Shown piece after piece: positions 1-39,483 of a stretch of 39,483 nucleotides of DNA. Each line of letters opens with the position of its first letter. Within the stretch, counting starts at the first letter, position 1. Source of the stretch: Planctomycetia bacterium (GTDB lineage Bacteria; Planctomycetota; Planctomycetia; Gemmatales; Gemmataceae); the NCBI GenBank assembly GCA_005772955.1, contig SXID01000020.1:1-39483 (forward strand), written 5' to 3'. The position numbers and the translations under genes are program-made. Below the pieces are notes generated by a model that did no database searches, had not been told where the DNA came from, and saw nothing but the letters and a program-made list of their open reading frames with translations.

Positions 1-31
1 AGCCCGTCGCTCACGCCTCCGGCTCGTCGGT

Positions 32-547
32 TCAAGCGGCCGGCGCTTCCGCAACGGTTCGCGTCGCGAAACTCGCGAGCAGATCGCGCACGCCGGACAG
101 GAACACGCCCACCGCCATGAAGGTCATCAACCAACTGACCAGGCCGTAATCCACCGGTGCGAAATGCGCCGGCCCGGAGGCCCAACGCACCAGCACGGGC
201 ACGAGGTACGCGAGGAACGCGCCGTACACGATCGCCATGACGGTGTGCATCACGCGTTCGCCTGCCGGCAGCGGGCGCGAGATGTCTTCTTCGATGAAAT
301 CCCAGAGCGTGATGAAGATCTCGAAGACCAGCACCGCGGCGAACACCCATGCCAGCACGCCGCGCCACTCTACCCACGCAAGTGAACCGAAGATGATCGC
401 ATACGCGAAGTCACGCGCCGCGTGCAGCCGCAGTTCGCGCGCCGCGGTCGCTCGCGCCGGGAGTCGCTGCCGCCATTCGTGATACCAGAGCGTGTCGAAC
501 GTCCCGAGAATGCCCTGGACAATCAGCAGCGTGAGGGCGGTTTCCAT
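32..547 (-). CDS. small multi-pass membrane protein
   Basis: A 171-residue hydrophobic protein with about four predicted membrane segments (near residues 2-18, 40-75, 95-120 and 130-150 by eye) and a short charged loop with the sequence EEDISRPLPAGE. I chose the ATG at 547, whose protein begins METALTLL, because a GAGGGAGAAG ribosome-binding stretch precedes it; the open frame extends further upstream, but that extension is Arg-rich and antisense-like in composition. The first 25 bases overlap the end of the DUF4166 gene, so the two are probably translated together. I do not recognise a named family. The pairing with a DUF4166 protein is the only functional clue. It is the last gene visible in a four-gene minus-strand run. 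Confidence 0.75.
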   Translation of the reverse strand: METALTLLIVQGILGTFDTLWYHEWRQRLPARATAARELRLHAARDFAYAIIFGSLAWVEWRGVLAWVFAAVLVFEIFITLWDFIEEDISRPLPAGERVMHTVMAIVYGAFLAYLVPVLVRWASGPAHFAPVDYGLVSWLMTFMAVGVFLSGVRDLLASFATRTVAEAPAA

Positions 548-1074
548 TGCGGAATCACTTCTCCCTCGTAGTCGAGTACCGGACCGAGAACGGGCACGCA
601 CATTTGCACCGACGCGAACCACCCGCGTTCGGTCGGAACCACGGTTGCATGGAGCGACGGCGCCAGTTCGCACGGCAGTTCGACGCCGAACAGCCACACC
701 CGTATGGACCGAAATACCAACCCGCCGTTGAACACGCTGGGTGCGAACCCGAAGTGCGTCGGGCCGGCCTGTTCGATCAGCAACCCCTGGCGCACGGTTT
801 GAAGCGTGATCAGTGGCTTCCCATTGAATGACCGCACCCAGCGCTCGCCGGCACCGAGTACGGTGATGTTCAACCGGACTTCGGCCGCGTCGCTCGCGGG
901 CGGAAGACCAAGCACCGACGCCAGCGTTCCGCGCAGACGGCCGGGGTGCCGACGGACGCGAAAGTGCCCGACGCCGACCGCACTACCAGGCGATTCGTGG
1001 AACCGACGGAGGTTCGGGTGCAGGTCCGCGAACGTGCTTCCCAGGACGCGGCGGTAGAGCGGTTCTGGTTGCAC
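523..1074 (-). CDS. DUF4166 domain protein
   Basis: A 183-residue protein starting with GTG at 1074, 16 bases after the cupin stop, with GGGGA upstream. The sequence follows the DUF4166 pattern throughout: LYRRVLG near the start, a HxxxG region, FGLPPA-like 'LGLPPASDAAEV' near residue 58, an 'ERWVRSFNGKPL' strand and a C-terminal 'YEGEV'. In other bacteria this domain often sits at the C-terminus of a short-chain or saccharopine-dehydrogenase-like protein; here it stands alone. Its biochemical role is unknown. It overlaps the downstream membrane-protein gene by 25 bases, which argues for coupled translation. Confidence 0.8.
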   Translation of the reverse strand: MQPEPLYRRVLGSTFADLHPNLRRFHESPGSAVGVGHFRVRRHPGRLRGTLASVLGLPPASDAAEVRLNITVLGAGERWVRSFNGKPLITLQTVRQGLLIEQAGPTHFGFAPSVFNGGLVFRSIRVWLFGVELPCELAPSLHATVVPTERGWFASVQMCVPVLGPVLDYEGEVIPQWKPPSRC

Positions 1075-1090
1075 TGCGTTCCCCGACGGG

Positions 1091-1441
1091 TCACTCGCAT
1101 TCGTGAATGTCGTCCATCACACCGGCGGGAATGCACACGGTCAGGATGGTGATGTTGCCGCGGGCCTTGTGCTTCACGCCTCGCGGAATGTACACCACCA
1201 CGCCCTTGTGCAACTCAATCTCGTCGCCGTCGAGCGTCATCGTACCCTGTCCGTCGATGACGTAGTAGAACTCGTCGGTGCGTTCGTGGTAGTGGAGTTT
1301 GGCGTCGGCGATCTCGACGTGATGAATCTCGGCCGCGGCGCCGTCCTTTTGCTCGACGAGGCAGCGGATCTGACCGCAGGTTTCGGCCCACGGGGTGACA
1401 TCGGCGGGGTCGCGTCGCAGAACGCCAGCTGTCGTGGGCAT
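1091..1441 (-). CDS. cupin-domain protein
   Basis: A 116-residue single-domain cupin. Motif 1 is visible as HYHERTDEFYYVIDGQG, giving the two His and the Glu/Asp metal ligands, and motif 2 as GVVVYIPRGVKHKARGN, giving the last His. The fold is a small beta-barrel that normally binds one divalent metal. Substrate is not predictable from sequence; neighbours suggest sugar or sugar-acid metabolism because a uronate isomerase-like gene lies 73 bases upstream. I chose the ATG at 1441 (MPTTAGVLRRD), which has CGGAG eight bases upstream; an upstream ATG at 1504 in the same frame would add 21 Arg-rich residues without a better ribosome-binding site. Confidence 0.85.
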   Translation of the reverse strand: MPTTAGVLRRDPADVTPWAETCGQIRCLVEQKDGAAAEIHHVEIADAKLHYHERTDEFYYVIDGQGTMTLDGDEIELHKGVVVYIPRGVKHKARGNITILTVCIPAGVMDDIHECE

Positions 1442-1514
1442 GGGAGAGGCTCCGAAGTGAGAGCAGTCCCGGCGGGACCGCCGCGGAACGATTACGGATT
1501 CCAAACACCAACCC

Positions 1515-2774
1515 CTACACGTTGAACACTTGCTTCACGTTGTCGCGCAGGAGACGCGTGCCCAGCGCGACCGCGTCCGTTTCGCTCATCACACCGGGGC
1601 GAACGAACTCGTCGGCCAGCACGTCCGCGAGGATGCGCCGATACATACCGTATTTCGGCTTCACGAACTCCAACTTATACGCGTCCGAGTAGTACCCGAT
1701 GAGTTTCGTCTTCGGCACCGCCGTGATGCGCTCGATCAAGTCCTTCTTGATGAACGGCGGCGTGTTCGAGTACCACCAGTGACCGTTTGGCAGCACGTTC
1801 GGGAAGATCCACGAGTACGCCATCAGTTCCTGATTCTGCGCGCTCGTCAGAACCGACACCGGGAACGTCACGCTCGGGAACGCGTTGAACAGATCCTTGT
1901 ATTGCAACAGGCTCGTGCGCTGGTCGAACAGGTCTTGCCCCTGGAACACGCCCTTCTCGTACACACGCCGGTTCACGCCGATCATCAAGTCGAACGGCAG
2001 TTTGAAGTCGCGGCAGTTCTCCGCGATCATCCAGAACACGCCGGATGCGAGGTCGTTGAACCCGTGGAACTGCATCTGCTCATAGACGTGTTCGTCGTCG
2101 AACTTCGCGGGGTGGAAATTCGGCGGCAACGAGATCGCGCACGCCTTCGCGCCGTTGCGCGTGAAGTGCAGGAACACCCGCGCCAGCGCCATCCGCAGTG
2201 TGGCCGCGTCGTGAACGTGGACCCCGCTGATCGCTTCGAGCCGGCGCCGCGTTTCAGGCAGGTGCAGTTGGAAGACGAGCGAGTCCGTTCGCAGACACGG
2301 CACGTACCTCGTGGTATCGAAGCCCGTAAGCGGATCGTCGAACTCGTTGGTCAAGAAGATCTTTTCGAGCCGCGTCTTCGCGAAGACCTGAGCTTCCCAG
2401 TCCGGCTGGGCGAAGGTCTTCAGCGCGGTGTCGTAGAGTTTGTCCGCGTCGGCCGCACTGATCTTGGTCTCTTTCTCGCCGAGACCGAGGAACGTGCGGG
2501 CGATGTCCACGAACCAACCGTATTGCGCGGTGTTGTCGTAGCGGTCCATGAACTTGACGATCTCGCGTACGCGATCACGCGGGTCGGCGTCGCGCGAGAG
2601 GAGCGTCTGCGGCATCCCGGCGGAGTGCGCGAGTTCCGTGTAATAGTGGTAGCCGAGGATGTCGTCGAGTGACTTCGACACCGGGCTAAGTGGGTCGATG
2701 TGTGAGTGCGGGTCGATGAGCGGAATCTTGGAAAGCGCGGATTCCAGGTTCTGCACGAGTTGATCGGCTGCCAT
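1515..2774 (-). CDS. uronate isomerase-like amidohydrolase
   Basis: A 419-residue protein of the amidohydrolase superfamily resembling glucuronate/uronate isomerase (UxaC family). The N-terminal beta-strand motif IDPHSHIDP carries the HxH metal-ligand pair, and the C-terminal part keeps the UxaC-like order 'FPNVLPNGHWWYSN', 'KLIGYYSDAYKLEF' and 'YGMYRRILADVLADEF'. UxaC interconverts glucuronate and fructuronate; this one is slightly shorter than classical UxaC, so a related substrate is possible. The ATG at 2774 has GAGGG five bases upstream and starts the protein MAADQLVQNLES. It is the first gene of the minus-strand run and is divergent from the dimethylformamidase-like gene. Confidence 0.8.
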   Translation of the reverse strand: MAADQLVQNLESALSKIPLIDPHSHIDPLSPVSKSLDDILGYHYYTELAHSAGMPQTLLSRDADPRDRVREIVKFMDRYDNTAQYGWFVDIARTFLGLGEKETKISAADADKLYDTALKTFAQPDWEAQVFAKTRLEKIFLTNEFDDPLTGFDTTRYVPCLRTDSLVFQLHLPETRRRLEAISGVHVHDAATLRMALARVFLHFTRNGAKACAISLPPNFHPAKFDDEHVYEQMQFHGFNDLASGVFWMIAENCRDFKLPFDLMIGVNRRVYEKGVFQGQDLFDQRTSLLQYKDLFNAFPSVTFPVSVLTSAQNQELMAYSWIFPNVLPNGHWWYSNTPPFIKKDLIERITAVPKTKLIGYYSDAYKLEFVKPKYGMYRRILADVLADEFVRPGVMSETDAVALGTRLLRDNVKQVFNV

Positions 2775-3419
2775 GACGCCCTCTAATTGGGTACGAGTGC
2801 GGGGAGAAATGGGGGCGGCTGTGTCAGTTTTACAGTGAAGTTGTCTTACAACGCCAAGCAAGAATTACAAACGGCGAGGGGATTCGGAGTTGGCAGAGCG
2901 CGAACACCTTTCTCTAGCCGCTTGTGGCGTCGCGGGTTACGCGCAATCGCCTCCCCAGAGCGCCGCACGATTGGGACAATTGGCACGGTCGCTGCTTGAG
3001 CTTATTCTGCCCGCGGCACACTCCCCCAAGTGAATCGCGGATCGGTGCTGGGTCGCGGACGGCGAACCTTCCCCCAAGGAACGCCACACCAAGAAGTGAC
3101 TCGGTGCCCTGGAAACGCAGACCGCAATGACCTTCCCCCAAGGCCGCGGTCGCGGGCGAGACTTCCCCCCTCGCCCGAACCTTTCAGACATCACGTTCGT
3201 TCCCCTCTCCTGGCCCCACTCCCACCCTGCCGCCGCCTGAGTAAGGCGGCGGTTCGTCTTTTACACAGTCTCCAGGGTCTTGGTTGTTCGCCGCTCCAGG
3301 ACGTAAGCAACAGCGCACGCTATCCACAGTTTCTCTGACCGCAAGCAATTCACGGCGTTCGGCGCTCGCGTTCTGCTGTCGCGTCTGGTGAAATGTCGCT
3401 TCGCACCGAGGAACGTCTT
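2775..3419. other. 645-base divergent intergenic region with short C-tract repeats
   Basis: No gene is supported here. It must hold the promoters of the divergent genes at 2774 (minus) and 3420 (plus). Three copies of a short element centred on TCCCCCAAG are visible: CACTCCCCCAAGTG at 3019-3032, CCTTCCCCCAAGG at 3067-3079 and again at 3131-3143; a fourth degenerate CTTCCCCCC lies near 3163. The flanking arms are complementary (CACT/AGTG, CCTT/AAGG), so each could form a small hairpin or be a protein-binding site. A stronger hairpin lies at 3230-3252. Confidence 0.6.
3230..3252 (+). terminator. terminator-like hairpin
   Basis: CCGCCGCCT and AGGCGGCGG form a perfect 9-bp stem with loop GAGTA, followed on the plus strand by TTCGTCTTTT. 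The shape is that of an intrinsic terminator, but no plus-strand gene precedes it, so it could instead be a leader structure of the gene at 3420 or stop antisense transcription. Confidence 0.45.
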
Positions 3420-5012
3420 ATGCTGATCGGTTACGTCAGCGACGAGCGATATGTCGCGCTGCCCGATGTTGCGCTGGAGTTTACCGACGCCGCCGGTGTC
3501 TCGTGGGAATCGCGGTCGCGCGCGTCCGGGGCGATTCACCTTGAGTTGCCGCACGGCGAATACAAGGTCGTCATCCAGAAACCGGGGTTCGGGGCGAAGT
3601 TCAGCCGCGTCACACTGCCGCTTGCGAAGCCGCATCAGTTCAGGCTGCTCTCGGATTGCTTGCTCGGGTACGCGTGGCCGAAGTGGGTGCGGTCGGGCGA
3701 GTCGTCCGAGTTCCGCGTTCACTCCGTCGAACCGTACAAACTCGAACTGTGGCGCTACGGCACCACACCCGAGTTCGTGCAGGCGCTCGGCTGGCACGAC
3801 GAACACGGGCCACGAGCGGTGATGCAGATCACGCCTGACGGCGACTACACGCAGACCGGCGCGGAGTGGAACAAGGTTGGCTACGCGAACTCGGTTCACT
3901 CGCAGCACGTCGTTGGCCCGGAACGAAGCGGGCTATATTACTTTCGTGCTTCGACGAGCAGTGGGAAACAGTTTAGCTTCCCCTGGATCGTTGCGCCCAC
4001 TGCTGCCACTTGTGGCGTAGCGGTACTCGCGTCAAACATCACCTGGAACGCCTACAACAACTTCGGCGGGCGCAGCAACTACATCCACGCCGACGGACTG
4101 CCCTCCACGCCTACCATCAACGCGCGCGCCGAACTGAAGCGGTACTCCGACGCGGGGTTCTTCACCTGGGGCGCGGACCACTATCCGACGCTCTCGTTCG
4201 ACCGGCCGGAGCCGTTCAACCACATCGACTTTTCCGAGAAGATCACGGACCCAATCGAAGGGCGGCAAGCGTGCCATCTCGCGCCCGCCGAATGGCGGTT
4301 GCTCGGCTGGCTCGAAGCCCACAACTTCGCCTACGACTACTACGCCGAAACACAGCTCGATGACGGCACGCTGGACCTCAGTGCATACCGCGTGCTGGTG
4401 ACCGCGGTTCACCCGGAGTACTGGACACGCAAGATGTACGAGCGTGTGAAGCGGTGGGTGTTCGAGGAGGGCGGGAAGCTCGCGTACCTCGGCGGCAACG
4501 GCTTAAACTGCGAAACCGAACTGCGCTCCGACGGCACGGCACTCTTCCACAACGGCAAGCTGAAGGGCTTGAGCGTCGCGGGTCTGGGCGGGTACGAAAG
4601 CCGCTCCGCGATGCGCCACGAATCCGAAGCGTCGTTGCTCGGTTGCGTGTTCACGCCCGCAGGTGCGATGACCGGCGCGCCGTATCGCGTACGCGACGCG
4701 TCGCACTGGGCGTTCGCGGGCACCGGGCTGAAGGACGGCGACACGTTCGGCGAGAAGAGCCTTCACATGCGCTGCCCCGGTGGCGCAAGTGGGCACGAAA
4801 CGGACAAGGTGTCGGCGAGTTCGCCAAAGAACGCGAAGGTCGTCGCGAAAGGCCTGAACCCCGACGACGGCGGTGCGGAGATGCTGACCTTCACGACGCC
4901 TTCGGGCGGTGAGGTGTTCTCGGTCGGCTCGATCAACTACGTCGCCTCGCTACCGGTGGATGAGGTGGTGTCGCGCGTCACCGAGAATGTCCTGAGAAGG
5001 ATGTTGGGATGA
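3420..5012 (+). CDS. N,N-dimethylformamidase beta-subunit-like protein
   Basis: A 530-residue protein whose body matches the large-subunit (C-terminal) domain of N,N-dimethylformamidase: the diagnostic stretches 'ASNITWNAYNNFGGRSNYI', 'ELKRYSDAGFFTWGADHYP' and 'GGKLAYLGGNGL' are present. Residues 1-65 resemble a transthyretin/carboxypeptidase-regulatory-like beta-sandwich. The family hydrolyses a small formamide in the characterised case, but most planctomycete members are uncharacterised. No signal peptide is evident. ATG 3420 is preferred over the in-frame ATG at 3393 because GAGGAA sits at 3408-3413, six bases upstream. It is followed 79 bases later by an enolase-superfamily gene in the same direction. 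Confidence 0.75.
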   Translation: MLIGYVSDERYVALPDVALEFTDAAGVSWESRSRASGAIHLELPHGEYKVVIQKPGFGAKFSRVTLPLAKPHQFRLLSDCLLGYAWPKWVRSGESSEFRVHSVEPYKLELWRYGTTPEFVQALGWHDEHGPRAVMQITPDGDYTQTGAEWNKVGYANSVHSQHVVGPERSGLYYFRASTSSGKQFSFPWIVAPTAATCGVAVLASNITWNAYNNFGGRSNYIHADGLPSTPTINARAELKRYSDAGFFTWGADHYPTLSFDRPEPFNHIDFSEKITDPIEGRQACHLAPAEWRLLGWLEAHNFAYDYYAETQLDDGTLDLSAYRVLVTAVHPEYWTRKMYERVKRWVFEEGGKLAYLGGNGLNCETELRSDGTALFHNGKLKGLSVAGLGGYESRSAMRHESEASLLGCVFTPAGAMTGAPYRVRDASHWAFAGTGLKDGDTFGEKSLHMRCPGGASGHETDKVSASSPKNAKVVAKGLNPDDGGAEMLTFTTPSGGEVFSVGSINYVASLPVDEVVSRVTENVLRRMLG

Positions 5013-5030
5013 TTTCGTTCGCCCGGTCTT

Positions 5031-5075
5031 CCGCCGCTTGCGGCTTAACGGTCCCCGCAAAGCCGCTCGCGGCGA
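5031..5075. repeat. compact GC palindromes before the enolase-superfamily gene
   Basis: CCGCCGCTTGCGGC is followed by AAGCCGC, which pairs with the GCGGCTT at 5040-5046, and then by GCCGCTCGCGGC. Several alternative small hairpins are possible. They end directly before the AGAGGAGAG ribosome-binding site of the gene at 5092. A close relative, CCGCCGCAAGCGGC, lies at 7352-7365, downstream of the hydrolase gene. Confidence 0.5.
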
Positions 5076-5091
5076 AAGAGGAGAGACAACC

Positions 5092-6207
5092 ATGAAGATC
5101 ACACGCATTGAAGCAATCCCGGTGTGCCTGCCCTTAAAGAAGGGCATGACCGCGAAGACTGCACACGGAGAACACGTCACGTCGCCGTACGTGATCGTCA
5201 AGGTTCACACCGACGCGGGCCTCGTGGGGCTTGGCGAAGCGACTATCTCCGGGCTGTGGTCCGGTGAGACGCAGCGCGGCACCGTCGCAGTCATTGAGGA
5301 GTACATCGCGCCGCAGTTGATTGGCAAAGATCCGCGCGACATCACAAGCGCGCGGCGCGCGATGGACTTCATCATCAAGCTGAACCCGTTCACGAAGTGC
5401 GCCGTTGAGATCGCGCTGTGGGACATTGCGGGGAAGGCCGCGAGCGTGCCGGTGTACCAACTCCTCGGCGGAAAGGTGCGCGACCGTGTGCGCATCAAAC
5501 TCGTGGTGTGGGCACGCGACATCGACGGCTCGCGCAAGATGGCGGAAGAGCATCTCGCGCTCGGCGTCACCTGCGTGAAGGTGAAGACCGGTCTCGACCC
5601 CGAGACGGATATCGCGCGGGTACGCGCCGTGCGCGAAGTCACGCCGAAGCACATTCCCGTGACGATCGACTCCAACTGCGGCTGGACGATTCAGCAGGCG
5701 AAACACTGCCTCCGTGAACTCGCGGACGTGAAGCTCTTGCTAGCAGAACAACCGATTCCCGCGGGCGATCCGGCGGCGCTCGCGGAACTTCGCCGCTATA
5801 CGGACACGCCCATCATGGCCGACGAGAGCGTGTTCACGCTTCAGGACGCGTGGCTGCTGAGCGTTCACCGCGCTGCGGATGTGTTCAGCGTGTACCCCGG
5901 CAAACATGGTGGCATTGCGGGGACAGCAGAAATCATCGCGATCGCGAAAGCGGCGGGGCTGCGCTGTACCATCGGCAGTAACCTCGAACTCGGCATCGGC
6001 ACGGCGGCCATGCTGCACGTCGCGGCGGCATTCCCCGAAGTCGATTGCGACACGTTCCCGGCGGACACTATCGGGCCGTTCTACCACGACGGCGAAATCA
6101 TCACGAAGCCGCTCGACCTCGGCCCTCCGTATGCGAAAATCCCCGACGGCCCCGGCCTCGGTGTTGAATTGGACGAAACCGCGCTCGCGCGGTTTCGTGT
6201 TGGCTGA
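5092..6207 (+). CDS. enolase-superfamily enzyme, mandelate racemase/muconate lactonizing type
   Basis: A 371-residue enzyme with the N-terminal capping domain and a (beta/alpha)7-beta barrel. Visible catalytic residues: the KxK pair K163/K165 (CVKVKTG), metal ligands D193 (TIDSN), E219 (LLAEQP) and D244 (MADES), and a lysine at K271 (PGKHGG). Lysines on both sides of the active site place it in the muconate lactonizing enzyme subgroup, which includes cycloisomerases, o-succinylbenzoate synthase and dipeptide epimerases. The true substrate is not predictable. ATG 5092 has the strong site AGAGGAGAG just upstream; the open frame runs further upstream into palindromic non-coding sequence. It precedes a secreted hydrolase gene by 30 bases, so the two are likely co-transcribed. 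Confidence 0.85.
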   Translation: MKITRIEAIPVCLPLKKGMTAKTAHGEHVTSPYVIVKVHTDAGLVGLGEATISGLWSGETQRGTVAVIEEYIAPQLIGKDPRDITSARRAMDFIIKLNPFTKCAVEIALWDIAGKAASVPVYQLLGGKVRDRVRIKLVVWARDIDGSRKMAEEHLALGVTCVKVKTGLDPETDIARVRAVREVTPKHIPVTIDSNCGWTIQQAKHCLRELADVKLLLAEQPIPAGDPAALAELRRYTDTPIMADESVFTLQDAWLLSVHRAADVFSVYPGKHGGIAGTAEIIAIAKAAGLRCTIGSNLELGIGTAAMLHVAAAFPEVDCDTFPADTIGPFYHDGEIITKPLDLGPPYAKIPDGPGLGVELDETALARFRVG

Positions 6208-6237
6208 AGTCGCTTCCACCCCGAAGAGGAAACTTCC

Positions 6238-7344
6238 ATGCTGCCCCGCCTCTCCACACTTCTCGGCGTGTGCGTGCTAGCCGCGCCCGCGTTCGCGGCA
6301 GATGAAGTGCCCGCGAAGCTCGCCCCGTACTTCAAGCCGCCGGCCGAACTCGCGAAGGACTTCGGCACCTACCGCTCGCCGCTCAAGTTCGATGACGGCA
6401 CGGGCGTGAAGAACGCGAGTGACTGGGACAAACGCCGCGCAGAGCTACTGAAGTACTGGCACTCGCAGATGGGCGAATGGCCGAAGTTGCTCGACAAGCC
6501 GAAGGTGGAACTCGGGCCGAAGGAAGACCGCGACGGCGTCACGCAGCACAAGCTCAAGATCGAGACTGCGCCCGGGCGCGTTGTGGAAGACGCGTACCTA
6601 CTCGTGCCGCCAGGGAAGGGGCCGTTCCCCGCTGTGGTCGTCGTCTTCTACGAAGCGAACACCGGCATCGGAAAGGGTAAGTCGGAGTTTCGCGACTTCG
6701 CCGTTCAACTCGCGAAGCGCGGGTTCGTGGCGCTCTCGCTCGGCGGAGACCCGAACACGTACTACCCGACCAAGGCCGAGTGCAAGATTCAGCCGCTGTC
6801 GTTCCACGCTTACGAGGCCGCAAACTGTCACACCGCGCTGTCGCAGATGCCGAACGTGGACCCGAAGCGGATCGGCGTCGTGGGCCACTCTTACGGCGGC
6901 AAGTGGTCGATGTTCGCGGGCGCGCTGCACGACAAGTTCGCGTGCGTCGCGACCTCCGACCCCGGTATCGTGTTCGACGAGAAACGCTCGAACGTGAACT
7001 ACTGGGAACCGTGGTACCTCGGCTTCGATCTCGCGCTCAAGGATCAGCGGAAGTCCGGCATTCCGAATGAAAAGAACCCGCGAACCGGGCCGTACAAGAA
7101 GATGATGGAGGACAAGCGAGACCTCACCGAACTGCACGCGCTGATCGCCCCGCGCCCGTTCTTGGTTAGCGGCGGTGCGGAGGACCAACCGGAGCGCTGG
7201 AAGGCGCTGAATCACAGCATCGCGGTCAACAAACTGCTCGGCGTCGAGAACCGCGTTGCGATGACGAACCGCAAGGCCCACTCACCGGATGCGGAGTCGA
7301 ACGAACTGCTCTACCTGTTCTTCGAGAACGCGCTGAAGCCGTGA
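6238..7344 (+). CDS. secreted alpha/beta hydrolase (esterase-like)
   Basis: A 368-residue protein with a clear signal peptide (residues 1-20, ending AFA-A). The alpha/beta-hydrolase core starts near residue 118; the nucleophile elbow is GHSYGG with S218, the likely acid is E315 or D316 in SGGAEDQPE, and the histidine is H348 in RKAHSPD. The layout, with an N-terminal arm of about 100 residues before the core, resembles secreted acetyl-xylan-esterase/glucuronyl-esterase-like planctomycete proteins, so a periplasmic carbohydrate esterase is a reasonable inference. The ATG has GAGGAA upstream. It lies 114 bases before the sterol pair in the same direction; whether transcription continues into that pair is not visible. 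Confidence 0.8.
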   Translation: MLPRLSTLLGVCVLAAPAFAADEVPAKLAPYFKPPAELAKDFGTYRSPLKFDDGTGVKNASDWDKRRAELLKYWHSQMGEWPKLLDKPKVELGPKEDRDGVTQHKLKIETAPGRVVEDAYLLVPPGKGPFPAVVVVFYEANTGIGKGKSEFRDFAVQLAKRGFVALSLGGDPNTYYPTKAECKIQPLSFHAYEAANCHTALSQMPNVDPKRIGVVGHSYGGKWSMFAGALHDKFACVATSDPGIVFDEKRSNVNYWEPWYLGFDLALKDQRKSGIPNEKNPRTGPYKKMMEDKRDLTELHALIAPRPFLVSGGAEDQPERWKALNHSIAVNKLLGVENRVAMTNRKAHSPDAESNELLYLFFENALKP

Positions 7345-7351
7345 TCGGTTT

Positions 7352-7365
7352 CCGCCGCAAGCGGC
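7352..7365. repeat. short palindrome CCGCCGCAAGCGGC
   Basis: A small palindrome eight bases after the hydrolase stop, flanked by TTCC and GGAA-like arms. It matches the element at 5031-5044 except in the loop (AA instead of TT). No T-tract follows, so termination is uncertain. Confidence 0.4.
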
Positions 7366-7458
7366 AGGAAGAGGTGCCGGACACATTGATCTTGTTGTCG
7401 TCCCTGTGCGCGGGGATAAGATGACGGCTTCCCTCGTGCCCGTGACCACGGCTCCCTC

Positions 7459-8775
7459 ATGCCCCGTGCTGGTTCGGACGAACCCGACTCTTTCCCAGCG
7501 CAGACGCGTGCGGACGTGGTCGTTGTCGGCGGTGGGCCGGTCGGGTGCGCTACTGCGCTTGCGTTCGCCCGGACCGGTGCCCGCGTGTGCCTCGTTGATG
7601 CTCGCCCACAGAGCCTCCGGCTTGGCGGCGAGTGGCTGCACCCGACCGGGGCCGGTATCCTCGCGGATCTCGGCGTCGATTTCGCGGCCGAGAGCATTCC
7701 GCACGCACCGGGTCGCGGGTTCGCGATCTTCCCGAAGGAGTCCGACCCGATCGTGCTGCCCTACGTCGGCGGCGAACTCGCGGTCGGCTGCCAGCATCAC
7801 CTCCTGATCGAAGCGATCCAGAAGACACTCGCACGCTGTCCGAACGTGACCATGCTCGCGGGGTGCCGCGTCACGGAAGTCGCGCGCGGCCGAGTCGCCG
7901 TCGCGACACCCGACCGAAAGCGGAGCATCGAAGTCACGGCCGATCTGGTTGTGGGTGCGGATGGTCGGCAGTCGGTGGTGCGCCAGATGCTCGGCCACCC
8001 CGGTGGCTCGCAGCCGATCTCGTACATGCTCGGCGTGCTGATCGAAGCGAGTGCGCTTCCGTGTACCGAGTTCGGGAATGTGTTCCTCGGTGGCCCTGGT
8101 CCGGTGCTCGCGTTCCGGGTCGATGTGAATCAAGCGCGGGTGTGCTTCGACGTGCCCGCGGACCGCGTCGCGTGGGTGCGGAACCCCTCCGGACTTCTCG
8201 CCGCGTACCAGCCCACACTACCGCGACCGGTACACGAAGCGTGCGAACGCGCACTCGCGGTTGCGCCGCCAGCGGTCGCGGCGAACCAGTGGCTCCGCCG
8301 CCGACAGTACGGGCGCGACGGCGTCGCGCTCGTCGGCGACGCGGTTGGTCACTGTCACCCGCTCTGCGCGGTCGGCATGTCGGTGGGCTTCCTCGACGCG
8401 GTCACGCTCGCAAAGTCGAAGTCGGTCGAAGAGTACGCTTCGAGTCGGCGCTCTGGCGGGCGTGTCCCGGAATTGCTCTCGATGGGCCTTTACGATCTGT
8501 TCGTGGGCGCCGACGCGGGCACGTCCGAATTGCGCGAAGCGGTGTACCACACGTGGCGTTCGTCCGCGGCAGCGCGGCACGACACGATGCGCCTGCTCGC
8601 GGTGCGCGAGACTCGCCGGGCCGCCCTGGGCGTGACGTTCGCGAGGCTCCTGGTCGCGGCCTCGCGCCGGGTCGCGCTCGGCTCGGTGCGCCGGCCGGTC
8701 GGGTACACGCTCGGCGCCGTTGCCGGGTTCGCGAACTGGGCCGGATGGTTCGCCCGCGAATCCCTCACGAACTGA
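7459..8775 (+). CDS. squalene monooxygenase (squalene epoxidase)
   Basis: A 438-residue FAD-dependent monooxygenase. The Rossmann motif GGGPVG is at 24-29 with the acidic strand end at D47, the second FAD/NADPH motif GADGR at 166-170, and the GD motif LVGDAVGHCHP at 292-301. The C-terminal part is hydrophobic and amphipathic (RRPVGYTLGAVAGF region), as in squalene epoxidases that sit on membranes. It would convert squalene to 2,3-oxidosqualene with O2. Identification as squalene epoxidase rather than a generic aromatic hydroxylase rests on the overlapping oxidosqualene cyclase gene downstream and on the lack of an aromatic-hydroxylase C-terminal domain. No clear ribosome-binding site precedes ATG 7459 and no better in-frame start is visible. 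Confidence 0.88.
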   Translation: MPRAGSDEPDSFPAQTRADVVVVGGGPVGCATALAFARTGARVCLVDARPQSLRLGGEWLHPTGAGILADLGVDFAAESIPHAPGRGFAIFPKESDPIVLPYVGGELAVGCQHHLLIEAIQKTLARCPNVTMLAGCRVTEVARGRVAVATPDRKRSIEVTADLVVGADGRQSVVRQMLGHPGGSQPISYMLGVLIEASALPCTEFGNVFLGGPGPVLAFRVDVNQARVCFDVPADRVAWVRNPSGLLAAYQPTLPRPVHEACERALAVAPPAVAANQWLRRRQYGRDGVALVGDAVGHCHPLCAVGMSVGFLDAVTLAKSKSVEEYASSRRSGGRVPELLSMGLYDLFVGADAGTSELREAVYHTWRSSAAARHDTMRLLAVRETRRAALGVTFARLLVAASRRVALGSVRRPVGYTLGAVAGFANWAGWFARESLTN

Positions 8776-10730
8776 TGCCCTACACCGACACCTCCGACGC
8801 GGCCACACGCGCGGCCGATCACCTCCTCGCCATTCAACAGCCGCAAGGGTGTTGGGAGGGCGAAATGGTCTGGTGCCCGGTCGTCACCGCGCAGGTCGCG
8901 ATCACGCGGCACGTCGTCGGCTTTCCGTTCTCGACCGAAGACGCCGCGAAGGTTCTCCTTCACTTCGAGCGCACGCAAACACGCGACGGCGCCTTCGGTC
9001 TGCACCCCGAACACTCCGGCTCGGTGTTCGTCACCAGCATGGTGTACGTCGCGTGCCGGTGCCTCGGCGCGACCGCGGATCACCCGCTCGCGGTCCGCGC
9101 GCGGGGCTGGTTGCACGCACAGCCGGGCGGCATTCTGTCCGTGCCGACATGGGGTAAGTTCTGGCTGGCATTACTCGGGCTGTACGGCCGCGACGGGCTT
9201 CGGCCGCTCGTGCCGGAACTCGCGCTGTTACCGCGTGTGGTCCCGGTTCATCCGATCAGGTTCTACTGCCATACGCGATACGTGTATCTCGCGATGTCGC
9301 TCCTTCAGGGGAGCCACGCGAAGTTCGATCTCGGTCTGCTCGCGGATGAACTTCGCGCGGAACTCTATGGCCCGGTCGGACCGCCGAAGTCGTTCCGCGA
9401 GCACCGCTATCACCTCGCGCCGTCCGACGCCTTCGAGCCGCCGAACCTGCTGATCCGCGCGGCCGAACGCGTCATGGGTTGGTACGACCGTGTGCCGGTT
9501 CGCAAGTTGCGCGAGCACGCGTTGCGCAAGTGCGCGGACCTGATCGCGCGCGACCTCGACGCGACCGGCAACCTCACGCTCTCGCCCGTAAACGGTGTGT
9601 TGAACGTCCTCGCGCTCCACGCGCGCGGCGCGGGCCGAGAACTCATCGCGAAGTGCGTTGAGGGTTTCGAGTTCTACCGGTTCGACAATGTGGATCGCGG
9701 GCTGCGTTACGCCGGCGGGTGTACACGCGTCTGGGACACCGGCTTCGCGGTGGAAGCACTCCTCGCGAATCCGGCTGTGACACGTGCGAACCGCGAACCG
9801 CTCCAGCGGGCCTACCGGTTCTTGGCCGAACACCAGATGACGAAGTCGGTCGCGGGGCGTGACCCGATGTTCCCGGACCGCGCGTTCGGTGGGTGGTGCC
9901 TCGGCGACGCGAAGCACGCGTGGCCCGTCAGCGACTGCACCGCGGAAGCTCTCTCTGCGATCCTCGGAATGCACGCGCTGAAGCTCGCGCCCGACGACCG
10001 CATCCCGGATTCGCGGCTGGCGCTCGCGGCCGATTTCATCCTGTCGCGCCAGAATCGCGACGGCGGGTTCGGCTCTTACGAACGAGCGCGAAGTCCGCGC
10101 TGGCTCGAACGGCTGAACCCGTCGGAGATGTTCACGCGCTGCATGACGGACCAGTCGTATGTCGAATGCACTGGCTCGTGCCTTGTCGCGCTGTCGCGTT
10201 TCCGCACTGCGGTTCCCGCGCACGCGCCGAAGCGCATCGCCACGGCAATGCGTCGCGGCGCACGCTTTCTGCTGTACCGTCAGCGACGCGACGGCGCGTT
10301 CCCCGGTGCGTGGGGGGTGTATCTCACTTACGGCACGTTTCACGCGGTTCGCGGGCTGCGTGCTGCCGGTTACGCGCCCGATCATCCGGCACTTCAGCGC
10401 GCCGCGAACTGGCTCCTTCAACACCAGAAGCCCGACGGCGGATGGGGCGAGCACCACACCGGTTGCCTTCGACAGGAGTACGTCGAACACCCAACCTCAC
10501 AGGCGACGATGACGAGTTGGGCCGTTCTCGCGCTGCGCGAGGTGGTCGGGCCAGGGCACCCCGCAGTGAGGAGCGGCGCGGAATCGCTAGCCGCGCTCCA
10601 GGGCGAAGACGGCTCGTACCCGCGCGAGGCGGTGAACGGCGTGTTCTTCGGAACCGCGATGCTCGACTATGATTTGTACCGCGCGTACTTCCCCGCGTGG
10701 GCGCTCGCGGCTACAACAGCGGGGAGTTGA
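8775..10730 (+). CDS. oxidosqualene cyclase (lanosterol/parkeol synthase type)
   Basis: A 651-residue triterpene cyclase. The initiating acid motif is DCTAE with D387, typical of oxidosqualene cyclases; squalene-hopene cyclases have DxDD instead. Other hand-aligned matches to human lanosterol synthase: H166 in CHTR (His232), W320 in WDTGF (Trp387), C388 and C465 (Cys456, Cys533, which activate the acid) and W513 in GAWGV (Trp581). QW repeats are visible near residues 21, 426, 505, 548 and 607. The N-terminus is about 66 residues shorter than the human enzyme. It would cyclise 2,3-oxidosqualene to a C30 sterol on the membrane. ATG 8775 overlaps the stop of the epoxidase gene by one base (TGATG), implying translational coupling. 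An open frame continues far upstream of this ATG, but it is an out-of-frame reading of the epoxidase gene. Confidence 0.95.
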   Translation: MPYTDTSDAATRAADHLLAIQQPQGCWEGEMVWCPVVTAQVAITRHVVGFPFSTEDAAKVLLHFERTQTRDGAFGLHPEHSGSVFVTSMVYVACRCLGATADHPLAVRARGWLHAQPGGILSVPTWGKFWLALLGLYGRDGLRPLVPELALLPRVVPVHPIRFYCHTRYVYLAMSLLQGSHAKFDLGLLADELRAELYGPVGPPKSFREHRYHLAPSDAFEPPNLLIRAAERVMGWYDRVPVRKLREHALRKCADLIARDLDATGNLTLSPVNGVLNVLALHARGAGRELIAKCVEGFEFYRFDNVDRGLRYAGGCTRVWDTGFAVEALLANPAVTRANREPLQRAYRFLAEHQMTKSVAGRDPMFPDRAFGGWCLGDAKHAWPVSDCTAEALSAILGMHALKLAPDDRIPDSRLALAADFILSRQNRDGGFGSYERARSPRWLERLNPSEMFTRCMTDQSYVECTGSCLVALSRFRTAVPAHAPKRIATAMRRGARFLLYRQRRDGAFPGAWGVYLTYGTFHAVRGLRAAGYAPDHPALQRAANWLLQHQKPDGGWGEHHTGCLRQEYVEHPTSQATMTSWAVLALREVVGPGHPAVRSGAESLAALQGEDGSYPREAVNGVFFGTAMLDYDLYRAYFPAWALAATTAGS

Positions 10731-10829
10731 TGAGCGATTAGCTCGTGGGTTTCCCACAGGATGATGTTGCGTCGTCCGAGCTTCTGCCTCCACATGCGTC
10801 GCGGGGAAGGCTGTTCCAGCACCGCTATC

Positions 10830-10912
10830 GCCGGGCGCCCCCCGGCGCGCCGGCAGGTCTGGAACAACCCCGCCGTTCGTGGTTCCTGCCGGCGCGCCGG
10901 GGGGCGCCCGGC
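10830..10912. repeat. 27-bp perfect inverted repeat, 29-base spacer
   Basis: The arm at 10830-10856 (begins GCCGGGCGCC, ends GCCGGCAG) is the exact reverse complement of 10886-10912. Pairing continues imperfectly outwards through GCACCGC near 10819 and GCGGTGC near 10914. The spacer contains GGAAC and GTTCC, which can also pair. The size and perfection resemble a small non-autonomous palindromic element or a very strong bidirectional terminator; no transposase or target duplication was seen. Confidence 0.8.
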
Positions 10913-10969
10913 GGCGGTGCCGTGAGCCTTCCGCGCCACAGGTCGAGAAGTAACTGCTCAGGCAACTCC

Positions 10970-10996
10970 GAACACCCCGGCTCCGCCGGGGTGTTC
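10970..10996. terminator. terminator-like hairpin after the sterol genes
   Basis: GAACACCCCGG and CCGGGGTGTTC form a perfect 11-bp stem with loop CTCCG. The bases after it are GCGTTCCGCG, without a strong T-run, so it may depend on Rho or act in both directions. Confidence 0.5.
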
Positions 10997-11026
10997 GCGT
11001 TCCGCGCGTCATTCTAACGACCATCG

Positions 11027-11044
11027 ACGTTCCACGTGGAACGT
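11027..11044. promoter_or_regulatory. parS: candidate chromosomal parS site
   Basis: ACGTTCCACGTGGAACGT is an 18-bp perfect palindrome. Its central 14 bases GTTCCACGTGGAAC (11029-11042) match the widely conserved ParB-binding consensus GTTNCACGTGNAAC at every position; only the outermost T/A pair of the 16-bp consensus is C/G here. ParB bound to parS nucleates origin-region segregation and SMC loading, and chromosomal parS sites cluster near oriC. It lies in non-coding DNA, as expected for a binding site. No parA/parB gene is in the window, so function is inferred from the sequence match. Confidence 0.75.
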
Positions 11045-11170
11045 TGGGGGGCTTGGGAAATCGGCGCTACCCTGGCGGGATAGCAAGTGACGTTCCCGAA
11101 AGTTTCCGTCCATGTCATTCCCGCTGGGGCAAACAGACCCGCGTGCGCGTCGCGTGTCATTCACCGCACC

Positions 11171-11294
11171 ATGCTCCACTACCCGAAGATCCCCGGCAGC
11201 GGGGGCCGCGCCGCTCGGCCGCTGTGTCGCGTACGACAAGCTCGACGGCACCAACCTCCACTGGTGCTGGGAGCGCGACTTCGGCTGGCATGCA
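11171..11294 (+). pseudogene. frameshifted 5' remnant of an RNA-ligase-like gene
   Basis: An ATG at 11171 opens MLHYPKIPGS, and after a change of reading frame around the five-G run at 11201-11205 the text continues APLGRCVAYDKLDGTNLHW and then CWERDFGWHA. KLDGTN matches nucleotidyl-transferase motif I (KxDGxN) of RNA ligases of the T4 Rnl2 kind, where the lysine takes the AMP; the Lys codon is at 11238-11240. After 11294 no further recognisable ligase sequence follows in any frame. This looks like the first 40 or so codons of a gene that was frameshifted and lost its remainder. The assignment rests on a short motif and its context. Confidence 0.5.
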
Positions 11295-11596
11295 AAGCAA
11301 CAGCGAACAGCAAGCGTGTCGTGGCGCAGCTCGCGAGCGGAATCGGAACTCACGTGTCCCGATCACCCGCGTGATCAGAGAAGCGAGAGGATCATCTTCG
11401 CGAACCGACACTCCCGCCGACGGCAACTTCACGTTCCACACCCGCCCGATCAACATCAGTCTGGCTGCCGCCGTTGGTGTTGAGCCGTTGGCGCCTGAAC
11501 ACAACGGGCCTTCGGTGAACGTGGCCACTACCCTATCCGAGCCACGCGCGTATTACCGCACCCCGACCGCAGCATTCCTGTTTGAGTCTTACAGCC
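11295..11596. other. non-coding stretch before threonine aldolase
   Basis: About 300 bases with short open frames in several phases but none with a good start, ribosome-binding site or recognisable domain. It may be the decayed body of the RNA-ligase-like gene. It must also contain the promoter of the threonine aldolase gene, which I could not place. Confidence 0.45.
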
Positions 11597-12625
11597 ATGA
11601 TCGACCTCCGCAGCGACACCGTCACGAAACCGACGCCCGGCATGATGGCCGCGATGCTGTCCGCACCGGTTGGCGATGACGTGTTCGGCGAAGATCCCAC
11701 GGTGAACGCAATCGAACGCCGCACCGCCGCGATGTTTGGCCTCGAAGCCGGGCTGTTTGTCCCAAGTGGCACGATGGCGAACCAGATCGCGGTGCGCGTT
11801 CACTGCCGCCCGCAGGACGAGATTCTGCTCGAAACGAATAGCCACATCTGCTTGTGGGAAGCCGGCGGCGCCGCGGCCCTCAGCGGCGTGACCCTCCGTA
11901 CGATCGACAGCCGCACCGGGGACGGACTACTCGGGGAGGGCGACTTCGCGGACAAGGTTCGACCCGACGACATGCACTCCGTTCGCACGCGACTCGTGTG
12001 TCTGGAGAACACGCACAACCGCGGCGGCGGCACGGTGTACTCGCCCGACGCAATCAACGCGATCGCGCGCTGGGCACGGCAGCACAAACTCGCGATGCAC
12101 CTCGACGGCGCACGCATCTGGAACGCGATCGTGAAGACCGGCGTCCCGGCGAAAGTGTGGGGCGGGATGTTCGACACCGTGAACGTGTGCTTCAGCAAGG
12201 GGCTGGGCACGCCGGTCGGGTCGATGCTGCTCGGTTCGAAAGACCTGATCGCGCACGCCCGGCGTATCCGCAAGTTGTTCGGGGGGGCGATGCGGCAGAT
12301 CGGGTTCCTCGCGGCGGCGTGTGACTACGCGATCGACCACCACATCAACCGGCTCGCGGACGATCACGCGAACGCGAAGATCGTCGCGGACGCGGTCGCG
12401 GAGGTGCCGGGGTTCACGCTCACGCCGCACAAGGTGGAAACGAATCTGGTGTGGTTTGAAGTGGACTCGCGCCACGGAAGTGCGAAAGAAGTCGCTGATC
12501 GCCTGAAGGCGAAGGGCGTGCTGGTGGCTCCGCTCGGAACGCGAGTGGTGCGTGCGGTCACGCACCTGGACGTGACCCGCGAGCAGTGCGAAGTGGCTGC
12601 TACTGCTATACGCTCCCTCGCGTAG
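11597..12625 (+). CDS. ltaE: low-specificity L-threonine aldolase
   Basis: A 342-residue PLP enzyme of fold type I that splits L-threonine or L-allo-threonine to glycine and acetaldehyde in the cytoplasm. The family signatures are present: N-terminal IDLRSDTVTKPT, DDVFGEDPTVNAIE (23-40 region), the LFVPSGTMANQIA segment (53-65), ENTHNRGGGTVY (137-148), the HLDGARIWNA strand (168-177) with the PLP-nitrogen Asp, and the PLP lysine K201 in CFSKGLGTPVGS. Length is typical. ATG 11597 begins MIDLRSDT; a TTG five codons upstream is in frame but has no advantage. It converges with the TIGR03066-like gene at 12659. Confidence 0.95.
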   Translation: MIDLRSDTVTKPTPGMMAAMLSAPVGDDVFGEDPTVNAIERRTAAMFGLEAGLFVPSGTMANQIAVRVHCRPQDEILLETNSHICLWEAGGAAALSGVTLRTIDSRTGDGLLGEGDFADKVRPDDMHSVRTRLVCLENTHNRGGGTVYSPDAINAIARWARQHKLAMHLDGARIWNAIVKTGVPAKVWGGMFDTVNVCFSKGLGTPVGSMLLGSKDLIAHARRIRKLFGGAMRQIGFLAAACDYAIDHHINRLADDHANAKIVADAVAEVPGFTLTPHKVETNLVWFEVDSRHGSAKEVADRLKAKGVLVAPLGTRVVRAVTHLDVTREQCEVAATAIRSLA

Positions 12626-12658
12626 CCGCGACCCGGAGGGGAGCGCGAAGGCTACCCA

Positions 12659-13066
12659 CTACTTCTTCTCGTCTTTCTTCGGCTCGATCTTCTTCACACG
12701 GGTGAACTCTTCCTTCAGTCCGTCCGGGTCGATGAGTATCAATTCGTCGGCGGTGAGCTTCTTGATGATCAGCGTTTCTTTCTTCGTGCGGGTGCCCAGC
12801 CTCACGTCGTAAGGCAGTTCGTTCCCAACGACGCGGTACGTACCCTCGTACACCGACTGCGTGCCGTTGGCGAGCATCTGGCGGATGACCATCTTCCCGC
12901 TCTGGTGGAAGTCGAGTTCCAGGTTCACGTCGGAACTGCCGCGCGAGTCGAGCGTCATCCGCCAAGTGCCGACGACCTTTTCGGCGTCGGCGCGCTCCTT
13001 CGGGACGGGTGCGGCAACCGCGAACGCACCCCACAGTGCGGCCAGAACGACGACAACGAAGCGCAT
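12659..13066 (-). CDS. secreted small protein, TIGR03066-like
   Basis: A 135-residue protein with a signal peptide (residues 1-20, AVAA then PVPKE). The mature part has the layout of the Gemmata paralogous family: a VVGTW start, an ELDFHQSGKM strand, EGTYRVVGNEL, an ETLIIKKLTADELIL strand and a Lys/Asp/Glu-rich tail. It is a small beta-rich domain of unknown function, probably extracytoplasmic. It is more diverged than the two tandem copies at 19280 and 19826. ATG 13066 has GGGAGG upstream; the open frame before it lacks a signal peptide and was excluded. Convergent with ltaE and separated by 33 bases. Confidence 0.8.
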   Translation of the reverse strand: MRFVVVVLAALWGAFAVAAPVPKERADAEKVVGTWRMTLDSRGSSDVNLELDFHQSGKMVIRQMLANGTQSVYEGTYRVVGNELPYDVRLGTRTKKETLIIKKLTADELILIDPDGLKEEFTRVKKIEPKKDEKK

Positions 13067-13268
13067 GGCGACCCTCCCTCGATAGCACCAGGATACCCGC
13101 ACTGGGTCGTCGCGTAAAGCGAGGCGCTCGCGGTCAGGATCTTTCACAGGATCATCCATCTGCTCGGCGATCACGACGGTGCGGACGAAATAACTCAGAA
13201 CCGCTCTGGGCGGCAAGACAGTCATCCTGGCTTTCAGGCAGAACTGACCGCGCGAGTCGCCTCACCGC

Positions 13269-13937
13269 CTATTCAGCCTGTCGTCGGGAACTCGTGAACG
13301 TCCAGGTGAGTTCGTTGTGGTGCGGGCACTTGCATCGCCACGTGCCGGCCTTGGGTCTGCGCAAACGGCGGTGGACCGTTGCACACCCGGCACACGTCGC
13401 CTGCCACCCCGCCGCCTCTTGAGTCGTGAGGGGCACTACAGGCTCGCGTGTGGGGTCGCCCACGTACGCGAACACTAGCGGTGAGCGACCCGCACACTTG
13501 CACTGGTAGCCCCTCAGAGATTTCGGCCGCTTGTACCGATAGTGGGTCTTGTTGCAGGTCGGACACGTGGTCTGCCAGTCGCCGGGTTGCACAACTGTAT
13601 CGGACGAGTCGTCGCAGGCTCGCGGCGTCGCCCCGATGCGGACCGCGACCGCCTTCCACGCGGGACCGTGTTTGGCTTCTGGGCCAGCGAGCGCGTGAGC
13701 GATCTCGTGCAATAGCGTGTCGAGTACCGCTGCGTCCGGGTTGTTGCGGGCGTAGTACTCGCTGATCTCGATTCGTTTCTTCCGGTACTTGCACACACCC
13801 AGTCGCCGCTTCGCGTCCGTCATTCCGAACGTCCACTCGCCCAGACCGTGTTCGGTCATCAGTCTCGCGGCGTTCTCGGTCAGTTGTTTCAGTTCCACGC
13901 CCAACACCCCGGAACTTTGCGGTCCACATCGAACCAT
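13269..13937 (-). CDS. SprT-like zinc metalloprotein with two zinc ribbons
   Basis: A 222-residue protein with a SprT-like core: LLHEIAHALAG gives HExxH at 77-81, and H90 in KHGPAWK is the expected third ligand. Two zinc-ribbon units follow, CPTC(125-128)/CKC(146-148) and CAGC(182-185)/CKC(202-204), each followed by similar basic RxxRPK sequences. SprT/Spartan-type proteases act on DNA-protein crosslinks in other organisms; that role here is inference. The start is uncertain: ATG 13937 has no strong ribosome-binding site, and GTG codons a few residues downstream (before LGVELKQL or ELKQL) are possible. It lies 66 bases downstream of the first sulfatase stop. Confidence 0.82.
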   Translation of the reverse strand: MVRCGPQSSGVLGVELKQLTENAARLMTEHGLGEWTFGMTDAKRRLGVCKYRKKRIEISEYYARNNPDAAVLDTLLHEIAHALAGPEAKHGPAWKAVAVRIGATPRACDDSSDTVVQPGDWQTTCPTCNKTHYRYKRPKSLRGYQCKCAGRSPLVFAYVGDPTREPVVPLTTQEAAGWQATCAGCATVHRRLRRPKAGTWRCKCPHHNELTWTFTSSRRQAE

Positions 13938-14003
13938 ATTACCACGACCGCGTGTGCGCCCGGGGTCGCCTGTAGCGTGTGGTGCCAACTGCCGGGCATC
14001 CGG

Positions 14004-15449
14004 TTACTCTTTCTTCGGCTTGCCGAACTGCTTCCAGTAGAGTTCCTTGAACGGGTTCTCTTTCGGCCCAACGGCGTCCTCGTTCACCAGGTACGGCGGC
14101 AGCGACGCCCACCACGTGTCGTACTCGGCATTGAGTTTCTTCACCACGTCGGGGTGCTTCTCCGCGACGTCGGTCTTCTCGCCGTAGTCCGCCAACACGT
14201 CGAACAGTTCCCACTTCTGTTTCCCCTTGCCGGCCGAGACCAGATGCCACTGCGGCGCGCGAACGCTACAGCCGGCGTACTTGTGGTCGTCCACCTTCGC
14301 CCCCTTCGGCCACCGGCCGACGTGAGTAAAGAGCGTACGGTCGGCCCACTCCGCTTTCGGGTTCTGAAGGAGGGGAACGAGGCTGCGCCCTTCGACCTGC
14401 TTCTTCACATCATCGGACAGTTTCGCGCCGGCGAGTTCCGCGAGCGTCGGAAGGAAATCGATGTGTGCGGCGAGGCGGTCGCAATCGCCGGGCTTGAGGG
14501 TTCCCGGCCAGCGCCAGAACGACGATGCTCGCGTGCCGCCGAGCCACGGCGTCACCTTCTGTCCACGCATCCCGGCGTTGAAGATCGGCGCGCCCGCAGT
14601 GCCGCCGTTGTCGTTCATGAAGACCACGAGCGTGTCCTTCTCCAGGCCCCATTCCTTCAACTTGTCAAGGAGTCTGCCGACGTTGTCGTCGATGTTCGCG
14701 ATCATGCCGAAGAACTTCGCGACGTTCGCTTGCTTCACCTTGTCCTTGTAGCGTGCTTCGTCTTCGGGTCGAACGTCCAGCGGCGCGTGCGGCGCGTTCG
14801 GAGTGATGGTGCAGTAGAACGGCTTGTCCTTCCCCTTCATCCCTTCGATCCACTTGGTGGCTTGTGCGAAGAACACGTCTGTGCAGTAGCCCTTGGTCTT
14901 CTCGAACTTCCCGTTGTGAAGGATTGTCGGGTCGAAGTACGAGTTGCCCGGCGCGTCGCCGCAACTCCCCGCGTAGGACTGCCCGATGCCGCCGCACCCG
15001 TGGATGAACATCTCGTCGAAGCCGCGCTTGTCGGGCCAGCGATCCGGTTCGTCGCCGAGGTGCCACTTACCGAAGATGCCGGTTGTGTACCCGGCGGTCT
15101 TCAACACCTGCGCGAGCGTGGTCGCCTTGGGCGTGAGGCGCTCGCGTTCGAGGATGGTGTGCGTGATTCCGTTCTTGAACTCGTGCCGCCCGGTCATCAG
15201 CGCGGACCGGGTGGGCGAGCACGTGGGGCTGACGTGGAAGTCGGTGAACCTGACGCCTTCGGCGTGCAGTCGATCGAGGTTCGGCGTCTTGAGGACCGGG
15301 TTCCCGTGAGCGGAGATGTCGCCGTATCCCTGATCGTCAGTCAGCACGAACACGATGTTCGGCTTCTTTCCAGGAAGCGGATCGGCAGCCGACGCTCTGC
15401 CGAGGGAACAGCCGAACAGGACAAGGAGCACAGCGAGAGAGCGGGTCAC
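14004..15449 (-). CDS. secreted sulfatase (arylsulfatase family), CSPTR type
   Basis: A 481-residue type I sulfatase with a signal peptide (about residues 1-22). Calcium ligands are the DD at 38-39 in VLTDDQGYGD, and the formylglycine motif is C77-S-P-T-R, followed by SALMTGRHEFKNG. Further conserved blocks are GIFGKWHLGD, PHAPLDV and FMNDNGGT. The cysteine must be converted to formylglycine by a maturase that is not in this window. Substrate is a sulfate ester, probably on a polysaccharide, acting outside the cytoplasm. The start is GTG 15449 with GGAGG upstream. It lies 94 bases after the second sulfatase in the same direction. Confidence 0.92.
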   Translation of the reverse strand: MTRSLAVLLVLFGCSLGRASAADPLPGKKPNIVFVLTDDQGYGDISAHGNPVLKTPNLDRLHAEGVRFTDFHVSPTCSPTRSALMTGRHEFKNGITHTILERERLTPKATTLAQVLKTAGYTTGIFGKWHLGDEPDRWPDKRGFDEMFIHGCGGIGQSYAGSCGDAPGNSYFDPTILHNGKFEKTKGYCTDVFFAQATKWIEGMKGKDKPFYCTITPNAPHAPLDVRPEDEARYKDKVKQANVAKFFGMIANIDDNVGRLLDKLKEWGLEKDTLVVFMNDNGGTAGAPIFNAGMRGQKVTPWLGGTRASSFWRWPGTLKPGDCDRLAAHIDFLPTLAELAGAKLSDDVKKQVEGRSLVPLLQNPKAEWADRTLFTHVGRWPKGAKVDDHKYAGCSVRAPQWHLVSAGKGKQKWELFDVLADYGEKTDVAEKHPDVVKKLNAEYDTWWASLPPYLVNEDAVGPKENPFKELYWKQFGKPKKE

Positions 15450-15543
15450 GGGAACACCTCCGGGTCGAGAGAGTAAATGGCGGCCCCCAGATAGAAGCTA
15501 CGCAGTTGGCTGTCGCGGGTCGGGTGTATTCGCCATCGGCACA

Positions 15544-17007
15544 TCACTCGCTCACGCCGCTGGGACGCACGCCTTTTCCCTTCGTGCCCGTGAGTGCGTC
15601 GCCAAGATCGGCCCGCGCTCGTTCGACCTGAACCATCAGTTCCTTCACCACTTGCGGGTTCTTCTCAGCGACGTTCACAGTCTCACCAATGTCGGCACTC
15701 AGGTCGTACAGCGCGAGTGGGGTCTTCTCGACCTTGTATCCGTGGCGGCTCGCGATGCCGCGCACGCCCGACACGCTCATCGCCTCGGGCGTCATCTTTG
15801 CGTAGTTCGCGGGCTTGCCGTCGGTGCCGGGCGGGCCGTTCACGGTGAGGTAGTCGTGCGGCACGTGCAGCTTCCACTTCCCCGACCGCACCGCGTGAAG
15901 TTCGTCCCCGATGTAGAAGAAGTAGGCGGTCTGCGGTGACTTCGCGCCCGCTTCGCCGAGCAGCAGTGGCAACACGTCTTTGCCGTCGATCGCGAGATTC
16001 GGGTTCTCCGCGCCACTCAGTTTGCAGAACGTCGGCAACAGATCGATGGACATGAACGGCTCGTCGCTGGTGCGCTTCGCGGGCACCTTCCCCGGCCATC
16101 GCGCGATGCACGGCACGCGCACCCCGCCCTCGAAAGCGGTTAACTTCCCTTCGCGTAGCGGCCCGGCGCTGCCCGCGTGCGTCCCGTACGACAGGAATGG
16201 CCCGTTATCCGAGAGGAACAGTACCAGTGTGTTCTTTTCCAGGTCGTATTTCTTGAGCGCCGCGAGCACCTCGCCCACGCTCCAGTCGAGTTCTTCGACC
16301 ACGTCGCCGTACACGCCGCCGAAGGACTTACCCTTGTACTCCGGCGATGCAAAGATCGGCACGTGTGGCATGACGTGCGGCATGTACAGGAAGAACGGTT
16401 CGTGCTGGTGCTGCGCAACGAACTCGACCGCGAGGTCCGTGAACCGCCTGGTGAACCTCCCCTGGTCGGGGTCTTTCTCGATGACCTTTGTACCGCGATA
16501 GAACGGCAGCGCTGGTAGATCTCGCATGGTGGGGTGAAGTGGGCCGTTGTCGTTCGAGTACGGCAGCCCGGCGAAGTCGTCGAACCCGCGTTTCGTCGGG
16601 AGGAACGGCCCCCGGTCGCCGAGGTGCCACTTGCCGTAGCACGCGGTCGCGTAGCCCTTCGCCTTGAGGAGTTCCGGGAGCAACTTCTCTGCCGCGTGGA
16701 TGCCGACCTTGCTCTGGTGATTGAGCGCGCCGGCCATCGACACGCGGTTCGCGTAACACCCGCTGAGCAGCGACGCACGCGACGCGGTGCAGACCGGTTG
16801 CGAAACGTAGAAACTGGTGAAACGCGTACCTTCGGTCGCGAACCGGTCGATGTTGGGCGTCTTGATCTTCTTGTTTCCATAACAGCCGATATCGCCGTAG
16901 CCGAGATCATCCGCGAGTATGACGACGACGTTCGGAGGGCGTTCGGCCGCAACCGCGCAGAGAGAACCCGCCAGCGAGCAAAGAACGGCAAGGAGATGGC
17001 GAAGCAT
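15544..17007 (-). CDS. secreted sulfatase, CTASR type
   Basis: A 487-residue sulfatase with a signal peptide (residues 1-20, CAVAA-ERP). The DD pair is at 33-34 in ILADDLGYGD. The formylglycine motif is C73-T-A-S-R, the CxAxR variant, followed by ASLLSGCYANR. Other blocks are CYGKWHLGD, PFFLYMPHVMPHVP and FLSDNGPF. The two sulfatases are of different subfamilies rather than a recent duplication, which suggests different sulfate-ester substrates. ATG 17007 is chosen because the signal peptide begins there; the open frame continues upstream through the nuclease gene in another phase. It lies 20 bases after the nuclease stop, consistent with an operon. Confidence 0.92.
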   Translation of the reverse strand: MLRHLLAVLCSLAGSLCAVAAERPPNVVVILADDLGYGDIGCYGNKKIKTPNIDRFATEGTRFTSFYVSQPVCTASRASLLSGCYANRVSMAGALNHQSKVGIHAAEKLLPELLKAKGYATACYGKWHLGDRGPFLPTKRGFDDFAGLPYSNDNGPLHPTMRDLPALPFYRGTKVIEKDPDQGRFTRRFTDLAVEFVAQHQHEPFFLYMPHVMPHVPIFASPEYKGKSFGGVYGDVVEELDWSVGEVLAALKKYDLEKNTLVLFLSDNGPFLSYGTHAGSAGPLREGKLTAFEGGVRVPCIARWPGKVPAKRTSDEPFMSIDLLPTFCKLSGAENPNLAIDGKDVLPLLLGEAGAKSPQTAYFFYIGDELHAVRSGKWKLHVPHDYLTVNGPPGTDGKPANYAKMTPEAMSVSGVRGIASRHGYKVEKTPLALYDLSADIGETVNVAEKNPQVVKELMVQVERARADLGDALTGTKGKGVRPSGVSE

Positions 17008-17027
17008 GGGGAGGTACTCTCGCGAGG

Positions 17028-17939
17028 TCACGGGGTGTGATCGGCGCGGCTCTTGATCGGATTCGCCACTGCGTCGGGCACGAGTGGGAAGAACCTGTAC
17101 CCGGTACGTTGCTCGACGGTCGCTACCGACACGCTGTACTTCTTCCAGTCGGTGCCGACGGTCTGGTCGTTCGGCATCCACACCGCGAACGCTTGCGATT
17201 GCGCGTCTGGCACGGCATCCTTGCCCGGCAACACGAGGACCACCTTCCACACGCTCTCGGGTACGACTATCGGCTGGGTCTTCCCGATCGTGAGTCGCTT
17301 CGCCTCGTCCTTTCCGATCTGCCCGGTGCCGCCCTGCCCGTGCGGCCCGCACGCGATGTGCAACTCCTTCCCCTGTTTCGCGAGGTCGCGGCACCGCTCT
17401 TCGAGGAGGCGCCACCCCTTCTGGTTGTTGTTCGGTGATTGCGGAACAACGTTTGTCAGGTAGAAAGTGATGTCGTTGTCGGGGTCGCTGGCTGAGCGGT
17501 CCTTCGACGCGCACATGTGTCCCTTGTCGAAGCCTGTACCAACGAAGTCATCGTTTCGGACGTGGTAGAATTCCTTCGGCAAATCGGGGTCTGATTTGAA
17601 TGCGGTGCGGGTCGCATTCCCGATGTCGGCCGCGTTCAGGCTCCAACACACCCAGTTCGGGTTTCGGGTTGAGTCATTGTACGAGAGGACGAACTGCGGG
17701 CGGTCCATCAGGTACGCGTCTTTGCTCGCCGGATCGTGTTTGGCGTCAGCCGGCATCCCGAAGCGGATGTTCCGGTTCGCGAGCGTCTGCGGCGCGTCGC
17801 CTGGGCGCGGTGCCGGCGAGGGCGTGGGCTCCCGACCCAACCGCAGGAACGCAATGACAACGCCGACGAGGAGGAGCACGGCAGTGGCCGCGATCCGCTG
17901 CGTCGGTGTCAGGTAGTCCAGGAAACTGTTCAACGCCAT
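17028..17939 (-). CDS. membrane-anchored DNA/RNA non-specific endonuclease
   Basis: A 303-residue protein of the NUC1 (Serratia nuclease/EndoG) family. A membrane segment spans about residues 17-33, then a Pro-rich linker (TPSPAPRPGDAP), then the catalytic domain. The catalytic DRGH motif appears as DKGHM at 138-142, with H141 as the general base, and the magnesium-binding helix follows as NVVPQSPNNNQKGW. The topology suggests an extracytoplasmic, inner-membrane-tethered nuclease that digests DNA or RNA, perhaps for nutrient recovery. ATG 17939 has CGGAG seven bases upstream. It sits between the NHL gene and the sulfatases, and no inhibitor gene is adjacent. Confidence 0.88.
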   Translation of the reverse strand: MALNSFLDYLTPTQRIAATAVLLLVGVVIAFLRLGREPTPSPAPRPGDAPQTLANRNIRFGMPADAKHDPASKDAYLMDRPQFVLSYNDSTRNPNWVCWSLNAADIGNATRTAFKSDPDLPKEFYHVRNDDFVGTGFDKGHMCASKDRSASDPDNDITFYLTNVVPQSPNNNQKGWRLLEERCRDLAKQGKELHIACGPHGQGGTGQIGKDEAKRLTIGKTQPIVVPESVWKVVLVLPGKDAVPDAQSQAFAVWMPNDQTVGTDWKKYSVSVATVEQRTGYRFFPLVPDAVANPIKSRADHTP

Positions 17940-17962
17940 TGAGCGGCTCCGAAAATCGTAGT

Positions 17963-17981
17963 CATCACGCTCCGCGTGATG
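17963..17981. repeat. hairpin between NHL and nuclease genes
   Basis: CATCACGC and GCGTGATG form a perfect 8-bp stem with a three-base loop. It lies in the 92-base gap upstream of the nuclease start and could attenuate or process the transcript; no T-run follows on the minus strand. Confidence 0.4.
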
Positions 17982-18031
17982 TCGTCCTGTGATGGTTATC
18001 CTCTCGTGCCATGGTGTGAACCACCTGGTTT

Positions 18032-19105
18032 CTATTGCCCGCGAACGATTTTGAGGACGCGACCGTTGTTTGCATCGGAGATGTAAATGTCGCCGGTCTT
18101 GGGGTGAACGATGACGCCATGCGGCTGGCTGAACTCGGCCTTCAATGGGTCGCCGTCGCCCAGGCCGTTGCCTTTCTTGCCGCCCGCGACGAGTGTTAGC
18201 GTGTTGTTTTTTGGGTTGAATCTCACGATGCGGTGGCTCTCCGTGTCCGCGATCAGAACGGAGCCATCCTTGTCGATGCACAGATGTTTCGGGCCGTTCA
18301 TCGCGGCTTCGAGCGCCTTGCCGGTGCCCGCGCCCGCCTTGCCCGTACCCGCGACGGTGCGAATCTTCCCCTTGGCGTCGACAACGCGCAGCGCGTGCCC
18401 GCCGCGTTCCAGAATCCAGAGGTTGCCGTCCTTGTCCACCGCGTGCGCGCGTGGGTCGATGAGCGGTTGCTTGGCCGCGTCTTCCCCGTCTTTGGGAACG
18501 CCGCGTTCCCCGGTCCCCGCAACCGTGGTCACGATCCCGCTCGCCATCTCCACTTTGCGGATGCGCTTGTTGTCGAGGTCGGTGACATACAAGTCCTTCT
18601 TGTCGGGGTCGAAGCTGACGCAGAACACGCCGCCGAACTTCGCTTTGCTCGCCGGCCCGCCGTCGCCGGAGAAGCCCTTCTCGCCGGTCCCCGCGAACGC
18701 GTGGACGGTCTTCGTCTTCGGGTCGAACACGCGGATGCGGTTGTTCCAGGTGTCGCCCAGGTAGACGTTCCCGTCGCTGCCCACCGCGAGCGAGTGCATG
18801 CCGTTGAAGGTCGCCTTTGGACCTGGGCCCCCGTCGCCGTCGTTGCCTTTCTTGCCTTCGGTGCCCGCGAGCGTGACGAGTTTTCCATCCGTGACCGTGC
18901 GCAGACGTTCGCCCTTCGCCATCTCGACGATGTAAATGGTTCCGTCCGTGGTGAAGTCCACGCCGAACGTCTGGATCATCTTCGCTTTCGTCGCGTCGGC
19001 GCCGTCGGCCCCGGTCCCGCCGCCCGCGACAAGGCTGATCTTGTCCGCGCGTCCGGTGGACGCGCAGACCAGTAAAAAACACGACACGAGCGAGAGAAGG
19101 CGCAT
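18032..19105 (-). CDS. secreted NHL-repeat beta-propeller protein
   Basis: A 357-residue protein with a signal peptide (residues 1-20, CASTGRA-D). The rest is NHL-type repeats: each blade has a pattern such as GDGGPxxKAxF, then LAVGSDGNVYLGDTWNNRIRVF or the equivalents LYVTDLDNKRIRKV, LWILERGGHALRVV, VLIADTESHRIVRF and IYISDANNGRVLKI. Between blades are TVAGTG-type linkers. About six blades fit the length. Such propellers bind ligands or partners; no catalytic residues are recognisable. ATG 19105 has TGAGG upstream. It is the first gene of the minus-strand run leading to the nuclease and sulfatases and is divergent from the TIGR03066-like pair. Confidence 0.88.
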   Translation of the reverse strand: MRLLSLVSCFLLVCASTGRADKISLVAGGGTGADGADATKAKMIQTFGVDFTTDGTIYIVEMAKGERLRTVTDGKLVTLAGTEGKKGNDGDGGPGPKATFNGMHSLAVGSDGNVYLGDTWNNRIRVFDPKTKTVHAFAGTGEKGFSGDGGPASKAKFGGVFCVSFDPDKKDLYVTDLDNKRIRKVEMASGIVTTVAGTGERGVPKDGEDAAKQPLIDPRAHAVDKDGNLWILERGGHALRVVDAKGKIRTVAGTGKAGAGTGKALEAAMNGPKHLCIDKDGSVLIADTESHRIVRFNPKNNTLTLVAGGKKGNGLGDGDPLKAEFSQPHGVIVHPKTGDIYISDANNGRVLKIVRGQ

Positions 19106-19239
19106 GGTTACTACCTCAGGGTGTGATGTGAAGGTACGCGGGCCGGGGTGCCTGTGTCAACGTGGCGGCCGGTGAGGGTCACTTTCACTACGTTTTTCGC
19201 GCTCGCCGTTGCTCTCGCGATCGAATAATGTGGCTTGGC

Positions 19240-19258
19240 GGGCGCCACGTGGGCGCCC
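19240..19258. promoter_or_regulatory. GC palindrome upstream of the TIGR03066-like pair
   Basis: GGGCGCC, a five-base loop ACGTG, then GGCGCCC form a perfect 7-bp stem; GTGGGCGCCCAC at 19249-19260 is itself a 12-bp palindrome. It ends about 20 bases before the start at 19280, inside the 174-base divergent region, so an operator or a 5'-leader hairpin are both possible. Confidence 0.4.
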
Positions 19259-19279
19259 ACCATCACAACGGAGCGTGAA

Positions 19280-19657
19280 ATGCGGACTCTAATCGGATTC
19301 GGACTCGTTCTTGCACTGACCTGCGGCGCGACCGCGGCAAACCAGCAGAAGCTCGACGGCAAGAAGCTCGTCGGCAAGTGGGAACCAGCCACGCCCAAGA
19401 AGGGCGAGCAGATGGTGATGGAGTTCACCAAGGACGGCAAGATCGTCGTCACCGGCGATATGGGCGGCAAGGAAGTGAAAATCGAAGGTACCTACAAACT
19501 CGACGGCGACAAACTGTCCTTCGTCCTGAAGTTCATGGACATCGAGATCAAGGAAACGGTCACCATCACGAAGTTGACCGACACCGAGATGGAGGGCGAG
19601 GACAAAGACAAGAAGAAGGAGTCGTTCAAGAAGGTCGTGCCGAAGTTAGAGAAATAG
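19280..19657 (+). CDS. secreted small protein, TIGR03066-like, tandem copy 1
   Basis: A 125-residue protein with a signal peptide (residues 1-19, CGATA-A). The mature domain reads KKLVGKWEP at its start, then MEFTKDGKIVV, IEGTYKLDGDKLSF, ETVTITKLTDTEM and a Lys/Glu/Asp-rich tail. This is the pattern of the small planctomycete family first defined as a Gemmata obscuriglobus paralogous family. The fold is probably a small beta-barrel, with unknown function, outside the cytoplasm. ATG 19280 has GGAG six bases upstream; 15 in-frame codons upstream add nothing with signal character. A strong terminator follows the stop by 22 bases, so it is probably its own transcription unit. Confidence 0.85.
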   Translation: MRTLIGFGLVLALTCGATAANQQKLDGKKLVGKWEPATPKKGEQMVMEFTKDGKIVVTGDMGGKEVKIEGTYKLDGDKLSFVLKFMDIEIKETVTITKLTDTEMEGEDKDKKKESFKKVVPKLEK

Positions 19658-19678
19658 CCCGGTTCGGGCGGACGGGCA

Positions 19679-19722
19679 ACACCGACGGCCGCGAGGGCAG
19701 CTCGCGGCCGTAGGTGTTTTTT
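19679..19722 (+). terminator. Rho-independent terminator
   Basis: ACGGCCGCGAG and CTCGCGGCCGT form an 11-bp perfect stem with loop GGCAG. The outer bases ACACC/GGTGT extend the stem past one mismatch, and TTTTTT (19717-19722) follows. This is the clearest intrinsic terminator in the window. Confidence 0.85.
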
Positions 19723-19825
19723 CAGACCGTGCGGATTTCTACTCGCCGCGTTTGGGTGGTCCGTGTAGCTTTTCATCCAACGACCGCGCCGCGGTCGCCC
19801 CGTGTCGTGTAACTGGAGAAAGCAG

Positions 19826-20218
19826 ATGCGTGCGCTGGTCGCGTCGGTCGCGTTCCTCGTCCTTGCCGGGTTCGCCGGCGCCGCGGACGAGAAGATTGAT
19901 GCCAAGAAACTGGTCGGCAAGTGGGAACCGTCGAAGCCCGAAAAAGACGGCCCGAAGATGGTACTGGAGATCGCCGAGAAAGGGAAGTTCACGCTTCACG
20001 TGACCTTCGCGGGGAAGACCGAAAAGGTCGATGGCACGTACAAACTCGACGGCAACAAGTTGGAAGTCGAGATGACCTTCATGGGGAAGACCGAGAAGGA
20101 AACGCTCACGATCGTGAAGCTCACGGACACCGAAATGGTGTCCAAGGACTCCAAGGGCAAGGAAGACACGATGAATCGCGTGAAAGAAGCGAAACCGAAA
20201 GAGAAAGATAAGAAGTAA
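19826..20218 (+). CDS. secreted small protein, TIGR03066-like, tandem copy 2
   Basis: A 130-residue paralogue of the gene at 19280, with a signal peptide (residues 1-20, AGFAGAA-D) and the same order of blocks: KKLVGKWEPSKPEKDG, LEIAEKGKFTL, VDGTYKLDGNKLEV, ETLTIVKLTDTEMVS and a tail rich in Lys and Glu. The two genes share long identical stretches such as KKLVGKWEP and KLTDTEM, so they arose by a local duplication. ATG 19826 has GGAGAAAG upstream; the eight in-frame codons before it are not part of the signal peptide. A very stable hairpin follows 12 bases after the stop. Confidence 0.85.
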   Translation: MRALVASVAFLVLAGFAGAADEKIDAKKLVGKWEPSKPEKDGPKMVLEIAEKGKFTLHVTFAGKTEKVDGTYKLDGNKLEVEMTFMGKTEKETLTIVKLTDTEMVSKDSKGKEDTMNRVKEAKPKEKDKK

Positions 20219-20230
20219 CGACCGCGTGAG

Positions 20231-20278
20231 CGTAACGCGTGACGGCCGCGGGGAAACCCGCGGCCGTCGTGCGTTACG
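20231..20278 (+). terminator. 22-bp hairpin with GAAA tetraloop
   Basis: CGTAACGC-GT-GACGGCCGCGGG pairs with CCCGCGGCCGTC-GT-GCGTTACG; the two GT steps form G-U wobbles, so the RNA is paired over 22 positions and closed by a GAAA (GNRA) loop. No T-run follows. It shares the core GACGGCCGCG with the terminator at 19679. It probably ends the transcript of the tandem gene or protects its 3' end. Confidence 0.65.
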
Positions 20279-20354
20279 GGGGTTGCCCGGTGCGCACGTC
20301 CGAAGATTGTGGCTTTTAGGGTGGATCGCTCGCAAGACCCTGGTGAAGGGAAAC

Positions 20355-20383
20355 TTGAAGTCGCGCCGGACTGTGGGTAATGA
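20355..20383 (+). promoter_or_regulatory. candidate sigma70-type promoter
   Basis: TTGAAG at 20355-20360 and TAATGA at 20378-20383 are separated by 17 bases, close to the TTGACA-N17-TATAAT consensus. It lies 47 bases upstream of the ATG of the DUF1549/DUF1553 gene and after the preceding terminator. Confidence 0.4.
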
Positions 20384-20429
20384 TAGACTGATCCCGCCCG
20401 CCAACTCGCCCGCTCCCACCTGGCCCACC

Positions 20430-22850
20430 ATGAGCCTCCGCATTCGACTGCTTGCGGTCCTCTCGCTCTTCTGCGTGATCGCACGGCCCTCGACTGCGGC
20501 CGACCCGCCGCTACCGCCCGAAGACGTCAGGTTCTTCGAGACGCGGGTCCGGCCGCTCCTGATCGAGAAGTGCTTCAAGTGCCACGGCCCGGCGAAGCAA
20601 AAAGGCGAACTGCGCCTCGACTCAGCCGAGGCAATCAAGAAGGGCGGCGGTTCGGGGAACCCGCTCTTCGTTGCGGGAAAACCGGACGATAGTCTTCTGC
20701 TTCGCGCGGTTCGCCACGCCGACGGTGTGGAGAAGATGCCGCCGGACGGGCAGTTGAAGGACGCCGAGATCGCTGACCTTGCCGCATGGGTCAAGCGAGG
20801 CGCGCCGTTCCCGGTTGCGGCCAAAGTCGTCGGCTCCGACCCCGCGAAGCACTGGGCATTCCAGCCGGTCTTGCGACCGGAAATCCCGAAGACCAAAGAC
20901 CAACCCTCAACTCCGCTCGACGCGTTCGTGCTCGCAAAGCTCGAAGCCGCCGGGTTGAAGCCGGCCCCACCCGCCGACAAACGCACACTGATTCGCCGCG
21001 CCACGTTTGACCTTACGGGCCTCCCGCCGACGCCGGAAGAAGTCGAAGCCTTTCTGAAAGACACCTCGACGGAAGCGTTCACAAAGGTGGTCGATCGGTT
21101 GCTCGCGTCGCCGGCTTACGGTGAGCGGTGGGGCCGTCACTGGCTCGATGTCGCCCGTTACGCGGACTCCAACGGCCTCGACGAGAACACCGCGCACGGC
21201 AACGCGTGGCGCTACCGCGACTACGTCATTAAGGGCTTCAACGCGGACAAGCCCTACGACCGCTTCCTGCTCGAACAGGTGGCGGGTGATCTGCTTTGGA
21301 AGGTGGAAGGTGGAAGGATGAAGGATGAAAAGAAGGTCGGGCCAACTCGGGGTTCCGATTCATCCTTCATCCTTCATCCTTCATCCTTCGATCCCGTAGT
21401 CGCCACCGGGTTCCTCGCGCTCGGGCCGAAGGTGCTGGCCGAACCGGACGAGAAGAAGATGGAACTGGACATCGTGGACGAGCAACTCGACACGTTCGGG
21501 CGCACGGTGATGGGCCTCACGCTCGGCTGCGCGCGGTGCCACGACCACAAGTTTGACCCGGTGAGCGCGGCCGATTACTACGGGCTGGCCGGTGTGTTCA
21601 TCAGCACCAAAACGATGGAGCACTTCAAGAAGGTTGCGCGCTGGCACGAGAACCCGCTCGCGACCGCCGATGATCTAAAACGAAAGGCCGAGCACGACGC
21701 GGCGGTGGCGAAGCTCAAGGGCCGCATCAAGGAACTGACCGGCAAGAATGACGACCCGGCGAAGGCGGAACTGAAAACGCTCCAGGCGGAACTCGCGACA
21801 CGGGAGAAGACTGCACCGGAGTTGCCCTCCGCGATGGGCGCGACGGAAGGCAAGACGTCCGACGTGCCGCTGTTGCGACGCGGCAACCACCTTACGCCCG
21901 GCGCGGTCGTGGCGCGGCGGTTCCCCGTTGTACTTGCTGGCGAGAAGCAGCCCTCGCTGCCGAAGGACCAGAGTGGCCGGCTCGAACTCGCGAAGTGGCT
22001 CATCGACCCGAAGCATCCGCTGACCGCGCGTGTGATGGTCAACCGCGTCTGGCGCTGGCACTTCGGCAAGGGACTGGTGCGCTCCGTGGACAACTTCGGT
22101 CTGATCGGCGAAAAGCCCACGCACCCCGAACTGCTCGACTATCTCGCGTCGGAGTTCGTGCGGGATGGATGGAGCCTGAAGAAGCTCCACAAGCGACTCA
22201 TGCTCTCCGCGACCTACCAGTTGAGCAGCGCGCACGACCTGAAGGCCGCGACCGCGGACCCGGACAACCGGTTGCTGTGGCGGGCGAATGGTCGGCGACT
22301 CGAAGCCGAGGCGGTTCGTGATTCGCTTCTCGCCGTCGGCGGGTTGCTCGATCGTACCGCGGGCGGTCCGGCGCTCACGCACGTGAAGAACCGCGACTAC
22401 ATCTTCGACCACACGTCGAAGGACAAGACCACCTACGCGAGCGACCGGCGTTCGGTCTACCTGCCAGTGATCAGGAACAACCTGTACGACGTGTTTCAGT
22501 TGTTCGACGCACCCGACCCGGCCGTTCCCAACGGCGATCGTGCCACGACTACCGTTCCGACGCAGGCGCTGTTTTTCCTGAACAGCGAACTCGCGGCCCG
22601 CGCCGCGGACGCGCTCGCCGGGCGTGTGCTCGCGGGGAACCTCGACGACAGCGGTCGCGTGCGGGTGCTGTTCGCGCTGGCTTACGGGCGCCCGCCGACC
22701 GCGAAGGAAGTCGAACGTGTGACTGCGGGCGTCGCCACGTTCGAGCAAGAGTTTGCGACCGAGACGAACGCTGCGAAACGCCAACGGAAAGCGTGGGCCG
22801 CGGTGTGTCAGGCGGTCCTCGCGGCGAACGAGTTCGTTCACCTCAACTGA
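20430..22850 (+). CDS. DUF1549/DUF1553 protein with cytochrome c-like N-terminus (PSD1 type)
   Basis: An 806-residue secreted protein of the kind abundant in planctomycetes. After a signal peptide (1-23, STAA-D) comes a PSC1/cytochrome c-like heme motif C48-F-K-C-H52. DUF1549 follows (RWGRHWLDVARYADSNG near 230-246, then C367-A-R-C-H371 with DHKFDP), a charged coiled-coil-like stretch around 420-465, and DUF1553 (VMVNRVWRWHFGKGLV, LNSELAARAADAL). Its role is unknown; a link to polysaccharide breakdown or extracytoplasmic redox chemistry is often proposed. A 30-residue repeat-encoded insert lies at 291-320. ATG 20430 has a weak ribosome-binding site. The DUF1501 gene follows within six bases. 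Confidence 0.9.
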   Translation: MSLRIRLLAVLSLFCVIARPSTAADPPLPPEDVRFFETRVRPLLIEKCFKCHGPAKQKGELRLDSAEAIKKGGGSGNPLFVAGKPDDSLLLRAVRHADGVEKMPPDGQLKDAEIADLAAWVKRGAPFPVAAKVVGSDPAKHWAFQPVLRPEIPKTKDQPSTPLDAFVLAKLEAAGLKPAPPADKRTLIRRATFDLTGLPPTPEEVEAFLKDTSTEAFTKVVDRLLASPAYGERWGRHWLDVARYADSNGLDENTAHGNAWRYRDYVIKGFNADKPYDRFLLEQVAGDLLWKVEGGRMKDEKKVGPTRGSDSSFILHPSSFDPVVATGFLALGPKVLAEPDEKKMELDIVDEQLDTFGRTVMGLTLGCARCHDHKFDPVSAADYYGLAGVFISTKTMEHFKKVARWHENPLATADDLKRKAEHDAAVAKLKGRIKELTGKNDDPAKAELKTLQAELATREKTAPELPSAMGATEGKTSDVPLLRRGNHLTPGAVVARRFPVVLAGEKQPSLPKDQSGRLELAKWLIDPKHPLTARVMVNRVWRWHFGKGLVRSVDNFGLIGEKPTHPELLDYLASEFVRDGWSLKKLHKRLMLSATYQLSSAHDLKAATADPDNRLLWRANGRRLEAEAVRDSLLAVGGLLDRTAGGPALTHVKNRDYIFDHTSKDKTTYASDRRSVYLPVIRNNLYDVFQLFDAPDPAVPNGDRATTTVPTQALFFLNSELAARAADALAGRVLAGNLDDSGRVRVLFALAYGRPPTAKEVERVTAGVATFEQEFATETNAAKRQRKAWAAVCQAVLAANEFVHLN
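21300..21388. repeat. heptamer inverted-repeat element inserted in-frame
   Basis: The left arm is two AAGGTGG and two AAGGATG heptamers (21300-21327); the right arm is four CATCCTT heptamers (21361-21388), the reverse complement of AAGGATG. The loop is 33 bases. The element sits inside the DUF1549/DUF1553 gene, keeps the frame and encodes residues 291-320, including SSFILHPSSF. It separates GDLL from VVATGFLALGP, which are normally close together in this family. Confidence 0.85.
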
Positions 22851-22855
22851 GCGCG

Positions 22856-24286
22856 ATGGAGATTGGTCCCGTGAACCCGACCTTCTGGCCCTCGCGACGC
22901 GACGTCCTTCGCCACACTGCGTTGGGGTTCGGCGCGCTCGCGCTAAACGATCTGCTCGCCGCACAGGCCCTTGCTCGCACGTCGGGCTTGTCGGGAGCGC
23001 CAAAACCTCACTCAGCGCCGAAGGCGAAGCGCGTCATCTTCCTGTTCATGAAGGGCGGGCCGTCGCACATCGACACGTTCGAGCCAAAGCCGGTGCTCGA
23101 CCGCGACGATGGCAAACCGTACCCCGGGACGCGCCCGCGCGTCGTGTTCGCCAAGACCGGCAACCTGCTCAAGTCGCCGTGGAAGTTCAATAAACACGGC
23201 GAGTGCGGCAGCCCGGTAAGCGAGCTGTTCCCGCACGTCGCCGGGTGTGTGGACGACATCTGCTTCGTTCACTCGCTGCACGGTACGAACCCGGCGCACG
23301 GCGGCGCGGTGCTCAAACTCCACACCGGTAGCGACAACTTCGTCAGGCCGAGCATGGGCGCGTGGACGGCTTACGGATTGGGCACCGAGAACCAGAACCT
23401 GCCGGCGTTCGTCACCGTTTGCCCGACGCTTGCGCACGGCGGCGTGAACAACTGGGGTTCCGCGTTCCTACCGGCATCGTGCCAGGGCGTGCCCATTGGG
23501 AACGCGAGTACGCCTGTCGAGCAGGCGAAGGTGAAGTACATCGAGAACTCGAACCTCACCCGCGACGCTCAGAAGAAGCAACTCGACCTGCTCGGTGACC
23601 TGAACCGCGCTCACCTCGACCGCAGCGGCCCGGACGCGGCACTCGAAGGACGCATTGAGTCGTTCGAACTGGCCTTTCGCATGCAGCAGGCGATGCCGGA
23701 AGCCGAGAGTATCGCAAAGGAAACCGACGCGACGCGCAAGCTCTACGGGTTGGATGATCCGGTCACCGCGCCGTTCGGCCGGCAGTGCCTGCTGGCGCGC
23801 CGGTTCGCGGAACGCGGGGTGCGGTTCGTCCAGGTCACGCACAGCGACGACAAGGTGCAGTGGGACCAGCACGGCGACCTGCGCAAGGGGCACGCGAAGA
23901 ACGCGCGAGAGGTGGACAAGCCCATCGCGGGATTGCTGAAGGATCTGAAGGCGCGCGGGCTGCTGAAGGACACGCTGGTGCTGTGGGGCGGCGAGTTCGG
24001 GCGCACGCCGACGGTCGAGGGCGGCGGCAACGACGGCCGCGACCACAACCCGGAGGGGTTCACGGTGTGGATGGCCGGCGGCGGGGTGAAGCCCGGCTTC
24101 CGGTACGGCGCGACTGACGATTACGGCTGGCACGCGGTCGAGAACAAGGTTCACGTCCACGACCTCCACGCGACCATTCTCGCGCTGCTCGGTCTGGATC
24201 ACGAGAAACTGACGTTCCGCCACGCGGGCCGCGACTTCCGGTTGACCGACGTTTCGGGCACCGTGATGAAGGATTTGTTCGCCTGA
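22856..24286 (+). CDS. DUF1501 protein, Tat-exported sulfatase-like fold
   Basis: A 476-residue DUF1501 protein. A twin-arginine signal is visible as S13-R-R-D-V-L18 followed by a hydrophobic stretch (HTALGFGALALNDLLA). The body has VIFLFMKGGPSHIDTFEPKP, HSLHGTNPAHGGAVLKLHTG, LLARRFAERGVRFVQV, DTLVLWGGEFGRTP and a C-terminal DYGWHAVENKVHVHDLHATIL. DUF1501 is related to the alkaline phosphatase/sulfatase superfamily, but its activity is unknown. It is the usual partner of DUF1549/1553 proteins, and the start lies six bases after that gene's stop. The GTG at 22871 (before NPTFWPSRRD), with GGAG upstream, is an alternative start. Confidence 0.9.
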   Translation: MEIGPVNPTFWPSRRDVLRHTALGFGALALNDLLAAQALARTSGLSGAPKPHSAPKAKRVIFLFMKGGPSHIDTFEPKPVLDRDDGKPYPGTRPRVVFAKTGNLLKSPWKFNKHGECGSPVSELFPHVAGCVDDICFVHSLHGTNPAHGGAVLKLHTGSDNFVRPSMGAWTAYGLGTENQNLPAFVTVCPTLAHGGVNNWGSAFLPASCQGVPIGNASTPVEQAKVKYIENSNLTRDAQKKQLDLLGDLNRAHLDRSGPDAALEGRIESFELAFRMQQAMPEAESIAKETDATRKLYGLDDPVTAPFGRQCLLARRFAERGVRFVQVTHSDDKVQWDQHGDLRKGHAKNAREVDKPIAGLLKDLKARGLLKDTLVLWGGEFGRTPTVEGGGNDGRDHNPEGFTVWMAGGGVKPGFRYGATDDYGWHAVENKVHVHDLHATILALLGLDHEKLTFRHAGRDFRLTDVSGTVMKDLFA

Positions 24287-24330
24287 ATCGCGCAGCGCGT
24301 CACTTCGGCTGGAAATGTGTGGTGCCTCAA

Positions 24331-24388
24331 CGGGCCGCGACCGCAAGCGAGCGGTTGAGGTCTGCCACTCCCTTGCGGTCGCGGCTCG
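24331..24388. repeat. 17-bp inverted repeat downstream of DUF1501
   Basis: GCCGCGACCGCAAG (24334-24347) is the exact reverse complement of 24372-24385, and three more flanking pairs extend it. CCTCAAC (24325-24331) can alternatively pair with GTTGAGG (24354-24360) in the loop, so two competing folds exist. It may terminate the DUF1501 transcript. Confidence 0.6.
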
Positions 24389-24616
24389 TTCCGTCGCGCC
24401 GTTTTTCCCGAAAGCGATCTCGGGTCTGTCCTGGGATCGATGTGCCGTCGTGTTGGATCGCGCGAAAGTCTTCGAGCTTCCACATTCTCTTTGGCTACGA
24501 GCCGGTCGCGGACGCGCTCGAACCGGTACGGTGGGACGAACTCGAAGCCAAGCTGGTGCGTGTAGCCTTCGGGGATGATGTGGTGGTTCGCGGTTGCGAG
24601 GCTGACCGCTGCTGGT

Positions 24617-24686
24617 GACGCTCCTGACGTGGTCTCGCGTTCGGACCACAAACCCAACGGGCCGCCGTTCCCATGACAGGAGCGTC
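24617..24686. repeat. 10-bp inverted repeat overlapping the terminator arm
   Basis: GACGCTCCTG (24617-24626) is the reverse complement of CAGGAGCGTC (24677-24686). The right arm lies in the loop of the 24655-24695 hairpin, so only one of the two structures can form fully. Confidence 0.5.
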
Positions 24687-24695
24687 GGCCCGTTG
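24655..24695 (-). terminator. hairpin at the 3' end of the giant gene
   Basis: CAACGGGCCG (24655-24664) and CGGCCCGTTG (24686-24695) pair perfectly around a 21-base loop. On the minus strand it starts 17 bases after the giant gene's stop and is followed by GGTTTGTGG. The long loop and weak T-tract make it an imperfect terminator. Confidence 0.5.
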
Positions 24696-24711
24696 TGTCT
24701 CGTTCACAGCA

Positions 24712-27700
24712 CTACTGGAGCAGGAAGTATCCCGGGTGCTTCAACAACCGGATGAGAACGGCCTGCTGCGTGATGCCCATCGGGCCGCTCATGAGAGTTA
24801 CGAAGTTGTTCAACTCCGCGCTGGTAGGCGTGCGGAGCAGGTACGACTGGTAGAACCGCGTAATGAGCTGCTGCCGGTACTCGGTCGAATTAAGTATCTG
24901 TAGTGCGACCGAGAACCGCGCGGCCGAGAGCAGGGCGGTGGTGGCGGTCTGGGTGTTGAGGTAGTCGAGTTGCGTCACGGCAATCGCGTCGTCAGCCATG
25001 CGGCCGAGCAGCGCGTTGTAGACCTTCGCGATCCAGCCCGAGTTGGCACTGCCCGGCCCGCTGAGAAGGAAGAATTCCGTGCTGCGGAGGATGTTGGCGA
25101 CGACCGCCTCGAGCCGCATGGTCACGGTCGCCGTGGTCGGCGGCGTTGTCGTGATGTTCGAGACGTAGGGGACGATACTCTGGTAGAACGCCTCTTGTGC
25201 GTTCAGTTCGGCTTGCGTTGGCACCCGCGCCAGGCCGGGCAAACTCAGGAACTGCGTGTAGTAATCGGTGTAGAACCGGTCCCGAGTCTCTCGGTTGCTA
25301 AGGATTGTGGTGAGCACCGTCGCGCGGGTCGTGGTGTAGTCCGCCAGAAGGCCCGTGAGCGTGCTGGTGAACTCGACCCCGGTGACCGGATCCGTGTCGA
25401 TTGTCGCCCGACCGAGGACGCGGGTGTACAGACTCTTCAGCCACTCGAAGTTGCTGTCACCACGAACCCGCAGGTACTCGGATGACGCGACGAGCGAGAT
25501 GATAACCTGTTGGTCGCCGGTGGGCTGCCCGGCAACGCCACTGGTCCGCAATAGTGTCAAGAAGTTGGTCGCGGGTAGCGCGTTGTACGGGTACCCCGTG
25601 GTCTCGTCGATCCTCGCGTCGAAGCTATTACGCACCGGGTTGCGGCCGAGGAACAGGCGCATGTACTCGGTGACAGTCTGACGCAGCGCGTCATCACTGA
25701 ACACCAACTGGTTCGTGACTTGCGTCCGCGTCAGGCTACTTGGGAATGCCGGAGCGACCACGCCGGGGAGTACATCGCGGTAGAGACTGATGATCCAGGT
25801 CGCGTTGCTGTTGTTCCCGCCGAAGGGAACGTTGATGAAGTACTCGTTGCTGGCAAGCAGTTGCACCACCAGCCCGCGGATCGTCTGCGTGCCGTTCTGG
25901 ATCGCTGTACGTGTCGTTTCCAGTTCCATCGCCGCGCTGCCGCTGGTTGGTACACGCCGCAGATACCGCTGGTACGTGCCGTTGACGAGGTTGTCGATCT
26001 CCTCAGCGGAATTCACGAGGGTGGTCGCGAACCTGTTGAGCGATGCACGTCGGACTGTCTCGACGGAATTGGCGAGAGGGAAGAACCCGGCTTGGTCCGG
26101 CTTGCGCCCGCTTGGTGAGATGCCCTGGAAGTCCTCGTACACTGCCGAGATGAACCGACCGTTGTCGTTGTTGTTCACCGAGATGAAGGTTGTGAACCGG
26201 TCGCCCTGGTTCGCGTTGCTGGGGAACGCGCCTACTGGCTGCTCACCATTGAACGGATTCTGATTCTGGTTCATCGGATTGCCGGTGTTTGCGTACGTCC
26301 CGTTCAGGTCGATGAAGTCCTTGAGTACCACTCCGACTGTGTTCGGCCCGATGAACAGCCGGTAACTGCTGTCCAACAGGCGCGGCGCAAACGTCAACCG
26401 ATACGTCATGTTGGTGGTGTCGGTCGGAGCGATCGACAGCGGTGCCGCGATCCCACCAGGACCGTTCAGGAACGCCAGAGCGCTCTGGCCGAGGATAGGC
26501 GCGAACAGAAGCAGTTCGCTCTGGCCGAACGGGCGCCCGGCGAGCGACCGGAACACCCAGTCGAGCCAGTTCGGATCCGTCGCGACGCGCAGGAAACCCT
26601 GCTCCTGGCCGACGACCGAGGACACGAATTCGCTGCTCTCGTACCCGACCACCAGGTCGGTCAGGCCGTCCTGGTTGGTGTCGCCAGCAGCGAGGAAGGA
26701 GGGCTTGCTCCCGGTGAGTGGGTACGTGAACGGCGGCGCGAAGGCGAGCGTGTCCGGTCCCGGCACGGTCGCCGCTGTGGTGTTGTTCAGAACCGCCAGG
26801 CCACCGCCGGAGGCGCCGCTGCCGACCACGATGTCCAACTTGCCGTCACCAGTCATGTCGGCGAGTTGAACCTGCCGTGGGTTGGCTCCGGTCGCCACCA
26901 TCGAGGGAGTGAACGCACCCCCTCCGTCATTGCGGAACAGCAGCGCCATACCCGCCGCGTTGTCGGAGATCGCAACGATATCCAGGTCGGTGTCGCTGTC
27001 GAGGTTGCCGACGGTGACCGAGGTGGTCGGCGTGTTTGTGCGCCGAACCCGCGTCGCTGTGGGGAACGTCCCCGGTGTGGCTGCGCTATTGATCAGCGTC
27101 ACGAGACCGTTACTGCCGGACACGATCAGGTCAAGTCGGTTGTCGCCGTCCAGGTCGCCCAGCGCGAGGCCGGATGGCAACTGAAGTTCGGTGGCTCCTA
27201 CCGTGCCCACAGTGTCGCCGAGCACGACCTTTGACAACGCGCCGAACCCGCCACTTCCGTTACCCAACAGGATGCTGGCAGTGTACTCGTTGGACAAGTT
27301 CACCGAGCGGTTCGCGACGACCAGGTCGAGACCCCCGATTCCGTCAACGTTCCCGACGGCCAACCCAAATGGGTTGTTCCCGCCATCGAGGTCGGTGCGG
27401 GTACCGAAACCGAGTTGCCCCACCGCCGCGCTGGTGTTGAGGAACACGCTGACGGTGTTCGTGGTAGTTGAGGTGAGCGCCGAGTTGGCGACCGCGATGT
27501 CCATCTTGCCGTCGTTGTTGAAGTCTGCCACGACGATAGTGGCAGGATCAGCGCCCATGGGGAGGTCGAGGGTGGCGTTGCGGGTGGGTGCCTGGCCCAG
27601 ACGGACAAGCGTTGGGTCCGGCGAGAAGCCGCCACCGACCTTGCCAGCGTATACCCTCAGTTTGTTGTCACTGCCTGCCACGAGAAGGTCGAGAACCGGG

Positions 27701-30700
27701 GCGCCCGCTCCGTTGGCCCCCGTGGTCAGGCCGGTGAGATTACCCAGGGCCACGGCCTTCGTGGTGACGCCCACGGGCAACGCGTAGTCGTTGCCCAACC
27801 TCTGGTAGGCTTCAGTCGTGGAGATGATACGCGCGACGACGTTGCGAAGCAGACCGCCGCGGGCGAGCGTGGCGACGTGGTTCACGATCTCCGGGTTCGA
27901 AGCCCCGGACACGGGGTAATTGCGAGCCACCAGTTTGTTGTAGAGTGCCGCAACGAGGTTGGTGTGGAACTCGGCTGCCCGCACGTTGAGCGGGTTGACG
28001 AGGGCCGCGTTGGGCAAGCTCGTCGGGCCAGGTGGAGTGCCGTTCGCGGCTCTTGCCCCTGTGAGTAGTTGTGTGATCTGGAGGCGTGTTCGCGTGTTCG
28101 CGTTCAGGTCTGTGAGGAATCCTGCCGCGATAGTGTCGCCGGTCGCAGTGCGGAAGAACAGATCCTGCCACACCTTCTCGATCCAGGTTGCGTTCGTGTT
28201 GCCACCGAGGTTGGCGAAGTAGAAGTTGCTCGACGTGAGGAACGACGTGTATTCCAGTTCGCCTTGCAGTCGGCTGTCGTTCACCATCGTGCCGGACGAC
28301 GCCGCAAACACCTGGTTGATGGTGAATTCGCCCGCGACGACATTGCCCGCACCAGTAAGTGTGGTGTTGAAGAAGTACGTTAGCCCGATGTTGATGTCGC
28401 CCTGGCTCGCGACGCGGTTCTGGTATTGCTGGACCAGTTCCTTGACGCGAGTGGTGGCGAAGTCGGTGCTGTTGAGCGCGAGCAGCGTGAGCAGCGTGCG
28501 CGGGGCGTTGTTCGAGTCCGCGGTGAAGGTGCGTGGGTCCACCGGCGTGTTGAATGTGACGTCGAGCGAGTTGAGCGCGCCGTCGGTTGTGGGCGACGCC
28601 GGAGCAACTAGTGTGATGGCCGGGCCGAACCGGGCCGTCGACAGAGTGAACACGCCGCGACCCTGCGTCGCGACAGCCAACACCTCAAAAGCGGCGTTGA
28701 ACTGCACGTCCACGACTGGGGCGGCAGGCAGGCCGTTGCCCAGTGGCAGCCAGTTCGCCCCGCCATCACCCGAGATGAACATGCCGCGGTCGGTACCCAG
28801 GTACATTCGCCCCAACGGGGCGCCGGCGCTGACCCGCGGGTCGATGACCATCTTGTACGACGTCACCAGCGGAAGTCGCGTGGTTCCGGTGCCCGTCACC
28901 GCGGTCCACGTTGGGCTTGCCAAGTTGGCGTTGAGTGTCCGGTACACGCTGATCTGGCCAAATGGGGTCGCTAGCATCACGAAAACTGTGTTCCCGGTCG
29001 TGTCCCGTGGATCGACGGTGATCCCGTTGATCGCGAACGCGCCCCCCACGAGGGTGAGCAGGTTGCCGGTTATACTGACGAACGAACCAACGGCGGTGGT
29101 CCTGAGTACGTTGCCTTCGTTGGTCCCGGCCAGATACACGGTGCTGTTGCCCGAGAACGCAAGGGCCGAGTAACGCTCGGTGCCAGTCAGATCGGACAGG
29201 GGAATGGCATCAAACACGTTGCCGCCGGTGCGGGAAATGTACACCTGGTTGGTTCCGAAGAGCAACTCGTCGTAGAAGACGCCGTCCACGGCCACCTTCA
29301 CTGGGTTGATCGCGAGGACTGGTGCGACCGCGGCTGTGTCCTGACTACTGATACCGGCGGAAGCACCCGTGGAGAACGTCTGTCCGGCGTCGATCGAGAC
29401 CTCGGGGACGAGTGACGCCGAACCGTTGAACTGCCAGGCGCGGTACAGCGTGGTCACAGCGTCGAGTGGGGCGTCTGGAGCCAGGTTTGCGGCCACGATC
29501 TTGAACGCGTTCGGGATGTTGAGATTACCTGTGCTGACGGTCGGCCCGGTGAGGCCGCTCGTCTGCCAGGCTGACGGACCACCCGTGGTGGTCGCGGTTC
29601 CCACGCCCGAGGCGGAGATGTAGAGCGTAGTCCGAGTGGTCGGGTCGATCGCGACCGATGTCAGGTCGGTGATCTGGAGATTGCCGTTGAGTTCGGTGAT
29701 CGTCATCCCGGCTGGGTTGAAGGTGGTAGCAGCGCCACCGCCACCGCCACCGCCACCACCGTCTAGAATGCCGGCGAAACTGCTATCGAAGTCGTACTGG
29801 AAGCCGAGCGCAGTGCCGCGGTAGAGGCCGTTCTCAGTGCCGAACAGGAGTCGGCCCTGAGTGTCGAATGCGATCCGGTGGATCGCAGTCGGCAGGCGCC
29901 GCTGACTGCCAGTGTTATCGAGGTTGCCTTGCCTGATCTGTGCTCGTTCGATGTCGTACCAGTACACCCCCTCGCCGCGGTAGGCCTGACCACCTATCCC
30001 GGTCACCGGGTTGACCGGATACAGCCCGAGCGCGAATTCTGCGGCTGCGGCCTTGTCGCGGTCATCGCCATCGTTGGGGAATACGCCTGGAGTTGTCTCG
30101 ACTGTGGCGTCCCGAATGTTCCCGGTATCGACGCGGATCAGCGCGTGCTGTGGGGTGACGGAAGGATTGCTGAACAAGCGGTTCGAGCCGCCGACGTAGA
30201 CCACGTTCGGGTTGCTCGGGTCCACCGACATCGCGCCAACTGTCGAACCTTCGGCCCCGACAAGTTCGATATCGACGTAGTTCTCGGTGTATCGCCCGTG
30301 CAATAACCCCGGTTCCCTCAACGACACTTTCGTGAAGTTGAGCATGTTGTCCTTCGACTTGTAGAGCCCCATGGAGGTGCCGTTGTCGAACTGACTCGGG
30401 TTTAGCCCGGGTGGCGGGTTTGCGATCAGCACGTAAACGTACCTCTCGTCACCCACCCGCCCGGTGCCCTGTGCGAGGGTGATGCGACCAACGCCTGCGG
30501 AGGGTAGGATGCCCCGGGTGTCCGTGGTGGGGTTGCTGGCCAGTGGGCCGCCCGGTCCCGCAGCGTCGCCGCCGAGTTGGAGTTCCCAGGTGCCGCCGCC
30601 GTTGGTGGAGAGCCACACACCGGTGGTGGTCTGAAAAGCAACCTGACCGATGTTTCCCAGGCCGATGATAATGCGGTTTGGGTTGAACGGGTCCACGAGC

Positions 30701-33700
30701 AGGTCGGTAACCGAAGGGAGGGGGGCACCGGGACCGCCGACGGTGATGTTGCCCACGAACATGGCCTGCGGGTTCAGGACATTGGTCCACGTCACGTTGA
30801 GTGGGTTCGCTGCGGTGCCGTTGGTTGTCTTGAGGATCATCGGCGTCTTGGTCGGGTCATCCCACGAGGTAATAGCCACGTAGACGACCGCGGGGTTGCT
30901 CGGGTCCACGACGACCTTGGACACTCGGGCGCCGGCGAAGATGCCGTTGCTGGTCACCGTGGCCCCGTTGACACCCGCCGTGGTGGCGCCGCCGAGAACC
31001 TGCCAGTTGGTGCCGTTGTCGAGTGACCGCAGTACGCCGATACTCGTCCGCGAGGTGAACGCGGTATCGTCCACGCCCGTGGCCGCGTAGATTGCCTTGA
31101 CGGTTCCGCTGGAGTTAGTGCCGAGGGTGAGGCCCCCCACGGACACATTCACTCGCTGGTTGGTAAGGTCGGTCACGTTGTCGGTGACGGCCAGGTAGTT
31201 ACTTCCGCCATCCAGGGTCTTCCACACGCCCCCGTTGGCCGAGCCGACGTAGAGCGTGTTCCCGCTCGGGTCGGTCGGGTCCACCGCGATCCCGGTAATC
31301 TTGCCGGACACGGTGGCGTAGTTGAACCCAGCCGAGGCGACGTTGATCGGTCCCGGCCCAGCCGCCGCCCAGTTCGTCAGACTCGGACCCTGGAGGATGA
31401 AAGTGTAGGTTTGAACCAGCGCGTTGCTGGCCTGATCCACCACCTGAACAGGGATGTTCTGGAGACCCGGTAACAGCGTAGTGGCGGTGAAGGCAAAGAA
31501 CCCGTTAGCGTCAAACGTCGTGATCGCGACGTCGTCTGGGCTTGGGTTGGCGGGGGTACCGAACCCGTTGTTCGCCAGGTCGAAGGTTATTTGCTTGACG
31601 TTGTTGCTCGAACCGTCGTCAGCGATCCGGCCCACGATGGTCGGGTCGGTCGATTGCTCCAGGGTGTTGGGGCCAGCGAGGAACGACGGGTTCCGCAAGT
31701 TGATGGACTGGAGAGACGGGCGCACAGTATCGGTGAACACCGTCTGAATGCGGACGTTGTCCAGACCGACGGTCAACCGACCCTGGTTGTTTGTCGTCGC
31801 GATGCGCAGCCGGACCGACTGGCCGACGAACTGGCTCAGGTCGATGGCCGAGCCTCCTGAGAACGTTACCGTGCGGACGATCGCGTCCGTACTCTGGGTC
31901 TGGAATATGTTGAGGAGGACGTTCCCGCCGTCGATGAAGTCTGTGACGCCGAGAACACCCAGAGCGCCGTTAGGGTTGAGGACGTTCCCACCGGTGCTCA
32001 CGATATCGACGCGGACTTGCTGGTTTGAATCGCTGGTCCGGTAGTCGAGAGCCGATGTGGTCGTGGCATCGGTCCAGCTGGTGGCGCTGTTCATGAAGAG
32101 GCTGAACGAGAGCTTCACGCTGGTCGCGGAGGCCGGGACGATGAAATCCTGGTAAAGGGCGTGCGACCCGGCGTAGGTGTCGGCGGCGTTCGGGTTGTTG
32201 TTCCCTTCATACGGGCGCAGGTTTTGCTGGTCGAGCATCGCCTGGTACTTGCCCGAGGGCGCGGGCACGACCGTGCCACTGAGGGGACTCAGCCCGGCCG
32301 TGTGGATGCCCCAAGCACCAGCGCTGCCGCGGGTCGTGTCCCGGAGTTTGAAGGCGGTCCAGCCGTCCAGGTTCCCCTGCTCGTTGGTCAACGAGCGGGC
32401 ATCAAACCCCCCGTTGCGGATCAGGTTCACGCTGACCGTGGTGCCGCCCACATTAAAGGTGGACAACAACCGGAATGGGTCGCTGATAACGGCCACAAAC
32501 GACGGGACCGGTGTCGCGGACCCGGCCGCCGGGGTCGTGGTTGGGATGTCCACCGAGTAGTCATCGACGCTTGTCGCGAAGCCACCGTCCCCGGTGCCCA
32601 GGAGGACGTGCGTGTTGTTCAGTGGGTTCGGGGGCGGGGGCGGGGACCCCTTGCCCGGCGGGTCATACGCTCGCGAGGTGACAACCAGGTCGATGAATGC
32701 GTCCGAGTTCACGTTCAGGGCCGCGATGCTCTGGAGCGGCACCCCGGTGGTGACCGTCGTATTGATGGCCGTCTGGAACCCGGTGCCCAGGTTGTTCAAG
32801 AGAACACTGACGTTATCCGTGGTCGTGTTGTTCCGGCTTACGGTCGCGATGTCCGCGTACCCGTCGTTGTCGAAGTCGACCGCGACGATGTCTATCGGGT
32901 TGTTACCGACGGTGAAGGTGCCCCCATTGGTGAAGACGCCTTTACCGTCCCCGGAGCGGATTTTTACCTCACCGGGGGTGTTGTCGTTCGTTACGGCAAA
33001 GTCCAGATTCCCGTCCAGGTTGAAGTCGGCAACGGCCAGCCCCGTTGCGCGGGTGCCAGACGCGTATTCGATCGCATTCTGGAACGCGCCGTTGCCGCTC
33101 CCCAGGCGCACCGTGACACCGCGACTCGAACCGCCGCCACCGCCGTTGTGGGCAACGAGCAAGTCCAGGTCGGAGTCGTTGTTGATGTCCGCGAGCTTCA
33201 CCTGGGTGGGCGTGCGACCCACGGTCACGCGGGTGGGGGCGGCGAACGTCAGCGCGCCACCAGCATTGGTTGTGTTCAGGAAGATCGCGACGTTGTTGTC
33301 CCGCTGACTGGCGGAGACGATGTCGAGTTTGCCGTCCCCGTTCAGGTCGCCCAGCGTGACCGAAACCGGTTCCCGACTGTTGCCGCCGGTGCTCGGTGAA
33401 AACGTCTGAGCCGCCGCATATCCACCGCCATTGAGACCCAGGAACACGTTGACCAAGCTGTTCTGCAGATCTGGGGCAACGAGGTCGAGGATGCCGTCCA
33501 GGTTCAGGTCGCCAACTGCTGGTTCACGCGGGTTCGCTTTAGCACCCGAGAGCAGCAGGTTGGTGGGGGCGAGGAAGGTGCCGTCTCCGGTCGAGCCACT
33601 GCCGGAGCCGGTGTAGAACGAGAAGGTGTTGTCGTTGGCGGTGGCGGAGGCAGTGCCGCCGAACACCACCAGATCGTTGATCCCCTCGCCCGTGAAGTCC

Positions 33701-35721
33701 CCAAGAGCCGCGCCGACGGGACTCGCGCCGGTTGGGTACGGCGCGAGGGTGAGGGTGCCTGTGTTCGCGTTGTAAGTTCCCAGAGTCACGCCTTCGGTGG
33801 CGTTGAGTGAGAAACTGCTCGCGTTGATCCGGGTGATGAAGAAGGAGCCGTTCGCCTGACCCGCCCCGCCGACGCCGGCGATTGTGATCTGTTGCCCGGT
33901 CCGCAACCCGTGGTTGGGGGCGGTGACGACGATCGGGGCCGCTGCGGCTTTCGTCACATTGGTGATGATGCCGGGTAGTGCGATCCACGTTCCGGTGTTG
34001 GAATCCCCGTCCAGTAACCCGAGGGTGACACCGCCCACCAACTGGAACGTGTTGGTGGTGACCCCGGTGATGTAGAACGTGCCGTTGGCGTCGGGGTTCG
34101 GCACAGTGGCGGGGGTAGCGTCTTGGTAGGTAGCGCCACTGATGACGACCCGTTGTCCGTTGACCAACCCGTGGGCGGTGCTGTTGATGGTGGTGACGGT
34201 GGCGGTACTGTTAGCATCGGAGATCAACCCGGTTTGCAGCGGGGCGCGGGAAACGGCACCGCCGGCCGCGGCGCCGTTCACGTACACCAGTTCGAGGGAA
34301 CTGGACCCGGTGCCGTTCAGATCCTTGAGTAGCAATCCGGTCGGGGCCGCAACGCCGGACGTGATGACGTCGGTGGGCCGGAATACGCCGGCCCCGTTGT
34401 TCAGGAACGCGACGAGCGACCCGGTGTTGGTCGTGGCGACAACATCGAGACGCCCGCTCCCGTTGGCGCGGACCCGGCCTGTCGCCAGCGACGTGATCGC
34501 GGGGCCTGCGACGAATGTCGCAGCGAAAGTGTGGGCTATCGCTGTCGAGGTGTTCAGCAGGATGCTCACGCCGGTGGCGCCACCCACCACGATGTCGTCG
34601 GTGCCACCTGACCCGTTGAAGTCGCCGACCGCGATGCTTGTCGGGGTCGTCAGGTCCGCGCCCGCCAACCCAACGATGGCTTCCGTGGGGGTTGCGACGA
34701 ATGTGCCGTCGCCGTTGCCTGTGAGGATTTTGACGACGAAATCTGCCAAGCCGGTGCTCGCGGCCACGGTGGAGTTCGCGACGACCAAGTCCACGCCGTT
34801 GCCCACGCCAAGTTGCGCGGACGCAAGCGCCACTGGAGAGTCGCCGGCTGCGAAGTTCGTCGCGGCGCTGAAGTTCAGTTCGCCCGCCGTGGTGTTCAGG
34901 TTCAAGAACACGCTGACGTTGTCGGTCCCGGTGTTGGCGACCGCAATATCTGCTTTCGAGTTTCCGTCCGCGTTCAAGTCGGTCACGACAATCGCGCTCG
35001 GCGCGGCACCGGTTGGCAGGTCGAGGGTCAGGTCCGGGAGCGTCGAGAATCCGCCCAGCGGGTCGCCCAGGTAGATGACCACGCTCGAGGACCCGCTGCT
35101 GGTGACGAGTAGGTCTTTAAGCCCGTCGTTGTTCACGTCCGTGATGGCTGCAGCGGAGGGCAGGTAGTTCGTCGTGCCCTGAGCCGGTAGACCGAGGGTC
35201 TGGACCGCGCCGAGATTGGAGCCGTTGAGCGCGACCGTCGCGAGGTTACTGCGCCCGCCGTTGGCGATCACGATCTGACCGGGCGCGGCCAGTGTGTCGG
35301 TTGGCACGGCCTGGTCGGCAATCTGGTCCCCACGGAGGAACAGAGAGTACGCCCCAGCGGTGAGGGGGCCGCCACTCACGGACAGATCCGTAGTGAGAAT
35401 GGTCGCGGTAAAGTTCAGGAGGGGATTCAGGTTCGTGTCGTCATAGGTGACGCTCGCGATGGTCACTGGTGTGCCGTCAGCCGCAAACAGCCGATAGTTG
35501 CCCGTCTGATCGGCTCCCGTCACGTCGATGGAGTATTTCACCGTGATCGAGGTGCCGAGCGAGCCGCCCGTCGCCGGGGTCACCAGTTGGACGACCGGGG
35601 TCGCGGGCACCTCGCGGGCCTCCAGTGTTTCCAGCGTCAGTTGGTGGCGCGGCCGCGCTGGGGTCTTCGAGAGGGGCCGCTTCGAGGAACCGACCAGCCG
35701 GAAGAACTTGAACCAGTTCAT
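24712..35721 (-). CDS. giant surface protein: FG-GAP repeats, sortilin-like propeller, DUF4214-like repeats
   Basis: A 3669-residue protein. The N-terminus is basic and carries LETLEAREVPA at 30-40, a planctomycete motif linked to extracellular giant proteins. In order: FG-GAP/VCBS repeats with DxNxDGxxD-type calcium loops (about 170-1040), interrupted by two E1-like 'HGLxxGQ' domains (about 507-650); a jelly-roll, carbohydrate-binding-like region (NGGFD, about 1088-1335); an Ig-like region (about 1337-1445); a BNR/sortilin-like propeller (about 1447-2360) with VWKTLDGG and a nine-glycine run; then a second FG-GAP block (about 2647-3027) among DUF4214-like units. Five units share N-x-x-W-I/L-x-x-V/L-Y/W/F near residues 2507, 3047, 3307, 3424 and 3559. 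It is probably a calcium-binding, secreted or cell-surface adhesion protein. GAGAAAGG lies just before ATG 35721. It appears to be monocistronic. Confidence 0.9.
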   Translation of the reverse strand: MNWFKFFRLVGSSKRPLSKTPARPRHQLTLETLEAREVPATPVVQLVTPATGGSLGTSITVKYSIDVTGADQTGNYRLFAADGTPVTIASVTYDDTNLNPLLNFTATILTTDLSVSGGPLTAGAYSLFLRGDQIADQAVPTDTLAAPGQIVIANGGRSNLATVALNGSNLGAVQTLGLPAQGTTNYLPSAAAITDVNNDGLKDLLVTSSGSSSVVIYLGDPLGGFSTLPDLTLDLPTGAAPSAIVVTDLNADGNSKADIAVANTGTDNVSVFLNLNTTAGELNFSAATNFAAGDSPVALASAQLGVGNGVDLVVANSTVAASTGLADFVVKILTGNGDGTFVATPTEAIVGLAGADLTTPTSIAVGDFNGSGGTDDIVVGGATGVSILLNTSTAIAHTFAATFVAGPAITSLATGRVRANGSGRLDVVATTNTGSLVAFLNNGAGVFRPTDVITSGVAAPTGLLLKDLNGTGSSSLELVYVNGAAAGGAVSRAPLQTGLISDANSTATVTTINSTAHGLVNGQRVVISGATYQDATPATVPNPDANGTFYITGVTTNTFQLVGGVTLGLLDGDSNTGTWIALPGIITNVTKAAAAPIVVTAPNHGLRTGQQITIAGVGGAGQANGSFFITRINASSFSLNATEGVTLGTYNANTGTLTLAPYPTGASPVGAALGDFTGEGINDLVVFGGTASATANDNTFSFYTGSGSGSTGDGTFLAPTNLLLSGAKANPREPAVGDLNLDGILDLVAPDLQNSLVNVFLGLNGGGYAAAQTFSPSTGGNSREPVSVTLGDLNGDGKLDIVSASQRDNNVAIFLNTTNAGGALTFAAPTRVTVGRTPTQVKLADINNDSDLDLLVAHNGGGGGSSRGVTVRLGSGNGAFQNAIEYASGTRATGLAVADFNLDGNLDFAVTNDNTPGEVKIRSGDGKGVFTNGGTFTVGNNPIDIVAVDFDNDGYADIATVSRNNTTTDNVSVLLNNLGTGFQTAINTTVTTGVPLQSIAALNVNSDAFIDLVVTSRAYDPPGKGSPPPPPNPLNNTHVLLGTGDGGFATSVDDYSVDIPTTTPAAGSATPVPSFVAVISDPFRLLSTFNVGGTTVSVNLIRNGGFDARSLTNEQGNLDGWTAFKLRDTTRGSAGAWGIHTAGLSPLSGTVVPAPSGKYQAMLDQQNLRPYEGNNNPNAADTYAGSHALYQDFIVPASATSVKLSFSLFMNSATSWTDATTTSALDYRTSDSNQQVRVDIVSTGGNVLNPNGALGVLGVTDFIDGGNVLLNIFQTQSTDAIVRTVTFSGGSAIDLSQFVGQSVRLRIATTNNQGRLTVGLDNVRIQTVFTDTVRPSLQSINLRNPSFLAGPNTLEQSTDPTIVGRIADDGSSNNVKQITFDLANNGFGTPANPSPDDVAITTFDANGFFAFTATTLLPGLQNIPVQVVDQASNALVQTYTFILQGPSLTNWAAAGPGPINVASAGFNYATVSGKITGIAVDPTDPSGNTLYVGSANGGVWKTLDGGSNYLAVTDNVTDLTNQRVNVSVGGLTLGTNSSGTVKAIYAATGVDDTAFTSRTSIGVLRSLDNGTNWQVLGGATTAGVNGATVTSNGIFAGARVSKVVVDPSNPAVVYVAITSWDDPTKTPMILKTTNGTAANPLNVTWTNVLNPQAMFVGNITVGGPGAPLPSVTDLLVDPFNPNRIIIGLGNIGQVAFQTTTGVWLSTNGGGTWELQLGGDAAGPGGPLASNPTTDTRGILPSAGVGRITLAQGTGRVGDERYVYVLIANPPPGLNPSQFDNGTSMGLYKSKDNMLNFTKVSLREPGLLHGRYTENYVDIELVGAEGSTVGAMSVDPSNPNVVYVGGSNRLFSNPSVTPQHALIRVDTGNIRDATVETTPGVFPNDGDDRDKAAAAEFALGLYPVNPVTGIGGQAYRGEGVYWYDIERAQIRQGNLDNTGSQRRLPTAIHRIAFDTQGRLLFGTENGLYRGTALGFQYDFDSSFAGILDGGGGGGGGGAATTFNPAGMTITELNGNLQITDLTSVAIDPTTRTTLYISASGVGTATTTGGPSAWQTSGLTGPTVSTGNLNIPNAFKIVAANLAPDAPLDAVTTLYRAWQFNGSASLVPEVSIDAGQTFSTGASAGISSQDTAAVAPVLAINPVKVAVDGVFYDELLFGTNQVYISRTGGNVFDAIPLSDLTGTERYSALAFSGNSTVYLAGTNEGNVLRTTAVGSFVSITGNLLTLVGGAFAINGITVDPRDTTGNTVFVMLATPFGQISVYRTLNANLASPTWTAVTGTGTTRLPLVTSYKMVIDPRVSAGAPLGRMYLGTDRGMFISGDGGANWLPLGNGLPAAPVVDVQFNAAFEVLAVATQGRGVFTLSTARFGPAITLVAPASPTTDGALNSLDVTFNTPVDPRTFTADSNNAPRTLLTLLALNSTDFATTRVKELVQQYQNRVASQGDINIGLTYFFNTTLTGAGNVVAGEFTINQVFAASSGTMVNDSRLQGELEYTSFLTSSNFYFANLGGNTNATWIEKVWQDLFFRTATGDTIAAGFLTDLNANTRTRLQITQLLTGARAANGTPPGPTSLPNAALVNPLNVRAAEFHTNLVAALYNKLVARNYPVSGASNPEIVNHVATLARGGLLRNVVARIISTTEAYQRLGNDYALPVGVTTKAVALGNLTGLTTGANGAGAPVLDLLVAGSDNKLRVYAGKVGGGFSPDPTLVRLGQAPTRNATLDLPMGADPATIVVADFNNDGKMDIAVANSALTSTTTNTVSVFLNTSAAVGQLGFGTRTDLDGGNNPFGLAVGNVDGIGGLDLVVANRSVNLSNEYTASILLGNGSGGFGALSKVVLGDTVGTVGATELQLPSGLALGDLDGDNRLDLIVSGSNGLVTLINSAATPGTFPTATRVRRTNTPTTSVTVGNLDSDTDLDIVAISDNAAGMALLFRNDGGGAFTPSMVATGANPRQVQLADMTGDGKLDIVVGSGASGGGLAVLNNTTAATVPGPDTLAFAPPFTYPLTGSKPSFLAAGDTNQDGLTDLVVGYESSEFVSSVVGQEQGFLRVATDPNWLDWVFRSLAGRPFGQSELLLFAPILGQSALAFLNGPGGIAAPLSIAPTDTTNMTYRLTFAPRLLDSSYRLFIGPNTVGVVLKDFIDLNGTYANTGNPMNQNQNPFNGEQPVGAFPSNANQGDRFTTFISVNNNDNGRFISAVYEDFQGISPSGRKPDQAGFFPLANSVETVRRASLNRFATTLVNSAEEIDNLVNGTYQRYLRRVPTSGSAAMELETTRTAIQNGTQTIRGLVVQLLASNEYFINVPFGGNNSNATWIISLYRDVLPGVVAPAFPSSLTRTQVTNQLVFSDDALRQTVTEYMRLFLGRNPVRNSFDARIDETTGYPYNALPATNFLTLLRTSGVAGQPTGDQQVIISLVASSEYLRVRGDSNFEWLKSLYTRVLGRATIDTDPVTGVEFTSTLTGLLADYTTTRATVLTTILSNRETRDRFYTDYYTQFLSLPGLARVPTQAELNAQEAFYQSIVPYVSNITTTPPTTATVTMRLEAVVANILRSTEFFLLSGPGSANSGWIAKVYNALLGRMADDAIAVTQLDYLNTQTATTALLSAARFSVALQILNSTEYRQQLITRFYQSYLLRTPTSAELNNFVTLMSGPMGITQQAVLIRLLKHPGYFLLQ

Positions 35722-35973
35722 CGGAGAGGCCTTTCTCTTCGGTGATTAACTTGGATTCGTGTGGACCAGCGCTGCAGCACCAGTACGAATCGGGTGGTCG
35801 TGATGTCCGGCGTTCCGCAATCGGGAGTCACCCCGTTAGCGCCGTCGGGGAGGAAAACGGATGAGATACTGGTACGAGTCGGATGCCTCACCGCGCGAGG
35901 GGAAACCCCATCGACACGATGAGCGCAGAACAATTCAGCAAACCCGAGGGCAGGAACAAGGTTCCGTGCGAGC

Positions 35974-35988
35974 GGTGTCCGGGACACC
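35974..35988. promoter_or_regulatory. operator-like palindrome
   Basis: GGTGTCC, one base, then GGACACC form a perfect 7-bp dyad about 255 bases upstream of the giant gene's start. Its size fits a dimeric regulator's binding site, but nothing else identifies it. Confidence 0.3.
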
Positions 35989-36508
35989 CGGCCGGTGGGA
36001 TTCATCGCAGGGCGAGAAGCGGAGAACCTTCCAATTAGTGATAGCCACAGATTAATGAACGGGCAATGAGGGGTCACGGCGCGCGGAATTCGCGTGCCGC
36101 ACCCGGCACGGGAAGTGTCCGATTTTCGGTCAAGCATTTCCACCCGCCCCCGCCCCGTCGTTCGCGGCGTGCTCCGCCCGTCTGTCGCCCGTCGCGCTGT
36201 GTTGTTAGTTCGTGCGGTCGCTGTCTCTGCCTAAAAACAGAAACGGAGAACCGGCGTACGCGGGACACAATTCCGTCCGCTGACCGGTGTGGGCGCCGCC
36301 TTCGGTTCCCGGATCGCGACCGGTGTGCGCGGCGCCACCGGAACTGCCGGTCGAACCGGAGTGGCAGTAACTGTTCGCACCCGCTCACGGCAGAGATTCA
36401 GCGCGACCGGAGGATTCGGAGAAGTGGCCTTTCCCGTGTTTCCCGACGCCTTTACCATCTCGTTACGTTCCAATCTCGTCTGAATCAGTATCGATGTGAC
36501 TCTCCCGC

Positions 36509-36529
36509 GACCGCCGTGCGCCGGCGGTC
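36509..36529 (+). promoter_or_regulatory. leader hairpin before the exported-protein gene
   Basis: GACCGCCG and CGGCGGTC form a perfect 8-bp stem with loop TGCGC, ending 27 bases before the ATG at 36557. It is followed by CGTCTTCATGT. It could be a leader attenuator or the end of an upstream transcript. Confidence 0.4.
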
Positions 36530-36556
36530 CGTCTTCATGTGCCCGAGGGCTTCACG

Positions 36557-39483
36557 ATGCGACGCGCGACGGTTTGGCTGATGGGCGGGTTCCTCGCGGC
36601 ACTTTCGGGAGTCGTCTTGATGACTCCCAATTCCGCGGCCGGCGACATCGGGTTCATTGAGGATTTCGCGCTTGCGAAAGACCGCAACGTCGCGCTCAAA
36701 CAACTCATCCCCGGTTCCGAAGACTTCTACTACTACCACTGCCTGCACCACCTGAACTCCGGGCAGTTCGACAAGATCGAACCGCAAACGAAGTTGTGGC
36801 ACGAGCGCCACGGACAGACGGCGCGCCTCACCGAGATCCAGACGCGGCACGCACTGCTCAACTACGAGAAAGACCCGAAGAAGACGCTCGAATACGTTCG
36901 CGGCCGGATCGGGCTGCGTTTTGACCATCAGAAGGAAGTGGTCGGCGTCGCGGTCAACCTGCCGACTTCGCTCGACCAGAAGCTCATCAGCCGCGACACG
37001 CTGAAGGCCACGTCGCTGGCTCGGTGGGGCACGCTCGACAACTTTGAAGAGATCGCGCTGGAGTGGCTCGCGGCGGACGCGCTGTCGTGGGAGAACCGGC
37101 GGCAGTTGCTGTCGCGGCTCACGCGGCCCGACATCGCGAACCTGCCCAAACTCGTTTCCGATGACCTGTCCGCACTGCACCCGCAGTCGTTCGGCGCGTA
37201 CCACGTTCATCGCCAGATGACGCTCACGCAACTCGAAGACCTCGTCAAGTTGAAGCCAAGTGTGCTGAACGAGTCCGCGTTCGTCTCCGCGTACGTGACG
37301 AAGCTCCAACCCGGTACCGACGACGACTGGAAACGCGACCGCAAACTCGCGAAGGCGTTCCTCGACCGCTTGCAGACGTTCGCGGACCGACTCGACCCGG
37401 TTCACAACCCGCTGAAGGCGCACGTCGCGTACCACCGGCTCGTGTTCGACCGCGCCGAGGGCACTTACAACAAGGACCGGTTGACCGACTACCTGAAACT
37501 GCCGCGCGGTCAGGCGTACATGCACCGGCGTTTGCTCGACTCCGAGACCGCGCGCAAGTACCCCGCGAACCTCGGCGTCGATTACGCCGCGATCACGCTG
37601 ATGCCGGTCGTGGGCGACGATTCGCCGCTGGTCCGTAGTTACCTGCTTCACTTCCTCACGGATGCCGCGACCACCAAGGACTTCGACGCGTACATCGACG
37701 ACGTGGTGCTGAAGCACTTGTTCGCGGAATCGAAGTTGACCAACGGCGTCGGTGACGCGGAACGCTGGGCTTCGCTGATCCCGCCCGAAGCGCTGAAGTC
37801 GCTGAAGGATCGCGTGGACATCGACTTCGCGTTCACCAACAAGACCGATGTGGGCGTGGACGAGCCGATCCGTTTGGAGGTGTTCGTGAAGAATGCGCCG
37901 ACGTTGCTGATGAAGGTGTACGAGATCAACGCGCGGCACTTCTATCGCACCAACGGGCGCGAGATCGACACCGACATCAACCTCGATGGATTGGTCGCGA
38001 ACGCGGAGCGCGTGATCGTGGGCAACGCGGACCCGTTCCGCCGCACGGCTCTCACGCTGGAACTGCCTGACCCGAAGGGCCAACCCGCGTTCCCGGAAGC
38101 CGGCCGCGCCGGCGTGTACGTGATCGACCTCATCGGCGGCGGCAAGAGCAGCCGCGCGCTGATCCGCAAGGGCCGGCTCTACCCGATCGTCCGTACCGGC
38201 ACGGCGGGTCAAGTCGTGCACGTGGTGGACGAGAAGAGCAAGCCGGTGAACGACGCGGCCGTGTGGCTCGGCGCCGTCGAGTACAAGTCCGACAAGGACG
38301 GCGTGATTCACCTGCCGTTCAGCACAGCCCCCGGCCGGCGGAGTATCGTGCTGTCGCGCGGCGACTTTGCGTGCCTCGATTACTTGAACCACCAGGCCGA
38401 AGACTTCCGCCTGACCGCGGGTATTCACATCGACCGCGAGAGCCTCATCTCACAGCGCATCGCGCCGATCTTCATCCGCCCGGGATTGAAGCTCAACGGC
38501 AACCCTGTGTCGGTGAAGTTGCTCGAAGAAGTGCGCGTGCGGATCACTTCGACCGATCACGACAACGTGCCGTCATCGACCGAGATCCCCGACTTCAAGC
38601 TGTTCGAGGACCGCGAATCGATCCACGAGATCCGCGTGCCGTCACGCCTGTCGAAGCTCGATGTGACGATCAGCGCGAGGGTGAAGGTTCTCAGCACCGG
38701 GAAGTCGGTGGACCTGATCGCGTCGCAGTCGTTCGCGGTCAACGAGTTCGCGCGCACGGACAAGATCGAAGACCTGCACCTCGCGAAGTTCGGCTCAGAT
38801 TACGTGATCGAACTTCTGGGCCGCACCGGGGAGCCGAAGCCGGACCGCCCGGTCACGCTTAACATCAAGCACCGCGAGTTCAAGGAACTGGTTCACGTTG
38901 TGCTCAAGAGTGACGCGCGAGGGCGCGTGTTTCTGGGTTCGCTCGGCGACGTGACCAGCGTCACCGCGACCAACCCCGATGGCATCGCGCACACGTGGAG
39001 TTTGTCCACGGATCGCCACACCTACCGTCAATTGATTCACGCGAAGTCCGGCGACGCGATCACGGTCCCGTACCTCGGTGCCGTGGGCAAACCGGTGCGC
39101 GAAGAACTCTCGCTCTTCGAGGTGCGCGGCGACATGATCCGCACTGACAAGTTCGCGTCGCTCGCCATCGAGAAGGGTTTGCTCGAACTGCGCGGCCTCG
39201 CGCCCGGCGACTACGATCTTTACCTCAAGCGATCAGGCGAGAAGATCCGCATTCGCGTCGCGGACGGCGCCGCGCACGACGGCTACGTGCTGAACAACGT
39301 GCGGCAACTTCAGTTGCCCGGCCTGAAGCCGGTGCAGATCGAAACCGTGACCGCGGACAAGGACAACGTCACCGTCAAGTTGCAGAACGCGAGCAAGTTC
39401 TCGCGTGTCCACATATTCGCGACGCGCTATCAGCCGGCGTTCTCGGCTTACGGCAACTTCTCGAAGGTGCGCGACACGGAGCC
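36557..39483 (+). CDS. large exported protein, 5' part (right end outside the window)
   Basis: The first 975 codons of a gene that runs off the right edge. ATG 36557 has GAGGG seven bases upstream. A signal peptide covers about residues 1-28 (hydrophobic GGFLAALSGVVLM, then NSAAG). Residues 30-440 are helical and charged, with repeat-like 'LTLTQLEDLVKLKP' and 'VYHRLVFDRAEG' style segments. From about 440 on, beta-rich domains alternate (VDIDFAFTNKTD, IRLEVFVKNAPTLLMKVYEIN, AGQVVHVVDEKSKPVNDAAVWLG), resembling MG2/Ig-like modules of alpha-2-macroglobulin or carboxypeptidase-regulatory-like domains. I cannot assign a family: no thioester motif is within the visible part. The minus-strand open frame covering 36485-38428 is its antisense shadow. 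Confidence 0.85.
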   Translation, partial: MRRATVWLMGGFLAALSGVVLMTPNSAAGDIGFIEDFALAKDRNVALKQLIPGSEDFYYYHCLHHLNSGQFDKIEPQTKLWHERHGQTARLTEIQTRHALLNYEKDPKKTLEYVRGRIGLRFDHQKEVVGVAVNLPTSLDQKLISRDTLKATSLARWGTLDNFEEIALEWLAADALSWENRRQLLSRLTRPDIANLPKLVSDDLSALHPQSFGAYHVHRQMTLTQLEDLVKLKPSVLNESAFVSAYVTKLQPGTDDDWKRDRKLAKAFLDRLQTFADRLDPVHNPLKAHVAYHRLVFDRAEGTYNKDRLTDYLKLPRGQAYMHRRLLDSETARKYPANLGVDYAAITLMPVVGDDSPLVRSYLLHFLTDAATTKDFDAYIDDVVLKHLFAESKLTNGVGDAERWASLIPPEALKSLKDRVDIDFAFTNKTDVGVDEPIRLEVFVKNAPTLLMKVYEINARHFYRTNGREIDTDINLDGLVANAERVIVGNADPFRRTALTLELPDPKGQPAFPEAGRAGVYVIDLIGGGKSSRALIRKGRLYPIVRTGTAGQVVHVVDEKSKPVNDAAVWLGAVEYKSDKDGVIHLPFSTAPGRRSIVLSRGDFACLDYLNHQAEDFRLTAGIHIDRESLISQRIAPIFIRPGLKLNGNPVSVKLLEEVRVRITSTDHDNVPSSTEIPDFKLFEDRESIHEIRVPSRLSKLDVTISARVKVLSTGKSVDLIASQSFAVNEFARTDKIEDLHLAKFGSDYVIELLGRTGEPKPDRPVTLNIKHREFKELVHVVLKSDARGRVFLGSLGDVTSVTATNPDGIAHTWSLSTDRHTYRQLIHAKSGDAITVPYLGAVGKPVREELSLFEVRGDMIRTDKFASLAIEKGLLELRGLAPGDYDLYLKRSGEKIRIRVADGAAHDGYVLNNVRQLQLPGLKPVQIETVTADKDNVTVKLQNASKFSRVHIFATRYQPAFSAYGNFSKVRDTE

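What the first reader, a model, noticed from the sequence alone, without database searches (positions are those of the whole stretch)
7459..10730. Complete two-gene bacterial sterol-forming unit
A squalene epoxidase and an oxidosqualene cyclase overlap by one base. The cyclase has DCTAE (D387), CHTR (H166), WDT (W320), C465 and GAWGV (W513), the oxidosqualene-cyclase set rather than the hopene-cyclase DxDD. Sterol synthesis is rare in bacteria; Gemmata obscuriglobus is the known planctomycete case, reported to make lanosterol and parkeol. No later sterol-demethylation or reduction gene lies next to the pair, so the pathway may stop at the first cyclic product here.
Basis: partly seen in the sequence, partly recalled or inferred. 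Interest (0 to 1): 0.85.

Follow-up and report, generated by a model that had tools for sequence, protein, structure and literature searches.

The report
Planctomycete two-gene sterol (parkeol) unit
This is a real pair of bacterial sterol-forming genes of the kind already known from Gemmata, and its active site predicts parkeol rather than lanosterol as the main product, in a genome where no gene of the later sterol steps searched for was found.

Summary
Window 7459-8775 (+) encodes a squalene epoxidase and 8775-10730 (+) an oxidosqualene cyclase (OSC); stop and start share one base. The cyclase passes the curated OSC model (1016.8 bits, cut-off 851), fails the hopene-cyclase model (230.9, cut-off 431.1) and groups with bacterial OSCs. 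The reading is right in kind but less novel than scored: this is the known Gemmata sterol operon. Both genes occur in 15 of 95 genomes of the family, 12 of 19 of the genus; in a phylum draw 1 of 392 (the window's own) has the cyclase. Two refinements. (1) Leu376 equals human Phe444: 12 of 12 genus cyclases have Leu, 72 of 73 other bacterial OSCs examined have Phe. Published work (PMC9236903) ties 444-Leu to parkeol synthases, G. obscuriglobus included, so parkeol is predicted rather than mainly lanosterol. (2) In the whole draft genome no P450, no ERG4/24 reductase and no close sterol-methyltransferase-like gene was found, so the pathway probably ends at the first cyclic product. By contrast one family bin (G093) carries OSC, CYP51, C14-reductase and a Rieske oxygenase together. 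No product was measured.

The parts
7459..8775 (+). Squalene epoxidase (squalene monooxygenase), 438 aa, bacterial type; P0001
   Evidence: PF08491 SE 77.5 bits (cut-off 20.1); PDB best hit human squalene monooxygenase 6c6n E 1.2e-20; only match in its genome; strong matches occur in the same 15 of 95 family genomes as the OSC
8775..10730 (+). Oxidosqualene cyclase, 651 aa, Leu444 (parkeol) type; P0002
   Evidence: TIGR03463 1016.8 bits (cut-off 851), hopene_cyclase TIGR01507 only 230.9 (cut-off 431.1); tree; AlphaFold model pLDDT 90.2, Foldseek best hit human OSC, TM 0.94
8773..8777 (+). TGATG stop/start overlap of one base joining the two genes
   Evidence: read directly; spacing differs in relatives
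9933..9947 (+). DCTAE motif of the OSC (residues 387-391), general acid D387 = human D455
   Evidence: coordinates computed as 8775 + 3 x (residue - 1)
9900..9902 (+). Codon of Leu376 = human Phe444, the published product-switch position
   Evidence: no gap between GGW and DCTAE in the printed rows; role from PMC9236903

Best explanation
The two genes form a short operon of a Gemmata-type planctomycete. Squalene, made by HpnC/HpnD-type enzymes found elsewhere in the genome, is epoxidised by the flavin monooxygenase (7459-8775). The 2,3-oxidosqualene is protonated by D387 of the cyclase (8775-10730), cyclised to the protosteryl cation and rearranged. With Leu376 in place of the usual Phe444, the enzyme is expected to deprotonate at C11 from the C9 cation and give mainly parkeol, with lanosterol as possible co-product as reported for G. 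obscuriglobus. Since no P450, ERG4/24 reductase or close sterol-methyltransferase-like gene was found in the genome, this 4,4,14-trimethyl sterol is probably the end product and serves the membranes. Shown here: gene identity, motifs, phylogeny, residue 444, and that the searched later genes were not found. From published work on a close relative: parkeol formation and essentiality. Inferred: that the window's enzymes are expressed and give the same products.
For: OSC model passed and hopene model failed. Catalytic residues D455, C456, C533, H232, Y503, W387, W581, F696 (human numbers) all present. Tree: the window OSC lies in a clade of the 12 genus OSCs (SH-aLRT 99) within bacterial OSCs, the 6 hopene cyclases split off at 100. 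Leu at 444 in 12 of 12 genus OSCs (window included), Phe in 72 of 73 other bacterial OSCs examined and 18 of 18 family SHCs. G. obscuriglobus OSC with 444-Leu makes parkeol in yeast (PMC9236903 passages). SQE and OSC found in the same 15 of 95 family genomes. Own genome: 0 P450 (control rang in 7 of 14 genomes); 0 ERG4/24 (where no control genome rang, where the same search rings at 381 bits in G093); no SMT-like hit at E 1e-20; no full-length hopene cyclase seen; one HpnC over cut-off and one HpnD-like.
Against: No product, transcript or protein was measured. The genome is a 278-contig draft, so absences are provisional although completeness is listed as 100. The 444 rule is not fully clean: the PMC9236903 main text reports that the sea urchin F-to-L mutant gave lanostadienol with lanosterol, while PMC11641436 describes it as giving parkeol. 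G. obscuriglobus cells hold lanosterol too (Wei 2016, Table 3 passage). V453, kept here, is tied to lanosterol in Wei 2016. HpnD scored 253.9 against a cut-off of 278.6 on the matched stretch only, and HpnE was not looked for. UbiH-type models match the SQE about as well by raw score (88.9 and 78.1 bits) as the SE domain (77.5), though far below their curated cut-offs.
Confidence: 0.8

Rival explanations
1. The cyclase makes mainly lanosterol, as the V453 rule suggests, and residue 444 is only a lineage mark.
For: V385 = human V453, the residue Wei 2016 ties to lanosterol. G. obscuriglobus cells contain lanosterol and parkeol. The genus also shares changes at human 381, 384 and 435, so 444 is not the only candidate site.
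Against: The G. obscuriglobus enzyme, which has 444-Leu, gave parkeol in yeast, and L-to-F in a sea cucumber parkeol synthase restored lanosterol (PMC9236903).
Confidence: 0.17
2. The cyclase is a squalene-hopene-type or arborane-type cyclase rather than a sterol-forming OSC.
For: Same superfamily and fold: VIA-align Z 44.9 to SHC 2sqc and 44.7 to human OSC, a tie. A bacterial OSC that makes arborane triterpenols exists (Banta 2017, seen only as a reference title).
Against: DCTAE not DxDD; TIGR01507 230.9 against cut-off 431.1; tree; Foldseek ranks human OSC first, E 2e-44 against 1.3e-32 for SHC; sites 232, 453, 456 and 533 differ from all 18 SHCs; a close relative makes parkeol in yeast. The arborane reading was not tested on its own.
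Confidence: 0.02
3. The pathway does not stop at the first cyclic product; later steps are done by unrecognised enzymes, or by genes missing from the draft assembly.
For: 278 contigs; two relatives in the genus have an SMT-like gene between SQE and OSC (G021, G023), and family member G093 has CYP51, C14-reductase and a Rieske oxygenase beside OSC. Only some known families were searched.
Against: No P450 in the window genome nor in 5 further OSC genomes, the single-contig 9.0 Mb G011 among them; no match above 30% identity to the G093 CYP51 in any of the 12 genus OSC genomes; G. obscuriglobus is reported to make only lanosterol and parkeol.
Confidence: 0.12

Closest known systems
Gemmata obscuriglobus sqmo-osc operon (Pearson 2003, cited only; Rivas-Marin 2019 PMC6606645; GoPS of Thimmappa 2022 PMC9236903)
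   Same: Co-located SQE and OSC, and Leu at human position 444. In G011, which is probably G. obscuriglobus (an inference from its single 8,999,201-base contig and its top TIGR03463 score), no P450 was found and no hopene-cyclase match of 100 bits or more.
   Different: A different species: window OSC and SQE are 75% and 76% identical to those of G011. One-base overlap here; nine bases between stop and start in G011. Product not measured.
Sea cucumber parkeol synthases (PMC9236903)
   Same: Leu in place of Phe444, with H232 and Y503 kept; parkeol type occurs together with lack of CYP51.
   Different: Animal enzymes that feed saponins; the window OSC is 32% identical to the human OSC, and no sea cucumber sequence was compared here.
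Bacterial OSCs with Phe444, e.g. Methylococcus capsulatus (L079)
   Same: Same OSC family and V453; SQE close by.
   Different: Phe at 444; SQE lies downstream of OSC in L079; CYP51-like genes in the fetched stretch of 46 of 73 non-genus loci and 0 of 11 genus loci.
Squalene-hopene cyclase (TIGR01507), present in many relatives
   Same: Same fold and superfamily.
   Different: Motif and clade differ; model cut-off not reached.

Membership tests
2,3-oxidosqualene cyclase (TIGR03463) | Curated model cut-off 851 bits | tested here: met
   1016.8 bits, residues 15-646
2,3-oxidosqualene cyclase (TIGR03463) | DCTAE with general acid Asp and Cys456/Cys533 partners | tested here: met
   D387, C388, C465 align with human D455, C456, C533
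2,3-oxidosqualene cyclase (TIGR03463) | Groups with OSCs and not with hopene cyclases | tested here: met
   66-row tree, split supported at 100
2,3-oxidosqualene cyclase (TIGR03463) | Cyclises 2,3-oxidosqualene | not testable with these tools
   needs expression; shown for the G. obscuriglobus relative (PMC9236903 passages)
Squalene-hopene cyclase (TIGR01507) | Curated cut-off 431.1 bits and DxDD motif | tested here: not met
   230.9 bits; VSDCTAE in place of DxDD
Parkeol synthase (GoPS type) | Leu at human position 444 with H232 and Y503 kept | tested here: met
   L376, H166, Y435
Parkeol synthase (GoPS type) | Parkeol as product | not testable with these tools
   GC-MS needed
Lanosterol synthase | Phe at 444 | tested here: not met
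   Leu376
Lanosterol synthase | Val at 453 (Wei 2016 rule against cycloartenol) | tested here: met
   V385
Squalene epoxidase (PF08491) | SE domain over gathering score | tested here: met
   77.5 bits, cut-off 20.1
Squalene epoxidase (PF08491) | Human residues E165, Q168, Y195 (numbers and roles recalled) | tested here: inconclusive
   E kept, Q168 is His, Y195 is Phe; the same in nearly all of the 69 bacterial SQEs aligned (E 68, His 66, Phe 68; one row has a gap), so this looks like a bacterial type and not a defect of this gene

The most novel reading that the evidence does not exclude
Parkeol, not lanosterol, is the end-point sterol of the whole Gemmata genus: Phe444-to-Leu, fixed together with G381, T384 and P435 and with absence of CYP51, repeats in bacteria what sea cucumbers did. 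In the same family the sterol pathway also exists in a long form (G093: OSC, CYP51, C14-reductase, Rieske oxygenase, SMT-like gene) and a middle form (two genus members with an SMT-like gene between SQE and OSC), so Planctomycetota may make demethylated or side-chain methylated sterols.
Probability: 0.5. Interest if true: 0.6.

Novelty: new member of a known kind. Interest (0 to 1): 0.38.

Why it matters
Bacterial sterols bear on sterane fossils, on the origin of sterols, and on why Gemmata cells need them. The window adds a member to a small set with a predicted, easily tested product. Around it, the genus is a natural experiment: of 19 genomes 10 have OSC without SHC, 5 SHC without OSC, 2 both and 2 neither. 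That makes the open question of sterol/hopanoid replacement testable with cultured relatives. If the SMT-like and CYP51 genes of family members work, planctomycetes could leave steranes richer than those of lanosterol or parkeol.

Tried and rejected
Hopene-cyclase reading: rejected. Chance ORF or foreign insert: rejected; third-position GC of the two genes (0.81, 0.80) is in the range of four neighbours (0.78-0.85), though total GC of the SQE gene, 0.70, is above the window's 0.64, and relatives of three upstream neighbours also lie beside the pair in the nearest relative G024 (clusters 7, 39, 43). A second OSC or hidden SHC in the genome: of the 13 other PF13243 places, three lie in a 606-aa and a 329-aa protein that fall below every OSC/SHC cut-off; the other ten, all weak and partial, were not scanned. 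Single origin of the family's OSCs: the free tree splits them into three places, but an AU test does not reject one clade (p 0.08), so no claim of several transfers is made. SMT identity of the gene between SQE and OSC in G021/G023: Pfam, NCBIfam and PDB hits are generic methyltransferases, so it stays SMT-like; the resemblance to the Erg6 sterol-binding segment is recalled. Promoter and terminator scan of 7300-10950 found nothing, which says little at this GC content. VIA-align could not separate OSC from SHC (Z 44.7 and 44.9). The phylum search drew 392 genomes, and the listed rows show 3 scored candidates each, so rare OSC carriers can be missed; L077, titled Planctomycetaceae, is one outside the genus. 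The comparison set of other OSCs is biased: one search kept the best 80 of 261 loci, chosen by likeness to Gemmata-type OSCs, so farther bacterial OSCs (cycloartenol-forming myxobacteria among them) were not checked at 444. The sterol-hopanoid exclusion test (Fisher p 5.7e-5 over 95 genomes, 0.045 in the genus) ignores relatedness and counts hits of 100 bits or more, partial ones included, so it is descriptive only. No full paper was read: PMC6606645 part 1 of 4 and passages, PMC4919349 sections 8 and 14 and passages, PMC9236903, PMC11641436, PMC10070321 and PMC12004948 passages; Pearson 2003, Summons 2006, Gudde 2019 and Banta 2017 were seen only as citations. A search of the held open-access papers for Gemmataceae with sterol and hopanoid gave none; Frigoriglobus with sterol gave 1, not opened; PMC10070321 on bacterial SMTs holds neither 'planctomycet' nor 'gemmata'.
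Full report
Observation. The window is the whole contig C103 (39,483 bases) of an assembly of 5.93 Mb in 278 contigs. The junction is TGATG, with one shared base.

Identity of the cyclase. NCBIfam TIGR03463 (2,3-oxidosqualene cyclase) scores 1016.8 bits against a cut-off of 851; TIGR01507 (hopene cyclase) scores 230.9 against 431.1. The best PDB sequence relative is human lanosterol synthase, E 1.7e-104. An AlphaFold model (pLDDT 90.2, pTM 0.92) matches human OSC best by Foldseek (E 2e-44, TM 0.94), ahead of hopene cyclase (1.3e-32); a second aligner ties the two. In a 66-row tree the window protein sits in a clade of the 12 genus OSCs (SH-aLRT 99), itself inside bacterial OSCs; 6 hopene cyclases of the family are split off at 100, and the one human and one plant OSC lie outside the bacterial rows.

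Identity of the epoxidase. PF08491 (squalene epoxidase) 77.5 bits, cut-off 20.1; PDB best hit human squalene monooxygenase, E 1.2e-20. UbiH-type models match about as well by raw score but stay far under their cut-offs. It is the only match in the genome. Across the family, matches of more than 270 bits occur in 15 of 95 genomes, and these are the same 15 that carry the OSC. Two human substrate-site residues, Q168 and Y195 (numbers and roles recalled), are His and Phe here; the same holds for 66 and 68 of 69 bacterial SQEs aligned, so this is the bacterial form.

Distribution. OSC matches above 800 bits: 15 of 95 family genomes, 12 of them over the curated cut-off; 12 of 19 genomes of the genus. 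In a phylum-wide draw only the window's own genome of 392 has one at E 1e-120 or better. SQE and OSC lie within 1 kb on one strand in 13 of 15; in G013 and G093 they lie on different contigs. In G021 and G023 a gene of about 292 aa, a methyltransferase resembling sterol C24-methyltransferases (resemblance recalled), lies between them.

Product. Against human numbering the window has V453, as in bacterial lanosterol formers (Wei 2016, PMC4919349, section 14), but Leu at 444. All 12 genus OSCs have Leu444; of 73 other non-duplicate bacterial OSCs 72 have Phe and one Val; all 18 hopene cyclases examined have Phe. Of those 73, 70 come from the best 80 of 261 loci that one search found, so OSCs farther from Gemmata were not examined. 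The genus also shares Gly at 381 (others Ala 71 of 73; the loop is one residue shorter than in human, so this position depends on gap placing), Thr at 384 (others Ser 72 of 73) and Pro at 435 (others Arg 73 of 73). Thimmappa and others (PMC9236903, passages) showed that 444 is Phe in lanosterol, Leu in parkeol and Gln in lanostadienol synthases of echinoderms, found five bacterial OSCs with Leu, and showed that the G. obscuriglobus enzyme makes parkeol in yeast. Parkeol is thus the best prediction for the window enzyme, with lanosterol as a possible co-product, since both occur in G. obscuriglobus cells. A result against a clean rule: the paper's main text gives lanostadienol, not parkeol, for the sea urchin F-to-L mutant, while PMC11641436 reports parkeol for it.

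Where the pathway stops. In the window's genome: no P450 (control positive in 7 of 14), no ERG4/ERG24 reductase (where no control genome rang, where G093 rang), no SMT-like gene at E 1e-20, no second OSC, and no hopene cyclase seen (the two largest other cyclase-like proteins are under all cut-offs). Squalene supply is present: one HpnC over cut-off and one HpnD-like protein, 253.9 against 278.6 on the matched stretch. None of the 12 genus OSC genomes has a match above 30% identity to the CYP51 of G093, and 6 of the 15 OSC genomes have no P450 match at all. Elsewhere, a CYP51-like gene (40% identity or more) lies in the fetched stretch of 46 of 73 non-genus OSC loci, against 0 of 11 genus loci.

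A contrast in the same family. G093 (contig VGYC01000162.1) carries OSC, a C14-sterol reductase (381.7 bits; best PDB hit delta14-sterol reductase 4quv, E 4.6e-140), a Rieske oxygenase and a CYP51 (best PDB hit CYP51 6mcw, E 6.9e-121) within about 7 kb. On another contig it has an SQE with an SMT-like gene 1.6 kb away. Its OSC has Phe444. It is the only one of 95 family genomes with an ERG4/24 match over cut-off. It is a metagenome bin, so misbinning is possible.

Sterols or hopanoids. Counting hopene-cyclase-like matches of 100 bits or more, 3 of 15 OSC genomes have one (G017, G026, G093) against 61 of 80 others; in the genus: OSC only 10, both 2, SHC only 5, neither 2. The SHCs of these three OSC genomes are genuine by cut-off (702.5, 692.8, 688.9 bits against 431.1). 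PMC6606645 calls G. obscuriglobus the only planctomycete reported to make sterols, among hopanoid-making relatives; the genes show a patchwork instead, with both in some genomes. Relatedness was not corrected for.

Verdict. A sound observation of an already described gene pair in a further species. The new points are small but checkable: a Leu444 parkeol-type signature in 12 of 12 genus OSCs, the joint absence of CYP51, and longer sterol gene sets in relatives.

Noticed in passing
L048 3758-10362 (G093, bin of the window's family, contig VGYC01000162.1 in L074): OSC, delta14-sterol reductase, Rieske/VanA_C oxygenase and CYP51 in one cluster; an SQE and an SMT-like gene on contig C23 of the same bin. 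A long sterol gene set in the window's family.
   Followed up: partly
L050 10975-11853 (-) and L049 8046-8924 (+): An SMT-like methyltransferase gene between SQE and OSC in two Gemmata bins (G021, G023); 49% identical relative in G093, 51% in a Scytonema bin (L111), 40-42% in three Streptomyces loci.
   Followed up: partly
L057 6865-8898 (+) in G026; L056 6290-8506 (+) in G017; L058 5788-7902 (-) in G093: Genuine hopene cyclases in genomes that also carry OSC, against the picture of strict sterol/hopanoid replacement.
   Followed up: partly
L054 11363-13183 (+), own genome contig C99: 606-aa squalene-cyclase-like protein with a DCDDT motif, below all OSC/SHC cut-offs; similar weak hits in frames of about 600-660 aa recur in many family genomes. 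Function unknown.
   Followed up: no
window 6238-7344 (+): Alpha/beta hydrolase (weak dienelactone-hydrolase match) directly upstream of SQE; relatives of it lie beside the pair in G024, G010 and G009 (cluster 7).
   Followed up: no
window 24712-35721 (-): A 3669-aa ORF with FG-GAP repeats and a DUF4214 stretch, perhaps a giant surface or secreted protein.
   Followed up: no
L103, human position 444: A Streptomyces OSC with Val444 and Thr384, the only other departure from Phe444 among the 73 non-genus OSCs examined; its product is not known from any call.
   Followed up: no
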